Shown one piece after another: positions 1 to 64,000 of a stretch of 64,000 nucleotides of DNA. The stretch's first letter is position 1. Each line of letters opens with the position of its first letter. Source of the DNA: Hyphomicrobiales bacterium. Its GTDB lineage: Bacteria; Pseudomonadota; Alphaproteobacteria; Rhizobiales; Rhizobiaceae. Below the pieces are notes generated by a model that was not told the DNA's origin, did not search any database, and was given only the letters and a program-made list of their open reading frames with translations. The stretch covers positions 248,001-312,000 of the forward strand of contig UEIJ01000024.1 of NCBI GenBank assembly GCA_900470195.1, in the 5' to 3' direction. The position numbers and the translations under genes were made by a program.

Positions 1-485
1 TTTTCCAGCACTTTAATCTGTTTCCGCACCTCAATGTGATGGAGAACATCACGCTCGGGCCCATCAAGTTGAAGGGCAAGAGCAAGCAGGAAGCCCAGGA
101 ACTGGCCGTTTCGCTTTTGAAGAAAGTCGGTCTCGCCGACAAGGCTGCGATGTATCCATCGCGTCTCTCGGGCGGGCAGAAGCAGCGTGTGGCTATCGCC
201 CGCGCACTCGCGATGCAGCCGAAAGTCATGCTGTTCGACGAAGCGACATCCGCGCTTGACCCGGAACTGGTCGAGGAAGTCAATCAGGTCATGAAGCAGC
301 TCGCGCAGGAGCATATGACCATGCTGATCGTGACCCACGAAATGCGCTTCGCGGCTGAAGTTTCCGACAAGGTGCTCTTCATGGATAAGGGCGTCGTGGT
401 CGAGGAAGGCAAGCCGGATTTAATCTTCACCAATCCGGAAAATGAGAGAACGAGAGCGTTCCTGAGAAAACACCTCAACCAGTAA
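1..485 (+). CDS. Polar amino acid ABC transporter ATP-binding protein (5' partial)
   Basis: This is the C-terminal part of a cytoplasmic ABC ATPase that powers amino-acid import. The reading frame is open from base 3, and the first residues ([12 protein letters not shown]) are a Q-loop, so the real start and the Walker A motif lie upstream of the window. Visible motifs are the signature [15 protein letters not shown], a Walker B region [12 protein letters not shown] and the H-loop VTHEM. These are typical of the GlnQ/HisP family. An internal ATG at 39 is not the true start. The substrate cannot be told from the ATPase. A peptidase gene follows after a short gap, so the transporter may supply amino acids or peptides to that neighbour (inference). 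Confidence 0.93.
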
Positions 486-568
486 GTCGACTTTTAAAAA
501 CCGGATTATGATACCCGCCCGTGCCTGAGCAGGAACGGGGATGGGGAACTATTGAGCGAGGAAAGACC

Positions 569-2224
569 GTGGCAAATCCAAATGAATGGAACCCGACCGA
601 ACGGGTGCGAGAACTCTCCTATCGCATGGTAAGATGGCCAAGCGAGACAGGAACACCTGACGAGGCATCGTTCGGACCCAAGCTTGCCGAGCTTTTGCGC
701 GAGATTCCCTATTTCCAGGAAAATCCTGACGATATTGCTGTCATCGACAGCCATGGTTCGCCGATAACCAAGAATGTCATCGCGGTCGTTCGCGGTACAG
801 GGCGGCGAACCTTGGCGCTGGCCGGCCATTTCGATGTGGTGGAAACCGGCAATTATCGGGATCTGAAGCATCTGGCATTTGAACCCGATGCTTTGCTTGA
901 AGCGCTTCTTGCAGACCTTACGAGCCGTCCGCTTGCGCCGAACGAGGAAAAGGCTCTCGCCGATTTCCAGAGCGGAAATTACGTTCCCGGACGCGGTATG
1001 CTCGACATGAAAAGCGGGGTCGCCGCAGGCATTGCAGTATTGGAACGTTTCTCGCAGCAGCCGGATCGCGAAGGTAATCTGATCCTGTTCGCTACCCCTG
1101 ACGAAGAGCGTGGTTCGCGAGGGATGCGCAGCCTGCGCGATGCCTTGCCGGAACTTGTTGAGCGCTGGGGCCTCGATATCGTTGCCGGTATCAATCTGGA
1201 CGCGACGAGCGATCAGGGGGATGGTGCCGAAGGCCGCGCCATCTATCGTGGCACCATCGGCAAACAGCTTCCCTTTGCCTTCGTGGTTGGGCAGCCGTCG
1301 CATGCGAGCTATCCGTTCGAAGGTGTGAGCGCACATCTCATCGCGTCGGAAATCATGCGGGCGGTCGAAGCCAATGCCGCCCTTTGCGATACGGCTGACG
1401 GCGAGGTTTCGCCACCACCTATTTGCCTTGAAGCGCGGGATTTCCGTGGCGGCTATGAAGTGACCACCCCGGAACGGACATGGATCGCGTTCAACTGGTT
1501 GACCCATTCCGTCTCGCCTGACGCTCTGTTCCAGCGCTTCGAGACGATTGTCGGTGACGCCGTGGACCGCGCAATCACACATTTCAATGTCGAGGCAGAG
1601 CGCTTTGCAAGGCTCGTTGGCAGTGCCAGCGACGCCAATCACAAGGGCCGAATTCTCACCACAGCGGAATTGCGTGGGGAAGTTCGGCGCGTTGGCGGCG
1701 AGGCGGCGCTGGAACGGATCGCAGCGCTGGAAGCTGAACTTTCAAGCAGCGACAACCCGCTTCTCATCACGCGGGAACTTGTGGATCGTATGGTTGCCGA
1801 GGCACGTATTACAGGCCCAACAGTCATCATTGGCTTCGGAAGCCTCGTCTATCCGCATGTTCGCATGGGGACTGAAACGGTTGAGGAACAACGTTTCGCA
1901 GAAGCTCTGGAAACCGCACGTGTGGATGCGGAGCGCCAGTTCGATACGACAATCCGGTATCGGGAGATATTTGCCGGTATTTCCGATATGAGTTTCTTCG
2001 GTCATATTCCGGATGCGGCGGATAGAGAGGTCATTGCGGCCAACACACCGGCAGCTCAATTCATAGATCGCGCCAATCCGAAGGCGCTTTCGTATCCAGT
2101 GGTGAATATCGGTCCATGGGGCCGCGAGTATCATCAGCGGCTGGAGCGGGTCTACGCTCCCTATGCCTTTACCGTGCTGCCGCAGTTTCTCTACGGAATC
2201 GCTACGCGCTTTCTAAAGGCATAG
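569..2224 (+). CDS. M20-family peptidase, RocB-like
   Basis: A zinc-dependent M20/M25/M40-type hydrolase of about 551 residues, resembling the RocB arginine-utilisation group. Metal-binding motifs are visible: GHFDVVETG (H87), MLDMKSG (D146) and a PDEERGSRG glutamate pair (E179/E180). At 551 residues it is longer than ordinary M20 peptidases (about 400), as RocB proteins are. I chose the GTG at 569 because GAGGAAAG precedes it at 557-564 and no in-frame ATG is better placed; the frame stays open upstream to 521. It follows an amino-acid ABC ATPase gene, so a role in processing an imported peptide or amidated amino acid is plausible. No substrate can be assigned. The gene converges on pta with only 27 bases between them. 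Confidence 0.8.
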   Translation: MANPNEWNPTERVRELSYRMVRWPSETGTPDEASFGPKLAELLREIPYFQENPDDIAVIDSHGSPITKNVIAVVRGTGRRTLALAGHFDVVETGNYRDLKHLAFEPDALLEALLADLTSRPLAPNEEKALADFQSGNYVPGRGMLDMKSGVAAGIAVLERFSQQPDREGNLILFATPDEERGSRGMRSLRDALPELVERWGLDIVAGINLDATSDQGDGAEGRAIYRGTIGKQLPFAFVVGQPSHASYPFEGVSAHLIASEIMRAVEANAALCDTADGEVSPPPICLEARDFRGGYEVTTPERTWIAFNWLTHSVSPDALFQRFETIVGDAVDRAITHFNVEAERFARLVGSASDANHKGRILTTAELRGEVRRVGGEAALERIAALEAELSSSDNPLLITRELVDRMVAEARITGPTVIIGFGSLVYPHVRMGTETVEEQRFAEALETARVDAERQFDTTIRYREIFAGISDMSFFGHIPDAADREVIAANTPAAQFIDRANPKALSYPVVNIGPWGREYHQRLERVYAPYAFTVLPQFLYGIATRFLKA

Positions 2225-2251
2225 AGCTTCCGCAAGCAGCGGCGGTGTCCT

Positions 2252-3229
2252 TCACTTGGCCTGATTGACAGTTATAGCGATCATGTGGAGGACATCGTCA
2301 GCGCTGCAACCGCGGGAAAGGTCGTTGGCAGGTTTTGCCAACCCCTGAAGCACGGGACCAATGGCCTGTGCGCCGCCGATCCGCTGGGCAATCTTGTAGC
2401 CGATATTGGCGGCCTCGAGATTGGGAAACACAAACACGTTGGCGTTGCCCTTAAGCGGCGAATCCGGTGACTTGGCGTGGCTGATCGCCTCCACGAAGGC
2501 CGTGTCGAATTGCAGTTCGCCATCGATACACAAATCCGGCTTCCACTCCCGGACCGTCCGGGTTGCCTGAACGACCTTTGACACGCGCTCATGCGCCGCG
2601 CTGCCGCCGGTTGAGAAGGACAACATCGCGACAGCAGGGTCCTTTTCGGTCAACTGGTGGTAGGATTCCGCCGATTGCATTGCGATGTCTGCGAGCTGCG
2701 CGGAATCCGGTTCTACCACGAGGCCGCAATCGGCAAAGATGAAAGCGCCTTTCTTCTGATGATGGGACTGGCACAATAGCATCAGGAAAAAGCTCGATAC
2801 GAGTGAAGCGCCTTCGGCCTTGCCGATGATCTGGAGCGCATGGCGCACCACATCGGCTGTCGTCGCAACCGCACCGGCAACAGTTCCATCCGCATCGCCT
2901 TCACGCACCATCATGGCGGCAAAGCCTAGCGGCGTTCTTGCCATTGAATCGGCCTGTTCCGGCGTCATTCCCTTGGACTGACGCAGCCGATGGAGCTTTT
3001 GCGCATAGTCAGCGCATTTGTGGGATGTCCTCGGATCGATGATGGTGATCGTTGCCCCGTTGATCTGCCTGCCGATGACGTTTTCAGAACCCAGAAGCGT
3101 GATCCGGGCAATGTTTTCGCGCTCGGCACGCAGCGCCGCATCAATGATGCGCGGGTCTTCGCCTTCGGCCAGCACGATGTGACGCGGCCTTGAACGCGCT
3201 TTCTCAAAAATCTTTTCCAATGGCAGCAT
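2252..3229 (-). CDS. pta: Phosphate acetyltransferase (short, PTA/PTB domain only)
   Basis: Converts acetyl phosphate plus CoA into acetyl-CoA, the last step of taurine carbon use here, because Xsc releases acetyl phosphate. The 325-residue protein is a single PTA_PTB domain (IVLAEGEDPRI near the N-terminus, then ARTPLGFAAMMV). It lacks the N-terminal P-loop and DRTGG domains of the long enterobacterial Pta. The frame extends further upstream into xsc, but the first residue of homologous sequence is the ATG at 3229, 61 bases after the xsc stop. The gene is last in the tauABC-tauXY-xsc-pta strand. An xsc-pta pair is the established arrangement in sulfonate degraders. Confidence 0.92.
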   Translation of the reverse strand: MLPLEKIFEKARSRPRHIVLAEGEDPRIIDAALRAERENIARITLLGSENVIGRQINGATITIIDPRTSHKCADYAQKLHRLRQSKGMTPEQADSMARTPLGFAAMMVREGDADGTVAGAVATTADVVRHALQIIGKAEGASLVSSFFLMLLCQSHHQKKGAFIFADCGLVVEPDSAQLADIAMQSAESYHQLTEKDPAVAMLSFSTGGSAAHERVSKVVQATRTVREWKPDLCIDGELQFDTAFVEAISHAKSPDSPLKGNANVFVFPNLEAANIGYKIAQRIGGAQAIGPVLQGLAKPANDLSRGCSADDVLHMIAITVNQAK

Positions 3230-3290
3230 TGAAATATGTTTCTCTGGAGTGGCCGGGAGTTTTACTCCCGGCCCGAATTGATGGACTGGT

Positions 3291-5066
3291 TCAAACCGGC
3301 ATCTGCTGCCGCATGTCGGCCTTGTCGATACCCGCCACGACAACAGGTTTCTTCATCGCATCGCGGCGGAAGGGTTCGCCCAGCTCCTGATTGAGCACCA
3401 CTTCGATGAAGGTGGTCACGCCCTTTGCCTGTTCGTCGATCGCCGTCTGCAAGGCTTCGGTGAGCGCCTGCTGGCTATCGACGGTAACGCCCTTGAGACC
3501 GCAGCCATCCGCCACCTTTGCATAGCTCAGGTTCGGATTGAGCTCGGTGCCGACGAAATTGTTGTCGTACCAAAGCGTCGTGTTGCGCTTTTCTGCGCCC
3601 CACTGATAGTTGCGGAAGATGACCATGGTGATTGCTGGCCAACCCTTTCGGCCGATGGAAGTCATCTCGTTCATCGAAATGCCGAATGCCCCATCGCCGG
3701 CAAAGCCGACCACTGGCGTGTCAGGTTGGCCGATCTTTGCGCCGACAATCGACGGAAAGCCGTACCCACAGGGGCCGAACATGCCCGGCGCCAGATATTT
3801 GCGACCTTGCTCGAAGCTCGGATAGGCATTGCCGATGGCGCAATTGTTGCCGATGTCGGTGGACATGATGACGTTCTTCGGCATACCGGCCTGAATGGCG
3901 CGCCATGCCTGCCGCGGGGACATGCGGTCTTTTTCACGTTCCCTTGCTTCTGCGTTCCACTGTGTGCCTGGATCGTCATCCTCATGGTCCATCGAGGAAA
4001 GCTGTTGCAGCCAGGCGGACTTGCGCTGATGGATGAGCTGCTTGCGCTCGTCGCGTCCGGCGTTGCCCGCATTGGCTCCCAACTGGTCGAGGATTTGCTG
4101 CGCAACCTGTTTGGCATCACCGCAAATGCCGACCGAGATTTTCTTGGTGAGGCCGATGCGATCCGGATTGATGTCGACCTGAATAATCTTTGCATCCTTC
4201 GGCCAGTAATCAATGCCATAGCCGGGCAGTGTCGAAAATGGATTGAGGCGGGTGCCGAGGGCAAGAACAACGTCAGCCTTGGCGATCAATTCCATCGCGG
4301 CCTTCGAACCATTATAGCCGAGTGGGCCTACGGACAGCGGATGCGTGCCGGGAAAGGCATCATTGTGTTGATAGCCGCAGCAGACTGGCGCATCGAGCTT
4401 TTCGGCAAGTGCGATGGATTCCGGGATTGCGCCGCCAATAACGACACCGGCGCCATTAAGAATGACCGGGAATTTTGCTTCCGTCAGAAGCTTTGCGGCT
4501 TCGGCAATCGCCTCGCGTCCGCCACTTGGGCGCTCCAGCCGCACGATCTGCGGCAGGTCCACATCAATAACCTGCGTCCAGAAATCGCGCGGAACATTGA
4601 TCTGTGCCGGTGCGCAGCCGCGCCATGCCTTCTCAATCACCCGGTTCAGCACTTCGGGAATGCGGGTCGCATCGCGCACCTCTTCCTGATAGCAGACCAT
4701 TTCCTCGAAAAGCGCCATCTGGTCTACTTCTTGAAAGCCGCCCTGACCGATCGTCTTGTTGGCAGCCTGCGGCGTGACAAGTAGCATGGGTGTGTGGTTC
4801 CAGTAGGCCGTCTTGATGGCGGTGACGAAGCCGGTCACGCCCGGACCATTCTGGGCAATCGCCATCCCCATCTTGCCGGTCACACGCGTATAGCCGTCGC
4901 AGATCAGCGCCGCATTCGTCTCATGCGCGCAATCCCAGAAGGTAATGCCTGCCTTTGGAAACAGATCCGATACCGGCATCATAGCCGATCCGATAATCCC
5001 GAATGCATGTTCGATACCATGCATCTGCAAAACCTTAACAAATGCCTCTTCCGTCGTCATTTTCAT
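3291..5066 (-). CDS. xsc: Sulfoacetaldehyde acetyltransferase
   Basis: A thiamine-diphosphate enzyme that cleaves sulfoacetaldehyde with phosphate into acetyl phosphate and sulfite. This is the desulfonation step of taurine breakdown in the cytoplasm. The 591-residue protein has the three-domain layout of the acetolactate-synthase superfamily. The N-terminal PYR domain carries the cofactor-activating glutamate in CAHETNAAL (E49). The C-terminal PP domain carries a GDGAFGISMNEM motif and, further on, FRNYQW, as in GDG-x(n)-N. The ATG at 5066 has an AAGGAAAGG ribosome-binding site about eight bases away. It lies between tauY and pta on the same strand, which separates it from acetolactate synthases or oxalyl-CoA decarboxylases. 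Confidence 0.94.
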   Translation of the reverse strand: MKMTTEEAFVKVLQMHGIEHAFGIIGSAMMPVSDLFPKAGITFWDCAHETNAALICDGYTRVTGKMGMAIAQNGPGVTGFVTAIKTAYWNHTPMLLVTPQAANKTIGQGGFQEVDQMALFEEMVCYQEEVRDATRIPEVLNRVIEKAWRGCAPAQINVPRDFWTQVIDVDLPQIVRLERPSGGREAIAEAAKLLTEAKFPVILNGAGVVIGGAIPESIALAEKLDAPVCCGYQHNDAFPGTHPLSVGPLGYNGSKAAMELIAKADVVLALGTRLNPFSTLPGYGIDYWPKDAKIIQVDINPDRIGLTKKISVGICGDAKQVAQQILDQLGANAGNAGRDERKQLIHQRKSAWLQQLSSMDHEDDDPGTQWNAEAREREKDRMSPRQAWRAIQAGMPKNVIMSTDIGNNCAIGNAYPSFEQGRKYLAPGMFGPCGYGFPSIVGAKIGQPDTPVVGFAGDGAFGISMNEMTSIGRKGWPAITMVIFRNYQWGAEKRNTTLWYDNNFVGTELNPNLSYAKVADGCGLKGVTVDSQQALTEALQTAIDEQAKGVTTFIEVVLNQELGEPFRRDAMKKPVVVAGIDKADMRQQMPV

Positions 5067-5088
5067 GGCGCGTACCTTTCCTTGGAAT

Positions 5089-6489
5089 TCAGAGAACTTC
5101 GTCTTTCAGCGCATACCAGCGATACATTGCGCGCTGGCCTATGCGCCTGAATGGCGTCAGCATGCCGTAGCTCGGCAGCTCGGAGGTGAAGATCGGCAGG
5201 TCCAGTCCCTGTCCGCCACCAGTCATCAATTGGGCGACGCGGCGTCCAGCCTGCGCCGAATACATCACGCCATTGCCGCCATAACCCATGGCATAATAGA
5301 TTTCCTGCGCCGGATCCGGACGATAGATGCGAGGCATCATGTCATGACTGACATCGACCCATCCCCACCAGGAGTAATCGATTTTGATGCCTTTCAGAGC
5401 CGGGAACTTCCGATAAAGGCCCCAGAGCAGCAGATCGTAGTGCTTCGGGTTCGGTGCATCGGCTCCTGTAATGGCGCTGCGGCTGCCGATCTGCATCCGT
5501 CCGTCCGGTAGAAAACGATAATAGTGGCGAAGCGTGCGTGTATCGGTGAGCGGAATGCCGGTCTTCGGGCCGCAGGCCTCGATTTCCTCCGGCGTCAGCG
5601 GTCGGGTTACGACGGAGTTCGACAGCACCGGCATCAGCCGGTAGCGGGTGAGCGGATGAAGACCGGGGGAGGTGTATCCCGCTGTGGCAAAGCATACTTG
5701 TCGCGCCTTGACCGTGCCGTTCGGCGTGTTGAGATGGAAAACATTGCCGTTCCTGCGGCAGCTAAGAACCGGGCTTGCCGTATGCACCTTCGCTCCAAGC
5801 TTGCGGGCCAGCCGGAGATAGCCGAAGGCGAGTTTCGCGGCGTGAATGCCCATCCCGTCCGGCTCGTACATGGCACCGCGTGCTTCCTGATCGCGGATGA
5901 AGTCGCTGTGGATTTCATCGCGGCTGACCATGCGTGTGCGATAGCCGAACACTTCATTCAGCAGGCGGGATTCCTTCTCCAGCGATGGGAGAACCTTGTC
6001 GCGATGGGCGATGTAGAGATGACCGCCATCCTGCGGGTCGCAATCGATTTCGGGTTCGGCAATCAGGGACCGGAAGAGATCGAAACCTTCGGCGATTTCC
6101 TTATGCAGCTTGCGCGCAACGTCTACGCCCCAGCGCTCGATCCATTGGGAGCGCTTGAGCCGGCCAGCGGAAATCTGCGCCTGACCGCCATTTCGAGTGC
6201 TGCACCCCCAGGCCACGCCGTTCGCCTCCAGAACCGTCGCCTTGATGCCGTGGTCGCGGGCGAGGTGGATCGCGGCAGAAAGCCCAGTATAGCCCGAACC
6301 AACGACCACTACATCGGCATCGACATCACCGCGAATGGGGCCGTCATCTTCGGGCGCGGGACCAGCCGTGCCGATCCAGTAGGTTGGCGCATAGTCGCGG
6401 CCTTGTCCTGGCGTTTTCGAAACCATCGGATCATAGGCGGGATCGAATGGTTGGGTGGCCGAGAAACTGTTGAGCGTGTGGGTATCCAT
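5089..6489 (-). CDS. tauY: Taurine dehydrogenase large subunit (FAD oxidoreductase)
   Basis: A DAO-family flavoprotein of 466 residues that would oxidatively deaminate taurine to sulfoacetaldehyde and ammonia. The dinucleotide-binding motif VVVVGSGYTGLSAA sits near residue 60, after an N-terminal extension, and is followed by TVLEAN and CSTRNGGQ. The C-terminus has the MGYGGNGVMYS glycine-rich FAD motif. The ATG at 6489 is preferred over one 30 bases upstream because GGAGG lies eight bases before it. By sequence alone it could be a gamma-glutamylputrescine-oxidase-like enzyme. The assignment to TauY rests on its place between tauX and xsc. No taurine:pyruvate aminotransferase gene is present in the locus, which supports the dehydrogenase route. 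Confidence 0.85.
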   Translation of the reverse strand: MDTHTLNSFSATQPFDPAYDPMVSKTPGQGRDYAPTYWIGTAGPAPEDDGPIRGDVDADVVVVGSGYTGLSAAIHLARDHGIKATVLEANGVAWGCSTRNGGQAQISAGRLKRSQWIERWGVDVARKLHKEIAEGFDLFRSLIAEPEIDCDPQDGGHLYIAHRDKVLPSLEKESRLLNEVFGYRTRMVSRDEIHSDFIRDQEARGAMYEPDGMGIHAAKLAFGYLRLARKLGAKVHTASPVLSCRRNGNVFHLNTPNGTVKARQVCFATAGYTSPGLHPLTRYRLMPVLSNSVVTRPLTPEEIEACGPKTGIPLTDTRTLRHYYRFLPDGRMQIGSRSAITGADAPNPKHYDLLLWGLYRKFPALKGIKIDYSWWGWVDVSHDMMPRIYRPDPAQEIYYAMGYGGNGVMYSAQAGRRVAQLMTGGGQGLDLPIFTSELPSYGMLTPFRRIGQRAMYRWYALKDEVL

Positions 6490-6528
6490 ATGTCGGTCCT
6501 CCAAATCACCGACGGACAATGTTGGGGC

Positions 6529-6918
6529 TTACGCCTTCAGCAAAGGCCGGTTCTTGCGGAATGCCTGCTTGCGGACGATCTTGCCGCCGCGCTGTGTGAA
6601 GAGATCGCAGCCTTCGGCCTCGACGCGTGCGCCGTTGGCATCCGTCCCTCGAAAAGTCCATTCGGACACGGCGCGGTCGCCGCTTACGAAGTGCCGATGC
6701 CCATCCCATCTCACGTCGGGCATGGCAGCCCATACGCCCGAAAAAGCCTTTGCGATGGCGTCCTTTCCTTCGAGGCGCGTACCGTAAACTTCATCGCCGC
6801 CGATGGTGAAGAACACGCAATCGTCAGCAAAAAACGCCATGATCGCATCGATGTCATGCCGGTTGAAGGCGTCGAAGAGGTCGGAAAAATGCTTCTCTGT
6901 GAGTTGTCCGGCGGACAT
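6529..6918 (-). CDS. tauX: Taurine dehydrogenase small subunit (SnoaL/NTF2-like)
   Basis: A 129-residue NTF2/SnoaL-fold protein, recognisable from the helix FSDLFDAFNRHDIDAIMAFF, the strand DCVFFTIGGDEVYG and the C-terminal TQRGGKIVRKQAF. In taurine-dehydrogenase loci the small subunit TauX is of this type and is encoded directly before the flavoprotein TauY. Here the gap to tauY is 39 bases. An AAGGAG ribosome-binding site precedes the ATG at 6918. The fold alone could be a generic SnoaL-like enzyme, so the name depends on gene context. How it contributes to electron transfer is not evident, as I see no heme or metal motif. Confidence 0.8.
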   Translation of the reverse strand: MSAGQLTEKHFSDLFDAFNRHDIDAIMAFFADDCVFFTIGGDEVYGTRLEGKDAIAKAFSGVWAAMPDVRWDGHRHFVSGDRAVSEWTFRGTDANGARVEAEGCDLFTQRGGKIVRKQAFRKNRPLLKA

Positions 6919-7052
6919 TCCATTGCTCCTTGGTAAGTCTCGTATTTGCCCTCATTTCGGGCAAAACTCCCCCATGGCGCGGCAGAACTGCCGCGCGGTT
7001 GATATTTACGAATTGGATTTCGGAAGGGCTGTTTAAAGCGGTCGAGGCATCG

Positions 7053-7919
7053 TCAGATTTTGCCCTTCCACGGAATAAGTACCTTTTCCAGATAGCGGAT
7101 CAGGAGGTCGAAGGCGAAAGCGAACACGCCTATGACGATGATGCCCATGATGACGGTGTCGCTTGCCAGAAACTGCGCGGCATTGAGCACCATGAAGCCA
7201 AGCCCGCGATGTGCTGCCACCATTTCCGCGGCAACCAGCGTCGTCCAGCCTACACCGATGCCGATGCGCATGCCGGTGAAGATTTCCGGCATTGCCGCTT
7301 TCATGATGACCTGCGTTATCACCTGCGTCCGGGATGCTCCCATCGCATAGGCGGCGTGAATCTGCTCAGTGGAGACCGAGCGAACGCCGGCTCTGGCCGC
7401 AATCGCCATCGGCGCGAAGATCGCGAGGAAGATGAGGAACACCTTCGGAAATTCTCCGATGCCGAGCCAGATGATGATCAGCGGCAGATAGGCGAGAGGC
7501 GGCAGCGGTCTGTAGAACTCGATAATCGGGTCCAGAACGCCGCGAACGAAACTGCTCATGCCCATCATGATGCCGATAGGAATTGCCGTGACACAGGCAA
7601 TCGCGAAAGCACCCAATACTCGCCCAAGGCTGGCGAGCGTATGTTCGGCCAGAGTGGAGTTTGCCACGCCATCGGTCATCGCCACTACGAACTTGCCGTA
7701 GACTGCGAAAGGAGAAGGGAGAAACAGCGGCTTGACCCATCCCATTCCTGTCACGAGAAACCAGAGCCCCAGCAAAATCAGTGCGGTCACAAGGCTTATA
7801 AAGCCACTATTGCCGTCGCCGGGGGCGCCATAGATTTTACCGGGTTTAACTGGCCGCGCCCGAGTTACGAACTCAAGCATGGACCAGTTCCGGGTTTCCT
7901 GATGCACGTTCATCGCCAT
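7053..7919 (-). CDS. tauC: Taurine ABC transporter permease
   Basis: Integral membrane subunit of the taurine importer (BPD_transp_1, SsuC/TauC type). It has about six hydrophobic segments, starting with [18 protein letters not shown]. The EAA-like cytoplasmic loop that contacts the ATPase is [17 protein letters not shown]. The start is uncertain. The ATG at 7919 has GGGGA six bases before it and overlaps tauB by 47 bases. The ATG at 7880 overlaps the tauB stop by only 8 bases but has a weaker ribosome-binding site. Either choice leaves all membrane segments intact. A 134-base gap follows before tauX. Confidence 0.88.
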
Positions 7920-8685
7920 AGATAATCCCCAGAATTGTCTCACGCATCTTGATGAAATCGGGACTGGACTTTACGGCGCGCGCGTCACCGCATTCCAGAA
8001 AGCGCCGGTTGAAATCCAGATCGTAGGTATGGGTGATCCGTCCAGGACGCGGCGACATGACGATCAACCGCGAACCGAGAAACAGGGCCTCTTCGACGCT
8101 GTGAGTGATGAAGAAGAACATTTTGTTGGTCACTTGCCAGACCCGCAAGAGCAACTCCTGGATTGTCTCGCGGGTGAGGGCATCGAGCGCTGCCATCGGT
8201 TCATCCATGAGCAACATTGCCGGATCACAGGTCAGGGCGCGGGCAATGCCGACCCGTTGCTGCATGCCGCCGGAAAGCTGGTAGATCTTGTGATTGTGAA
8301 AATCCTGCAGGCCTACCAGAGCCAGATTTTTTGTGGCGCGTGCGCGGCGTTCCGCCTTCGGCACACCTTGAAGCTTGAGGCCGAACTCCGTGTTGTCGAT
8401 GACGTTCAGCCAGGGAAGAAGTGCGTGTTTCTGAAACACGACCCCCCTGTCGGCGCCGGGGCCGCGCACCTGCCTTCCGCCCAGCGTGATTTCACCGGAT
8501 GAGGGGATCATGAACCCCGCCATCAGATTGAGAAGCGTGGTCTTGCCGCAGCCGGAGGCACCCAGCGCCACGACGAAATCCCCGCTGTCGATCCGCAGAT
8601 TGACACCCTTCAGTGCAATCACGGCTTCTTCCACATAAAGACCGGGATAAGTCAGACTGACATTCGATACGTTCAAGGTTTCCAT
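7873..8685 (-). CDS. tauB: Taurine ABC transporter ATP-binding protein
   Basis: Cytoplasmic ATPase of the taurine importer, 270 residues. Motifs are Walker [10 protein letters not shown] (residues 42-50), a Q-loop in [14 protein letters not shown], the signature [15 protein letters not shown], Walker [13 protein letters not shown] and the H-loop FITHSVEEA. The LPWLNV and SGGMQQRVG variants are typical of the TauB/SsuB group. The ATG at 8685 follows AAAGGTGACGTT, a good ribosome-binding site. The frame extends 15 codons further upstream without one. It overlaps the start of tauC, which indicates coupled translation. Confidence 0.93.
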
Positions 8686-8711
8686 AACGTCACCTTTCGG
8701 GAACGAGAAAG

Positions 8712-8753
8712 CGGTTCCGGCACAAACCAAAGGTTGCGTCGTTGCAGGAACCG
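8712..8753. promoter_or_regulatory. Inverted repeat between tauA and tauB
   Basis: CGGTTCC (8712-8718) and GGAACCG (8747-8753) can pair across a 28-base loop in the 133-base tauA-tauB gap. Hairpins behind binding-protein genes commonly stabilise or partly terminate the upstream transcript, which would favour tauA over tauB and tauC. That role is inferred; no uridine tract is evident. Confidence 0.35.
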
Positions 8754-8818
8754 TCTCGGTTCAGCGACCGTCTCCTAAAGACATCCGCTGGCGGAGGCGC
8801 TTGAATTACTTCACGTAA

Positions 8819-9844
8819 TTACTTTGCGGCGGCTTCAGCAAAACTGCCATTTACGTTGCCGCTATAGTCATCCAGAGCCTGGTCGAGCTGTTTTTGATCG
8901 ACGAGGAATTTGGCACTCTGGGTAACGGACTTGAGCGCGCCGCTGTCCTTGCCGCCACCGAGCCAATTCGGCGAAGCCTGTTCCTCTACTGTCGGGAATG
9001 ACAATAGTGCGAGCGCCCCTGGTATGTCGGCTGCATTGCCGCCGATCAGTTTGACCATGCCTTTGACTTGTCCGGAATCTGCCGTCCATTGACTGCCATT
9101 GGCCTTGTAGTCGGCATAGGCATCCTTCAGCACCGTGGTAAAGGCGGTCATGAATTTCGGATTGTCGCTGGCGAAACTCTTGTCGACCACCAGTCCATCG
9201 AAGGTCGGGACGCTTTTCGCGCCGATCTCTTCGGAATTGGCAATTTCCTTGCCCGACTTCAGAATTTCGGAAAGAGCGGGGGGCCAGACATAGGCCGCAT
9301 CGATATCGCCCCGCTGCCAGGCGGCAACGATTTGGGGCGGCGTCATGTTGAGTATTTCCGCATCACGCGGATTGATCTTCCAGATGTCGTCCATGCCGAC
9401 GAGAAGATGGAAGTGAGAGGTCGAGACGAAAGGCACGCCAATCTTCTTGCCCTTGAGGTCCTCCGGCTTCTCGATGCCGGAACCTTCCCGCGCCACCAGT
9501 GCTTCCGACTTGCCGATATTATCAAGAATCCAGAAGAGCTGGAGGTCGACCCCGCGTGTGGCAGCTGCCGCGATGCCTGTCGAGCCGATCACGCCTACCG
9601 GCACATTTCCGGACGCAAGGGCCGTCGAAATATCTCCGCCCGATGCGAACTGGCGCCAGTCGATCTTGTATCCGGCCTCCTTGGCTGCGGCATCGAATTT
9701 TCCGTTGGCGATCGCCGTCAGAAATGGTCCGACAATCTGCTGATAACCGACCACGACCGTGGTTTCGGCATAAGCCGCCGACGTGGAAAGCGCTGCTGCG
9801 GCTGAAAATAACACCACCCGTTTTATGCTGTTGAGATAGTTCAT
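8819..9844 (-). CDS. tauA: Taurine ABC transporter substrate-binding protein
   Basis: Periplasmic binding protein of 341 residues that captures taurine for TauBC. It has a clear Sec signal peptide: a basic MNYLNSIKR start, a hydrophobic core and a likely cut after STSAAYA (residue 26). The mature part begins TTVVVGYQQIVGPF and contains GDISTALASGNVPVGVIG, characteristic of the TauA/SsuA/NMT1 family. The ATG at 9844 follows AAGGGGAACTCC. The frame runs open for another 67 codons upstream, but that stretch contains the divergent promoter region and no ribosome-binding site. It is the first gene of the taurine operon and the most proximal to the TauR repeats. Confidence 0.94.
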   Translation of the reverse strand: MNYLNSIKRVVLFSAAAALSTSAAYAETTVVVGYQQIVGPFLTAIANGKFDAAAKEAGYKIDWRQFASGGDISTALASGNVPVGVIGSTGIAAAATRGVDLQLFWILDNIGKSEALVAREGSGIEKPEDLKGKKIGVPFVSTSHFHLLVGMDDIWKINPRDAEILNMTPPQIVAAWQRGDIDAAYVWPPALSEILKSGKEIANSEEIGAKSVPTFDGLVVDKSFASDNPKFMTAFTTVLKDAYADYKANGSQWTADSGQVKGMVKLIGGNAADIPGALALLSFPTVEEQASPNWLGGGKDSGALKSVTQSAKFLVDQKQLDQALDDYSGNVNGSFAEAAAK

Positions 9845-9911
9845 GGAGTTCCCCTTCCATTTAAGAACCATGCCTGACTTGGTCATGACCGCTGGCGTTT
9901 TTCGCCAATCT

Positions 9912-9985
9912 CTAGTTCCAGTTACGAACGATAGCCATCTCATCAAATTTGCCTTATATCCAGTTGGAATAGTCAATAAGTCCAG
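9912..9985. promoter_or_regulatory. Putative TauR operator: three CTGGA-type direct repeats
   Basis: Read on the minus strand, CTGGACTTAT lies at 9976-9985, CTGGATATAA at 9954-9963 and CTGGAACTAG at 9912-9921. Start-to-start spacings are 22 and 42 bases, about two and four helical turns, so all face the same side. The known TauR target in Rhodobacter is a pair of CTGGAC(C/T)TAA direct repeats. The first copy differs from that at one base. They lie 68-141 bases upstream of the tauA start and in front of tauR, so they could serve both the operon and the regulator gene. Binding is inferred. Confidence 0.7.
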
Positions 9986-10157
9986 TTCGGCGACGGAGAG
10001 GGTGCTGCCGGATATGCGGACATGCACACACTTTCGCCAGCGCAATTATTCCATGGGGAAAATCAGAAAGAAGAAACGCTATTGCTAAGTGGAGCATGAA
10101 GCGGAAAAACTGACGCAAACCGAGGCGCAGTTGCAGATTTACTAATGGAGCAGGGCT

Positions 10158-11642
10158 TTGGACGCCGTTTCGCCAACGATATTCTTCATAGACGGCAGCC
10201 GAAATACGGGATTGCAATCGCAAATCCGTGAAACCACTGTATCGGCCATTCTATCTGGCGCCATTTTACCGGGCGCGCGCATGCCATCGACGCGAGGGCT
10301 GGCAGATTATCTGAAGGTCTCGCGCCTAACCGTAACACTGGCCTATCAGGAGCTCGTATCACAGGGCTATCTGGAGGTGCGTTCGCGCAGTGCCTATCAC
10401 GTAGCCGCGACGCCGCCCATCAGTCATCCCGACAGGGATTTCTTGCAGACACCTGATACCGCCGTCGACTGGTCGTCCAAGCTGCGTCCCGGATTCAATA
10501 TCGCCAAGACCATCCGCAAGCCGCTGGATTGGCGGAAATATCGCTATCCCTTTCTCTATGGCCAGATGGACCAGACCTTGTTCGATTTGGCCGCATGGCG
10601 TGATTGCGCCCGGCGCGCGCTGGCGCGAGAGGACTTCGTCCTTATGGCGGGGGACTTCGCGGCTGCCGACGACGTGGAACTCGTCAACTATATCCGTTCA
10701 CGGACTCTGCCGAGCCGTGGGATACGCGCCGAACCAGACGAGATACTGGTCACGGTTGGCGCACAGAACGCGCTTTGGATCATCAGCCATCTGCTTCTGA
10801 CGCGACGTTCGCATGGCGCGTGTGAGAACCCCGGGCATCCGGATATCAGCGCTACACTCCATCTGACGGGAGCCCGCGTCACGGCACTCGATGTTGATGA
10901 AGGCGGCTTGCCGCCCGAACTGCTGCCGGATGGGATCGACGCGGTCTTTGTTACGCCAAGTCATCAATCCCCCACAGCCGCCACCATGCCCCGGGCGCGG
11001 CGTATCGCGCTGCTTGAGGCAGCTGCGGAACGCGATTTCGTCATCGTCGAGGATGATTACGAATTCGAGATGAGCTTTCTCCAGCCACCGACGCCGGCGT
11101 TGAAATCGCTCGACCAGTATGGTCGCGTTCTCTATGTGGGCAGCTTTTCCAAATCTCTATTTCCGGGACTCCGGCTCGGCTACCTCGTGGCACCTGCACC
11201 CGTCATTCGCGAGGCGAGGGCCCTGCGAGCGCTGATGTTGCGTCATCCGCCCGGACATCTGCAGCGAACAGCCGCCTATTTCCTGGCGCTTGGTCACTAT
11301 GATGCTGTCATTCACCGGATGCGGATCGAATATCACAGGCGTCATATAGCCATGATCGACGCTCTTGATCGGGAGGGTTTGAAAATCGCGGGCAAATCGG
11401 CGTTTGGCGGTACTGCATTCTGGATAGAAGGACCGGAGGGTATGGATGCCGACAAGCTTGCGCGTGATCTGCGCGAGGACGGCGTGCTTATCGAATCTGG
11501 GTCGCCGTTCTTCTGGAGTGACGACCGGCCGTGCCGGTATTTTCGCATCGCCTATTCCTCAATTCCAATCATCCGTATTGCGGAGGGCATCGAACTTCTG
11601 GCCGAAAGAATGCGGCAAATTTCGCAATTCGGGAACGGTTGA
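10158..11642 (+). CDS. tauR: MocR/GntR-type taurine regulator
   Basis: A PLP-dependent transcription factor of 494 residues, expected to activate the divergent taurine operon. The N-terminal GntR winged helix spans roughly residues 15-80 (MPSTRGLADYLKVSRLTV). The rest is an aminotransferase class I fold. The PLP-binding lysine is in VGSFSKSLFPGLRLG (K332), and an upstream VEDDYEFEM segment supplies the cofactor aspartate region. The start is a TTG at 10158, preceded by GGAG, and no ATG is available in frame. The assignment as TauR comes from its divergent position and the CTGGA-type repeats between it and tauA. Other MocR paralogues would look alike. Confidence 0.87.
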   Translation: MDAVSPTIFFIDGSRNTGLQSQIRETTVSAILSGAILPGARMPSTRGLADYLKVSRLTVTLAYQELVSQGYLEVRSRSAYHVAATPPISHPDRDFLQTPDTAVDWSSKLRPGFNIAKTIRKPLDWRKYRYPFLYGQMDQTLFDLAAWRDCARRALAREDFVLMAGDFAAADDVELVNYIRSRTLPSRGIRAEPDEILVTVGAQNALWIISHLLLTRRSHGACENPGHPDISATLHLTGARVTALDVDEGGLPPELLPDGIDAVFVTPSHQSPTAATMPRARRIALLEAAAERDFVIVEDDYEFEMSFLQPPTPALKSLDQYGRVLYVGSFSKSLFPGLRLGYLVAPAPVIREARALRALMLRHPPGHLQRTAAYFLALGHYDAVIHRMRIEYHRRHIAMIDALDREGLKIAGKSAFGGTAFWIEGPEGMDADKLARDLREDGVLIESGSPFFWSDDRPCRYFRIAYSSIPIIRIAEGIELLAERMRQISQFGNG

Positions 11643-11798
11643 GTTCAGCCTGCGTTCATGTGGATTACGATAACGGATTTGTGAAGTCGCCGGAATTTGT
11701 CCCAATTCAGTGGGTACCGCTGGCGACGTACGGCGTCTTTGCCTGCGAATCCATGGGCAGACGCACATCAATTCTGCCTTCCAGAAGGAGAAGGATAT

Positions 11799-13955
11799 AT
11801 GTCTATTCGTTCGAAGCTTCTTGCCACGGTTGCGGTGCCGGTTCTGTCGGCGTCCATTTTCGCGCAGCCTGTATTCGCGGATACCTTGACGGCTCCAATC
11901 CTGTTGGCACAGGAAAACGGGGACCAGCCATCCGAAGAGCAGTTGCTCCAGCAACAGCGGGAAGCTGAAGAACAACAGCGCGCTGCCGAAGAGGAAAACC
12001 GTCGTCGGGCCGAGGAACAGCAGCAGAAGGCGGCTCAGGAAGAAGCCCAGCGTCAGGCAGAAGAGCAGAAGCGCGCTGCGGAAGCAGAGGCGCAACGCCA
12101 AGCTGAGGAACAACAGAAGGCTGCCGAGCGAGAGGCACAGAAGCAGGCCGAGGAGAAGCAGAAAGCTGCTGAGCACGAAGCGCAGAAGCAGGCCGAAGAA
12201 CAGGCCAAGCAGGCTGCCGAGCAGAAAAAAGCCGAGGAAGAGGCGCAGCGCCAGAGCGAAGAGCAACAGAAGGCTGCTGAAGAAAAAGCCCAACGCCGCG
12301 CTGAAGAACAGAAGAAGGCAGAGGAAGAAGCTGCTCGCAAGGACGCTGAACCGCAGGAGCAGACGGCGCCCGCCAAAAAGCCGGTGAAGGAAGCTCCTGC
12401 AAGTGAGCCCGAAGCGAAACCCGAGCAACCCGCACCCGAGAAGCCCGTGAAGAAAGCTCCTGCTCCGCAAGCGGAAAAGCCAGCCGAGCCACCGGCAGAA
12501 GCATCTCCGGCGACGCCTCAGCAGAAAGAACCCGCAGAAGAGTCCATTGTTGAACATCCTGAAGAGGTTCCGCCGCAGGAGCCGAAAGCAACAGAAGCTC
12601 CACAGAATGAAGCGCAGCCTGCGCAGCCGGTTGAACAGCAGCAATCGACCGACGGCCAGCAAAGGCCGACGCCGGAAATAGTCGATCAGCGTTCGACCGA
12701 GGAAAAGCAGGAGATCGCCAAAGATCCTGCCAAGACGGACGATACGGTTGTCTTGCCTGTTGAAAACGGCGCCGCCATTCTCGACAGCGACAAGGATGCC
12801 GACAATTCCGGTGGAAGCCAATCGCGTGAAGAGCGTCGCAAGCAGCGCGAGCAGCAGCGCTCCGCCGAGGAAAACGCCCCGCCACCCACAAATGATGCGG
12901 CGGCACAGGTCGCTATTCCAGAAGAGGTGAAGGCAGCACTGCCGCAGAAGATTGAAGCCAATCTCAAGGAAGAGGGCACCCGTATCAAGGAAGCGCCTGT
13001 TTTCGCCGTGCCTGAAACCACCAACATCATCAACAACACGGTCGTGAACAATACGGTTGTAAACAACACGACAGTCAATAACGTGACGAACAATGTCACG
13101 AACGTCAAAGTGATCGAGGAAGTCGACAATCGTATCATTCTGGATGTTGGCGACCGCATCTTTGTTCGCGGCGATGACCGCCCGAGATTGCGCCGCGATG
13201 CCGAGCGGACCTATTACGATGAACTGCCGCGTGGACGTACCCGCGAAACCATCGTTCGTCCCGGCGGGAACCAGATCGTCACGATTTATGATCGTTACGG
13301 CGACATTCTTCAGCGTTCCCGTATCGACCGCGACGGCAACGAGTATCTGATGATCTATGCGCCCGAATATGACGACAATCCGCGCGCTTCGATTATTGAT
13401 GTCGGTTATGAACTGCCCCCGATGCGTCTGACCATCCCGGTGAGAGATTACATCATTGACGTTGCGGACGATCCGGACCGTGATTTCTATGATTTTCTCG
13501 CCATGCCACCGGTGGAGCGTGTGGAGCGCGTCTACACAATTGACGAAGTTCGTCACTCCGCCCGTCTGCGTGACAAGGTGCGCCGCATCGATCTGGATAC
13601 GATTCACTTCGCGACGGGAAGCGCCGAGGTTTCGATGTCGCAAGCCAAGACGCTGCGCAAGGTTGCAACCGCCATGCAAAAGGTGTTGGCAAAGGACCCG
13701 GGGGAGACCTTCTTCATTGAAGGACATACCGATGCGGTCGGATCGGATCGCTCAAATCTGGTCCTGTCGGACAAACGGGCTGAATCAGTCGCCAACCTCT
13801 TGACGGAAGTCTATGATATTCCGGCCGAAAATCTCGTGACTCAGGGCTATGGCGAACGTTTCCTCAAAATTCGCACCCAAGCGCCAGAACAGGAAAATCG
13901 CCGCGTCACAATCCGTCGCGTAACACCGCTCGTTCGCCCCGTTGCGCAACGCTGA
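11799..13955 (+). CDS. OmpA-family outer-membrane protein with long coiled coil
   Basis: A 718-residue envelope protein. It starts with a signal peptide (MSIRSKLLATVAVPVLSASI, likely cut after FAQPVFA). Residues of about 45-190 are a nearly uninterrupted Glu/Gln/Ala/Lys heptad region built on RRAEEQQQKA-like units. A Pro/Ala/Glu-rich linker follows to about residue 300. A short Asn/Thr/Val tandem repeat lies at about 408-437 (units NNTVV). The C-terminus (about 600-718) is an OmpA domain with IHFATGSAEVS and FFIEGHTDAVGSDRSNL, which binds peptidoglycan. I chose the ATG at 11799 for its AGAAGGAGAAGG ribosome-binding site and the signal peptide. The layout suggests a fibre tethered to peptidoglycan and reaching across the periplasm (inference). 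Confidence 0.85.
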   Translation: MSIRSKLLATVAVPVLSASIFAQPVFADTLTAPILLAQENGDQPSEEQLLQQQREAEEQQRAAEEENRRRAEEQQQKAAQEEAQRQAEEQKRAAEAEAQRQAEEQQKAAEREAQKQAEEKQKAAEHEAQKQAEEQAKQAAEQKKAEEEAQRQSEEQQKAAEEKAQRRAEEQKKAEEEAARKDAEPQEQTAPAKKPVKEAPASEPEAKPEQPAPEKPVKKAPAPQAEKPAEPPAEASPATPQQKEPAEESIVEHPEEVPPQEPKATEAPQNEAQPAQPVEQQQSTDGQQRPTPEIVDQRSTEEKQEIAKDPAKTDDTVVLPVENGAAILDSDKDADNSGGSQSREERRKQREQQRSAEENAPPPTNDAAAQVAIPEEVKAALPQKIEANLKEEGTRIKEAPVFAVPETTNIINNTVVNNTVVNNTTVNNVTNNVTNVKVIEEVDNRIILDVGDRIFVRGDDRPRLRRDAERTYYDELPRGRTRETIVRPGGNQIVTIYDRYGDILQRSRIDRDGNEYLMIYAPEYDDNPRASIIDVGYELPPMRLTIPVRDYIIDVADDPDRDFYDFLAMPPVERVERVYTIDEVRHSARLRDKVRRIDLDTIHFATGSAEVSMSQAKTLRKVATAMQKVLAKDPGETFFIEGHTDAVGSDRSNLVLSDKRAESVANLLTEVYDIPAENLVTQGYGERFLKIRTQAPEQENRRVTIRRVTPLVRPVAQR

Positions 13956-13959
13956 ACAA

Positions 13960-13994
13960 AAACACCCGGATGCGATCATCGCATCCGGGTGTTT
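13960..13994. terminator. Bidirectional rho-independent terminator
   Basis: A perfect 15-base inverted repeat, AAACACCCGGATGCG (13960-13974) and its complement (13980-13994), with a five-base loop ATCAT. Its A- and T-flanked ends make it work in both directions. It lies between the OmpA-family gene and the convergent small gene. Confidence 0.9.
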
Positions 13995-14012
13995 GCACGG
14001 AATTGATATTGA

Positions 14013-14294
14013 TCAGGCAGTCTTGGGCTGGATCGCGCTTACCTGCGCGAGCAACAGTTCGCTCACCGGGCGCGGCTTGACCGCCTCAATCTGCACCATG
14101 AGTTCTGCGATTTTCTCCGCCTCGCAGACACCGCACTCATAAATCTGAATGATTTCTCGCGCCATCTCGTCTTTATGGGGAGAGGTAATCGGGCAACGCG
14201 CCATTGCTTCACACGACTTCACATAAGCCGCTTGCAGCTCTTTCAATTCGGCGGGTTTGAAACGCCCGAAGTAGTAGTCTCTCGAAAATGGCAT
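14013..14294 (-). CDS. Small conserved protein, paralogue of 14499-14723
   Basis: A 93-residue cytoplasmic protein of unknown function. It is clearly related to its upstream neighbour. Both begin MPF and share LQAAY, a cysteine five or so residues later, an RCP(I/T)T motif, a K-E/D...AR-x-II run and a YE-x-G...EKIAE block. This copy has two extra cysteines (CGVCEAEK) and a longer C-terminal tail (PVSELLLAQVSAIQ). The start at 14294 is set by alignment with the paralogue; in-frame ATGs at 14303 and 14330 are possible. No ribosome-binding site is strong. I cannot assign a role. Confidence 0.7.
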   Translation of the reverse strand: MPFSRDYYFGRFKPAELKELQAAYVKSCEAMARCPITSPHKDEMAREIIQIYECGVCEAEKIAELMVQIEAVKPRPVSELLLAQVSAIQPKTA

Positions 14295-14340
14295 TCTATG
14301 CATTCCGCATATGGCTGGCTGACGGATCATTCCACCCGCC

Positions 14341-14423
14341 GCCTATAAATCCGTGCGATCAGCTATACTAAAATATAGCCAATTGCAAAACTTTATAGGC
14401 AAGAATTGTTTACTTTATGTAAA
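14341..14423. promoter_or_regulatory. Nested inverted repeats upstream of a small gene
   Basis: Outer arms GCCTATAAA (14341-14349) and TTTATAGGC (14392-14400) enclose inner arms GCTATA (14362-14367) and TATAGC (14374-14379). A further TTTAC/GTAAA pair follows at 14409-14423. The element lies 47 bases or more upstream of the gene ending at 14013 and is AT-rich. It could be a paired operator or an RNA structure overlapping the promoter. No known regulator site is recognised. Confidence 0.5.
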
Positions 14424-14498
14424 ATGTTCAGGTGTGGCAAGTGCACGGGAATTACATAGATGTCCTTCACCCAGGCGTTTGCACAACACTGACTGACC

Positions 14499-14723
14499 TT
14501 AAGCGCGGGCGAGTTCGAGCTTAGCTACGATTTCCGCGATTTTTTCTGGATCGTATTCACCGGCTTCATATGTACTTATGATCACTCGCGCCAGTGTTTC
14601 TTTATCAACGTGGGTTGTGGGACACCGATCCAGAAATGCGCAACAGCGATTGTAGGCTGCCTGAAGCACCTGAAGATCGCCGGGCGCATATGTTCCTTGA
14701 TATCTATTACCGCGAAATGGCAT
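14499..14723 (-). CDS. Small conserved protein, paralogue of 14013-14294
   Basis: A 74-residue soluble protein with the same core as its downstream neighbour: LQVLQAAYNRCCAFLDRCP, then LARVIISTYEAGEYDPEKIAE. Predicted to be nearly all helical, with no membrane segment. The ATG at 14723 has a strong GGGGAGG ribosome-binding site close to it, which supports a real gene. The two genes point the same way with 204 bases between them, so they probably have separate promoters. The pattern of duplication suggests a local tandem copy that has diverged. Function unknown. Confidence 0.75.
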   Translation of the reverse strand: MPFRGNRYQGTYAPGDLQVLQAAYNRCCAFLDRCPTTHVDKETLARVIISTYEAGEYDPEKIAEIVAKLELARA

Positions 14724-14791
14724 GGGGTCCTCCCCGTTTGATTGATTGAACCCCTAATTTAAGGGGAAAGCAACCAATCGTTTTGTGACAG

Positions 14792-14855
14792 CGATATCAA
14801 GCGCATCACGATAGTGTTTTTGGCGATACAGCTATTCCCGATACAAATAGCGATA
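14792..14855. repeat. Cluster of five CGATA motifs
   Basis: CGATA occurs at 14792, 14809, 14824, 14839 and 14851, spaced 17, 15, 15 and 12 bases. GCTATT (14831-14836) and AATAGC (14846-14851) form an inverted repeat within it. The cluster lies in the 286-base gap upstream of the sulfonate-type transporter, and TTGAAAGCT is repeated shortly after. It may be a regulator binding region; nothing else is recognised in the gap. Confidence 0.35.
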
Positions 14856-15009
14856 ATCTTTGAACTCGGATTGGAAAACTCGCTGCAAGTTTGTTGAAAG
14901 CTGATTGAAAGCTTGCCTGCGGTAACCGTTTAGAACCGATTGAGGAATCGGCACATATCAGGAGGGGTCTGGCATTGCCGGGCCGACAGGAGCTCTCGGA
15001 GGAGCATAG

Positions 15010-16047
15010 ATGAAAATCTCTATCGATTCATGTCGCCATCTGTTTGGCGCGGCCGTTATCGGCGGCGCGATGGTAATTGGCGCAGGCGCGGCCCATGCCG
15101 AAAAGCTGACGGTGATCGTCGGCGGCATGGAAAAGCAGATTTACCTTCCGGCAGTGCTGACGGAAAAACTCGGCTACTTCAAGGATGAAGGACTTGACGT
15201 CGAGTTGATCAACAGCCGCGCGGGTGTGGATGCGGAAAACGAACTTTTGGCGGGTGCAGCTCAGGCAGTAGTGGGCTTTTACGACCACACGATCGATCTG
15301 CAATCGAAGGGCAAGTTCATTCAGTCCATCGTCCAGTTCAGCCAGGCACCGGGTGAGGTGGAGCTCGTTTCCAGCAAGTATGCCGACCAGATCAAGTCGC
15401 CCGCCGATTTCAAGGGGCATACTCTCGGCGTCACCGGTCTCGGCTCTTCCACGGACTTCCTCACCCAGTACCTTGCCATACGCAATGGCCTCAAGCAGGG
15501 TGACTACACGCTGCTGCCAGTCGGTGCAGGCAACACTTTCATTGCTGCCTTCAAACAGGATGCCGTTCAGGCAGGCATGACCACAGAGCCGACCGTCGCC
15601 AATATGCTGAAGAGCGGCGACGCCAAGGTGCTGGTCGACATGCGCACACCGGACAAGACGATCGAAGCACTTGGCGGACCATACCCGGCTGCCTCGTTCT
15701 ACGTGCAGAGTGCGTGGCTTGAGACGCACAAGGAAGACGCGCAGAAACTTGCCAACGCCCTGGTCAAGACCATGCGCTATATCGCTTCGCACAGTGCCGA
15801 AGAAATCGCCGACCAGATGCCCAAGGACTATTACGTCGGCGACAAGGACCTTTACGTAAAGGGGCTTGCCGAGGGCAAGGCACAATACACGCCAGACGGC
15901 CGGATGCCGAAGGACGGCCCGGAAACCGTGCTCAAGGTTCTAGCGACCTTCAAGAAGCCGCTTCAGGAAAAGCAGATCGATCTGTCGAAGACCTTTACGA
16001 CCGAATTCGTGGACAAGGCCAACGCAACGCTCGACGCTGCAAAATAA
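15010..16047 (+). CDS. ABC transporter substrate-binding protein, NMT1/SsuA type
   Basis: A periplasmic binding protein of 345 residues for a sulfonate-, nitrate- or pyrimidine-precursor-type importer. The signal peptide ends at about residue 30 (GAGAAHA). The mature protein starts KLTVIVGGMEKQIYLPAVL and contains LGYFKDEGLDVELINSRAG, the standard NMT1 opening. The ATG has a GGAGGAGCATAG leader. It is the first of three co-directional genes that form one transporter. It is not closely similar to tauA by eye, and the ligand is not identifiable. The neighbouring two-component genes do not specify it. Confidence 0.88.
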   Translation: MKISIDSCRHLFGAAVIGGAMVIGAGAAHAEKLTVIVGGMEKQIYLPAVLTEKLGYFKDEGLDVELINSRAGVDAENELLAGAAQAVVGFYDHTIDLQSKGKFIQSIVQFSQAPGEVELVSSKYADQIKSPADFKGHTLGVTGLGSSTDFLTQYLAIRNGLKQGDYTLLPVGAGNTFIAAFKQDAVQAGMTTEPTVANMLKSGDAKVLVDMRTPDKTIEALGGPYPAASFYVQSAWLETHKEDAQKLANALVKTMRYIASHSAEEIADQMPKDYYVGDKDLYVKGLAEGKAQYTPDGRMPKDGPETVLKVLATFKKPLQEKQIDLSKTFTTEFVDKANATLDAAK

Positions 16048-16181
16048 ACGGCCTTCGACTGACGTTCAAACATGAGCGTCAGTCACGCTGCCCTCCACAG
16101 ATTCAACCGCATTGCAGAGACGCGACTGAGCATTTCCAGCAAGATGTCGCGCGAGCGGTGCCGCGTACCCGCGAGGAACCC

Positions 16182-17033
16182 ATGCTGATGGAAGCCACCA
16201 GAACCATTGCGCGTGAGAAAGCTGGCAATAGCGTGCCTGCAATCGCGCTCAACAACGTAACCCGACGTTTCGTCACCCCCGACGGCAAGATGATGACCGC
16301 ATTGCGCGACTTCACCATGAATGTCGCGCAGGGCGAATTTGCTTGTGTTGTCGGTCCGACCGGCTGCGGCAAGTCGACGACGCTTAATCTCGTGACCGGT
16401 CTTGCCAAGCCAAGTGCAGGCGAAGTTCGCCTGATGGGGAAGCCTATCGAGGGCATCAGCCCTGATATCGGTTTCGTGTTTCAGGCTGATGCTCTTTTCC
16501 CCTGGCTCAATGTGATCGACAATGTGAGCGCCGGCCCGCGCTATCGCGGCATGGGCAAGGAAGAAGCCTATGAGAAAGCGCGTAGCTGGATCGCCCGCGT
16601 CGGTCTGGCCCGCTTTGAAAAGCACTATCCACACCAGCTTTCGGGCGGTATGCGCAAGCGCGTGGCGCTGGCCCAGACATTCATCAACGAACCGAAGATC
16701 CTGCTCATGGATGAGCCGTTCAGCGCGCTCGATGTGCAGACCCGCACGTTGATGCAGGGCGAATTGCTCGATCTTTGGCAGCAGTCCGGCGCGTCCGTCA
16801 TCTTCGTCACGCACGATCTCGAAGAAGCAATTGCGCTCGCCGACAAGGTTTATGTGCTGACCGCAGGCCCGGCTACAGTCAAGAGCGTCTACGACATCGA
16901 CATACCACGCCCGCGCGTCATGGAAGACATCCGCTATGACAGCCAGTTTGTCGATATCGCCAAGGTCATCTGGGACGATTTGCGCGAGGAAGTGCAGATC
17001 GGCCAGAAGCGCGCCTTGGCGAACGGAAACTAA
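16182..17033 (+). CDS. ABC transporter ATP-binding protein, SsuB/TauB type
   Basis: Cytoplasmic ATPase of about 283 residues. Motifs are Walker A GPTGCGKST, a Q-loop FVFQADALFPWLNV, the signature LSGGMRKRVALAQTF, Walker B ILLMDEPFSALD and the H-loop FVTHDLEEA. GAGGAA precedes both the ATG at 16182 and a second at 16188, so the exact start is uncertain. The gene is 134 bases after the binding-protein gene. That gap holds a fragment resembling the interspersed repeat found elsewhere in the window. The permease gene follows after 13 bases. Confidence 0.9.
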   Translation: MLMEATRTIAREKAGNSVPAIALNNVTRRFVTPDGKMMTALRDFTMNVAQGEFACVVGPTGCGKSTTLNLVTGLAKPSAGEVRLMGKPIEGISPDIGFVFQADALFPWLNVIDNVSAGPRYRGMGKEEAYEKARSWIARVGLARFEKHYPHQLSGGMRKRVALAQTFINEPKILLMDEPFSALDVQTRTLMQGELLDLWQQSGASVIFVTHDLEEAIALADKVYVLTAGPATVKSVYDIDIPRPRVMEDIRYDSQFVDIAKVIWDDLREEVQIGQKRALANGN

Positions 17034-17046
17034 CCGGAGAAATGAT

Positions 17047-17934
17047 ATGACAACACAAGCTCTCTCCGCGTCCGCAACCTTGCAGGTCAATGCAAGTGCC
17101 GACGAACTTGCCCGCACTGAAGCAAAATTTCGTGCCGATATGCGCCGTCGTCGCGCGGTCGTAATCCTCGTACGCCTTGCTATTCTCGTCGCCGTGCTGG
17201 GCGGCTGGGAACTCGGCGCACGGACCGGCCTGATCGATCCTTTCTTCTTTGCAAGTCCGTCCGGCATTGCCGACCAGATATGGATATGGATCACTGAAGG
17301 CACGTCACAGGGACCGCTTTCGGAACAGATTATCGTAACGCTTGAGGAAACCGCGCTTGGCTTCCTGATCGGCGCTGTTGGCGGGGTCATTTGCGGTATC
17401 CTGCTCGGCCGCAACAAGTTTCTCGCCGATGTGTTCTCGATCTATATCAAGATTGCCAATTCCATCCCGCGCGTCGTGCTGGGGTCGATCTTCATTATCG
17501 CGCTTGGTCTCGGCATGGCTTCCAAGGTAGCGCTGGCCGTGGTCATGGTGTTCTTCGTCGTGTTCGCCAATGCGTTTCAGGGCGTGCGCGAAGCCGATCG
17601 CGCGCTCATTGCCAATGCGCAGATACTGGGTGCATCCCGGTCGCAGATCACACGCACCGTCATCGTGCCGTCAGCCATGAGCTGGATTCTGGCCAGCCTT
17701 CACGTCAGCTTCGGTTTTGCGCTCGTCGGCGCTGTCGTCGGTGAATTCCTTGGCGCCAAGAAGGGCGTCGGCCTGATGATTTCAACAGCACAGGGCACAT
17801 TCAATGCCAACGGCGTCTTTGCTGCGATGGTCATTCTGGCGGTGCTGGCACTCGTCGTGGAATATATCATCACATTGGTTGAAAACCATCTGGTGAAATG
17901 GCGTCCACAGGCACTTTCCGAACAGGGAAGCTGA
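17047..17934 (+). CDS. ABC transporter permease, SsuC type
   Basis: An inner-membrane permease of 295 residues with six hydrophobic segments, beginning VVILVRLAILVAVLGGWELG. The ATPase-contact loop is NAQILGASRSQITRTVIVP. The ATG at 17047 follows CCGGAGAAATGAT. The N-terminal 40 residues are polar and unlike the core. It completes a binding protein-ATPase-permease set of the sulfonate/nitrate type. The gene is convergent with the sensor kinase gene, 21 bases away. Confidence 0.9.
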   Translation: MTTQALSASATLQVNASADELARTEAKFRADMRRRRAVVILVRLAILVAVLGGWELGARTGLIDPFFFASPSGIADQIWIWITEGTSQGPLSEQIIVTLEETALGFLIGAVGGVICGILLGRNKFLADVFSIYIKIANSIPRVVLGSIFIIALGLGMASKVALAVVMVFFVVFANAFQGVREADRALIANAQILGASRSQITRTVIVPSAMSWILASLHVSFGFALVGAVVGEFLGAKKGVGLMISTAQGTFNANGVFAAMVILAVLALVVEYIITLVENHLVKWRPQALSEQGS

Positions 17935-17955
17935 TAGCCAGATAAATGCTATGTG

Positions 17956-19344
17956 TCAGGCGGCGGGCAAGGTGACAGTCACCGTAAGCCCGCCGCCTTT
18001 CGTTTGGGAAAGATTCACATCGCCGCCCGCTGCGTCGGCAACTTCACGTACAATGGCAAGACCGAGCCCGCTTCCCTCCGCAACTGTGCCCGGAACGCGG
18101 TAGAAACGTTCAAAAACATGTTCGTATTCGCCAGCCGGGATGCCGGGTCCATTGTCCTCGACCCGTATGTGGATTTTGGTCCCGTCTTGCTCGACCATGA
18201 GCGTTACCCTCCCGCCTTCCGGCGTGTAGGTGAGAGCGTTGTCCACCAGATTGACGATCATTTCCCGCAGCATGGTGCCATCGCCGGAAATGATCGGCTC
18301 GGTCGCATTAAGCTCGAAGCCGAGATCGATCTTGCGGTTGAAGGCTTTGCCAGCAAGGCTTTCCAGAATTTGTTGGCCCGCTTCCGCCAGATCAACCCGG
18401 TCGGCACGGGGACGCCTGCTGCCCGGTTCGGCGCGAGAAAGCGTCAGCAATTGTCCGGCCAGCCGGGACAGCTGCATGGCAGTGTTCTTGATGCCTGCCA
18501 GAACATCCTTGCGGTCATCTTCACCGGTTGCCCGTTCTGCGAAACTGGCCTGCGTCGTAAGTGTTGCAAGCGGTGTACGCAACTGATGTGCCGCATTCTG
18601 GATGAAACGGTGCTGCGCCGACATCTGCTTGCGCACGCGCTCCATATATTGGTTGAGCGCTGTGACGAGAGGTCGGAGTTCGGTCTGGACGGTCTGCGGA
18701 TCGAATGGTTCCAGTTCCGATGTGCGATTGCGGACTTCATTGCGAAGCCGGATCAGTGGGCGCAACACAAAGCGCAAGCCCAATAGCGAAAGGGCTCCGG
18801 CAACAATGATAAGCAGGGATTGCTCCAGCACGGAGTTCAACCATAGTTCCCGCTGCATGGCCGTGTATCCCGAAAGGGTGACGCCGACGACCACGTCAAC
18901 CGCCTGAGGCAGGTTGGAAGGCCCAGCAACAGGATGGCGCAGGACGACGAGGCGCAAGGGATGGTCACGATAGTTGCCCTCATAATGAAACGGGTCGTAA
19001 TTGGCAATTTCAGCCGGTTTGGGTAAATCGGGAAAACCTGCCAGCAAACGCCCATCCGACGTCTCGACCCGGTAATAGACCCGGTCCCCATATCCTGTTG
19101 AAAACATTTCGAGCGCGACCGGCGGGATGACGGCATCGATGGCATTGTGCGATGCGGCAGTCGCTTCGCCGATAGCGCGCGCAGACGCCGTCAGCATTCT
19201 GTCTGACACGATCCCGGCCATATTTTCCGACGCGCGCCATGCGGTCCAAAGATTGATCCCGGCCACCACAATCAGCGGGATCACGATCCACGAAACGAGT
19301 TGAGCGCGCAGGCTTTGGGAGAGGCGGATGAACAGGCGTTCCAT
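17956..19344 (-). CDS. Sensor histidine kinase, TctE/QseC-like
   Basis: A membrane sensor kinase of 462 residues. Two membrane segments, about 18-35 and 173-195, flank a periplasmic domain of roughly 140 residues of the 2CSK_N type. A HAMP-like linker follows. The phosphoacceptor is H253 in AAHQLRTPLATL. The ATPase domain shows MIVNLVDNALTYTPEGG, VEDNGPGIP and GSGLGLAIV. Its start lies one base beyond the stop of the response-regulator gene, so they are translated together. TctE-type sensors usually respond to carboxylates. No tricarboxylate transporter gene is nearby, so the signal is open. Whether it controls the convergent ABC transporter is a guess. Confidence 0.9.
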   Translation of the reverse strand: MERLFIRLSQSLRAQLVSWIVIPLIVVAGINLWTAWRASENMAGIVSDRMLTASARAIGEATAASHNAIDAVIPPVALEMFSTGYGDRVYYRVETSDGRLLAGFPDLPKPAEIANYDPFHYEGNYRDHPLRLVVLRHPVAGPSNLPQAVDVVVGVTLSGYTAMQRELWLNSVLEQSLLIIVAGALSLLGLRFVLRPLIRLRNEVRNRTSELEPFDPQTVQTELRPLVTALNQYMERVRKQMSAQHRFIQNAAHQLRTPLATLTTQASFAERATGEDDRKDVLAGIKNTAMQLSRLAGQLLTLSRAEPGSRRPRADRVDLAEAGQQILESLAGKAFNRKIDLGFELNATEPIISGDGTMLREMIVNLVDNALTYTPEGGRVTLMVEQDGTKIHIRVEDNGPGIPAGEYEHVFERFYRVPGTVAEGSGLGLAIVREVADAAGGDVNLSQTKGGGLTVTVTLPAA

Positions 19345-19345
19345 A

Positions 19346-20014
19346 TCAATTCGCTTCGCGCAAAAGGTAGCCGAGGCCGCGTAAAGTTACGATCTCGACC
19401 TTGCTGCCCTCCAGCTTCTTGCGCAGGCGATGAATGTAAATCTCGATGGCGTTTTCGTCAGTTTCACTGTCGAAATTGTAAATGCCTTGAACAAGCGTTG
19501 TCTTGCTGACAGTGGTTCCAATGCGCCGGAGGAGTTGTTCCAGAACTGCATGTTCTTTCGGCGCAAGTGATAGCGGCTCATCTCCAAGCGAAAACAGCCG
19601 GGTGTTGGTGTCGAAACGCAGAAGACCGCAGGTTACGACAGGTGCTGTGCGCTGGCTGGACCGGCGAAGATGGGCACGGATGCGCGCTTCGAGCTCGCTG
19701 AGTTCAAAAGGCTTTGCCAGATAATCGTCAGCACCGGTATCCAATCCCCGGATACGTCCATCAAGGCTTGCGTTGGCCGTCAATATGATGACAGGCACTT
19801 CATTGCCTCTGCTGCGGACATGTTTCAGCACGTCGAGCCCGGTTTTGTCCGGCAGGCCGAGATCCAGAACCACCAGATCGTATTCCGTGAAAGCGAGCGC
19901 CTGTTCCGCATCGGTCCCGTCGTGCACCGTATCGACGCTATAGTTCGACTGCTGCAGGCTTTTTGCCAGCCAGTTTGCAAGGGTCAGATTGTCTTCTACG
20001 AGCAGAATACGCAT
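19346..20014 (-). CDS. Response regulator, OmpR/PhoB family (TctD-like)
   Basis: A 222-residue cytoplasmic transcription factor. The receiver domain has the acidic pair VEDN (E7/D8), the phosphoacceptor D51 in LVVLDLGLPD, the switch threonine in VIILTAN and the lysine in YLAKPFELSELEARI. The C-terminal winged helix (about 125-222) ends IYIHRLRKKLEG and VTLRGLGYLL. It is the first gene of a two-gene operon with the kinase. The gap to the acetyltransferase gene on the same strand is 31 bases, so transcription could start further upstream. Confidence 0.92.
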   Translation of the reverse strand: MRILLVEDNLTLANWLAKSLQQSNYSVDTVHDGTDAEQALAFTEYDLVVLDLGLPDKTGLDVLKHVRSRGNEVPVIILTANASLDGRIRGLDTGADDYLAKPFELSELEARIRAHLRRSSQRTAPVVTCGLLRFDTNTRLFSLGDEPLSLAPKEHAVLEQLLRRIGTTVSKTTLVQGIYNFDSETDENAIEIYIHRLRKKLEGSKVEIVTLRGLGYLLREAN

Positions 20015-20045
20015 GGCTGACGATGATAGCGGTTTCAGTTCCGCG

Positions 20046-20612
20046 TCAAGAAGCTTGGTCGCGGAAGCGATGGATCATGTGAATATCTTCCGGTTCGCGC
20101 ATGAAGAGCAGCTGATCGGGTGTCGTCGCGACTTTCGCTCCCTGCTTCAGATAAAAATCGATGGTCCGGCGAGTGGGCGTCGCAGAAATATAGAAACCTT
20201 TCGCTCCGGCTTCCTTCGCAATGGCCATGCTGCGCCGGTAGAGTTCGCCTGCAAGCCCCTGGCCCCGGACGGCATTGCCGACATGCATGAAGCCAAGCTG
20301 GTACAGTTCGGGGTAGGCGCGGACAGGGCGCACATCCGTCACCGCGACGGCAACCAGAGTGTCATCGAGATAGGCCCCGAGCAACACGCCTTCATGGTCG
20401 TAACAGTCGAGCAGGATAGGCGTGTAGATTTCCGCTTCGCCTTCCGGCCAGCCACGCACATCATAAAACCGTGGCTCCAGCAGAAGCTGTTCGCCTTCCA
20501 GGCGATACATTTCCTCGATGATTTCGCTGCGATCAATTTGCCAGATGTCCGTCACCTCGCTTCTTTCGAGCGGCCGGATGGTGAAATTTGTGAGCTTCTT
20601 TGTCTCTATCAT
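20046..20612 (-). CDS. GNAT-family N-acetyltransferase
   Basis: A 188-residue acetyl-CoA-dependent transferase. The conserved acetyl-CoA loop is VRGQGLAGELYRR (motif A), preceded by LGFMHVGNA and followed by GFYISATPTRRTIDFYLKQGA (motif B). The acceptor substrate is not recognisable. It sits 31 bases upstream of the two-component genes on the same strand and may be transcribed with them. The start at 20612 is not backed by a strong ribosome-binding site. Confidence 0.82.
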   Translation of the reverse strand: MIETKKLTNFTIRPLERSEVTDIWQIDRSEIIEEMYRLEGEQLLLEPRFYDVRGWPEGEAEIYTPILLDCYDHEGVLLGAYLDDTLVAVAVTDVRPVRAYPELYQLGFMHVGNAVRGQGLAGELYRRSMAIAKEAGAKGFYISATPTRRTIDFYLKQGAKVATTPDQLLFMREPEDIHMIHRFRDQAS

Positions 20613-21054
20613 AAATGTTGCCCTGGAACTTCGGTTCGCTCCACGAACTAACTTTTCATCAAGGGATACTCAAGGGAAACGGGGCAGTATCGGCTGCGTT
20701 TCGCCGTTTTGTGATGTGAAACATATCATTTTGAGAAAAATTACGAAAATATTGATCAATATCGCGGCTACTCATCGCCATTTCTCTCGGGTACTCCTCA
20801 GTACAGGTGCGAGGAATGTTGAGGCGTGTGGGAGGCCGGAAGCCAACTTCAATCGGAGAAACTGGACCGGAACGGCAAATAGAGGGCGGCAAACCGCCTG
20901 AAAATGTGCAATTTTGCTTCAACTTTCCGATCTGCCCTTGCGGGAGCGGGGCCCGAGTTCTATCAGCATCATCAAAAATTGCAGCCCAAGGAAGGATCGG
21001 CAACCTTGATGCCGAAACCTCCGGCCCGCGACCATCTGGTGCGGCGGCGGTAAA
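20613..21054. other. Intergenic region with a 14-bp palindrome
   Basis: 442 bases between divergent genes. No convincing gene is seen. It holds ATATTGATCAATAT, a perfect palindrome at 20749-20762, flanked by A/T-rich sequence that could be the promoter core for either gene. A short GGCGG/CCGCC hairpin lies near 20885-20900. The end before the amidohydrolase gene is GC-rich with a weak ribosome-binding site. Confidence 0.5.
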
Positions 21055-22494
21055 ATGAGCGATGGAGCCAAATTGAAAAACCATCACGATATATGGGATA
21101 TCGTCGACGCCAAGAGCGCCGCATATTTCGAACTGAGCGATACGGTTTGGGATAATCCTGAAACAAATTACGAAGAATACAAATCGAGCGATGCCCACGC
21201 TGCAATGCTGGAAGCCGAAGGGTTTCGCGTCGAACGCGGCATTGCAGGGTTGCCAACGGCTGTAATGGGCGAAGCTGGCGAGGATGGTCCGGTCATTGCC
21301 ATTCTTGGTGAGTTCGATGCGCTGCCGGGTTTGAGCCAGGTATCGGGGCTGGTCGAAGAGAAGCCTGTCGAAGCAAGCGGGCACGGACATGGCTGCGGTC
21401 ACAACCTTCTGGGTGCGGGTTCACTGCTCGCGGCTGCCGCCGTAAAGGATTATCTTGCTGCACAGGGCATCAAGGGCCGCGTGCGTTACTATGGTTGCCC
21501 CGCTGAAGAGGGCGGCTCGGCAAAGGGTTTCATGGTTCGCGAGGGGCTGTTCGACGATGTCGATATCGCGTTCTGCTGGCACCCAGCGCCATTCGCGGGC
21601 GTGAACGATCCGGTCTCGCTCGCTTGCAACGAGATCAATTTTCATTTCAGCGGGCGTGCCGCCCACGCTTCATCGGCGCCACATTTGGGACGCAGCGCGC
21701 TCGACGCGGTTGAACTGATGAATGTCGGCGTGAACTATATGCGAGAGCATATGCCCTCGACAGCCCGTATTCACTACGCCGTGACCGATGCGGGCGGTGT
21801 CGCTCCAAATGTCGTGCAGGCCAAGGCAACGGTGCGCTATCTGGTACGCGCCCGCAGCCTGCCGGAAATGCAGGTGCTTGTGGAGCGTGTCAAGAAGATC
21901 GCCCACGGCGCCGCCTTGATGACCGAAACGACGGTTCGCAGCGAGATTATCAGCGGCGATGCCGACCTGATCGGCAATACCCCACTTGAACAGCTGATGC
22001 AGATGCAGCTTGAGCGTCTCGGACCTCCGGACTTTGACGATCAGGACCGCGAAACCGCAAGCCATTTTCAGAAGACGCTCTCGAAGGAAGATATTTCCGA
22101 TGCCTTCCGCCGCTTCGGCGTGGAGCCAAAAGAGGGCTTATCGCTTTGCGAAGGTATCTATACGCCCTATAAGGGCGATAATACTCTCGTCGGCTCCACC
22201 GATGTGGGCAGTGTCAGTTGGGTTGTTCCCACGGTGCAGATGCGCGGTGCGACCTGCGCGATCGGTACGCCGCTTCATTCGTGGCAGATGGTAGCTCAGG
22301 GCAAGCTGCCGGCAGCGCACAAGGGTATGGCCCATGCTGCGAAGATCATGGGCAGCACGGCCATCGAGCTGCTCCGCGATCCTGCGCAGATCGAGAAAGC
22401 AAAGCAGGATCACGCAAAACGGCTCGGCGGAACCGTTTTCGTCAATCCGATTCCGGACAGCGTTCAACCCGCTCTGCCCGAAAGCGCGAAGTAA
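21055..22494 (+). CDS. M20 amidohydrolase, AbgB-like
   Basis: A zinc or manganese amidohydrolase of 479 residues in the p-aminobenzoyl-glutamate hydrolase/aminoacylase group. Metal-ligand motifs are GEFDALPG, GHGHGCGHNLLGAG, PAEEGGSAK and the FHFSGRAAHASSAPHLG dimerisation/substrate region. The family removes an acyl or aryl group from an amino acid or dipeptide. It leads an operon with a polar amino acid importer, so it probably hydrolyses the imported compound, which remains unknown. The start ATG is weakly supported by GGCGGCGGT; no better in-frame start is visible nearby. Confidence 0.87.
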   Translation: MSDGAKLKNHHDIWDIVDAKSAAYFELSDTVWDNPETNYEEYKSSDAHAAMLEAEGFRVERGIAGLPTAVMGEAGEDGPVIAILGEFDALPGLSQVSGLVEEKPVEASGHGHGCGHNLLGAGSLLAAAAVKDYLAAQGIKGRVRYYGCPAEEGGSAKGFMVREGLFDDVDIAFCWHPAPFAGVNDPVSLACNEINFHFSGRAAHASSAPHLGRSALDAVELMNVGVNYMREHMPSTARIHYAVTDAGGVAPNVVQAKATVRYLVRARSLPEMQVLVERVKKIAHGAALMTETTVRSEIISGDADLIGNTPLEQLMQMQLERLGPPDFDDQDRETASHFQKTLSKEDISDAFRRFGVEPKEGLSLCEGIYTPYKGDNTLVGSTDVGSVSWVVPTVQMRGATCAIGTPLHSWQMVAQGKLPAAHKGMAHAAKIMGSTAIELLRDPAQIEKAKQDHAKRLGGTVFVNPIPDSVQPALPESAK

Positions 22495-22567
22495 TGCAGA
22501 CAGGCAGACAGTTTTTGACAATCGAAATGACATTCAACCCCTCTATTCTCACAAGGCCTGGCGCATC

Positions 22568-23290
22568 ATGAAGCAGATGGGCTTTCTCGATATTCTGAGT
22601 TTCGGTCCGGACGGCTGGGGCTATGTGCTGATGATGGGCGCGCTTGTGAGCGTGGCCCTTGCTGTTCTGGGCTTCCTGCTTGGCGCCACCATCGGCGTGT
22701 TTGCCGCCTGGGCGAAGATTTCCGGCAGGCGCACGCTGCGCACCGTCGCCGACGGCTACACCACGATCATTCGAGGCATACCGGACCTTCTCGTCATTTA
22801 TCTGTTCTATTTCGGCGGGAGCGCTGCCGTTACCGCTCTCGGCAAATATTTCGGTGCGGAAGGCTTCATTGGCTTTCCGGGCTTTCTGGCAGGCGTGCTG
22901 GCAATCGGCATTTCCTGCGGTGCGCATCATACCGAAGTGTTCCGCGGCGCATTCCGGGCTGTCTTCAAGGGCGAGATCGAAGCGGCAACCGCCTGCGGCA
23001 TGGGCCGGATGCTGAAATTCCGCCGTATCATCGCGCCGCTCGCGCTGCGGCATGCATTGCCGGGCCTTGGCAATGTCTGGCAGGTTTCGTTGAAAGAATC
23101 CGCGCTGGTGTCCGTTGCCGGCGTGGTCGAGCTTCTGCGTCAGGCCCAGATCGGCGCTGGCTCGACAGGTCTGCCCTTCAACTTCTTCCTCATTGCCGGT
23201 GCGCTCTACCTGCTGATTTCGTCGGTTTCCGGCGGGCTTCTGCAGTTGGCCGAGCGCCACTTCTCGCGCGGCGTCCGGAGGGCAAAATGA
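22568..23290 (+). CDS. Polar amino acid ABC transporter permease (HisQ type)
   Basis: An inner-membrane permease of 240 residues with about five hydrophobic segments. It has the family's IIRGIPDLLVIYLFYF segment and the ATPase-contact loop EAATACGMGRMLKFRRIIAPLA. It overlaps the second permease gene by four bases (ATGA), so the two are co-translated and probably form a heterodimer. The ATG at 22568 comes 73 bases after the amidohydrolase stop. Confidence 0.92.
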   Translation: MKQMGFLDILSFGPDGWGYVLMMGALVSVALAVLGFLLGATIGVFAAWAKISGRRTLRTVADGYTTIIRGIPDLLVIYLFYFGGSAAVTALGKYFGAEGFIGFPGFLAGVLAIGISCGAHHTEVFRGAFRAVFKGEIEAATACGMGRMLKFRRIIAPLALRHALPGLGNVWQVSLKESALVSVAGVVELLRQAQIGAGSTGLPFNFFLIAGALYLLISSVSGGLLQLAERHFSRGVRRAK

Positions 23291-24006
23291 ACCTCGAATT
23301 CTATTCCGATGCATTCTTCCAGATGCTGGGCGGTGTGCCGCTGACGTTGAAGCTTGCGGCAACTTCCATCGTCTTCGGCGCCATTCTGGCGCTGCTTTTT
23401 GCCATGATGCGCCTGTCGGGCGTCAAGGTGCTGGACTGGATTGCCCGCCTTTACGTCTTCGTGTTCCGTGGAACGCCGCTTCTGGTGCAGATATTCATCA
23501 TCTATTACGGTCTCAGCCAGTTTCCGGTCATTCGCTATTCGTTTGTATGGCCCATCCTGCGCGAACCTTATTGGTGTGCGATCATTGCGTTGACATTGAA
23601 CAATGCGGCTTATGCGAGCGAAATCATCCGCGGCGGCCTGCTGTCGGTGCCGCATGGGCAGATCGAAGCCGCGAAAGCCTGTGGCATGTCATCCTTCACC
23701 TGCTTCCGCCGCATCGTCATGCCGCTTGCCATCCGCCAGGCGCTGCCCGGATACGGCAATGAGATGATCTCGATGATCAAGGCAACTTCGCTTGCATCGA
23801 TCATCACGCTCATGGAAGTGACCGGCATCGCGGCAAAGCTGATCGCCGAGAGCTATCGGGCCATAGAAATCTTCGTGATCGCCGGTGCGATCTACCTTGC
23901 CATCAACTTCGTCCTGACACGTGTGCTGATGTTCGCAGAATACAGGCTCACCCCTTATCTGCGCCAGCCGGTCGTCAAGCTTTCCTCCGAGGGACAAACA
24001 TCGTGA
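23287..24006 (+). CDS. Polar amino acid ABC transporter permease (HisM type)
   Basis: The second membrane subunit, 239 residues. It has the motif [16 protein letters not shown] and a contact loop [22 protein letters not shown]. It starts inside the stop of the first permease gene and ends overlapping the GTG start of the ATPase gene, so the three form a tightly coupled block. The family transports histidine, octopine, glutamine or related compounds. Confidence 0.93.
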
Positions 24007-24797
24007 GCAAAATCGTTTCCCCCAATGCACCGGTGGCGCTGAAAGTCGAAAACCTGCGCAAGAGCTTTGGCGCCAACGAAGTGCTGAAGGGCATCTCGCT
24101 CGAAGCGCGCGAGGGCGAGGTCATTTCGATCCTTGGTTCTTCCGGTTCCGGCAAGTCGACCTTCCTGCGCTGCATCAATCTTCTCGAAATTCCAACGTCG
24201 GGCACGGTTACGGTTTCGGGCGAAACCATCCGCATGGCGAAGAATGCGAAGGGTGAAGCCTACCCGACGGACAAGAAGCAGGTTTCGCGCATTCGTTCGG
24301 AACTGGGCATGGTGTTCCAGAGCTTCAATCTGTGGTCCCACAAGACCATTCTGGAAAACATCATCGAGGCGCCGATCTATGTGCAGGGGCGTCCGCGTGC
24401 AGAATGCGTGGCGGAAGCAGAAGCCCTGCTGGCGAAGGTCGGCATTGCCGACAAGCGGGATTTCTATCCGGCCCACCTTTCGGGCGGCCAGCAGCAGCGC
24501 GCCGCGATTGCCCGCGCGCTGGCGATGAAGCCGAAGGTCATGCTGTTCGATGAACCGACCTCGGCACTCGATCCGGAACTGGTCGGTGAAGTGCTGCGCG
24601 TCATGCGCGGACTTGCCGAAGAAGGCCGCACCATGCTGGTGGTGACGCACGAAATGGGTTTCGCGCGCGACGTGTCCAACCGCGTGGTATTTTTCCACCA
24701 GGGACTGGTGGAGGAAGACGGCGCGCCCGAAGACGTGTTCGGCAATTCGAAGTCGGAACGTTTCCGCAAGTTCATCAGCCATGAGAACGCTGCCTAG
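24003..24797 (+). CDS. Polar amino acid ABC transporter ATP-binding protein (HisP/OccP type)
   Basis: A 264-residue ATPase. Motifs are Walker [10 protein letters not shown], a Q-loop [13 protein letters not shown], the signature [15 protein letters not shown], Walker [16 protein letters not shown] and the H-loop VVTHEMGFA. It begins with GTG at 24003, overlapping the permease stop by four bases. The insertion with [17 protein letters not shown] before the Q-loop is characteristic of HisP/OccP proteins that take basic amino acids or opines. Confidence 0.93.
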
Positions 24798-24960
24798 AAC
24801 ATTCCCGGCAAGGCCCGAAAACGGCTTTGCGAAGGGCTGGGCGATAAAATCAGATAGTCAGAGCGGTTCTGATGACCTTCCCTTAGCGGAGCCGCTCCGA
24901 TTTCCAAATTCTGTGTTCCGGCGCCAGCCGGACAGAAACACCCGCAACAGGATAACTGCA
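24798..24960. other. Intercistronic gap with a GAGCGG/CCGCTC inverted repeat
   Basis: 163 bases between the ATPase and binding-protein genes. GAGCGG (24861-24866) and CCGCTC (24892-24897) can pair. The right arm also sits inside a local CGGAG/CTCCG hairpin. Wording such as AGAGCGGTTC resembles the end of the interspersed repeat at 30610-30712. It may be a degraded copy or a transcript-processing site. Confidence 0.4.
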
Positions 24961-25812
24961 ATGAAGACCATCGGACTGTTCAAAGCCGTGTTCATTTCCG
25001 CTCTTGCTCTGACGAGCATTTCGGCTCATGCCGAGGAAAAGAAATGGACAAAGATCACCATCGCCACGGAAGGCGCTTTCCGCCCGTACAACTTCACCAA
25101 GCCCGATGGCTCGCTGGATGGCTATGAAGTCGAACTCTATAAGGACCTCTGCGCCCGCATGAAGGTCGAGTGCACGATGGTTGCGCAGCCTTTCGACAGC
25201 ATCATTCCCGCGCTCAATGCCGGCAAGTTCGATGCGATCATGGCTGGCCTGACGGCAACGCCAAAGCGCGAAGAAACCATCAGCTTCTCGATTTCCTACG
25301 GCCTGACGCCGCAGACCTTCGCAACGCTGAAGGACAGCCCTTACGCAAAGCTGCCCCATACCGGCGAAACCCTTTATCTCGCCAAGGATGAAGCTGCTGC
25401 GCAAAAGGCAATCGATGAAGTATCGGCTGAAATCAAGGGTCGCACCGTCGGCGTTCAGACCGCTTCGCTCGGCCTGACGCTGCTCGACAAATACTTCAAG
25501 GACAATATCGACATCCGCGAATACAAGACCACGGAACAGCATGACCTCGACCTGAAGTCCGGACGTGTTGACCTGATTGTGGCTTCGCTCGCTTACCTCA
25601 CCGACGCTGCCAAGAAGCCGGGCAATGAAGACATTGTCATGACTGGTCCTTTCTTCAAGGGCGGCATTCTGGGCCGTGGCGTTGCCGTCGGCCTGCGCAA
25701 GGACGATACCGAGCTGAAGAAGATGTTCGATGAAGCCATCGAAGCAGCAAAAGCGGACGGCACGATCAAGCGCCTGTCGGAAAAGTGGTTCGGCTTCGAC
25801 GTTACGCCGTAA
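24961..25812 (+). CDS. Polar amino acid ABC transporter substrate-binding protein
   Basis: A periplasmic binding protein of 283 residues in the HisJ/ArgT/OccT family. The signal peptide is MKTIGLFKAVFISALALTSI with a likely cut after SAHA. The mature part has ITIATEGAFRPYNF, DGSLDGYEVELYKDL and PFDSIIPALNAGKFDAIMAG, the classical ligand-binding blocks. An insertion around LYLAKDEAAAQKAID resembles opine/lysine-arginine-ornithine types. It is the last gene of the amidohydrolase operon, separated by 163 bases and followed by a terminator. Confidence 0.92.
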   Translation: MKTIGLFKAVFISALALTSISAHAEEKKWTKITIATEGAFRPYNFTKPDGSLDGYEVELYKDLCARMKVECTMVAQPFDSIIPALNAGKFDAIMAGLTATPKREETISFSISYGLTPQTFATLKDSPYAKLPHTGETLYLAKDEAAAQKAIDEVSAEIKGRTVGVQTASLGLTLLDKYFKDNIDIREYKTTEQHDLDLKSGRVDLIVASLAYLTDAAKKPGNEDIVMTGPFFKGGILGRGVAVGLRKDDTELKKMFDEAIEAAKADGTIKRLSEKWFGFDVTP

Positions 25813-25837
25813 TTTCTGACCTGCATCATATGCAAAG

Positions 25838-25859
25838 CGCCGCCTTCAGGCGGCGTTTT
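25838..25859 (+). terminator. Rho-independent terminator after the amino acid ABC operon
   Basis: CGCCGCC (25838-25844), loop TTCA, GGCGGCG (25849-25855), then TTTTC. It is 25 bases after the binding-protein stop. Confidence 0.9.
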
Positions 25860-25932
25860 CATTTGCGGTTACAAACCTTCACATCAAACCGGTGAACGCT
25901 TATAAGACGCCTGACGTTTGAGTGAGGATGTG

Positions 25933-26454
25933 ATGGTAAAGATCGGTTTCGTGACTGTTTCCGACCGCGCAAGTCGCGGTGAATACGAAGATCTGAGCGG
26001 CCCGGCCATGGAAGCATGGATAAGGAGCGCTGTCGTCACGCCTTATGAAACGATCCGCCGTGTCATTCCCGATGGTATGGAATCTGTACGCGATACGCTT
26101 ATCGATCTTTGCGACAACGAGGCCTGTGATCTCATCCTGACGACGGGCGGCACGGGACCGAGCCAACGTGATGAAACACCGGAAGCCATGCAGGCCGTCC
26201 TGCACAAGGAACTGCCCGGTTTTGGTGAATTGATGCGCCGCGTCAGCCTTGAGCAGACCCCGACCGCCATTCTGTCCCGCCAGACGGCAGGCAGCCGCGG
26301 AAAAAGCTTCATCCTCAATCTTCCCGGCAAGCCCGCTTCGATTGCGATGATCTTGCAGGCGATTTTTCCAGCGGTGCCTTATTGTCTCGATCTCATCGGA
26401 GCAGGGCGTATCGACACCGATCCGGCAGTCGTAAAGGCCCATCGACCGGGCTGA
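25933..26454 (+). CDS. mogA: Molybdopterin adenylyltransferase
   Basis: A 173-residue MoCF_biosynth-domain protein that adenylates molybdopterin before molybdate insertion. It opens VKIGFVTVSDRASRGEYEDLSGP and carries TTGGTGPSQRDETPEAM, the MogA signature, and ILNLPGKPASIAM near the C-terminus. I chose the ATG at 25933 with GTGAGGATGTG upstream; a TTG 15 bases earlier is possible. It is a monocistronic gene unrelated to its neighbours. Confidence 0.93.
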   Translation: MVKIGFVTVSDRASRGEYEDLSGPAMEAWIRSAVVTPYETIRRVIPDGMESVRDTLIDLCDNEACDLILTTGGTGPSQRDETPEAMQAVLHKELPGFGELMRRVSLEQTPTAILSRQTAGSRGKSFILNLPGKPASIAMILQAIFPAVPYCLDLIGAGRIDTDPAVVKAHRPG

Positions 26455-26610
26455 TCTATCGCTGATATTGCATTCGCGTGCGTATTAGATCGCGTTGCGG
26501 AACATTTGTCGCCATGAAGTTACGCAACCCAGCTTTGCGCTTTTGCATGATTTCCATGCTTGCTTTTCCCTGAGTCCGGACTGAATAATAGGGAAAAGAA
26601 GGGGAATTAA

Positions 26611-28023
26611 GTGAAGCCATTCGACGAGATGCTCAACCATGGCGGGAATGTCCGCCAGCCTTACGAATTTCTCAAGCAATGGCTCGACAGCCAAGACCCG
26701 CACAAACTTCTTCAGAAAAGCGATGACGCCGAAAGCGTTTTCCGCAAGACGGGCATCACCTTTGCCGTCTACGGAGATCAGGAGGCGGGCGAGCGCCTTA
26801 TCCCGTTCGACATCATCCCGCGCATTATTTCAGGGCAGGAATGGCGGCGTCTGTCACAGGGCATCGAGCAGCGCGTCATGGCGCTGAACGCCTTTCTCGA
26901 TGATATTTATCACCGGCAGGAGATCGTCCGGGCAGGGCGCATTCCCAAAGAGCTGATTTCCAGAAATGAGGCCTTCCTGCTGGAAATGATCGGTTTCCGT
27001 CCGCCGGGCAATGTTTATACTCATATTATCGGCGTCGATATCGTGCGCACGGCCGAAAACCAGTTCTATGTGCTGGAGGACAATGCCCGCACGCCATCCG
27101 GCGTTTCCTATATGCTGGAAAATCGCGAAACGATGATGCAGCTCTTTCCAGAGCTGTTCCAGAACGTCAAGGTGCGTCCGGTCGAGAATTATCCGCAATT
27201 GCTGCGCCAGTCACTCGCGAGCGTTGCCCCTCCTGGTACGCAGGGTGTGCCGACCGTCGCGGTGCTTACGCCGGGCATCTACAATTCCGCCTATTTCGAA
27301 CATGCATTCCTTGCCGATCAGATGGGCGTCGAACTGGTTGAGGGAAGCGATCTGCGCGTCGTTGATGGACGTGTGGCGATGCGCACGACGCAAGGTTATC
27401 GCGCCATCGATGTGCTCTACCGGCGTGTCGACGATGCTTTTCTCGACCCGCTGACATTCAGGCCGGATTCGACACTTGGTGTTGCCGGTATCATGGATGT
27501 CTACCGGGCCGGAAATATCACGATTGCCAACGCACCGGGAACCGGCATTGCCGATGACAAGGCGATCTATTCCTATATGCCGGAAATCGTGGAGTTTTAT
27601 ACGGGCCGCAAGGCCATTCTCGAAAACGTTCCGACATGGCGCTGTTCCGAACCGGACAGCCTCGCATACGTGCTCGACAATCTTGCCGAGCTTGTCGTCA
27701 AGGAAGTCCACGGCTCGGGCGGCTATGGAATGCTGGTCGGACCGGCTTCGACAAAGGCCGAACGCGATGCTTTCGCCGAAAAATTGAAAGCTAGGCCGCG
27801 CAACTATATCGCGCAGCCCACACTGGCGCTTTCAACGACGCCCATCTTCACCAAGAGCGGGCTGGCGCCGCGCCATGTCGATCTGCGTCCCTTTGTTCTG
27901 GTCTCGGATCGCATCCGCATCACGCCCGGCGGACTTACGCGCGTGGCTTTGAAGGAGGGATCGCTCGTCGTGAATTCCAGCCAGGGCGGCGGAACCAAGG
28001 ACACGTGGGTACTCGACGACTGA
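26611..28023 (+). CDS. Circularly permuted type 2 ATP-grasp protein (Anbu system)
   Basis: A 470-residue cytoplasmic protein of the circularly permuted ATP-grasp type 2 family (former DUF404/407). ATP-grasp folds ligate a carboxylate to an amine or thiol using ATP. Conserved blocks include IPFDIIPRIISGQEW, QFYVLEDNARTPSGVSYMLENR and KEVHGSGGYGMLVGP near residue 370. The glycine-rich part lies late in the sequence, as expected after permutation. The start is a GTG at 26611 with AAGGGGAA upstream. It is the first of four co-directional genes that recur together with Anbu. The reaction substrate is not known, and a peptide-forming or peptide-tagging role has been proposed for the set. Confidence 0.9.
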   Translation: MKPFDEMLNHGGNVRQPYEFLKQWLDSQDPHKLLQKSDDAESVFRKTGITFAVYGDQEAGERLIPFDIIPRIISGQEWRRLSQGIEQRVMALNAFLDDIYHRQEIVRAGRIPKELISRNEAFLLEMIGFRPPGNVYTHIIGVDIVRTAENQFYVLEDNARTPSGVSYMLENRETMMQLFPELFQNVKVRPVENYPQLLRQSLASVAPPGTQGVPTVAVLTPGIYNSAYFEHAFLADQMGVELVEGSDLRVVDGRVAMRTTQGYRAIDVLYRRVDDAFLDPLTFRPDSTLGVAGIMDVYRAGNITIANAPGTGIADDKAIYSYMPEIVEFYTGRKAILENVPTWRCSEPDSLAYVLDNLAELVVKEVHGSGGYGMLVGPASTKAERDAFAEKLKARPRNYIAQPTLALSTTPIFTKSGLAPRHVDLRPFVLVSDRIRITPGGLTRVALKEGSLVVNSSQGGGTKDTWVLDD

Positions 28024-28085
28024 AACAACTGGATTGACGTGCTGCAACTGACGAAAAGATCAGGGCGCGAAAAGGGGAATGATTT

Positions 28086-29027
28086 ATGCTTCTTGGCCGT
28101 ACGGCAAACGGACTTTACTGGATGTTCCGCTACATCGAGCGCGCCGAAAACATGGCGCGCCTTGTCGATGCTGGGCTTCGCATGGCATTGACGAAAACCT
28201 CAGATGCACCCGAAGAATGGTCATCGGTTGCGGTTTCGGCGGGTGCAAGCCAGGGTTTTTCCGCAAAATATGATGTCTATAACGCCGCCAATGTCGCCGA
28301 TTTTCTGCTGCGGGATGCGGACAATCCATCAAGCGTGATGACATGCTTTGAAACCGCCCGTTCCAATGCCCGCATGGTGCGCACGGCACTGACGCGTGAG
28401 GCGTGGGAAAGCGTCAACGAAGCATGGATGTCGCTGAAAAAATCACTGTGCAAGCCGTTGAAGGAAAGCGATCTTCCGCAACTTCTCGACCAGATAAAGC
28501 GGGAGACGGCGCTCATTCGCGGCGCCTTTCACGGCACGATGCTGCGCAACGAAATTTTTGATTTCGCAAGCCTCGGTACGTTCATCGAACGCGCCGACAA
28601 CACGGCCCGCATTCTCGATGTGAAATATTATGTTCTGTTGCCCGCCATTTCCTATGTCGGCACGACGCTGGACAACTACCAATGGGAGTCCATTCTCCGC
28701 TCTGTTTCGGCGCATCGTTCCTATCGGTGGGTCTATGATGGTGACTATCGTCCAGCGCAGGTCGCTGACTATCTGATCCTCAACGGCCGCATGCCACGGT
28801 CGCTTCATTATTGCTATCGCAGCATCGCTGAACATCTGGATTACCTGTCCAAAGATTATGACAATCGCGCGACCTGCCACGAGACAGCGGACAAAATCTA
28901 TGCGAGCCTGCAAAATCAGGACATATCTGCGATCTTCGATATGGGCCTGCATGAATTCCTGACCGAATTCATCACCCGCAACAACCGGCTCGGCAACGAG
29001 ATCGCTGAAACCTATAATTTCAATTGA
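28086..29027 (+). CDS. Alpha-E domain protein (Anbu system)
   Basis: A 313-residue all-helical protein of the alpha-E family (former DUF403). It opens MLLGRTANGLYWMFRYIERAENMARLVDAG, typical of the family, and continues with helices such as FIERADNTARILDVKYY near the middle, with PRSLHYCYRSIAEHL further on. It has no membrane segment. AAGGGGAATGATTT precedes the ATG. It is 62 bases downstream of the ATP-grasp gene and always neighbours it in such operons, so a complex with the ATP-grasp protein is likely, though its activity is unknown. Confidence 0.9.
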   Translation: MLLGRTANGLYWMFRYIERAENMARLVDAGLRMALTKTSDAPEEWSSVAVSAGASQGFSAKYDVYNAANVADFLLRDADNPSSVMTCFETARSNARMVRTALTREAWESVNEAWMSLKKSLCKPLKESDLPQLLDQIKRETALIRGAFHGTMLRNEIFDFASLGTFIERADNTARILDVKYYVLLPAISYVGTTLDNYQWESILRSVSAHRSYRWVYDGDYRPAQVADYLILNGRMPRSLHYCYRSIAEHLDYLSKDYDNRATCHETADKIYASLQNQDISAIFDMGLHEFLTEFITRNNRLGNEIAETYNFN

Positions 29028-29036
29028 GGTCTTCGC

Positions 29037-29834
29037 TTGCTGCTCAATATCCGGCACGTTTCGCATTATCGCTATGAGCATCCGGTTCCCTATGCCGTGC
29101 AAAGGTTGCGGTTGCGTCCGCCAACGGTGCCCGGTCAGATGGTCAAGCATTGGGAGCTGAAAATCGAAGGCGGCGAGCCGGAGGTTTCCTATGTCGACGG
29201 TTTTGGCAACAAGACCGACCTTGTCCAGCACGCACGAAACGTCAGCGAGATCATCATAACCGCCAACGGCAGCATCGACGTGGAAGACAGAGCCGGTGTG
29301 CTTGGGCCTGTCTATGGCTTTGCGCCGCTATGGCTTTTTCAGCGTGAGACGCCGCTGACGATGCCGGGCGAGCGCATCAAGGCTCTGGCTGGCGATCTCG
29401 AGACCGGGCAGGAACGGCTTGCCCTGACGCACGATCTGATGAACGCCATACACAAGGCAGTCGCCTATATGCCCGGAACGACGAGTGTTTCCACGGATGC
29501 CGAACACGCACTGGAATCCGGCAAAGGCGTCTGCCAGGACCATACCCATATCTTTCTGTCGGCGGCTCGGCTGTTAGGCGTACCGGCACGGTATGTCTCT
29601 GGATATCTGATGATGGAAGGCGTCGAGGAACAGACCGCAAGCCATGCATGGGCGGAAGCTCATATCGATGGCCTTGGATGGGTCGGGTTCGATGCCGCCA
29701 ACAATATCTGCCCGAACGACCGCTATGTGCGGATTGCAACCGGGCTCGACTACCGCGACGCAGCGCCGATTTCGGGCGTGCGGCTCGGCAGTGCTATGGA
29801 AAGCCTTGCGGTTCACATCAATGTAGGGCAGTGA
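29037..29834 (+). CDS. Transglutaminase-like cysteine peptidase (Anbu system)
   Basis: A 265-residue protein with an N-terminal bacterial transglutaminase-like domain (LLNIRHVSHYRYEHPVP) and a catalytic transglutaminase core. The catalytic cysteine lies in SGKGVCQDHTHIF, the histidine in TASHAWAEAHIDG and the aspartate in GFDAANN. Members act as peptidases or amide-bond transferases. The start is a TTG at 29037 preceded by TTGAGG, nine bases after the alpha-E stop; no ATG serves. It has no signal peptide. It is the third gene of the operon. Confidence 0.9.
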   Translation: MLLNIRHVSHYRYEHPVPYAVQRLRLRPPTVPGQMVKHWELKIEGGEPEVSYVDGFGNKTDLVQHARNVSEIIITANGSIDVEDRAGVLGPVYGFAPLWLFQRETPLTMPGERIKALAGDLETGQERLALTHDLMNAIHKAVAYMPGTTSVSTDAEHALESGKGVCQDHTHIFLSAARLLGVPARYVSGYLMMEGVEEQTASHAWAEAHIDGLGWVGFDAANNICPNDRYVRIATGLDYRDAAPISGVRLGSAMESLAVHINVGQ

Positions 29835-29870
29835 TCCTCTGGATAGCCTGTTGCCTGCCGGATATTGCTC

Positions 29871-30611
29871 ATGACCTATTGCGTTGGAATGAAAATCGAT
29901 CGTGGCCTTGTGTTCATGTCCGATACGCGGACGAATGCCGGGCTCGACAATATCTCCGTCTTCCCGAAGATGCGAAGCTGGTCCAAGCCGGGTGAACGGG
30001 TGATTGTTCTGCTTTCAGCAGGCAATCTCGCGACAACACAAGCTGTGGCAAGTCTTCTGGAAGAACGCATGAAGGCTCCGGCAGACAGACACCCGTCGGT
30101 CTTCGATGCGCCCTCCATGTTTCAGGTCGCACGTCTTGTCGGCGATACGGTCAAGGAAGTGATCCAGAACTCCGCAACCGGAGGTCAGAACGCCGATGCC
30201 TTTGGCGCTTCGTTCATTCTCGGCGGGCAGATCAAGGGCGGGCAACCGCGCCTTTTCTATATCTACCCGGAAGGCAACTTCATCGAGAGTTCAGCAGACA
30301 CGCCCTTCTTCCAGATTGGCGAAAACAAGTACGGCAAACCCATCCTCGTCCGCGCCTATCAAAAGGAGATGAGCTTCGAGGAGACGGTGAAGCTGTTGCT
30401 CGTCTCGTTCGACTCCACACTGAAAGCCAATCTTTCGGTGGGGCTGCCGCTCGACATGCAGATCTATGAAGCCGACAGTTTCGAGCCCGGAACACGCAAG
30501 CGGTTCGAGGCTACCGATCCGTATTATCAAACCGTATCGGAAAGCTGGTCGGAAGCGCTGAAATCGGCGCTGGAGCAATTGCCGCCTTTCAGCTTCGAGG
30601 ACGGAAGTTAG
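29871..30611 (+). CDS. Anbu proteasome-like Ntn hydrolase
   Basis: A 246-residue peptidase related to proteasome beta subunits and HslV, known as Anbu. After removal of the initiator Met the sequence starts T-Y-C-V-G, so the catalytic threonine is exposed without a propeptide. D17 (MSDTRT) and K32 (FPKMR) match the active-site Asp and Lys. GLDNISVF, SAGNLATTQAV and GGQIKGGQPRLFYIYPEGNF are family blocks. I chose the ATG at 29871; the ATG two codons upstream (29865) would bury Thr. It forms open rings in characterised homologues. The dedicated unfoldase and substrate are unknown. Its stop codon TAG merges with the adjoining repeat element. Confidence 0.93.
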   Translation: MTYCVGMKIDRGLVFMSDTRTNAGLDNISVFPKMRSWSKPGERVIVLLSAGNLATTQAVASLLEERMKAPADRHPSVFDAPSMFQVARLVGDTVKEVIQNSATGGQNADAFGASFILGGQIKGGQPRLFYIYPEGNFIESSADTPFFQIGENKYGKPILVRAYQKEMSFEETVKLLLVSFDSTLKANLSVGLPLDMQIYEADSFEPGTRKRFEATDPYYQTVSESWSEALKSALEQLPPFSFEDGS

Positions 30612-30712
30612 AGCATTTCCAGCAAAAGTGCGAAGCGGTTTTGTGTTGGATAATGCGACAAAACAAATAGATAGAGCGGTTCCGGCGGCTCTGTTGAAAC
30701 AGGAACCGCTCT
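30610..30712. repeat. Interspersed repeat copy A
   Basis: A 103-base element that begins AGAGCATTTCCAGC inside the stop codon of the Anbu gene and ends GGAACCGCTCT. It shares AAAAGTG, CGGTTTT, AAAACAAA and AGATAGAGCG in the same order with 48623-48723. Its right half is a hairpin, AGAGCGGTTCC (30673-30683) with GGAACCGCTCT (30702-30712). This looks like a Brucellaceae short intergenic repeat. Confidence 0.75.
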
Positions 30713-30743
30713 AAAAAAGGCCGGGCAAAGCGCCCGGCCTTTT
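30713..30743. terminator. Bidirectional rho-independent terminator
   Basis: AAAAAA, then GGCCGGGC (30719-30726), loop AAAGC, GCCCGGCC (30732-30739), TTTT. It serves both the Anbu operon and the convergent binding-protein gene. Confidence 0.92.
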
Positions 30744-30752
30744 CGCATCGCG

Positions 30753-32444
30753 TCAGTCCTTCGTTACGGTCTGAACATAGTTGGCATCGGCGACCATGTT
30801 GAATCCATGCACATTCGGAGCTGTCACAGCTGTTTCGATTTGCTGATAGATGATCGCGAACGGGCTCGTTTCCTGAAATTTCTTTTGAAGATCGTGATAC
30901 ATCGCTTCCCGTTTGGCAGTATCGCGTTCTTCAGCGGCGGCCATGGTTTCCGCCGTCAATTCCGGAATATCCCAATGGGCTTGCCACGCGCTCGTGCGCA
31001 TTGAGACATCTTCGCCATTGTTCGGATTGTTGGTGAAGGTGACGGCATTGGTGTGCGGATCCCAGTAATCGGGTCCCCAGATGCCAAGCGCCATCTGATG
31101 TTTGCGCGCGCGAACCTTGGTCGTCGTCAGCCGGCCGTCGCCCTGCAGAATTTCCACCTGAACTCCGGCCTTGCCCATTGTCTGCTGGATGCTTTCCGCG
31201 ATGCCGACAAATGGCTGGGTATTGCGCACATCCAATGTCACCTTGAAGCCGTCCTTGAGGCCTGCCTTGGCGAGCAGTTCTCTGGCTTTATCGACATCAT
31301 AGGTGAACGGCTTGTCACCGACAGCGCCGAACATGCCAAGAGGCAGGAAGGACTGGTGCGTCCGGCCGATTCCTTTGATGAGCTTCGCTTCGATCGTATC
31401 GTAATCGATCAGGTATTTGAGCGCCTGCCTGACTTCGGGCTTTGCAAGTTCGGGTACATTCTGGTTCGCCACCAGATAATAGACGCGCCCCTTTGGTGCG
31501 TTGATGACGTGGTACTTCTGGTCCTTGCTCAATTCTTCTATGTCGCCGGGTTCCAGATTGCGTGCAATGTCGATATCGCCCGCCGCAAGCAGCAGACGCT
31601 GCGAAACGCCTTCCTTCACATGGCGGTAGATGACGCGCTTCATTGCCGGTTTTGCATCGGCATAGTTTTCGTTGCGCTCCAGAAGCAGCACTTCATTTGC
31701 ACGCCATTGCTTGAGCACCAAAGGACCGGAACCGGCATAGTTGTTTTTCAGCCATTCATAACCGAAATCGGTTTCGTAGGGATAATCCTTGGTCTTTTCC
31801 GCCTTCTGTTCATGCTCCTTCACCAGCTTGCTATCGACAATCGACGCAACGCTGGAAGTGAGACAGTTGAGAACGAAGCTGGGCGCAAAAGCCTTGCCGG
31901 TGGTGAACACAAGCGTTTCGTCGTCGGTCGCGACGATGTTCTGATCGGCGTTTTCACGGGTGAGACCGAACTGGCTGAGAATGAACGCCGGGCTCTTGTC
32001 GAGCTTGATGGCGCGTTGCAGCGAATAGGCGGCGTCCTGCGCGGTCAGCGGGTTGCCGGAGGCGAATTTCAGACCCTTGCGGATTTTGAACGTGATAGAC
32101 TTGCCGTCGTCGGAAAAGGTCCAGCTGTCGGCAATCTGGGGGATGATCTTGGTCGGGTCCTTGGTGTCGGTCGTGATGAGCCGCTCATAGGTGCTGGTCA
32201 GAATTTCGGATGTGGTGATCTCGAAGATTTCAGCCGGGTCGAGCGAGATGACATCATCGATGCTCATCGCAATGACGAGCGTGTCGGCCGGCGTCGCGGC
32301 TTCCACCGCTTTCGGTGACGCTGAAAGAAACAGCGTGAACGCGAGCGCAGCCGGAATGGAAGCGCGGAGCAGCTTTCGTGCAAGGCCGTGCTTAATGTGG
32401 GCTGCCTTCGAGATATGAGCAAATGGCGGTATTACGGTTGTCAT
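30753..32444 (-). CDS. Peptide/nickel-type ABC substrate-binding protein
   Basis: A 563-residue periplasmic binding protein of SBP family 5 (DppA/OppA type). The signal region is unusually long: about 30 residues precede the hydrophobic core LRASIPAALAFTLFLSAS, with a likely cut near AVEA. The mature part begins DTLVIAMSIDDVISLDPAEI and has the family block LVFNTG-like TLVFTTGKAF and WTFSDDGKSITFKIRKGLKF. The ATG at 32444 follows GGGGGGAAGTTGC. No permease or ATPase gene is adjacent on either side, so it is an orphan that must use a transporter encoded elsewhere. A cysteine lipobox is absent. Confidence 0.88.
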   Translation of the reverse strand: MTTVIPPFAHISKAAHIKHGLARKLLRASIPAALAFTLFLSASPKAVEAATPADTLVIAMSIDDVISLDPAEIFEITTSEILTSTYERLITTDTKDPTKIIPQIADSWTFSDDGKSITFKIRKGLKFASGNPLTAQDAAYSLQRAIKLDKSPAFILSQFGLTRENADQNIVATDDETLVFTTGKAFAPSFVLNCLTSSVASIVDSKLVKEHEQKAEKTKDYPYETDFGYEWLKNNYAGSGPLVLKQWRANEVLLLERNENYADAKPAMKRVIYRHVKEGVSQRLLLAAGDIDIARNLEPGDIEELSKDQKYHVINAPKGRVYYLVANQNVPELAKPEVRQALKYLIDYDTIEAKLIKGIGRTHQSFLPLGMFGAVGDKPFTYDVDKARELLAKAGLKDGFKVTLDVRNTQPFVGIAESIQQTMGKAGVQVEILQGDGRLTTTKVRARKHQMALGIWGPDYWDPHTNAVTFTNNPNNGEDVSMRTSAWQAHWDIPELTAETMAAAEERDTAKREAMYHDLQKKFQETSPFAIIYQQIETAVTAPNVHGFNMVADANYVQTVTKD

Positions 32445-32621
32445 GCAACTTCCCCCCTTCGAGCTGCGCAATCTGCACATGCCGTGCGATTGGGCCTCGC
32501 ATTGATGAAGCTTCAGAAGCTTGCCGCTTTGCTTGCGACTCTCTTTGAAGCCTTCGCATTACATCCAGCTTTTGGAGAGGGGACAACGGCCTGATGAAGT
32601 ATTTCACCGTTGAATCGAAAA

Positions 32622-32644
32622 AGCCGGAGGAAAATCCTCCGGCT
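32622..32644 (-). terminator. Rho-independent terminator after the nitroreductase gene
   Basis: AGCCGGAGGA (32622-32631), loop AAA, TCCTCCGGCT (32635-32644). Read on the minus strand the right arm is followed by TTTTTCG. It ends the transcript from 32671-33270. Confidence 0.88.
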
Positions 32645-32670
32645 CGCTCTCTTTTCGATGCAAAGGACGA

Positions 32671-33270
32671 TCAGAAGAAGACCTTGAAACGGTCGGCGTC
32701 ATCCATGAAAGCCTTCTCGCCGAAAGGCTGCTCGTTTGAGCCGAACGGCATCTGGGCGCGGAGTTTCCAAGTGGCAGGAACGTCCCAGGTCTGGGCAACT
32801 TCCTGATCGATCAGTGGGTTGTAGTGCTGGAGGCTGGCGCCGATGTTTGCATTGGCAAGCGCCGTCCACACCGAATGCTGCGCCATGCCGCCCGACTGTT
32901 CAGACCAGACCGGGAAGTTGTCGGCATAAAGCGGGAAGTTTTCCTGAAGGCCCTTAACGACACTCTGGTCTTCATAGAACAAGACCGTACCGGCACCGGC
33001 AGCGAAGCTGTCGATTTTGGCTTCCGTCTGCGCAAAAGCGTCGGCTGGAACGATCTGGCGAAGCGTGTCCTTCACGATGTTCCACAGCTTGTCGCTCTCG
33101 GCGCCAAACAGGATCACGGCACGCGAACTCTGCGAGTTGAAGGAGGAAGGCGTGTGCTTGACCGCTTCGCGGATCAGCTCGGCCACATCTTCGTTCGACA
33201 GCGGAAGGGACTTGCCCAGAGCATACTGCGTCCGGCGCTTCTTGATGGAATTCAGCAGGGAATTATTCAT
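32671..33270 (-). CDS. Nitroreductase-family FMN oxidoreductase
   Basis: A 199-residue flavin enzyme of the Hbn/YodC-like nitroreductase group. Conserved features are IKKRRTQYALGK at the N-terminus (FMN phosphate contact), TPSSFNSQSSRAVIL and GMAQHSVWTALANANIGASLQHYNP. These proteins reduce nitro groups or quinones with NAD(P)H. The natural substrate is not known. It is monocistronic with its own terminator. The upstream gap has a GTGTTTC/GAAACAC palindrome that could be its operator. Confidence 0.9.
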   Translation of the reverse strand: MNNSLLNSIKKRRTQYALGKSLPLSNEDVAELIREAVKHTPSSFNSQSSRAVILFGAESDKLWNIVKDTLRQIVPADAFAQTEAKIDSFAAGAGTVLFYEDQSVVKGLQENFPLYADNFPVWSEQSGGMAQHSVWTALANANIGASLQHYNPLIDQEVAQTWDVPATWKLRAQMPFGSNEQPFGEKAFMDDADRFKVFF

Positions 33271-33627
33271 GACAGGGTCCTGTGTTTCAGCGGTCTGGCA
33301 GGTGCCTGGCTTGGGATTTTCGAGGCAACCTGTTGGGATGTTGTTGGGCTAGATATTGTTATTCGAGCGGGGGAGGCCAGCCCGTGTTTCTGAAACACAC
33401 TGTCAACGATACGTGGCTAGTTTTCTTTGACTGTTTACTTTCCCGCTATGCGTTTGGAATGAATACGGGTTCATCACGCACTGCTTGCACAGCGATCTTC
33501 CCGGTTTTGCGGGTTTACAAGAGCGGTTCTTTATTGGAATCTAACTAAATTAGTGAGATTTATGGAGCGGGATTTGACGACGCTGTTTTCGGGTCGTTGT
33601 TGTGAAATGGGATGAGGTCACAATAGT
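33271..33627. other. Divergent intergenic region with two palindromes
   Basis: 357 bases between the nitroreductase and FAD-protein genes, without a supported gene. GTGTTTC-T-GAAACAC forms a perfect 15-base inverted repeat at 33384-33398, and a half copy GTGTTTCA recurs at 33282-33289, next to the nitroreductase start. ACTAA-A-TTAGT lies at 33544-33554, nearer the other gene. They resemble binding sites of dimeric regulators; no regulator gene is adjacent. Confidence 0.5.
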
Positions 33628-34950
33628 TTGAAGTCATTTATCATCGTTGGAGCCGGAGCAAGCGGCATCATACTGGCCGCACAGTTACTCCGGCGTTCGC
33701 CGGAATCGACCGTGCGAATTTTCGAACGGTCAGGTCGGTTAGGGGCGGGGGTAGCTTACGCGACGGAAAATCCGAGCCACCTGCTCAATGTCCGCGCCAG
33801 CAATATGAGCGCGTTTCCCGATCAGCCGGATCACTTCGTGAACTGGTTGCAGGCAAGCGGCGACCGGTGGGAACCGCACGGTTTTGCGCCGCGTAAAATC
33901 TACCGCTCCTATCTGGAGCAACTGGTCCTGCCTTATCTTTCCGAGGGCAATCCCCGATTGACTGTTGAAAAGACCGGCATCGTTGACGTGACGCTGAAAG
34001 GCGGCAGACCTGCCGTTGTCACCGAAGCCGGCGAAACCTTCGTGGCTGATGCGGTCATTCTTGCAACGGGCAATGAGGCTGCGATCGCGAAATCCGGCGA
34101 CCAGATTACGGAATACTGGTCAAGCAATGGCTATTTCGATGTGCCAACGGATGCTCCGGTTGCGATATTCGGCACGGGCCTTTCTATGGTCGACAGCGTA
34201 TTGTCGCTGCTGGATAATGGGCATAGTGCTGAAATATACGCGATTTCGCGCCGCGGACTTCTTCCCGCGCGCCATGCCGCCGCACAACCTTTTCCTGTCT
34301 CCGCGGATGACCTCCCGGTATCGCTTGGACTTTCCAAGCTTATGCGGCGCGTGCGGGCCATGATGCTTGAAGCGGAAAAGAGCGGTTCCGGCTGGCGTGG
34401 CGTGATGGATGGTCTGCGTCCGCACACACAGCATATCTGGGCAGGGTTGCCGCTGTCGCAGCGCCGCAGTTTCCTCCGGCATCTGCGTCCATGGTGGGAT
34501 GTCCATCGGCATCGCATGGCCCCCGCAGTAGCAGATCGTATCGAATCCGCCATGAACAAAGGGCAACTTAATGTCATCGCAGGCCGTCTGGTATCGGTGC
34601 GCGCCGAAGGCGGCACAATTGAAGTCCGCTATCGCCGCCGGCGTAGGGAAGCGGTCGAAAAGCTGCACGCAGCCACCGTCATCGATTGTCGTGGAGGCAA
34701 TCCACGGTTTTCCACGACGCGCAACGCCGCACTGATCGGGCTTATGGAGCATGGACTGGCCCGGCCAGACGCGCTCGACCTTGGCTTGGACGTTACTCGC
34801 GATCTGCAGGTCGTCAACACGCGCGGAGAGCCGTCAGGCCCGTTTTTCGCCATCGGACCGGTTACAAAAGGCGCGTTCTGGGAAGTCACAGCCGTGCCGG
34901 ATATCCGCATCCAGGCTGAGAGGCTTTCCGCGATTTTACTTGAAGGATGA
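33628..34950 (+). CDS. FAD/NAD(P)-binding protein
   Basis: A 440-residue flavoprotein with a Rossmann motif FIIVGAGASGIILAAQLL at the extreme N-terminus and a second nucleotide motif APVAIFGTGLSMVDSVLSLL at about residue 175. It belongs to the FAD-NAD(P)-binding group found in siderophore-type N-monooxygenase relatives. The block HLLNVRASNMSAFPDQPDHF is typical of it, and GGNPRFSTTRNAALIG near the end too. Its substrate is unknown. The start is a TTG at 33628, forced by the Rossmann motif immediately after it; GATGAGG lies upstream. It is monocistronic. Confidence 0.85.
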   Translation: MKSFIIVGAGASGIILAAQLLRRSPESTVRIFERSGRLGAGVAYATENPSHLLNVRASNMSAFPDQPDHFVNWLQASGDRWEPHGFAPRKIYRSYLEQLVLPYLSEGNPRLTVEKTGIVDVTLKGGRPAVVTEAGETFVADAVILATGNEAAIAKSGDQITEYWSSNGYFDVPTDAPVAIFGTGLSMVDSVLSLLDNGHSAEIYAISRRGLLPARHAAAQPFPVSADDLPVSLGLSKLMRRVRAMMLEAEKSGSGWRGVMDGLRPHTQHIWAGLPLSQRRSFLRHLRPWWDVHRHRMAPAVADRIESAMNKGQLNVIAGRLVSVRAEGGTIEVRYRRRRREAVEKLHAATVIDCRGGNPRFSTTRNAALIGLMEHGLARPDALDLGLDVTRDLQVVNTRGEPSGPFFAIGPVTKGAFWEVTAVPDIRIQAERLSAILLEG

Positions 34951-35272
34951 AGCCGCGTTTGCAGCAAAATTCATGACAAGATTTCTGTCATCCGGCTGAA
35001 AGGTTTTCAGGTCAATATGATCAATCGTCAGGTATCGCGGTTCGCAGCGGTCGATGGATTATAGATTTTCCGGCGCAAGGAACGATAAAATGATTCAAAT
35101 CTGTACGATAAGCCATTGAAAGCTATTGCCATAATGTTCTGTGACCCGCCATAATAAGGCCATCGGAACATATGATTCCTCTCTACAACTTGCCGGAGCG
35201 ATTCTGTTGCTGTTTTCTTGAGCGGTGCCTGCTTCGGATCAACCTTGATTTCGGCTAGGAGGCCTGTGGCGC
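34951..35272. other. Upstream region of the Mrp operon
   Basis: 322 bases between the FAD-protein gene and mrpA. No gene is seen. The last bases, CTAGGAGGCC (AGGAGG ten bases before the start codon), are a strong ribosome-binding site for mrpA. The AT-rich middle (about 35080-35200) probably holds the operon promoter, but no element is clear enough to mark. Confidence 0.5.
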
Positions 35273-38188
35273 ATGACGATGGACGGCAGAATGCTTTTCC
35301 TGCTTGTCCTTCTACCATTTCTCGGCAGCGCCATAACCGGGCTATTCAGAGGGGCGGATCGTAGCGGGTCTGCCTGGTTTACAGCAGCAATCGCGCTTGT
35401 CGCCTTTATCGTCACCGCCAGCCTTTATCCCATCGTGTCGGATGGCAAGGTGCTTCGCGGCACCGTGGAATGGCTTCCCGCCTACGGCCTCAATGTCACC
35501 TTCCGCATGGACGGATTTGCCTGGCTTTTCGCCATGCTCATCACGGGCATCGGCCTGCTGGTCGTCATCTATGCGCGTTATTACATGTCGCCCGAGGACC
35601 CGGTACCGAGGTTTTTCTCGTTCCTGCTGTCCTTCATGGGGGCCATGCTTGGCGTCGTTCTGTCGGGTAATCTGATATTGCTCGCCGTGTTCTGGGAACT
35701 GACCAGCATCTTCTCGTTCCTGCTGATCGGTTATTGGTATCACAATGCCAGCGCCCGCGACGGAGCGCGCATGGCGCTGACCGTGACCGGTATCGGCGGT
35801 TTCTGCCTGCTGGCGGGCGTTCTGATCCTGGGTCATATCGTCGGGAGCTACGATCTCGACAAGGTTCTGGCGGCAGGCAATATCGTCCGGACGCATCCGC
35901 TTTACAGCGTTGCGCTCATTTTGATCCTGCTTGGCGCGTTCACGAAAAGCGCGCAGTTCCCGTTCCACTTCTGGCTTCCAAACGCCATGGCAGCCCCGAC
36001 GCCCGTTTCGGCCTATCTGCATTCGGCAACCATGGTGAAGGCTGGCGTCTTCCTGCTCGCCCGTCTCTGGCCGGTTCTCAGCGGAACGGAAGAGTGGTTC
36101 TGGATCGTCGGTTCGGCCGGTCTGATCACGTTTCTAATCGCGAGTTTCTTTGCGGTTTTCCAGCAAGACCTCAAAGGCCTGCTCGCCTATTCGACCATCA
36201 GCAATCTCGGCCTGATCACCGTGCTGCTCAGCCTTGGCAGTCCGGTGGCCGCAGTCGCGGCGATCTTCCATATGGTCAACCATGCGATCTTCAAGGCATC
36301 GCTTTTCATGGCCGCCGGTATCATCGATCATGAGACCGGCACGCGCGACATGCGCAGGCTGAGCGGGCTTTTGCGCCCCATGCCCTATACGGCGACGCTC
36401 GCCATGGTGGCGAGCGCGGCCATGGCTGGCGTGCCCCTGCTTAACGGGTTCATTTCCAAGGAAATGTTCTTCGCAGAGGCGGTGGAAACCCATATGGTCT
36501 CGTGGCTTGATACGATAACGCCTTACGTGGCCACGATTGCGAGTATCTTCACCGTCGCCTATTCGGTGCGCTTCATCTATTCGACGTTCTTCGGGCCGCC
36601 TCCGCATGATCTGCCGCATGAGCCGCACGAGCCGCCGCACTGGATGCGCCGTCCGATCGAACTTCTCGTTCTTCTTTGCCTGTTGATCGGCATCATTCCA
36701 AGCCTGTCCATCGGGCCATTCCTGCATTCGGCTGTACTGTCGGTGCTGGGCGAGGCAACGCCAGAATATAGTCTCTCTGTCTGGCACGGTTTCAACCTGC
36801 CGCTGATGATGAGTATCATCGCCATGATCGGCGGCGTACTTCTGCACTGGATGTTGAAGAATTATCTCGCAACCAGTGAGGACGGTCCTCCGCTTTTCCG
36901 GCACTTGCAGGGGCAGCGCATTTTCGAGCGCGTCCTGGTGACCTTGTCGTGGAATTGGGCGCGTAAGGCGGAAGCCTTCCTCAGTACGCGCCGTCTGCAG
37001 CCGCAGCTCCGTATCGTGGTGGCGGTCGCTGTCCTTGCAGCCGCCTGGCCGATTCTCACCTCCGGCCTGCAGTCGGGTTCGCTCGGCGCACAGCCGGTGG
37101 ATCCGGTCTTTGCCGGACTTTGGATACTCGGCGGAGCCTGCGCCATCGGCGCCGCCTATCAGGCGAAGTTCCATCGGCTGGCGGCATTGATCCTTCTCGG
37201 CGGGGCAGGCCTTGTAACCTGCATCACTTTCGTCTGGCTTTCCGCGCCCGATCTTGCGGTGACACAGTTGCTGGTCGAGATCGTCACCACCGTTCTGCTG
37301 CTGCTCGGGCTCCGCTGGCTTCCGAAACGTTGGGAAGATCCCGATCCACTTCCAGTACAGATCGGGCCGCGTATCCGCCGCTATCGTGACTTGTTGCTCG
37401 CCATAGGCAGCGGGGCAGGGGTGGCCATCATCGCCTATGCGGTGATGACGCGCATATCGCCCAGCAGCATCGGCGACTATTTCCTCGAGAACGCCTATTC
37501 GGGCGGCGGCGGCAAGAACGTCGTCAACGTCATTCTGGTTGATTTCCGCGCTTTCGACACGTTTGGAGAAATTGCTGTCCTTGGCATTGTTGGACTTACG
37601 GTATTTGCCCTGCTGAGACGTTTCCGTCCCGCGCCAGACACGACCGGATCGACTGCCCAGCAAAAGATTCAGGACGCCTATGACGAGGCAGCGCCCGACC
37701 GCAAGGCCGGTGAAACACTGGCGGATTATCTGGCCGTGCCATCTGTCATCATGCAATGGCTGTTCCCCGTCATTATCGTGCTGGCGGTGCATCTCTTCCT
37801 GCGTGGGCATGATCTGCCGGGCGGCGGGTTTGCGGCCGGTATTACGCTCGCAATCGCATTCCTGCTGCAATATCTGGCGTCAGGCGCGCGCGTGGTCGAG
37901 GACCGCTTGCGTATTCTTCCATTGCGCTGGATCGGGCTCGGCCTTCTGTTTGCGGCGGCGACGGGTGCGGGGTCGTGGTTCTTCGGTTATCCGTTCCTCA
38001 CCACCTTCTTCCGTTACACTGAAATCCCGCATATCGGAAAAATGCCGACGGCCAGTGCCCTGCTATTCGATCTCGGTGTCTTCACCCTGGTGGTGGGCGC
38101 CACCGTCCTCGTTTTGATCGCTCTCGCTCACCAATCGCTCCGTAAACACCGCGTCGAGAAACTGGCCGCAACGAAGGAGGAGAACTGA
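35273..38188 (+). CDS. mrpA: Mrp/Pha monovalent cation/H+ antiporter subunit A (A-B fusion)
   Basis: A 971-residue membrane protein, the largest subunit of a proton-coupled Na+ or K+ antiporter. The N-terminal part (to about 560) is a NuoL-like antiporter module with LLAVFWELTSIFSFLLIGYW, LGAFTKSAQFPFHFWLPNAM and DLKGLLAYSTISNLG. The C-terminal part carries an MrpB-like domain (DUF4040 and MnhB segments, VHLFLRGHDLPGGGFAAG). The operon therefore has no separate mrpB gene, as in the rhizobial PhaAB type. It begins at an ATG with AGGAGG ten bases upstream and overlaps mrpC by one base. Confidence 0.95.
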   Translation: MTMDGRMLFLLVLLPFLGSAITGLFRGADRSGSAWFTAAIALVAFIVTASLYPIVSDGKVLRGTVEWLPAYGLNVTFRMDGFAWLFAMLITGIGLLVVIYARYYMSPEDPVPRFFSFLLSFMGAMLGVVLSGNLILLAVFWELTSIFSFLLIGYWYHNASARDGARMALTVTGIGGFCLLAGVLILGHIVGSYDLDKVLAAGNIVRTHPLYSVALILILLGAFTKSAQFPFHFWLPNAMAAPTPVSAYLHSATMVKAGVFLLARLWPVLSGTEEWFWIVGSAGLITFLIASFFAVFQQDLKGLLAYSTISNLGLITVLLSLGSPVAAVAAIFHMVNHAIFKASLFMAAGIIDHETGTRDMRRLSGLLRPMPYTATLAMVASAAMAGVPLLNGFISKEMFFAEAVETHMVSWLDTITPYVATIASIFTVAYSVRFIYSTFFGPPPHDLPHEPHEPPHWMRRPIELLVLLCLLIGIIPSLSIGPFLHSAVLSVLGEATPEYSLSVWHGFNLPLMMSIIAMIGGVLLHWMLKNYLATSEDGPPLFRHLQGQRIFERVLVTLSWNWARKAEAFLSTRRLQPQLRIVVAVAVLAAAWPILTSGLQSGSLGAQPVDPVFAGLWILGGACAIGAAYQAKFHRLAALILLGGAGLVTCITFVWLSAPDLAVTQLLVEIVTTVLLLLGLRWLPKRWEDPDPLPVQIGPRIRRYRDLLLAIGSGAGVAIIAYAVMTRISPSSIGDYFLENAYSGGGGKNVVNVILVDFRAFDTFGEIAVLGIVGLTVFALLRRFRPAPDTTGSTAQQKIQDAYDEAAPDRKAGETLADYLAVPSVIMQWLFPVIIVLAVHLFLRGHDLPGGGFAAGITLAIAFLLQYLASGARVVEDRLRILPLRWIGLGLLFAAATGAGSWFFGYPFLTTFFRYTEIPHIGKMPTASALLFDLGVFTLVVGATVLVLIALAHQSLRKHRVEKLAATKEEN

Positions 38189-38526
38189 TGGAACTCGTTC
38201 TTGCTCTGGCAATCGGCGTGTTGATGGCATCCGGCGTTTGGCTCATTCTTCGCCCGCGCACATTTCAAGTGGCGATCGGCCTGTCTCTGGTTTCCTACGC
38301 CGTCAATCTCTTCATCTTCTCAATGGGGCGGCTGCGCACCAATGCGGCCCCCGTGCTCGATAGCGGCGCTGACGTTCAGGCCGCACAATATACCGATCCG
38401 GTGCCACAGGCGCTCGTTTTGACTGCTATCGTCATCGGCTTCGCAATGACCGCACTTTTCCTTGTCGTGCTTCTCGCCTCACGCGGGTTGACACGTACGG
38501 ACCACGTGGACGGCAAGGAGAACTGA
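38188..38526 (+). CDS. mrpC: Mrp antiporter subunit C
   Basis: A 112-residue NuoK-like subunit with three membrane helices (LVLALAIGVLMASGVWLIL, IGLSLVSYAVNLFIFSMG, ALVLTAIVIGFAMTALFLVVL). The DPVPQALVLTAIVIG motif is the MrpC/NuoK hallmark. It overlaps both neighbours by one base. PhaC in rhizobia. Confidence 0.94.
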   Translation: MELVLALAIGVLMASGVWLILRPRTFQVAIGLSLVSYAVNLFIFSMGRLRTNAAPVLDSGADVQAAQYTDPVPQALVLTAIVIGFAMTALFLVVLLASRGLTRTDHVDGKEN

Positions 38527-40160
38527 TGTTGGATTGGAAAACACACCTCATCGTTGCGCCAATCGTCCTGCCGCTTGCCACGGCAGCTATCCTGCTGCTG
38601 TTCGACGAACGCAAGCGCAAGCTCAAGATGGCCATCAACTCGATCTCGACACTTGCCTTGATCGCGATAGCCGTCACGCTTGCAGGCATGGCGAGCGACA
38701 AGGCGCCCGACGCTCTGGTTTACCTGATTGGCAACTGGCCCGCACCTTTCGGCATCGTGCTGGTTCTGGACCGGCTTGCAGCCCTCATGCTGGTGCTGAC
38801 GAGCCTGCTCGGCATGGCCTCGCTCAGCTTTGCGCTGGCTCACTGGCACAAGGCCAGTCCGCATTTCCATACGATATTCCAGCTTTTGCTGATGGGATTG
38901 AACGGCGCATTTCTGACCGGCGACCTGTTCAACCTTTTCGTATTCTTTGAGGTGATGCTGGCTGCTTCCTATGGCCTGGCGCTGCACGGGTCCGGTCCGG
39001 CGCGTGTGAAGGCCGGGATGCATTATATCGCCGTCAATCTGGTTGCCTCATCGTTGTTCCTGATCGGCGTCAGCCTGATCTATGGCGTAACCGGCACGTT
39101 GAACATGGCCGATCTTGCGCAGAAAATTTCGCAGGTAGCGCCCGAAGATCGAATGCTGCTTGAGGCAGGCGCCGCGGTTCTGGGCGTTGCGTTTCTCGTC
39201 AAGGCAGGCATGTGGCCGCTTAATTTCTGGCTCGCCCCAACCTATACGGCAGCCGCGGCGCCAGTGGCGGCGGTCTTTGCCATCATGAGCAAAGTCGGCA
39301 TTTACGTGCTTCTGCGCCTTTCGCCGCTGATGTTCGGCATCGGCGCCGGCTCCTCCTACGGCTTCGGCAACGAATGGCTCTATTTCGGCGGGATGGTCAC
39401 ACTTGCCTTCGGCCTGATCGGGGTTGTTGCGTCGCAGGCGATGGGTCGGCTCGCAAGCTACAGCATCCTCGTGTCCTCCGGCACGCTGCTGGCTGCCGTC
39501 GGTAGCGGCAATACGGCCATGACTGGTGCTGCACTTTTCTACATGGTCAGTTCCACGCTCACCATTGCGGCGTTTTTCCTGCTGATCGAATTGATCGAAC
39601 GTGGGCAGGACGCCGCCGCCAACGTTCTTGCCGTTACCATGGAAGCCTATGGTGACGACGAGGAGGAGGAAGAAGACGACGAAGTCGGCGCGGTATTGCC
39701 TGCGACCCTTGCCGTCCTGGGTACGTGTTTCGGCATATGTGCGATATTGCTGATCGGTCTGCCGCCATTCTCCGGCTTTATTGCCAAGTTCCTGATCCTC
39801 GCAGCGGTTTTCAACGGTGACGGTCCGACGCCACAGCTTGCGATGCCCGTCAGCCCGGCGAGTTGGGCTTTGATTGCGCTTGTTCTCCTATCCGGCCTCT
39901 CGGCACTGATCGCGATGACGCGTACCGGCATTCGCACTTTCTGGGCTTCGCTCGAAGGCAACGTGCCCCGCGTTCTGGTGCGCGAAGTCGTGCCGATTGC
40001 GGGACTTCTGGCAATCTGTCTGGCGCTCACGATCGAAGCCGGCCCGGCCATGCGCTATATGGACGAAACAGCGCGTTCCTTGCACAATCCTGCTTCCTAT
40101 ATCAGCAGCGTCCTTAATGCGCCGCGCGCAGGCGCGCAAACGGAGGAGGAGGGCCAGTGA
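38526..40160 (+). CDS. mrpD: Mrp antiporter subunit D
   Basis: A 544-residue NuoM/N-like antiporter module. Motifs are GDLFNLFVFFEVMLAASYGLAL, FLVKAGMWPLNFWLAPTYTAA (transport lysine) and MGRLASYSILVSSGTLLA. A stretch of ten acidic residues, DDEEEEEDDE at 377-386, sits in a cytoplasmic or periplasmic loop after the tenth or so helix. This is not part of the family core. It overlaps mrpE by four bases through a GTG start. Confidence 0.94.
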   Translation: MLDWKTHLIVAPIVLPLATAAILLLFDERKRKLKMAINSISTLALIAIAVTLAGMASDKAPDALVYLIGNWPAPFGIVLVLDRLAALMLVLTSLLGMASLSFALAHWHKASPHFHTIFQLLLMGLNGAFLTGDLFNLFVFFEVMLAASYGLALHGSGPARVKAGMHYIAVNLVASSLFLIGVSLIYGVTGTLNMADLAQKISQVAPEDRMLLEAGAAVLGVAFLVKAGMWPLNFWLAPTYTAAAAPVAAVFAIMSKVGIYVLLRLSPLMFGIGAGSSYGFGNEWLYFGGMVTLAFGLIGVVASQAMGRLASYSILVSSGTLLAAVGSGNTAMTGAALFYMVSSTLTIAAFFLLIELIERGQDAAANVLAVTMEAYGDDEEEEEDDEVGAVLPATLAVLGTCFGICAILLIGLPPFSGFIAKFLILAAVFNGDGPTPQLAMPVSPASWALIALVLLSGLSALIAMTRTGIRTFWASLEGNVPRVLVREVVPIAGLLAICLALTIEAGPAMRYMDETARSLHNPASYISSVLNAPRAGAQTEEEGQ

Positions 40161-40672
40161 AGAAAATCCTGCCTTATCCGCTTCTGTTCGTCTCGCTGCT
40201 TCTGTTCTGGCTGCTTCTGAACGGCTTCACACCGGCCCAGCTTCTGCTCGGCGTGATCATCGCACTGGTGGCGTGTATGATCATGACGGCCTTGCAGCCG
40301 CAGAAGAACCATATTCGATCAATCCCGACGATGCTCTGGCTGTTCGGAGCCATAAGCTATGACATACTGCAGTCCAATATCGCAGTTGCAGGCATCATCC
40401 TGTCGCGCAAGCGCAAGCGGCGTCCGGGCTTTGTCGTCATTCAACTCGACCTGGAAAACCGAACTGCGCTTGCCGTTCTCGCCTGCATAATCACCGCGAC
40501 GCCGGGCACGGCATGGGTGGATTACAACGCCGCGAGGCGCGAGCTGACGATCCACGTGCTAGATCTGGACGACGCGCAGGCGTGGCGGGATACGATCAAG
40601 GGACGCTATGAGCAGCCGCTCATCAAGATATTCGGCGCATCAGATATCACGGAAGAGGAAAAAACCGCATGA
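40157..40672 (+). CDS. mrpE: Mrp antiporter subunit E
   Basis: A 171-residue subunit with two N-terminal hydrophobic segments (PLLFVSLLLFWLLLNGFT and LLGVIIALVACMIMTAL), followed by a soluble domain containing LACIITATPGTAWVDYN, the MrpE signature. It starts with GTG at 40157 overlapping the mrpD stop. MrpE is needed for assembly rather than forming the ion path. Confidence 0.93.
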   Translation: MKKILPYPLLFVSLLLFWLLLNGFTPAQLLLGVIIALVACMIMTALQPQKNHIRSIPTMLWLFGAISYDILQSNIAVAGIILSRKRKRRPGFVVIQLDLENRTALAVLACIITATPGTAWVDYNAARRELTIHVLDLDDAQAWRDTIKGRYEQPLIKIFGASDITEEEKTA

Positions 40673-40950
40673 GCGCAGTCATCATCTTCTGGTCCCTGCT
40701 TGCCGCGCAGCTGATGCTTCTCGGCGCCATGGCCTGCGCGGTCTACCGTCTTCTGGTCGGTCCGCGAGCTCAGGATCGTGTTCTCGCGACGGACGCGCTC
40801 TACCTGAATGCGCTGCTGCTTCTGATCACGTTCGGCATTCGCACGGGCAGCATCATCTATTTCGAAGCGGCGCTGATCATCGCTCTTCTGGGTTTTGTCG
40901 CCACCGTGGCGCTTTCGAAATTCCTCATGCGCGGGGAGGTTATCGAATGA
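40669..40950 (+). CDS. mrpF: Mrp antiporter subunit F
   Basis: A 93-residue protein with three membrane helices and the conserved RLLVGPRAQDRVLATDALYLN segment between the first and second. It overlaps mrpE and mrpG by four bases each, indicating one co-translated unit. Confidence 0.93.
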   Translation: MSAVIIFWSLLAAQLMLLGAMACAVYRLLVGPRAQDRVLATDALYLNALLLLITFGIRTGSIIYFEAALIIALLGFVATVALSKFLMRGEVIE

Positions 40951-41300
40951 TCAACGCAGGCGAAATTCCCGTCTCGGCCGCTATCGTCATTTCATTTTTC
41001 CTGCTCGGCGGAGCCTTTCTCACGCTTGTCGGATGCATCGGCCTTGTCCGCTTCAAAAGCTTTTACGAACGTGTTCATGCTCCCACGCTCGGCTCGTCGT
41101 TCGGGGCGGGCGGCATCCTGATCGCGTCGATTATATTTTTCTCCATCTTGCAATCGAAGCCGATTCTGCATGAAGTGCTTATTACCGTCTTTGTGATCGT
41201 CACAACGCCGGTAACGCTCATGCTGCTCAGCCGCGCCGTGATTCATCGCGACAGAACGCAGGACAGCAAGGAGCTGCCTTCATCTTCCGACCCGCTATAG
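40947..41300 (+). CDS. mrpG: Mrp antiporter subunit G
   Basis: A 117-residue protein with three membrane helices; the family motif is LVGCIGLVRFKSFYERVHAPTLG, followed by SILQSKPILHEVLITVFV. Starts at the ATG at 40947, overlapping the mrpF stop. It is the last gene of the operon; a hairpin (GGCGGAAA at 41333, TTTCCGCC at 41349) follows, without a clear uridine tract. Confidence 0.93.
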   Translation: MINAGEIPVSAAIVISFFLLGGAFLTLVGCIGLVRFKSFYERVHAPTLGSSFGAGGILIASIIFFSILQSKPILHEVLITVFVIVTTPVTLMLLSRAVIHRDRTQDSKELPSSSDPL

Positions 41301-41693
41301 GTCTGTAGGTAAATGCTTGAGGGTGCGGAGAGGGCGGAAATTCAGCTTTTTCCGCCGCACCAAATGGGGAAATCCGCTGCTCCGTCGAGGAAGCGGCGGT
41401 TATCGCTTCCGGCGTGACCGGAGACCTGTTTTGGAGTTCGCTTCAAGACCGGCTATCCTGCCGACTGGAAACAATATCTGCCATTTGCCGAATCCCTGGC
41501 ATCAATGCCGATCGACTGCGGATCGAATGCAGCGGCCTATCGTCTTTTCGGGCATTTGGAGGAGTGCCCCGGGACTGCGGCCAATTGTCCATTCGGGCCT
41601 CTGCCCGGGATAAGCGGATTGAAGGAACAGACCATTTGAATTATCTGAATTTCAGTAATTTCTGAAAATTCAGAATTTACGGGAGAGAGAATT
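41301..41693. other. Upstream region of the cyd locus
   Basis: 393 bases between mrpG and the GbsR-type gene. The first half holds the GGCGGAAA/TTTCCGCC hairpin and GC-rich sequence with no convincing gene. The last 60 bases are AT-rich and carry TTGAAT (41636) and two palindromes listed separately, so this is the probable promoter. Confidence 0.5.
41645..41674. promoter_or_regulatory. Twin CTGAA/TTCAG operators upstream of the GbsR-type gene
   Basis: CTGAA-T-TTCAG at 41645-41655 and TCTGAA-AA-TTCAGA at 41661-41674 lie 16 bases apart, within 50 bases of the regulator's start. AT-rich paired palindromes beside a MarR-like gene usually indicate autoregulation. The element probably overlaps the promoter of the cydDC operon. 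This is inferred. Confidence 0.6.
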
Positions 41694-42278
41694 TTGGAAT
41701 TGTCGCCAATTGTTCAGTCGTTCGTGCTCCACTTCGGGGAAATGGGCAGCCGTTGGGGCATCAACCGCACCGTAGGGCAGATATATGCGCTGCTTTATAT
41801 ATCGCCTGAGCCTCTTTGCGCGGACCAGATCGTTGATGCTCTCGGTGTGTCGCGTTCGAACGTTTCCATGGGTATCCGCGAACTGCAAGGCTGGAACCTG
41901 GTGCTGTTGAAGCACATTCCGGGCGATCGCCGCGATTTCTTCACGACGCCCGACGACGTGTGGCAGATCCTGCGCACGCTCGCCGAGGAACGCAAGAAGC
42001 GCGAGATCGATCCCACGCTTACAGTTCTGCGTGAGATCCTGATGGAGCAGCCCAAGGGCGACAGCGATATTTATGCGCAGGATCGCATGAAGGACATGTA
42101 CGGCCTGATCGAAAGGCTGACCAACTGGTACGACGACGTCAAGCGGCTCGACACAGACCGTTTGACCAGTCTTCTGGCGCTTGGCGCCAAGGTGACCCGC
42201 TTCCTTGAAACCACGGACAGGATCGTGGCGCTGGGACGCGGACGAACATCGGCCAAAAAGGAGCCTAAGCGAGAGTGA
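41694..42278 (+). CDS. GbsR/MarR-type transcriptional regulator
   Basis: A 194-residue DNA-binding protein. The winged helix-turn-helix spans about 25-85 (NRTVGQIYALLYISPEPLCADQIVDALGVSRSNVSMGIRELQGW, wing HIPGDRRDFF). The GbsR-like C-terminal helix contains RLTNWYDDVKRLDTDRL. The start is a TTG at 41694 with GGGAGAGAG upstream. It overlaps cydD by four bases, so it is the first gene of the cyd operon and may respond to an oxygen- or redox-linked signal. No sensory residue is identifiable. Similar regulators occur beside cydDC in related bacteria. Confidence 0.85.
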   Translation: MELSPIVQSFVLHFGEMGSRWGINRTVGQIYALLYISPEPLCADQIVDALGVSRSNVSMGIRELQGWNLVLLKHIPGDRRDFFTTPDDVWQILRTLAEERKKREIDPTLTVLREILMEQPKGDSDIYAQDRMKDMYGLIERLTNWYDDVKRLDTDRLTSLLALGAKVTRFLETTDRIVALGRGRTSAKKEPKRE

Positions 42279-44023
42279 CATCCGTTGTCCCCCGAACGGA
42301 AACATTGACGACAGAAGGCGGCGAAGCGACAGGCGTAGAGCAAGGCTCGCGCCGCCCACAACGCCGTCCTGTCCCGTCCTTGCTGAAGCGGGGGGCATAT
42401 CTTCAGGCATTGGCCGCGCTTTTGTGGTTGCCGCAAGCGGGCATTCTCGCTTATGCGATCGGGCGGCTGGCCGATACCGGCTTCGATATTTCCATCTATT
42501 ATAGCGCAGCAGGCATCTTCCTTCTCGGCTGCCTGCGCAGCATTCTCGACAGCGCAGGCGCAGCAAAGGCTTTCGATGCCGCCCGGCAGGAGCTTTCCCG
42601 GCTGCGGACCAACGCCGTTTCGGCGCTGGCCCGGCGTTCGCCCCTTGATATAGCGCGCCCATCGTCAGGCGAAGCCGCAAGCATTCTTGCCGAACAGGCC
42701 GAAATGGTCGTTCCATATCTTTCGCGCTTCGTGCCCGTGCGCATTCGCGTCATGCTGGTTCCATTGGCCATACTTGCAGTCGTCCTCTGGTATTCCTGGG
42801 CTGCGGCGCTTGTCCTGACGGTTGCAGCCCCGCTGATACCGATATTCATGGCGCTGATCGGCTGGCGCGCAAAAGCGGCCAGTGAAAAGCAGCTTATCGC
42901 CCTCGGTAGCATGAACGGTTTTCTGCTCGACCGTCTGCGCGGCCTTGCCACCATCCGCACATTCCATGCCGTGGATGCGACCGCAAACCGGTTGCGCGAG
43001 AATGCGGAGACCTTGCGTTCAAAAACCATGTCCGTCCTGCGTATCGCATTTTTGTCGTCCGCCGTGCTTGAGCTGTTCGCCGCCATCGGCGTTGCCATGG
43101 TCGCGGTCTATATCGGCTTCCACCTCTTGGGCCAGCTCAACTTCGGAGCATGGGGCCACAAGCTGACACTGGCGGAAGGTCTGTTCGTCCTGCTTCTCTC
43201 GCCTGCGTTTTTTGAGCCATTGCGCGATCTATCCGCCGTCTGGCATGACCGCGCGGCGGGCGAAGCTTCCATCGACGCGCTGGAAAAGCTGGCGGAACAT
43301 CCGATGACCGTTGTCGGGAAGAGCGAAAGCCAGACAGCAATTGGCGGTGTCCCTGCGGTCTCCCTGCACAATATCGACTTCGGTTATGGGGCCGACGCCA
43401 AGGTTCTCGACAAATTCAGCCTCAACATCAAGGCTGGCGAACACGTGGCGCTGCTGGCTCCAAGCGGCTACGGGAAATCCACCATTCTGGCACTTGTTGC
43501 CGGATTGACCGCTGCGCAGGCTGGCCGGATAGAGATCGGCGGTATTGCGCTGACGGATGAAACAGCAGCAGCACTCCGCTCAAGAATGAGCTGGATAGGG
43601 CAGAACCCGCACGTCTTTGCTGGTTCGGCCCGTCAGAACATCACGCTTGGCCGGCACGCCAACGCGGAAGCCATCCGCACCATCATCGACGACATGGCAC
43701 TCGGTCACGTTCTCGGTATTACCGGCAACAGTCTGATCGGCGAAAACGGAGCCGGCATTTCCGGCGGTGAGGCCCTGCGGCTGGCGCTTTCCCGCGCAGC
43801 CATCGATCCCGCTTCAGATATTATTCTGGCCGATGAGCCGACTGCTCATCTTGACCAGGAAACGGCAAAGTTCATTGCCGACAGCCTGCTCAGGCTCGCC
43901 CAGGGCAAAACGCTGATCGTCGCCACCCATGACGAAACCCTTGCGAACAGGATGGATCGCATCGTCCGACTGGATAGTGGCGCGGATAACGATCCTGTCT
44001 GGCAGAGGAGGGCAGCAGAATGA
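42275..44023 (+). CDS. cydD: Cytochrome bd assembly ABC exporter, subunit CydD
   Basis: A 582-residue half-transporter with an N-terminal membrane domain of about six helices and a C-terminal ATPase domain. CydDC exports glutathione and cysteine to the periplasm, which is needed to mature cytochrome bd. Walker A is APSGYGKST with Tyr in place of Ser; the signature is ISGGEALRLALSRAA and Walker B is IILADEPTAHLD. It begins at a GTG at 42275 overlapping the regulator stop, and overlaps cydC by four bases. Confidence 0.92.
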   Translation: MTSVVPRTETLTTEGGEATGVEQGSRRPQRRPVPSLLKRGAYLQALAALLWLPQAGILAYAIGRLADTGFDISIYYSAAGIFLLGCLRSILDSAGAAKAFDAARQELSRLRTNAVSALARRSPLDIARPSSGEAASILAEQAEMVVPYLSRFVPVRIRVMLVPLAILAVVLWYSWAAALVLTVAAPLIPIFMALIGWRAKAASEKQLIALGSMNGFLLDRLRGLATIRTFHAVDATANRLRENAETLRSKTMSVLRIAFLSSAVLELFAAIGVAMVAVYIGFHLLGQLNFGAWGHKLTLAEGLFVLLLSPAFFEPLRDLSAVWHDRAAGEASIDALEKLAEHPMTVVGKSESQTAIGGVPAVSLHNIDFGYGADAKVLDKFSLNIKAGEHVALLAPSGYGKSTILALVAGLTAAQAGRIEIGGIALTDETAAALRSRMSWIGQNPHVFAGSARQNITLGRHANAEAIRTIIDDMALGHVLGITGNSLIGENGAGISGGEALRLALSRAAIDPASDIILADEPTAHLDQETAKFIADSLLRLAQGKTLIVATHDETLANRMDRIVRLDSGADNDPVWQRRAAE

Positions 44024-45702
44024 ATGGTTTCCAGTCATTGCAGCCAATTCTGCGGCTCTTTTTCCGCACCAAGGGAACGGCTCTCCTTGCCGGCATAGCG
44101 ACGGCAACCGTAACGGTCCTCGCGGGCATTGCACTTCTCGGCCTGTCGGGCTGGTTCATAACCGCAACGGCAATCGCTGGCCTGAGCGTGGCAACGGCAG
44201 TTGTGTTCGATGTGTTCGCTCCCGCCGCCGGCATTCGCCTGCTTGCCATCCTGCGCACCGGATCGCGTTATCTCGAACGGCTCGTAACGCATGATGCAAC
44301 GCTTGCGATCCTTGCGGCCTTGCGCGAAAAGCTGTTCCGCAACTGGGCGCGTCCACAAGCTGCGGATGCACTCTTGAAACGCCCGGCTCGTCTTCTCTTC
44401 CGCCTGACCGCAGACATCGATGCGCTCGACTCTCTTTATCTGCGTGTGGTGGTGCCCGTTGGTGCCGCGCTTGCCACCGCACTTGTTGCGGGTATTGCGC
44501 TCGGCCTTATGAACCCGATTTTTGGGCTAGTGATAGCGATTATTCTGCTCGCAACGGGCCTTTGCATTCCGCTGGCAGCCGCCCGCCGTTCCGAAAAATC
44601 CATGCGCCAGCGGGCTAAAGGTACGGAAGCGTTGCGTGCCCGCACGGTCGATCTCGTGGCCGGTCAGACCGAACTTCTGATGGCGGGGCGTCTGGAAGAC
44701 CAGAAGCTCGCTTTGGCGCGCGCTGATCGCTACGTCGCCGCATCGGATCGCAGGCTGAACCGCATAGAAATCATGGCCGGAGCGGGGTTCGGGATGGTTC
44801 ATGCAGCCCTGCTTTCGGTTGGCCTCGTCGCCGTTGGGTTGTTGATGCAGGCAGAGACGATAGGCGCGCCCGTCGCAGCGCTCGGAATGCTTGTCATTCT
44901 CGGCGCAGTGGAGCCTTTTTCGGCGCTGCGGCGCGGCGCTATGGAACTTGGTCGCACAGTACTCGCAGCGAAGCGTATCGCGCCCCAACTGACGGATGAG
45001 CCTGAACCGGCACGGCCTCAAAGGCCGGGGAAGGGTTCGGCGGTCGAGCTGAAAGACGTGACCGTTCGGCATGAAGGCGCCGATCATGATGTCCTGAAAG
45101 ATATCACGCTCGATATCGGAGCCGGTGAGCGTGTTGCCATCGTCGGCACAAGCGGCGCAGGTAAATCGACTTTGCTCAGCCTGCTTGCCGGAGAAATTCC
45201 GGCTACGCAGGGCAGCGCCGCGGTGTTGCCGGCGCGTCTTCTCACACAGCGGACCGAACTTTTTCAGGACAGTCTTCGCGACAATCTGCGGCTGGCACGC
45301 GGCGACGCAAGCGATCAGGACCTGATGGCTGCCCTGGATGCCGCGGGACTTGGCGCATTCATCAGGGATTTGCCCGGAGGGCTCGACACCATGCTGGGCG
45401 AGGGTGGTCTGGGATTGTCGGGTGGACAGGCACGCCGGCTGGCCCTTGCACGGCTTTTCCTCACCGATGCGCCGCTATGGCTGCTGGATGAACCCACCGA
45501 AGGTCTCGACAATGCGACTGCGGAGGATGTTCTTGAACGCCTTAAGGAGCAGGCAGGTGCGCGCGCATTACTGATCGCCACGCATATTGGCCGCGAAGCG
45601 CGAATTTGTGAGCGGATCATTGTTTTAAATCAAGGCGCTCTAATTGAGTCTGCAGGTAAGAGGACATCACGTTTTGGCGACATCCTCGATACCATGAGGT
45701 GA
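44020..45702 (+). CDS. cydC: Cytochrome bd assembly ABC exporter, subunit CydC
   Basis: The partner half-transporter, 560 residues. The membrane domain starts RLFFRTKGTALLAGIATATVTV. The ATPase domain has GTSGAGKST, LSGGQARRLALARLFL and Walker B LWLLDEPTEGLD. It begins at the ATG at 44020 inside the cydD stop. Its neighbours cydD upstream and cydABX downstream confirm its role. Confidence 0.92.
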   Translation: MNGFQSLQPILRLFFRTKGTALLAGIATATVTVLAGIALLGLSGWFITATAIAGLSVATAVVFDVFAPAAGIRLLAILRTGSRYLERLVTHDATLAILAALREKLFRNWARPQAADALLKRPARLLFRLTADIDALDSLYLRVVVPVGAALATALVAGIALGLMNPIFGLVIAIILLATGLCIPLAAARRSEKSMRQRAKGTEALRARTVDLVAGQTELLMAGRLEDQKLALARADRYVAASDRRLNRIEIMAGAGFGMVHAALLSVGLVAVGLLMQAETIGAPVAALGMLVILGAVEPFSALRRGAMELGRTVLAAKRIAPQLTDEPEPARPQRPGKGSAVELKDVTVRHEGADHDVLKDITLDIGAGERVAIVGTSGAGKSTLLSLLAGEIPATQGSAAVLPARLLTQRTELFQDSLRDNLRLARGDASDQDLMAALDAAGLGAFIRDLPGGLDTMLGEGGLGLSGGQARRLALARLFLTDAPLWLLDEPTEGLDNATAEDVLERLKEQAGARALLIATHIGREARICERIIVLNQGALIESAGKRTSRFGDILDTMR

Positions 45703-45858
45703 GCCGTACCGGCATTGGTGCAAATGCATCGTGCCCGGAGTTGAACCGGTGCTTGGGCCAATGTTTGGACTGACACTTGGAATTGAGGCGGGAATGCCGG
45801 TTTTCAGGAACCGTCCGCTTTCAAAAGGGGGCAGCGTTTAAGCGCAGCTCATAACACC

Positions 45859-45889
45859 AGGAGGGCCGGATCACCGGCTTAAAGAGATG
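45859..45889 (+). promoter_or_regulatory. cydA ribosome-binding site with intervening hairpin
   Basis: AGGAGG (45859-45864) is followed by a GCCGG-ATCA-CCGGC hairpin (45865-45878) and then an eight-base gap to the cydA ATG (45887). The AGGAGG is 22 bases from the start, too far for ordinary use. Folding the hairpin would bring it to a normal distance. No closer ribosome-binding site is visible. Confidence 0.55.
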
Positions 45890-47464
45890 GAACTCGATAT
45901 TGTCTCCCTGTCGCGATTGCAGTTTGCAATCACGGCACTTTATCACTTCCTCTTCGTACCTCTGACCTTGGGTCTTTCCGTGCTGCTCGCCATCATGGAA
46001 ACCGTTTACGTTATGACGGGGCGACTCATCTGGCGGCAGATGACGAAATTTTGGGGTACGCTGTTCGGCATCAACTTTGTGATGGGCGTCGCAACGGGCA
46101 TCGTGATGGAATTCCAGTTCGGCATGAACTGGAGCTATTACAGCCATTATGTGGGCGACATCTTTGGCGCACCGCTCGCTATCGAAGGGCTTATGGCCTT
46201 CTTCCTCGAAGCGACTTTCGTGGGCCTGTTCTTCTTCGGCTGGGATCGCCTGTCGAAAGTCGGGCATCTCATGGCAACCTATGCGGTGGCGGCGGGCTCC
46301 AATTTCTCGGCGCTGTGGATTCTGATCGCCAACGGCTGGATGCAGAATCCGGTCGGATCGGCGTTCAATCCCGAAACCATGCGTATGGAGATCACCGATT
46401 TCTTCGCCGTGCTGATGAACCCGGTCGCGCAGGCAAAGTTCGTGCACACGGTTTCCGCCGGTTATGTCACGGCATCCATTTTCGTTCTTGGTGTTTCCGC
46501 CTGGTATCTGCTCAAAGGACGTTCTGTAGAACTTGCCAAGCGTTCCATGACTATCGCGGCGTCCTTCGGTCTGGCCGCTTCGCTTTCGGTTGTCGTTCTC
46601 GGCGACGAAAGCGGCTATCTGGCCAATGAACACCAGAAGATGAAGATCGCGGCCATTGAAGCCATGTGGGAAACGGAACCGGCACCGGCCTCGTTCACCG
46701 TATTCGGCTTCCCGAACCAGGAAGCGCGCGAAACCCATTTCGCGGTGCATATTCCGTGGGTCATGGGGCTGATCGGCACGCGCTCTCTCACAACGCCTAT
46801 CCAGGGCATCAACGATCTTGTCCAGAACGCCGAAAACCATATCAGGAATGGTATCGTCGCCTATGACGCCTTGCAGAAAATCCGTGCGGCTGGCGATACG
46901 AATGCCGTTCCGCAGGATGTGAAGGACGTTTTTGCCGATAACAGCCAGTGGATGGGCTATGCGCTTCTGCTGAAACGCTATGTCGATGATCCGCGTCAGG
47001 CAACCGACGAGCAGATCACGCAGGCGGCGAACGACACTGTTCCCGGCGTCCTGCCGCTGTTCTGGTCCTTCCGCATCATGGTTGGCATTGGCTTTTTCCT
47101 GATCCTGCTGACAGCCACCTTCTTCGTGCTGTCCGCCCGTCGCAAACTCGACCACTATCCCTTCCTGCTGCGGATTGCCGTGTTTGCGATACCGCTGCCG
47201 TGGATTGCAGCCGAAATGGGCTGGATCGTTGCGGAATTCGGCCGTCAGCCCTGGGTGATCGAAGGCATATTGCCGACGGCAGTAGGCGTCTCCAATCTCG
47301 GGGCGTCCACAGTGCTGCTGACCATACTTGGGTTCGTAGCGATCTACACGGTTCTCTTCATCATCGAGATGGGCCTGATGATCCGCGCCATCAAGGCCGG
47401 ACCTGAACCAGACAGCAAGCCGGAAGCAATTCTCGCACCGGCCAGCATCGCACCTGCGGAGTAA
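45887..47464 (+). CDS. cydA: Cytochrome bd ubiquinol oxidase subunit I
   Basis: A 525-residue integral membrane protein that holds hemes b558, b595 and d and oxidises ubiquinol while reducing oxygen to water at low oxygen levels. It starts MELDIVSLSRLQFAITALYHFLFVPLTLG, where H19 or so is a heme ligand. GMNWSYYSHYVGDIFGAPLAIEG, GFPNQEARETHFAVHIPWVMG and GWIVAEFGRQPWVIEG are all conserved blocks; the Q-loop lies between them. The length is close to that of the long-Q-loop type. cydB follows after five bases. Confidence 0.96.
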   Translation: MELDIVSLSRLQFAITALYHFLFVPLTLGLSVLLAIMETVYVMTGRLIWRQMTKFWGTLFGINFVMGVATGIVMEFQFGMNWSYYSHYVGDIFGAPLAIEGLMAFFLEATFVGLFFFGWDRLSKVGHLMATYAVAAGSNFSALWILIANGWMQNPVGSAFNPETMRMEITDFFAVLMNPVAQAKFVHTVSAGYVTASIFVLGVSAWYLLKGRSVELAKRSMTIAASFGLAASLSVVVLGDESGYLANEHQKMKIAAIEAMWETEPAPASFTVFGFPNQEARETHFAVHIPWVMGLIGTRSLTTPIQGINDLVQNAENHIRNGIVAYDALQKIRAAGDTNAVPQDVKDVFADNSQWMGYALLLKRYVDDPRQATDEQITQAANDTVPGVLPLFWSFRIMVGIGFFLILLTATFFVLSARRKLDHYPFLLRIAVFAIPLPWIAAEMGWIVAEFGRQPWVIEGILPTAVGVSNLGASTVLLTILGFVAIYTVLFIIEMGLMIRAIKAGPEPDSKPEAILAPASIAPAE

Positions 47465-47469
47465 GGACC

Positions 47470-48624
47470 ATGATACTCAGCGACTTGTTGGACTATGAAA
47501 CCCTGCGCATCATCTGGTGGGTACTGCTCGGTGTATTGCTGATCGCCTTTGCCGCGATGGACGGGTTCGATCTCGGCGTGGACATTCTCATGCCGGTCGT
47601 CGGCAAGACCGATATCGAGCGGCGGATCATCATCAACACGATCGGTCCTGTCTGGGAAGGCAATCAGGTCTGGCTCATTCTGGGCGGCGGCGCGATATTC
47701 GCCGCCTGGCCGCCGCTCTACGCGGTGTCTTTCTCGGGCTTCTATCTGGCGATGTTTGCCATCCTGTTCGCGCTTATCCTGCGCCCGGTCGGCTTCAAAT
47801 ATCGCTCCAAGCGTGACAGCGAAGCCTGGAGGAATGGCTGGGACTGGGCGTTGTTCATCGGCGGCTTCGTACCGGCGCTCATCTTCGGCGTTGCCGTCGG
47901 CAACGTCCTGCAGGGCATTCCGTTCCGCCTGGCTGACGACCTCCAGATATTCTATGAAGGTTCGTTCTTCGGCCTGCTCAATCCGTTTGCGCTGCTTTGC
48001 GGCGTGCTTTCGGTGACGATGCTCTCCATGCATGGCGCCTCATGGCTGGTGCTGAAGACGACCGGAGATATTCAGGCACGCGCCCGGTTCTATGGCAGCA
48101 TCGCGTCGCTTCTGACGGTCATTCTCTATGTTGTGGCCGGGGTGATCAGCTGGCTCTGGATTTCGGGCTATCGGATTACGAGTGCCGTTATCACGGATGG
48201 GCCGTCCAATCCGCTGCGCAAGACCGCTGAACTGGACCACGGCGCATGGTTCGCCAACTATGCGAACTATCCGATCCTGCTGATCGCTCCGGCACTCGGC
48301 ATCCTTGGAGCGCTTGCCGTCTTTGTGACGCTGCGTAGCCGCCGGGAAATCGCACCGCTGCTGTTTGGAAAGCTGTCGATCTTCGGCATCATTTCATCGG
48401 TCGGCGTATCGATGTTTCCGTTCATTCTGCCGTCATCTATCGATCCGCGCGCCAGCCTGACGGTATGGGATTCGTCTTCCAGCCATATGACGCTGTTCAT
48501 CATGCTGGTCGTGACACTCATCTTCCTGCCGCTGATCGTGGTCTACACGTCCTGGGTCTACAAGGTTTTGTGGGGCAAGGTCGAAAAGGACATGATCGAA
48601 GACGACAGCAACCATGCCTATTAG
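47470..48624 (+). CDS. cydB: Cytochrome bd ubiquinol oxidase subunit II
   Basis: A 384-residue membrane protein, the second core subunit. It has about eight to nine hydrophobic segments and the blocks FAAMDGFDLGVDILMP, GPVWEGNQVWLILGGGAIFAAWP and VSMFPFILPSSIDPRASLTVWDSSSS. It starts five bases after cydA. Its stop codon TAG overlaps the beginning of the interspersed repeat. Confidence 0.96.
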   Translation: MILSDLLDYETLRIIWWVLLGVLLIAFAAMDGFDLGVDILMPVVGKTDIERRIIINTIGPVWEGNQVWLILGGGAIFAAWPPLYAVSFSGFYLAMFAILFALILRPVGFKYRSKRDSEAWRNGWDWALFIGGFVPALIFGVAVGNVLQGIPFRLADDLQIFYEGSFFGLLNPFALLCGVLSVTMLSMHGASWLVLKTTGDIQARARFYGSIASLLTVILYVVAGVISWLWISGYRITSAVITDGPSNPLRKTAELDHGAWFANYANYPILLIAPALGILGALAVFVTLRSRREIAPLLFGKLSIFGIISSVGVSMFPFILPSSIDPRASLTVWDSSSSHMTLFIMLVVTLIFLPLIVVYTSWVYKVLWGKVEKDMIEDDSNHAY

Positions 48625-48723
48625 AGCGCATCCCGAAAAGTGTTAAACGGTTTTCGGAAAAGATGCGCGTTAAAACAAAGAGATAGAGCGCCGATCAGAT
48701 GCAATCAGATCGAAACGCGCTCT
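48623..48723. repeat. Interspersed repeat copy B
   Basis: A 101-base element that begins AGAGCGC within the cydB stop and ends GCGCTCT (48717-48723), a seven-base terminal inverted repeat. It shares AAAAGTG, CGGTTTT, ATGCG, AAAACAAA and AGATAGAGCG in order with copy A at 30610-30712. The interior differs. It separates cydB from cydX. Confidence 0.75.
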
Positions 48724-48742
48724 AATCGGGAAGGAAAGCGAT

Positions 48743-48898
48743 ATGTGGTATTTTTCCTGGTTATTGGGGCTTCCGCTTGCAGCCGCTTTCGCCGTGCTCA
48801 ACGCCATGTGGTACGAGTTGATGGACGACCGGGCGCGCAAGCGCTTGTCAGCAGATCCGACTGCGGATCTGGCTCGCGAAGGCAAGAAACACCATTGA
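48743..48898 (+). CDS. cydX: Cytochrome bd small subunit CydX
   Basis: A 51-residue single-helix membrane protein (MWYFSWLLGLPLAAAFAVLN, then AMWYELMDD) that stabilises the heme site of cytochrome bd. The start WYFSW and the following AMWYE motif match CydX/YbgT. AAGGAAAG precedes the ATG and a terminator follows its stop. It lies 118 bases after cydB, separated by the repeat element. Confidence 0.93.
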   Translation: MWYFSWLLGLPLAAAFAVLNAMWYELMDDRARKRLSADPTADLAREGKKHH

Positions 48899-48906
48899 TA
48901 TGAAAC

Positions 48907-48932
48907 AAAACGGCCCCGAAACGGGCCGTTTT
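48907..48932. terminator. Bidirectional rho-independent terminator
   Basis: AAAACGGCCC (48907-48916), six-base loop, GGGCCGTTTT (48923-48932). It ends the cyd transcript and the convergent GntR-type transcript. Confidence 0.92.
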
Positions 48933-48948
48933 CATTGATATTATCTGC

Positions 48949-49719
48949 TCAAGGTTGAGGGATTGTGAGTTCGGCCACGAAATCATAGGCATCGCCGCGA
49001 TAGAGCGATTTCGTGAATTCGACCACGCGGCCAGACGGCAGATAGGAAATCCGCTCGATGGACAAGCCTGCGTCTCCCTCCTTGACGCCGAGAATCCGCG
49101 CATCAGGGTCCTTTATGTTGCAGGCAGCGATGCGCTGCACAGCGCGAACGGGGCGAAATCCGGTGCGGCTCAGTTCGGCATAGAGCGAACCCTTGACCGC
49201 ATCCGGGTCGGGCAGGATTTCGCTTGAAAGACTGGCCCTTTCGATGGCTAGCGGCAGATCGCTCGCCATGCGCAGGCGGCCAAGGCGTGCAACGCGGGTT
49301 TCCGAGGAAACGCCCAGCTTCATCATTTCCTCAGGCGAGGGATAGTAAAGACCGCGTTCCAGCCATTTGGACTGCGTGGTGATGCCGCGACGCGCCATAT
49401 CCTCCGTGAAGGAGGTCAGCATGGAAAGCGACTGCTGCACGCGCTCGCTCGGTCGCACGACGAAAGTTCCTGAACCGTGACGGCGCACGAGAAGCCCGGC
49501 CTTCACCAGGTCGTCCACGGCCTTGCGCACCGTGACACGGCTGATACTGGCATATTCGGCAATGTCGCGTTCCGGCGGCAGGGCTTCGCCGTCGACCAGC
49601 TGTCCGGCGCGGATTGCGGCTTCCAGCGACTGGCGCAGCTGCATGTAAAGCGGCCCTCCGGAAGACGGGGCGGAACCTTGCAGGTTCTTGGGCAGGAAAG
49701 CGCTGAAATTTCCGCTCAT
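48949..49719 (-). CDS. GntR/HutC-family transcriptional regulator
   Basis: A 256-residue repressor with an N-terminal GntR winged helix (LPPERDIAEYASISRVTVRKAVDDL, wing RRHGSGTFV) and a C-terminal UTRA ligand-binding domain, which binds sugar phosphates or amino sugars in the DasR/NagR group. The start ATG at 49719 overlaps the stop of the kinase gene by four bases, so it is co-translated with the kinase. It is expected to control the divergent ABC operon, where TGGTA-type repeats are present. Its ligand is probably an amino-sugar phosphate (inference). Confidence 0.88.
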   Translation of the reverse strand: MSGNFSAFLPKNLQGSAPSSGGPLYMQLRQSLEAAIRAGQLVDGEALPPERDIAEYASISRVTVRKAVDDLVKAGLLVRRHGSGTFVVRPSERVQQSLSMLTSFTEDMARRGITTQSKWLERGLYYPSPEEMMKLGVSSETRVARLGRLRMASDLPLAIERASLSSEILPDPDAVKGSLYAELSRTGFRPVRAVQRIAACNIKDPDARILGVKEGDAGLSIERISYLPSGRVVEFTKSLYRGDAYDFVAELTIPQP

Positions 49720-50603
49720 TCGCGCGCCTTTCCATTTTGCGGTCCATATCGCTTGAGGGCAAGCTGAAGAGCGCCGGTCAGGGCATCCGCCGCAGGCTTG
49801 ACGAGAAGTTTCTGCTGATGGGGCGGCAGCCATTCCACATAAAGCGGCGCCATGCCGCCGAGCAGGCTGATGCGTTCCGCACCCTGATTGATCAGCATGT
49901 CGAGCGTTTCGCTGATATAACCGGCGGAACGCTCCAGCAGCATCCGCGCCGTTTCATCGCCTTCGCTCGCATACTGAAAAACACGCGGAGCATATTTGCC
50001 GAAGTCGCCGGGCTTTGCCGTCCAGGCAAACTCGACCAGATTGTCCGGATTATTGTCGAACTCATCGAGGAGATCGGTCGTCAGACGTGTGCGCCGATGA
50101 ATGCCGTCATGCACCAGCAGGCTTTCCTGCAGCAGGCTTTGACCGAGCCGCGCGCCGCTGCCGAGGTCGCCCAGGGGAAAACCCCAGCCGCCGACCGATT
50201 GAATGCGACCGTTCCGGCGTGTGATATAGGCCGTGCCAGTGCCAAGAATGGCGACGATCCCATCCTGATCGCCAAGTGCGCCCTGAAGCGCGATCACCCC
50301 GTCAAATTCCACATCCGAATGCGCGAAAGGCAGGCCGCGTTCTATCGGGAGGCCCGCGCCCTCGACATTGCCGCCCGCAAGGCCCAGAACCGCGTGACTG
50401 GTCGCATAGTGCACCTTGTCCAGCCCGGCATCCTCAAAAGCGTTGTCGATCGCCGCGATCACATTGATCAACGCCGTTTGCGGATCGGTGACGATATTGG
50501 CAGAGCCGCTGCGCCCTGAACCCAGAATCGCACCATCGCTACCCGCCACGACAGCGCGGCATCCCGTGCCGCCGCCATCAACGCCAATGAAGAATTCAGT
50601 CAT
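49716..50603 (-). CDS. BadF/BadG-type sugar kinase (probable N-acetylglucosamine kinase)
   Basis: A 295-residue kinase of the BadF/BadG/BcrA/BcrD ATPase family. The phosphate-binding motif is GVDGGGTGCRAVVAG at residues of about 6-20, with IVAILGTGTAYI and GGWGFPLGDLGSGARLG further on; the last is characteristic of GlcNAc and glucosamine kinases. The ATG at 50603 follows GGAGG. It is divergent from an amino-sugar-type ABC importer and precedes the GntR gene. Other members of the family activate CoA dehydratases, but the context makes a sugar kinase far more likely. Confidence 0.85.
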   Translation of the reverse strand: MTEFFIGVDGGGTGCRAVVAGSDGAILGSGRSGSANIVTDPQTALINVIAAIDNAFEDAGLDKVHYATSHAVLGLAGGNVEGAGLPIERGLPFAHSDVEFDGVIALQGALGDQDGIVAILGTGTAYITRRNGRIQSVGGWGFPLGDLGSGARLGQSLLQESLLVHDGIHRRTRLTTDLLDEFDNNPDNLVEFAWTAKPGDFGKYAPRVFQYASEGDETARMLLERSAGYISETLDMLINQGAERISLLGGMAPLYVEWLPPHQQKLLVKPAADALTGALQLALKRYGPQNGKARE

Positions 50604-50960
50604 GAAGATACCTCCGGCTTGAAGATACCAAAAAAATACCATTAACCAAGCAGATTTGTCGGCTTGTGAAAAATTTGATTAATTCCTTGAAAGAACTTGA
50701 GAAAAATGACTGCTTTAAATTTTTCTGCGCGAAAGTTGTAAACTTCTCTGGACAATTGGTACGTTTTTGGCATTAATTTCAGCAGAAGGGGAGCGCAATG
50801 TCGCTGTGGGCCGCTGAGGGCGAGGTCACGCGGAATTGGGAGGGAGATTACCGGCGGGGGCCGGTGCCTTTCCCGTAACGCGAGGAATGATCGCACCGAA
50901 CGGTCTGGCGTGCTTTCGCCTCTTTTGCGCATCCGCGCTCAAAAAACGGGAGAAGGTCAA
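50604..50960. other. Divergent control region of the amino-sugar locus
   Basis: 357 bases without a gene. It holds ATACCA at 50625 and 50636 (one helical turn apart), a repeated TGAAGATACC (50603 and 50620), CAATTGGTAC at 50753-50762, and a GC-rich ACCGGC-GGGG-GCCGGT hairpin at about 50850-50865 in the leader of the binding-protein gene. ATACCA and TGGTA are half-sites typical of HutC-type regulators. Confidence 0.5.
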
Positions 50961-52220
50961 ATGGTTCGTAATACGTTGAAACTCATGCTGCTGGGTTCCA
51001 CACTTCTGGCGTCGGGATCGGCTGCGCTGGCCGAAGACGTTACGCTGACGGTAGAAAGCTGGCGTAACGACGATCTGCAGATCTGGCAGGAAAAGATCAT
51101 TCCGGCCTTTGAAGCCAAGAATCCTGGCATCAAGATCAATTTCGCGCCGAGCGCGCCTACCGAATATAATGCGGCCCTCAATGCCAAACTCGACGCGGGC
51201 TCGGGCGGGGACCTCATTTCCTGCCGTCCTTTCGACACCTCGCTCGAACTGTTCAACAAGGGCAAGCTTTCCGATCTCACCGATCTGGAAGGCATGAAGA
51301 ACTTCTCCGATGTCGCCAAGTCCGCCTGGACCACCGACGACGGTTCCAAGACCTTCTGCGTGCCGATGGCTTCGGTCATTCATGGTTTCATCTATAATCA
51401 GGAAGCTTTCGACAAGCTGGGGCTCAAGGCTCCGGCCACGGAAGCCGAATTCTTTGAAGTTCTGGAAAAGATCAAGGCAGACGGCAACTACATTCCGATG
51501 GCCATGGGCACGAAGGATATGTGGGAAGCCGCAACCATGGGCTACCAGAACATCGGACCGACCTACTGGAAGGGTGAAGAAGGCCGCAAGGCTCTGATCA
51601 CCGGCACGCAGAAGCTCACCGATGAGCCATGGGTCGAGCCTTTCAGGGTTCTCGCCAAGTGGAAGGACTATCTGGGCGACGGTTTCGAGGCACAGACCTA
51701 TCCGGACAGCCAGAACCTGTTCACGCTTGGTCGTGCGGCCATCTATCCGGCCGGATCGTGGGAAATCGGCCTGTTCAACACGCAGGCGCAGTTCAAGATG
51801 GGCGCGTTCCCGCCGCCGGTCAAGAATGCAGGCGACACCTGCTACATCTCCGACCACAACGACATCGGCCTCGGCCTCAACGCTTCGAGCAAGCACGCAG
51901 AACAGGCAAAGGTGTTCCTGAACTGGGTTGCTTCGCCTGAATTCGCAGAAATCTACGCCAACGCGCTGCCGGGCTTCTTCAGCCTGAACTCGACGGCGGT
52001 AAAGATGAGCGATCCGCTGGCGCAGGAATTTGTTTCCTGGCGCGAAAAGTGCAAGCCGACCATTCGCTCGACCTACCAGATTCTGTCGCGCGGCACGCCG
52101 AACCTCGAAAACGAAACCTGGGTTCAGTCGGCCAATGTCATCAACGGCACGGTAACGCCGGAAGATGCTGCGAAGAAGCTGCAGGAAGGCCTCGACAGCT
52201 GGTACAAGCCTGCGAAGTAA
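50961..52220 (+). CDS. Carbohydrate ABC transporter substrate-binding protein
   Basis: A 419-residue periplasmic protein of SBP family 1. The signal peptide MVRNTLKLMLLGSTLLASGS is likely cut after AALA (residue 24). The mature sequence begins EDVTLTVESWRNDDLQIWQEKII and has the NPGIKINFAPSAPTEYNAALNAKL opening of sugar binding proteins. AGAAGG lies before the ATG. It is the first gene of an operon with two permeases, a Gfo/Idh/MocA enzyme and a UgpC-type ATPase. The kinase next door suggests that the sugar is N-acetylglucosamine or a related amino sugar. Confidence 0.9.
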   Translation: MVRNTLKLMLLGSTLLASGSAALAEDVTLTVESWRNDDLQIWQEKIIPAFEAKNPGIKINFAPSAPTEYNAALNAKLDAGSGGDLISCRPFDTSLELFNKGKLSDLTDLEGMKNFSDVAKSAWTTDDGSKTFCVPMASVIHGFIYNQEAFDKLGLKAPATEAEFFEVLEKIKADGNYIPMAMGTKDMWEAATMGYQNIGPTYWKGEEGRKALITGTQKLTDEPWVEPFRVLAKWKDYLGDGFEAQTYPDSQNLFTLGRAAIYPAGSWEIGLFNTQAQFKMGAFPPPVKNAGDTCYISDHNDIGLGLNASSKHAEQAKVFLNWVASPEFAEIYANALPGFFSLNSTAVKMSDPLAQEFVSWREKCKPTIRSTYQILSRGTPNLENETWVQSANVINGTVTPEDAAKKLQEGLDSWYKPAK

Positions 52221-52234
52221 AAACGCTGGGCTTC

Positions 52235-52266
52235 ATGGGCGGCGATCGCGGGGGCGCGCCGCCCAT
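52235..52266 (+). promoter_or_regulatory. Intercistronic hairpin after the sugar binding-protein gene
   Basis: ATGGGCGGCG (52235-52244) pairs with CGCCGCCCAT (52257-52266) across a 12-base loop, 14 bases past the stop. The rest of the 259-base gap to the permease gene shows no gene. It could be a partial terminator or mRNA-stabilising element, giving more binding protein than permease. Confidence 0.65.
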
Positions 52267-52479
52267 ATCTTTTCGTCTGGCGTATCGACATGCCATTTTG
52301 CTTTCGGAGCATTCCGTGTCAGTTTTAAAAATGACGCGAGCATGCGGAGAGGGGGAGCTGCGGCTCTCTCCGGTTCGCACGAACCCTTTTGAACGAGAAC
52401 GCCAGTCATCGGTTTTACGCATTTCCGACCGCCAAGTTCATGTGCTTGCCGGAAATGCTCTTGAAGAGCGAATGCCTAT

Positions 52480-53424
52480 ATGAGCCAATCTGCCGACATG
52501 ACAGGTATCGTGCACAAACGCCCGAGGCGTTGGCATATACTTGTATTTCTCCTGCCTTGCGTCCTCATCTATACGGCCGTGATGGTGCTGCCGCTGATCG
52601 AGACCTTGCGGCAGGCATTTTTCAATGTCGTCGACGGACAGCGCACTTTCGTAGGCTTTGCAAACTTTCAGGCGCTTTTCGGCGATCCGAACTGGTCGCG
52701 TGATTTCTGGAATGCTTTGAAAAACAACGTCATTTTCTTTTGCATTCACATGCTCGTTCAAAACCCCATCGGCATTTTGCTGGCGGCAATGCTGTCGCTG
52801 CCGAAGCTGCGTTTTTCTGCCTTCTACCGCACCGCGATCTTTCTTCCGACGCTGCTGTCCTTCGTCATCGTTGGCTTTATCTGGAAACTGATCCTGTCGC
52901 CGATCTGGGGTGTGGCCCCATGGATGATGGATTTGGTAGGCCTGAAATGGCTGTTCGGCCCGTGGCTCGGCAAGGCCGATACGGCTCTCATCACGGTGTC
53001 GCTCGTCTCGGTCTGGCAGTTCGTCGGCATTCCGATGATGCTGATCTACGCGGCCCTTCTCAACATTCCCGATGAAATCATCGAGGCGGCGGAATGTGAC
53101 GGCATTACCGGCTGGAGCCAGTTCTTCAAGATCAAGCTGCCGCTCATCCTGCCATCCATCGGCCTGATCTCGGTGATGACCTTCGTTGCCAACTTCAATG
53201 CGTTCGACCTCATCTATTCGATGCAGGGCGCGCTGGCGGGACCGGACAAATCGACGGATATTCTGGGCACGTTCCTTTATCGCACGTTCTTCGGCTTCCA
53301 GCTGCAGCTTGGCAATCCGTCGATGGGTGCAACCATTGCCGCCGTGATGTTCCTCATCATTCTGGCCGGTGTGTCGCTCTACCTGTTCGGCATACAGCGC
53401 CGCATGCGCCGCTATCAGTTCTGA
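52480..53424 (+). CDS. Sugar ABC transporter permease (UgpA/MalF type)
   Basis: A 314-residue permease with six hydrophobic segments, first VFLLPCVLIYTAVMVLPLIE. The ATPase-contact motif is EAAECDGITGWSQFFKIKLP. The ATG at 52480 is close to a second at 52498; neither has a strong ribosome-binding site. It is followed after ten bases by the partner permease. Confidence 0.9.
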   Translation: MSQSADMTGIVHKRPRRWHILVFLLPCVLIYTAVMVLPLIETLRQAFFNVVDGQRTFVGFANFQALFGDPNWSRDFWNALKNNVIFFCIHMLVQNPIGILLAAMLSLPKLRFSAFYRTAIFLPTLLSFVIVGFIWKLILSPIWGVAPWMMDLVGLKWLFGPWLGKADTALITVSLVSVWQFVGIPMMLIYAALLNIPDEIIEAAECDGITGWSQFFKIKLPLILPSIGLISVMTFVANFNAFDLIYSMQGALAGPDKSTDILGTFLYRTFFGFQLQLGNPSMGATIAAVMFLIILAGVSLYLFGIQRRMRRYQF

Positions 53425-53434
53425 GGACGAGATC

Positions 53435-54274
53435 ATGTCGAAAGCACGCACATCGCCCATTCGCACCACGCTCGTTCATGCGGCTCTGATCTTCTACATG
53501 CTGATCGCCGTATTTCCGGTGGCGCTGACGCTGATCAACTCTTTCAAGGACCGTAATGCGATCTTCCGCACGCCACTGCAGTTTCCAACACCGGAAAGTT
53601 TCAGCCTCATCGGTTATGAAACGGTTCTGAAGCAGGGCTCGTTTCTGACCTACTTCCAGAACAGCACCATTGTCACGGTCGTCAGCATTTTCTTTGTGAT
53701 CCTGTTCGGGGCGATGGCGGCCTTCGCGCTCGCTGAATACCGCTTCAAGGGCAATACGCTGATGGGGCTTTATCTCGCCATCGGCATCATGATCCCGATC
53801 CGGCTCGGCACCGTCGCATTGCTGCAGGGCATGGTGGCGGTCGGTTTGGTCAACACGTTGACGGCGCTCATCCTCGTCTATACCGCGCAGGGACTGCCGC
53901 TCGCGATCTTCATCCTGTCGGAATTCATGCGAACCGTGTCCGACGACTTGAAGAATGCCGGGCGAATAGATGGCATGTCGGAATATGCGATCTTCTTCAA
54001 GCTGGTGCTGCCGCTGATCCGGCCTGCCATGGCCACTGTCGCCGTCTTCACCATGATACCCATCTGGAACGATCTCTGGTTCCCGCTGATCCTTGCGCCA
54101 AGCGAAGCCACCAAGACAGTGACGCTCGGTTCGCAGCTTTTCATCGGGCAGTTCGTCACCAACTGGAACGCCGTTCTTTCGGCCCTTTCACTGGCGATGT
54201 TCCCGATCCTCATCCTCTATGTTCTCTTCTCGCGGCAGTTGATCCGCGGCATTACCGCGGGAGCTGTAAAATGA
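53435..54274 (+). CDS. Sugar ABC transporter permease (UgpE/MalG type)
   Basis: The second permease, 279 residues, with six hydrophobic segments and the contact loop DDLKNAGRIDGMSEYAIFFKLVLP. Its ATG at 53435 lies after AGGACGAGATC. It overlaps the downstream oxidoreductase gene by four bases. Confidence 0.91.
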   Translation: MSKARTSPIRTTLVHAALIFYMLIAVFPVALTLINSFKDRNAIFRTPLQFPTPESFSLIGYETVLKQGSFLTYFQNSTIVTVVSIFFVILFGAMAAFALAEYRFKGNTLMGLYLAIGIMIPIRLGTVALLQGMVAVGLVNTLTALILVYTAQGLPLAIFILSEFMRTVSDDLKNAGRIDGMSEYAIFFKLVLPLIRPAMATVAVFTMIPIWNDLWFPLILAPSEATKTVTLGSQLFIGQFVTNWNAVLSALSLAMFPILILYVLFSRQLIRGITAGAVK

Positions 54275-55341
54275 GTTCTGCAATGCAAAATCCTGTCCGT
54301 GTACTTTCTGCCGGTCTCGGCAATATGGGCCGCAGCCATGCGCTGGCCTACCACCGTAATCCCGGCTTCGAGATCGTCGGCCTCGTCAATCGCACCAAGG
54401 TCGCGGTGCCGGACGAACTGGCGGGTTATGAAATCCATCCTTCCTTCCACGAAGCATTGAAGGAGTTGAAGCCGGATCTCGCCTGCGTCGCCACCTATTC
54501 GGAAAGCCATGCGGATTATGCTGTCGCGGCGATGGAGCAGGGCGCGCATGTCTTCGTGGAAAAGCCGCTTGCGACGACGGTCGAAGATGCGCGCCGCGTG
54601 ATCGACTGCGCGCGGGCCAACGGGCGCAAGCTCGTCATCGGCTATATCCTGCGCCATCATCCGTCGTGGATGCGGCTGATTTCGGAAGCGCGCCAGCTTG
54701 GCGGGCCTTATGTCTTCCGCATGAACCTGAACCAGCAGTCGAGCGGCGCAACCTGGGAAACCCACAAGAACCTGATGAACACCACATCGCCGATTGTCGA
54801 TTGCGGCGTGCATTATGTGGATGTCATGTGCCAGATTACCGATGCCAAGCCCATCGAAGTGCGCGGCATGGGCCTGCGTCTTTCCGACGAGATCAAGCCG
54901 GACATGTATAATTACGGCCATCTGCAAGTGCTGTTCGATGACGGCACGGTCGGCTGGTATGAGGCGGGCTGGGGTCCGATGATGTCCGAGACCGCCTTCT
55001 TCGTGAAGGATGTGATTTCACCCAATGGCTGCGTCTCGATCGTCATGAACGAGGCCGTGACCAAATCCGACGATGTGGACGCACATACGAAAACCTCGAC
55101 CATTCGCGTTCATCGCGCCGAGCGAGGGACTGACGGCAAGTTTCTGAAGCCTGACACTGATCTGTCCATGGCCGACGAACCGGGGCATCAGGAACTTTGC
55201 GAACGCGAACAGGCCTACATGCTGAAGGCCATCCGCGAGGATATCGATCTCAACCGCCATATGGATGACGCGCTGCAATCGCTGCGCATTTGCCTTGCAG
55301 CGGATGAAAGCGTGCGCACCGGCAAGCCGGTAAAGCTATAA
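54271..55341 (+). CDS. Gfo/Idh/MocA-family oxidoreductase
   Basis: A 356-residue NAD(P)-dependent enzyme. The N-terminal Rossmann domain has VLSAGLGNMGRSHALAYHRN and the catalytic lysine motif VEKPLATTVEDA (about residue 95). The C-terminal domain contains NTTSPIVDCGVHYVDVMC. It is embedded between permease and ATPase genes, so it likely acts on the imported sugar or a derivative. Family members oxidise or epimerise sugars and sugar acids. The specific reaction is unknown. Confidence 0.9.
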   Translation: MSSAMQNPVRVLSAGLGNMGRSHALAYHRNPGFEIVGLVNRTKVAVPDELAGYEIHPSFHEALKELKPDLACVATYSESHADYAVAAMEQGAHVFVEKPLATTVEDARRVIDCARANGRKLVIGYILRHHPSWMRLISEARQLGGPYVFRMNLNQQSSGATWETHKNLMNTTSPIVDCGVHYVDVMCQITDAKPIEVRGMGLRLSDEIKPDMYNYGHLQVLFDDGTVGWYEAGWGPMMSETAFFVKDVISPNGCVSIVMNEAVTKSDDVDAHTKTSTIRVHRAERGTDGKFLKPDTDLSMADEPGHQELCEREQAYMLKAIREDIDLNRHMDDALQSLRICLAADESVRTGKPVKL

Positions 55342-55354
55342 GGGAATTTGATAC

Positions 55355-56356
55355 GTGGGATCGCTGCTACTCAAATCGGTACACAAGCGCTACGGTGCGC
55401 AGGAAGTCCTGAAAGACATCAATCTGGAAGTGCAGGATGGGGAGTTCATCATCTTCGTCGGACCTTCCGGCTGCGGCAAGTCAACGCTGCTGCGCTCCAT
55501 TGCCGGCCTGGAAGACGTTTCCTCCGGTCAGGTGCTCATCAATGGTGAGGACGTAACCGTCACGCCGCCCTCCAAGCGCGGCATTGCGATGGTGTTCCAG
55601 TCCTATGCGCTTTACCCGCATTTGTCGGTCAAGGACAATATGGGGCTTGGACTCAAGCAGGCAGGCGCGCCCAAGGCTGAAATCGAAACGCGCGTGTCCA
55701 AGGCCTCCGCGATGCTGTCGCTCGATCCTTATCTGGCCCGGCGTCCGGCCGAAATGTCGGGTGGCCAGCGCCAGCGCGTTGCAATTGGCCGCGCACTTGT
55801 GCGCGAACCGGAGCTGTTCCTGTTCGATGAACCGCTATCGAACCTCGATGCAGCACTTCGCGTCCAGACGCGGCTCGAGATTGCCAAGCTGCACCGCGAA
55901 CTCAAGGCGACGATGATCTATGTCACGCACGATCAGGTCGAGGCCATGACGCTGGCCGACCGCATCGTCGTTCTCAATGCCGGCCGGATCGAGCAGGTCG
56001 GCTCGCCGATGGAGCTCTATAACAAGCCGGACAATCTCTTTGTCGCGGGCTTTATCGGTTCGCCACAGATGAATTTCGTTGACGGCACCCGCATCGGCGA
56101 CGCCGGGGCGAAGACGGTCGGTATCCGGCCTGAGCATATTTCCGTCAGCCGCGACAGCGGCAGATGGAAAGGCAAGGTCATCCATGCCGAACATCTTGGC
56201 GCCGACACGATCCTTTACGTCGAAACAGAAGCAGCGGGTCTGATCACAGTGCGGCTCTTCGGCGAGCATCACTACAATGAAGACGACGTGATCTTCATCA
56301 CACCCGATGACGGCAAGGTGCATCGGTTCGATGCGAACGGCAAGGCGATCCGCTAG
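55355..56356 (+). CDS. Sugar ABC transporter ATP-binding protein (UgpC/MalK type)
   Basis: A 333-residue ATPase with Walker [10 protein letters not shown], a Q-loop [14 protein letters not shown], the signature [15 protein letters not shown], Walker [13 protein letters not shown] and the H-loop [16 protein letters not shown]. The C-terminal 90 residues form an OB-fold TOBE domain (GIRPEHISV). The start is a GTG at 55355 with AAGGGAATTTGATAC upstream. It ends the operon and is followed by a terminator. Confidence 0.93.
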
Positions 56357-56380
56357 ACCCAAATGTCGTAGTTTCTATTG

Positions 56381-56413
56381 AAGCCGTACCCTCGCGGGTG
56401 CGGCTTTTCTTTT
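56381..56413 (+). terminator. Rho-independent terminator after the sugar ABC operon
   Basis: AAGCCGTACCC (56381-56391), loop TCGC, GGGTGCGGCTT (56396-56406; one G-T pair), followed by TTCTTTT. It is 24 bases past the ATPase stop. Confidence 0.88.
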
Positions 56414-58155
<1,742 letters not shown>

Positions 58156-58158
58156 TCC

Positions 58159-59172
58159 ATGACGAAAATGACCATGATCGAGGCGATCCAGAACGCGCAC
58201 GATATCGCCATGGAACGCGATAAAAACGTCGTCGTGTTCGGAGAAGATGTGGGTTATTTCGGCGGTGTTTTCCGCTGTACGGCTGGCCTCCAGAAGAAAT
58301 ACGGCAAGGAACGCTGCTTTGACGCGCCGATCAGCGAGCTCGGCATCGTCGGCACCGCCATCGGCATGGCCGCTTACGGCCTTCGCCCCTGTATCGAAGT
58401 GCAGTTTGCGGACTATGTTTACCCGGCCTATGACCAGATCGTTTCGGAGGCGGCGCGCCTGCGCTATCGCTCGGCGGGCGAGTTCACCTGTCCCATCGTC
58501 ATCCGCATGCCGTCCGGCGGCGGCATCTATGGTGGGCAGACGCACAGCCAGAGCCCGGAAGCGTTGTTTACCCACGTATCGGGCCTAAAGACCGTCATGC
58601 CATCCACGCCCGCTGATGCGAAGGGCCTGCTGCTGGCGGCGATCGAAGACCCCGACCCGGTTATCATGTTCGAGCCGAAGCGTCTTTATAACGGGCCTTT
58701 CGACGGGCATCATGACCGCCCGGTAACATCGTGGAAAAAACATGATCTCGGTGATGTTCCGGAAGGCTACTACACCGTGCCGCTTGGCAAGGCCGCTATC
58801 CGCCGCGAAGGCAGCGACGTGACGGTGCTCGCCTATGGCACGATGGTTCATGTGGCGCTCGCCGCCGCCGAGGAAACCGGCGTTGACGCGGAGGTAATCG
58901 ATCTTCGCACACTTCTGCCGCTCGACACCGAAACCATCATGGCGTCGGTCAAGAAGACAGGGCGTTGCGTGATCGTGCACGAGGCAACGCTGACCTGCGG
59001 CTACGGCGCGGAACTTGCCGCACTCGTGCAGCGCGATTGCTTCTACCATCTGGAAGCGCCGATCATCCGTGTCACCGGCTGGGACACGCCTTACCCGCAT
59101 GCGCAGGAATGGGCTTATTTCCCCGGTCCGAACCGGGTGGGCCGAGCGCTTACATCGATCATGGAAGCCTGA
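58159..59172 (+). CDS. bkdA2: Branched-chain 2-oxoacid dehydrogenase E1 beta subunit
   Basis: A 337-residue partner of E1 alpha in a tetramer. Blocks are VVVFGEDVGYFGGVFRCTAGL, FDAPISELGIVGTAIGMA and GYGAELAALV. The C-terminal transketolase domain contains DLRTLLPLDTETI. It starts three bases after bkdA1 and is followed by the E2 gene after 12 bases. Confidence 0.95.
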   Translation: MTKMTMIEAIQNAHDIAMERDKNVVVFGEDVGYFGGVFRCTAGLQKKYGKERCFDAPISELGIVGTAIGMAAYGLRPCIEVQFADYVYPAYDQIVSEAARLRYRSAGEFTCPIVIRMPSGGGIYGGQTHSQSPEALFTHVSGLKTVMPSTPADAKGLLLAAIEDPDPVIMFEPKRLYNGPFDGHHDRPVTSWKKHDLGDVPEGYYTVPLGKAAIRREGSDVTVLAYGTMVHVALAAAEETGVDAEVIDLRTLLPLDTETIMASVKKTGRCVIVHEATLTCGYGAELAALVQRDCFYHLEAPIIRVTGWDTPYPHAQEWAYFPGPNRVGRALTSIMEA

Positions 59173-59184
59173 GGGGAGGACAAC

Positions 59185-60489
59185 ATGGCTCATTTTACGA
59201 TCAAGCTCCCCGATGTTGGTGAAGGCGTTGCCGAGGCCGAACTTGTCGAATGGCATGTGAAGGTTGGCGATATCGTGCGCGAGGACGATCTTCTCGCAGC
59301 CGTCATGACCGACAAGGCAACGGTGGAAATTCCCTCATCACGCGGCGGCAAGGTTATCGTCATAAATGGTGAAGTGGGCGAGAAGATTGCGGTCGGGTCC
59401 GAACTGGTCCGGCTGGAGATCGAGGGTACCGCGACGGAAGAAAAGACTGAGGAAAAACCGGTCCCGGCTGAGGTTGAAACAGCCAAGCCGCAACCGGCAC
59501 CAGTCACGGAAGCACCTGTTCTGTTGCAGACGCCGGTTCCTCCGAAACCCGCCGCACCGAAGCGCGAAGCCGCAAGCCGCCCATTCTCCGGCGCTGGCCC
59601 GGTTCGTCAGGAAGGTGAAAAGCCGCTTGCGACGCCTTCCGTCCGGCTGCGCGCCCGTGATGCGGGCGTCGATCTGCGCCGGGTTCGCGGCACCGGTCCG
59701 GCGGGACGCATCACGCATGATGATCTCGACCTCTATTTCCAGCAGGAAACCGGCGCGGCTCCCGCTCTATCCGGCTACGCGACCGACACCTCGGTCAATG
59801 AGATCAAGGTCATCGGTCTTCGCCGCAAGATTGCCGAACGCATGGCGGAGGCCAAGCGCCACATTCCGCATATCACCATCGTCGAAGAGGTTGATGTTAC
59901 GCAGTTGGAAGAACTGCGCAGCGGCCTCAACAACGAAAAGAAAGAAGGGCGTCCGCGCCTCACGCTTCTGCCGTTTATCATCCGGGCAATCGTGAAAGCG
60001 GTGAAGGAGCAGCCGGGCCTCAACGCGCATTTCGATGATGAGGCCGACATTATCCGGCAGTTCGGCGGCGTGCATGTCGGCATTGCCACGCAGACGCCGA
60101 ACGGCCTGATCGTGCCGGTGGTGCGCCACGCGGAAAGCATGAGCGTGTTTGCGGCAGCTTCCGAATTGGCGCGCGTTACCGATGCGGCGCGCAACGGCAC
60201 CGCCAAGCGGGAGGAACTGACCGGCTCCACCATCACCATCACGTCGCTCGGTCCTCTAGGTGCAATAGCCACGACTCCGATCATCAATCGTCCGGAAGTC
60301 GCGATTGTGGGCATCAACAAGATGGCCGTGCGCCCCATGTGGGACGGGGTGCAATTCGTGCCGCGCAAGATGATGAACCTGTCATGCAGTTTCGACCATC
60401 GCGTGATCGACGGCTGGGATGCGGCGGTTTTCGTGCAGAAGCTGAAAAGACTTCTGGAAACGCCTGCGATGATTTTTGTAGAAGGCTGA
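59185..60489 (+). CDS. bkdB: Branched-chain 2-oxoacid dehydrogenase E2 (dihydrolipoyl acyltransferase)
   Basis: A 434-residue core enzyme that carries acyl groups on lipoate and passes them to CoA. The single lipoyl domain has the lipoylation site MTDKATVEIPS (K44). A Pro/Ala-rich linker (about 90-150) leads to the E3-binding domain TPSVRLRARDAGVDLRRV, and a second linker to the catalytic domain with SFDHRVIDGWDAA near residue 405. GGAGG lies before the ATG. One lipoyl domain is normal for BkdB. Confidence 0.95.
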   Translation: MAHFTIKLPDVGEGVAEAELVEWHVKVGDIVREDDLLAAVMTDKATVEIPSSRGGKVIVINGEVGEKIAVGSELVRLEIEGTATEEKTEEKPVPAEVETAKPQPAPVTEAPVLLQTPVPPKPAAPKREAASRPFSGAGPVRQEGEKPLATPSVRLRARDAGVDLRRVRGTGPAGRITHDDLDLYFQQETGAAPALSGYATDTSVNEIKVIGLRRKIAERMAEAKRHIPHITIVEEVDVTQLEELRSGLNNEKKEGRPRLTLLPFIIRAIVKAVKEQPGLNAHFDDEADIIRQFGGVHVGIATQTPNGLIVPVVRHAESMSVFAAASELARVTDAARNGTAKREELTGSTITITSLGPLGAIATTPIINRPEVAIVGINKMAVRPMWDGVQFVPRKMMNLSCSFDHRVIDGWDAAVFVQKLKRLLETPAMIFVEG

Positions 60490-60493
60490 TCGA

Positions 60494-61876
<1,383 letters not shown>

Positions 61877-61888
<12 letters not shown>

Positions 61889-62638
61889 TGATTTACGCTC
61901 GTGCCGCCAGAGAAAAATGGCGGCACCGGCAACCATGGCCGCAAGCGCGAACCAGGTGATTGCATAGGAAAGATGGCTGTTGCGGAATTTCACGACCGTC
62001 AGCCCGCCGATGGGAAGCGCTCCGGCAGCGGAATTTGCGTCGGCATCGATGAAATAGGGCGCGACCTGACCCAGATTGAGCTTCTGCGCAAAGGCTGCAA
62101 CATCGCGCGAGTTCCAGTCGTTACGCGTCGGATCGTTGGGGCGCAGGAAAAACCCGTCCGGTTCCGGCATACGCAACAGTCCGGTTACGGCGGTCTCTCC
62201 GGCAATCTGCGTTTCGTGGCGCGAAGACGGATCGCGCCTGTCGCTCGGAACAAAGCCGCGATTGATGAAAGTCAGCGCGCCGTCAGACGAGCGCATCGGT
62301 GTCAGAACCCAATAACCCGCACCGCGTTCGGTCAATGCATGGACCAGCACTTCCTTGTCATTCAGATAAGTGCCTGTAAGCGTTACATGACGGTACTCGT
62401 CATCCTTCTGGTTGACGTTGGCCCAGTCATCTTTTCCGGGCGCTGCGACCGGTTCGGCATGCACTCGCGCATCGACCCTTTCAATAAGATCGAGCTTCCA
62501 TTGCAGGCGCTCCACCTGCCAGATGCCGAGCCCCATGAATATAACGAAGAAAACCGCGCCCAGCACCGAAATCAGGCCGAGGAAGAAACGCGAGGAAGTC
62601 TTCTGGACGGGGTTTTCGTTTTGGGGGGAGGGCATCAT
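61877..62638 (-). CDS. SURF1-family protein
   Basis: A 253-residue membrane protein with one helix near the N-terminus (LGLISVLGAVFFVIFMGLGIW) and one at the C-terminus (AITWFALAAMVAGAAIFLW), flanking a periplasmic domain. GIWQVERLQWKLDLI and TFINRGFVP are SURF1 hallmarks. It helps insert heme a into cytochrome c oxidase. No cox or cta gene lies nearby. The start has two adjacent ATGs (62638 and 62635). The tail overlaps lpdV by 12 bases. Confidence 0.92.
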
Positions 62639-62813
62639 CCTGTCCTTCGATCACGGCAGCCACAGAGCCTGAGGGAGAAAGTGGCCTTCTATAGCAAAAA
62701 TGCAATGGCGATAAAGGGCAGAACCACAAAAGAACGTGATTGCTGAACTTGTCATCTGCGAGCCGGATTTTCCATAGTGGCGGAAAGAGAATCGAACCAT
62801 TTCTGAAAAGTAG

Positions 62814-64000
62814 ATGAAGATGACGGATTGCATCGTTGTGGGTGCCGGTATGGTTGGCGTCGGAGCTGCGCTCGCCTTGCAGGAAAGGGGCAGGTCCGTT
62901 CTTCTCGTCGATCGAAGCGGTCCGGGAGCGGAAACGAGCTATGGCAATGCCGGAATTATCCAGACCGAAGCCGTCAGCCCATATGCCTTGCCCCGCGCAC
63001 CTCTGCAACTGTTGAAGGCTGCATTCGGCGCCAATAATCAGGTCGCTTGGCGGCTTCGCGATATGCCGGGCCAAATCGACCCGTTGTGGCGCTACTGGCA
63101 TAATTCGGAAGCGGGGCGTCACCGCACGGCATCGCAGTTCTATGCACGCATGATCCGGCGCGCCAGCGACGATCATGCGCCCCTGATCGAAGCGTCGGGC
63201 GCGGAAAACCTTATCAGGCGGACCGGATTGCGTGAGCTGCATCGTTCTGCCCGAACGTTCGATCTTTCCGCGCGTGACGCGGAACTGAAGAAACAGGAAT
63301 TTGGCGTCGCCAGCATCATCGAGGACAGCAAGGCCGTGCAGACTGCCGAACCATCCTTGAAGGCAGATCTCGCCGGGGCCATCCACTGGACAGATCCATG
63401 GTCGTGTTCCGACCCCGGTGCGCTTGTCCAGTCCTATGCCAGCCTGTTCGTCCGGCGCGGCGGCGTCTTCCTGCACGGCGATGCGCAAAGCTTGCGGCAG
63501 GATGGTTCTGGCTGGCAGATCGATACGACGGAAGGACCTCATAGTGCGCGTCAAGCCGTGCTTGCCCTCGGTCCGTGGAGCCCGGAAATCCTTCGCACCT
63601 TCGGTTGTAAAATACCGCTGGTTATCAAGCGCGGATACCATCAGCATTTTTCCGGCGCTGGACCGAAGGTGCCTGCTCTGGACGTGAGCAATTCGACTGT
63701 CGCAACGCCGATGCGCGCCGGGTTACGCATCCTGACCGGGGCCGAGCTGACACCTCTGGGCAGCGTGGCACGGCACAAGCAATTGAACAGGTCTGTCAAG
63801 GCCATAGGTGAGCTTTTCGATATAGGCGCACCCGTGGAGCACACGCCATGGTTCGGCAGCCGCCCCTGTATGCCAAGAATGCTGCCGGTCGTTGCGGAAG
63901 CCCCGCGACACAAGGGCTTATGGCTGAATTTCGGGCATGGTCATCAGGGTTTCACGCTTGGGCCGACGACCGGGCGAATTCTGGCGGAGCGTATGACCGG
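62814..64000 (+). CDS. FAD-dependent D-amino acid dehydrogenase-like oxidoreductase (3' partial)
   Basis: A DAO-family flavoprotein whose frame stays open to the window edge (395 codons visible, no stop). The FAD motif CIVVGAGMVGVGAALALQERG is at the N-terminus, followed by VLLVDRSG and ETSYGNAGIIQTEAVSP, which is the DadA-type pattern. The C-terminal part shows PRMLPVV, GLWLNFGHGHQGFTLGP. Such enzymes oxidise D-amino acids or N-methyl amino acids. Starts at the ATG 62814 or the ATG 62820. The stop is beyond the window, so the full length is unknown. It is divergent from SURF1. Confidence 0.88.
   Translation, partial: MKMTDCIVVGAGMVGVGAALALQERGRSVLLVDRSGPGAETSYGNAGIIQTEAVSPYALPRAPLQLLKAAFGANNQVAWRLRDMPGQIDPLWRYWHNSEAGRHRTASQFYARMIRRASDDHAPLIEASGAENLIRRTGLRELHRSARTFDLSARDAELKKQEFGVASIIEDSKAVQTAEPSLKADLAGAIHWTDPWSCSDPGALVQSYASLFVRRGGVFLHGDAQSLRQDGSGWQIDTTEGPHSARQAVLALGPWSPEILRTFGCKIPLVIKRGYHQHFSGAGPKVPALDVSNSTVATPMRAGLRILTGAELTPLGSVARHKQLNRSVKAIGELFDIGAPVEHTPWFGSRPCMPRMLPVVAEAPRHKGLWLNFGHGHQGFTLGPTTGRILAERMT

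What the first reader, a model, noticed from the sequence alone, without database searches (positions are those of the whole stretch)
26611..30611. Four-gene Anbu system: ATP-grasp, alpha-E, transglutaminase-like and proteasome-like hydrolase
All four partners are present in order with short gaps and all catalytic residues visible (Anbu Thr after the start Met, D17, K32; transglutaminase Cys-His-Asp). The set recurs in bacteria and is known from genome comparison, but its substrates and product remain undefined. An ATP-dependent ligase next to two peptidases suggests synthesis and breakdown of a peptide or a protein tag. No ATPase unfoldase is encoded here, unlike proteasome or HslUV.
Basis: partly seen in the sequence, partly recalled or inferred. 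Interest (0 to 1): 0.75.

Follow-up and report, generated by a model that had tools for sequence, protein, structure and literature searches.

The report
Anbu proteasome-like operon with ATP-grasp ligase
This stretch holds a known but still unexplained four-gene bacterial cassette, an ATP-using bond-making enzyme with its helper protein and two bond-cutting enzymes, one of them a simple cousin of the proteasome; in relatives the bond-making pair is the constant part and the proteasome cousin an optional add-on that hardly ever occurs without it.

Summary
[quoted passage not shown] This is the published Anbu operon, here in a Brucella/Ochrobactrum-type genome. The 'ligase plus hydrolases' idea was already in print and remains unproven; a published pull-down found no interaction among the Yersinia products. 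Added here: (1) dependence is one-sided: 53 of 54 (class) and 142 of 145 (phylum) genomes with Anbu also have Alpha-E, whereas of 30 genomes searched whose operon lacks Anbu, 28 have none anywhere. (2) Anbu-2 genomes split the set: the ligase-Alpha-E pair is followed by the N-degron enzyme arginyltransferase (bpt) in 9 of 11, and Anbu-2 lies under 2 kb from clpS-clpA in 7 of 11; probably one clade, so a lead only. (3) Fused ligase-Alpha-E paralogues have lost ligase residues invariant elsewhere. (4) Alpha-E is an internal duplication. (5) Sigma-54 promoter matches occur upstream in a minority of relatives, not here. Best reading: a ligase-hydrolase module with Anbu as optional downstream hydrolase.

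The parts
26611..28023 (+). ATP-grasp ligase gene (circularly permuted, PF14403/PF04174), GTG start, 470 aa
   Evidence: Pfam 559.7 bits; PDB 3n6x E 5.3e-190; candidate ATP/metal residues K364, G370, G371, D424, N455 identical in all 183 stand-alone relatives aligned; single CP_ATPgrasp_2 match in the genome
28086..29027 (+). Alpha-E gene (PF04168), 313 aa; two similar halves, each with an ER motif (E18-R19, E168-R169)
   Evidence: Pfam 329.4 bits; halves align with probability 99.6%, E 7.5e-24; AlphaFold2 model mean pLDDT 88.3, pTM 0.89, all helical; single match in the genome
29037..29834 (+). Transglutaminase-like gene (PF08379 + PF01841), TTG start, C166-H203-D219
   Evidence: Pfam; H203 and D219 in 144 of 144, C166 in 132 of 144 aligned; single PF08379 match in the genome
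29871..30611 (+). Anbu gene, ATG start at 29871, Thr1-Asp17-Lys32, Anbu-1 type
   Evidence: PDB Anbu chains E 9.2e-87 to 6.4e-64; T1, D17, K32 in 118 of 118 aligned
26558..26589 (+). Conserved upstream block GCTTGCTTTT ... TGAATAAT before the ligase start, promoter candidate of unknown type
   Evidence: Partly conserved in near relatives; no sigma-54 match above threshold and no sigma-70 consensus match here

Best explanation
A conditional ligase-hydrolase module. The ATP-grasp protein and Alpha-E act as an obligate pair that uses ATP to form an amide or peptide bond on a peptide or protein; Alpha-E, a two-fold internal repeat with nearly invariant Arg, Glu and Trp residues, supplies a substrate site. 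The transglutaminase-like protein and Anbu act on the product: Anbu, a threonine Ntn-hydrolase, is an optional downstream hydrolase that trims, removes or breaks down what the pair makes, which would explain why it does not cut ordinary proteasome substrates. In at least two bacteria such genes are switched on by nitrogen limitation. Shown here: gene identity, conserved residues, one-sided co-occurrence, internal repeat. Shown by others for relatives: phosphate release from ATP by the Yersinia ATP-grasp, induction under nitrogen limitation. Inferred: that the pair is one enzyme, the product, the order of steps, the role of Alpha-E, and any nitrogen control in this host.
For: Candidate ligase residues are the constant part (183 of 183). 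An ATP-grasp gene lies directly upstream of stand-alone Alpha-E in 185 of 187 cases in the regions fetched: 68 of 68 class, 78 of 80 named, 39 of 39 phylum (one of the two misses is a contig end, L151, the other, L180, was not examined); the two are fused in paralogues. Anbu hardly occurs without Alpha-E (53 of 54; 142 of 145), even where the genes are unlinked, but Alpha-E genomes often lack Anbu (17 of 70 and 70 of 212, same calls; 28 of 30 searched genomes). Anbu catalytic residues 118 of 118. Anbu does not stand in for HslUV: 53 of 54 Anbu genomes have HslU above cut-off. Fused paralogues lost ligase residues (D424, N455: 0 of 35); the upstream gene in the one such cluster scanned carries DUF2126, a putative amidoligase, so that cluster may keep an active ligase. 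Published passages: ATP-grasp releases phosphate; P. putida PP_2685-2688 genes up under nitrogen limitation; the ligase, Alpha-E and transglutaminase genes NtrC/sigma-54 dependent in B. cenocepacia.
Against: No product or substrate is known. The published pull-down with Anbu as bait found no partner, Anbu did not stimulate ATP use by the ATP-grasp, and no peptidase activity was found. Fuchs et al. argue from the ring structure for protein degradation and call a peptide-synthesis role less likely. In the P. putida RNA-seq the Anbu gene PP_2685 itself changed 1.12-fold in the wild type, unlike its three neighbours. Three genomes of one genus (G300, G502, G588) have Anbu and no Alpha-E hit; T1/D17/K32 are intact in the two I read. 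The co-occurrence counts are not corrected for descent or genome size, and 13 of the genomes with either gene are in both draws. No sigma-54 site above threshold lies upstream of this operon. The Alpha-E fold gave no informative structural match.
Confidence: 0.45

Rival explanations
1. Small-molecule version: the ligase pair makes a dedicated small peptide (for instance a reserve or signalling peptide) and the two hydrolases mobilise it when nitrogen is short; no protein is tagged.
For: ATP-grasp enzymes often make small peptides (established knowledge of the family); nitrogen-limitation induction; Bact_transglu_N and DUF403/404/407 associate with urea-metabolism domains in marine metagenomes (PMC3597751 passage).
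Against: A ring-forming proteasome relative is an unusual hydrolase for a small peptide (inference); in most Anbu-2 genomes of the class the separated parts lie beside protein-degradation genes.
Confidence: 0.3
2. Anbu is a general protease raising protein turnover in nitrogen starvation, and the other three genes are separate functions that share a promoter.
For: View of Fuchs et al. 2017 from the ring structure and binding of proteasome inhibitors (passages); no interaction found in pull-down.
Against: Anbu depends on Alpha-E in gene content even when unlinked; no activity under the conditions tried, casein among the substrates (passage).
Confidence: 0.15
3. N-degron branch: the ligase-Alpha-E pair and Anbu feed on, or tag for, the ClpS-ClpA/Bpt protein-degradation pathway, at least in Anbu-2 lineages.
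For: Tandem ligase-Alpha-E-bpt in 9 of 11 Anbu-2 genomes and in none of the regions fetched for the other 59 Alpha-E genomes of the class; one bpt product scanned, of L118, scores 297 bits for NF002343 arginyltransferase, cut-off 267; Anbu-2 under 2 kb from clpS, with clpA next, in 7 of 11.
Against: Only one independent pair on well-supported branches, so a single ancestral arrangement could explain it; clpS-clpA is divergently transcribed from Anbu-2; 0 of 80 named and 0 of 39 phylum regions show either neighbour; the window genome has bpt and clpS on other contigs.
Confidence: 0.1

Closest known systems
Anbu operon as described for Yersinia bercovieri and others (Anbu-1 type; COG3484 with ATP-grasp, Alpha-E and transglutaminase)
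   Same: Same four families and order; same Thr1-Asp17-Lys32; three of the five published Anbu-1 S1-pocket residues (T20, F30, L52) are identical here by position
   Different: Position 48 is Ser and 55 is Thr here instead of Thr and Ser; no sigma-54 promoter match above threshold upstream here; nitrogen induction is reported for P. putida, not for this host
HslUV and 20S proteasome
   Same: Proteasome-like Ntn-hydrolase family and catalytic residues
   Different: No AAA+ unfoldase gene in the operon; the genome has a separate HslU
DUF2126 / fused ATP-grasp-Alpha-E / transglutaminase clusters
   Same: Same domain families; of 26 class genomes with the fusion, 23 also have a stand-alone Alpha-E
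   Different: Ligase half of the fusion has lost D424, N455 and most of the Gly-rich loop (35 aligned); DUF2126 in the one cluster examined; no Anbu in most of these regions, but an Anbu gene lies beside such clusters in L236, L254, L255 and L268

Membership tests
Anbu operon (Anbu-1 type) | Anbu protein related to solved Anbu structures | tested here: met
   5loy E 9.2e-87, 5nyj 3.5e-82, 5nyf 1.3e-81, 5nyw 1.1e-70, 5lox 6.4e-64
Anbu operon (Anbu-1 type) | Thr directly after initiator Met, Asp17, Lys32(33) | tested here: met
   Window residues T1, D17, K32 with ATG 29871; conserved in 118 of 118 aligned, 57 and 58 of 58, the one departure being a fragment (L079)
Anbu operon (Anbu-1 type) | Order ATP-grasp, Alpha-E, transglutaminase, Anbu on one strand | tested here: met
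Anbu operon (Anbu-1 type) | Anbu-1 S1 pocket T20, F30, T48, L52, S55 (PMC5666114 passage) | tested here: inconclusive
   Window has T20, F30, S48, L52, T55, counted by position: three identical, two conservative changes (sequence; passage)
Anbu operon (Anbu-1 type) | Split-ring dodecamer with C-terminal helix H5 | not testable with these tools
   No assembly prediction was made
HslUV / proteasome | Dedicated AAA+ unfoldase encoded with the peptidase | tested here: not met
   None among the four genes or six neighbours scanned with Pfam and NCBIfam; HslU lies on contig C58 of the same genome
ATP-grasp amidoligase | Conserved ATP/metal residues | tested here: met
   K364, G370, G371, D424, N455 in 183 of 183 stand-alone relatives; their roles are recalled from the general family, not from a ligand-bound structure
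Transglutaminase-like hydrolase | Cys-His-Asp triad | tested here: met
   C166, H203, D219 in the window; across 144 aligned: 132, 144, 144
NtrC/sigma-54 nitrogen regulon | -24/-12 promoter upstream | tested here: not met
   Best score in the window 11.9 of 15.9, hand-set threshold 13.7; 21 of 146 upstream regions pass against a shuffled mean of 5.5

The most novel reading that the evidence does not exclude
[quoted passage not shown] in Anbu-2 lineages ClpA would be its missing unfoldase.
Probability: 0.1. Interest if true: 0.85.

Novelty: new member of a known kind. Interest (0 to 1): 0.45.

Why it matters
Anbu was named in 2008 as a possible proteasome ancestor and still has no known substrate, partner or activity in the passages I could read. 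The one-sided dependence found here says where to look: for something made by the ATP-grasp-Alpha-E pair that accumulates when Anbu is missing. The bpt and clpS-clpA neighbours in Anbu-2 genomes give a concrete protein-degradation pathway to test, and the degenerate fused paralogues warn that family names alone do not show an active ligase.

Tried and rejected
Sigma-54 control of this operon: not supported for the window, which has no match above threshold; good matches exist in some relatives, including Burkholderia loci L172, L174-L177, L182 and L184. The weights and threshold were set by hand and ligase starts were approximate. Sigma-70 consensus: no match upstream.

Viral contigs: 83 pattern matches, none a relative of Alpha-E.

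Independence of the bpt linkage: on a careful tree only one pair of rows on supported branches is independent, so no significance can be claimed. Rows L105 (contig end) and L261 (Anbu state not searched there) were left out of that test. Neighbours of the unlinked transglutaminase in four Anbu-2 genomes showed no recognised degradation gene by eye or by the seven profiles used; they were not scanned with Pfam.

A conserved fifth partner: apart from bpt and clpS-clpA, the recurrent neighbours looked by eye like syntenic genes of other pathways; only a few were scanned.

Caveats on counts: the crosstabs were typed by hand from tool tables. One search ended with an error after printing the rows used here; its row for L096 missed bpt, which one search recovered. 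Many genomes in the 190-genome set are incomplete; G147, the single class exception, has its transglutaminase-Anbu locus at a contig end. The 183 stand-alone and 35 fused ligases were picked by score and length and include near relatives.
Full report
What is there. The window carries four genes on the + strand: ATP-grasp 26611-28023, Alpha-E 28086-29027, transglutaminase-like 29037-29834 and Anbu 29871-30611. The Anbu start is best read as ATG 29871, which puts Thr right after Met, with Asp17 and Lys32 in place. Pfam and PDB searches agree on the families; NCBIfam has no model for the first three and places Anbu near proteasome subunits below their cut-offs. Alpha-E has no informative PDB sequence match (two chains at E 0.16). 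The genome shows one match each for Alpha-E, CP_ATPgrasp_2 and Bact_transglu_N and a separate HslU. The nearest named Alpha-E, 97% identical, is in Brucella tritici, so the host is a Brucella/Ochrobactrum-type bacterium.

What is already known. The operon was described by genome comparison; passages of PMC6376114 and PMC5666114 credit Valas and Bourne 2008 and Iyer et al. 2009, and I could not read the latter. Those two papers report a split-ring or lock-washer Anbu and no peptidase activity with the substrates tried; PMC6376114 also reports no specific interaction with the other operon products in a pull-down with Yersinia Anbu as bait, and phosphate release from ATP by the Yersinia ATP-grasp (passages). 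PMC8665760 (passages) still gives no function in 2021. In P. putida, genes of PP_2685-2688 rise under nitrogen limitation (passages of PMC7801951 and PMC3325844); in the first, the proteasome-like PP_2685 itself changed only 1.12-fold in the wild type, in the second 11.1-fold. In Burkholderia cenocepacia the DUF404/407, DUF403, transglutaminase and large transglutaminase genes are in the NtrC and sigma-54 set (passages of PMC5491218). A 2025 sigma-54 survey names COG3484 in a cluster enriched in Proteobacteria (passage of PMC12316311).

How fixed the set is. In 190 genomes of the class, 54 have Anbu. Of 57 relatives' Anbu genes, 25 lie in the full four-gene order, 7 in ATP-grasp-Alpha-E-Anbu without the transglutaminase between, 1 is divergent beside the other three, 1 is about 8 kb away from them (L065, seen in full as L091), 3 lie beside a transglutaminase gene only, 2 are at contig ends and 18 have none of the partners within the fetched region, except for a short transglutaminase-like piece in L070. 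Of 80 named loci, 38 hold Anbu and 42 do not. I searched the genomes or records of 30 of those 42: 28 have no Anbu and 2 have it elsewhere. Another 39 regions, picked from the 212 phylum genomes with Alpha-E, 31 of them outside the class, gave 14 plain four-gene sets and other arrangements. An ATP-grasp gene lies directly upstream of stand-alone Alpha-E in 68 of 68 class, 78 of 80 named and 39 of 39 phylum cases.

One-sided dependence. Anbu and Alpha-E co-occur in 53 of 54 Anbu genomes of the class, Alpha-E being in 70 of 190. In 398 genomes of the phylum, 142 of 145 Anbu genomes have Alpha-E, which is in 212; without the genomes shared with the class draw it is 131 of 134. The three exceptions are one genus; in the two I read, a lone Anbu has intact T1, D17, K32. 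Alpha-E without Anbu is common: 17 and 70 genomes. Fisher values (8e-31, 2e-49) ignore descent and genome size. HslU is above cut-off in 53 of 54 Anbu genomes, so Anbu does not stand in for HslUV.

What varies and what does not. In 183 stand-alone ATP-grasps K364, G370, G371, D424 and N455 are invariant; in 35 fused ATP-grasp-Alpha-E proteins D424, N455 and H422 are present in none and K317 in one. Of 26 class genomes with such a fusion, 23 also have a stand-alone Alpha-E; the other three are 74-84% complete. The large gene beside one fusion carries DUF2126, a putative amidoligase, with transglutaminase domains. Transglutaminase Cys166 is replaced in 12 of 144, nine of them by Ser. Anbu T1, D17, K32 are kept in 118 of 118. 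Alpha-E residues conserved in at least 97% of 186 sequences include L3, A7, W12, R15, E18, R19, R25 and, in the second half, G164, E168, R169, R175. Its halves align at probability 99.6%, E 7.5e-24, and the model is all helical with mean pLDDT 88.3. Roles of individual ligase residues are recalled from the general ATP-grasp family.

Anbu-2 genomes. Eleven class genomes carry the other subtype (motif like ADGRITAG; of the published Anbu-2 pocket residues I20 and A29, nine have I20 and ten A29 by position), not linked to the ligase pair within the fetched regions. In nine of them the pair is followed on the same strand by arginyltransferase bpt; in one, contig ends prevent a verdict (G112), and one lacks it (G035). 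No region fetched for the other 59 Alpha-E genomes shows this; in G012 bpt is close but convergent. Anbu-2 lies under 2 kb from clpS, with clpA next, divergently transcribed, in seven of eleven, and no other Anbu region of the class shows it. The nine tandem bpt rows fall within one well-supported 22-row ligase clade; the careful tree allows only one independent comparison. None of the 80 named or 39 phylum regions shows either neighbour. I therefore hold this as a lead. In the first 15 of 44 papers listed by a search for Anbu, HslV, ClpS and N-end-rule terms, none holds the word Anbu.

Regulation. Scored against a recalled sigma-54 consensus, 21 of 146 upstream regions pass, against a shuffled mean of 5.5 and 4 on the reverse strand. 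The window does not pass. Its near relatives share a block like GCTTGCTTTT ... TGAATAAT at 26558-26589, which matches no sigma-70 consensus site by the simple scan.

Conclusion. This is an ordinary member of a known, unexplained system. The evidence favours a ligase pair whose product Anbu acts on, over a stand-alone protease that merely shares a promoter, but the product is unknown and the pull-down result in print is against a stable complex.

Noticed in passing
Fusion genes in L097, L106, L113, L123-L125, L127-L130, L132-L140, L142-L148 (class, 26 loci) and L172, L174-L177, L182: ATP-grasp-Alpha-E fusion proteins; in the 35 of all regions that passed the length and score filter the ligase half lacks residues invariant in stand-alone copies, so they look like inactive paralogues kept beside an active pair.
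   Followed up: partly
L172, L174-L177, L182, L184, L258, L092: Transglutaminase-like protein with Ser in place of the catalytic Cys, His and Asp kept.
   Followed up: partly
L275 4249-4998, L276 3450-4199: Anbu with intact catalytic residues in a genus without any Alpha-E hit (G300, G502, G588), the only exceptions to the co-occurrence rule in the phylum set.
   Followed up: partly
L258 7190-8587: ATP-grasp of a genome outside the class that is 85% identical to the window's and its nearest row in the tree; with Burkholderiales loci L154 and L158 (Alpha-E 73 and 72%) it suggests transfer between Rhizobiales and Burkholderiales.
   Followed up: no
window 21055-26454: M20-type amidohydrolase gene, then what reads by eye as amino-acid ABC permeases and ATPase, a binding protein scored near lysine/arginine/ornithine types, and a molybdopterin adenylyltransferase gene just upstream of the operon on the same strand.
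   Followed up: partly
L187 8509-9859 and L188 5226-6000: ATP-grasp found in two pieces and transglutaminase in three pieces: possibly broken genes or sequencing errors.
   Followed up: no
window 30719-30739: GC-rich hairpin followed by four T just after Anbu, a possible terminator between convergent genes; not reported by the scan, which needs five T.
   Followed up: no
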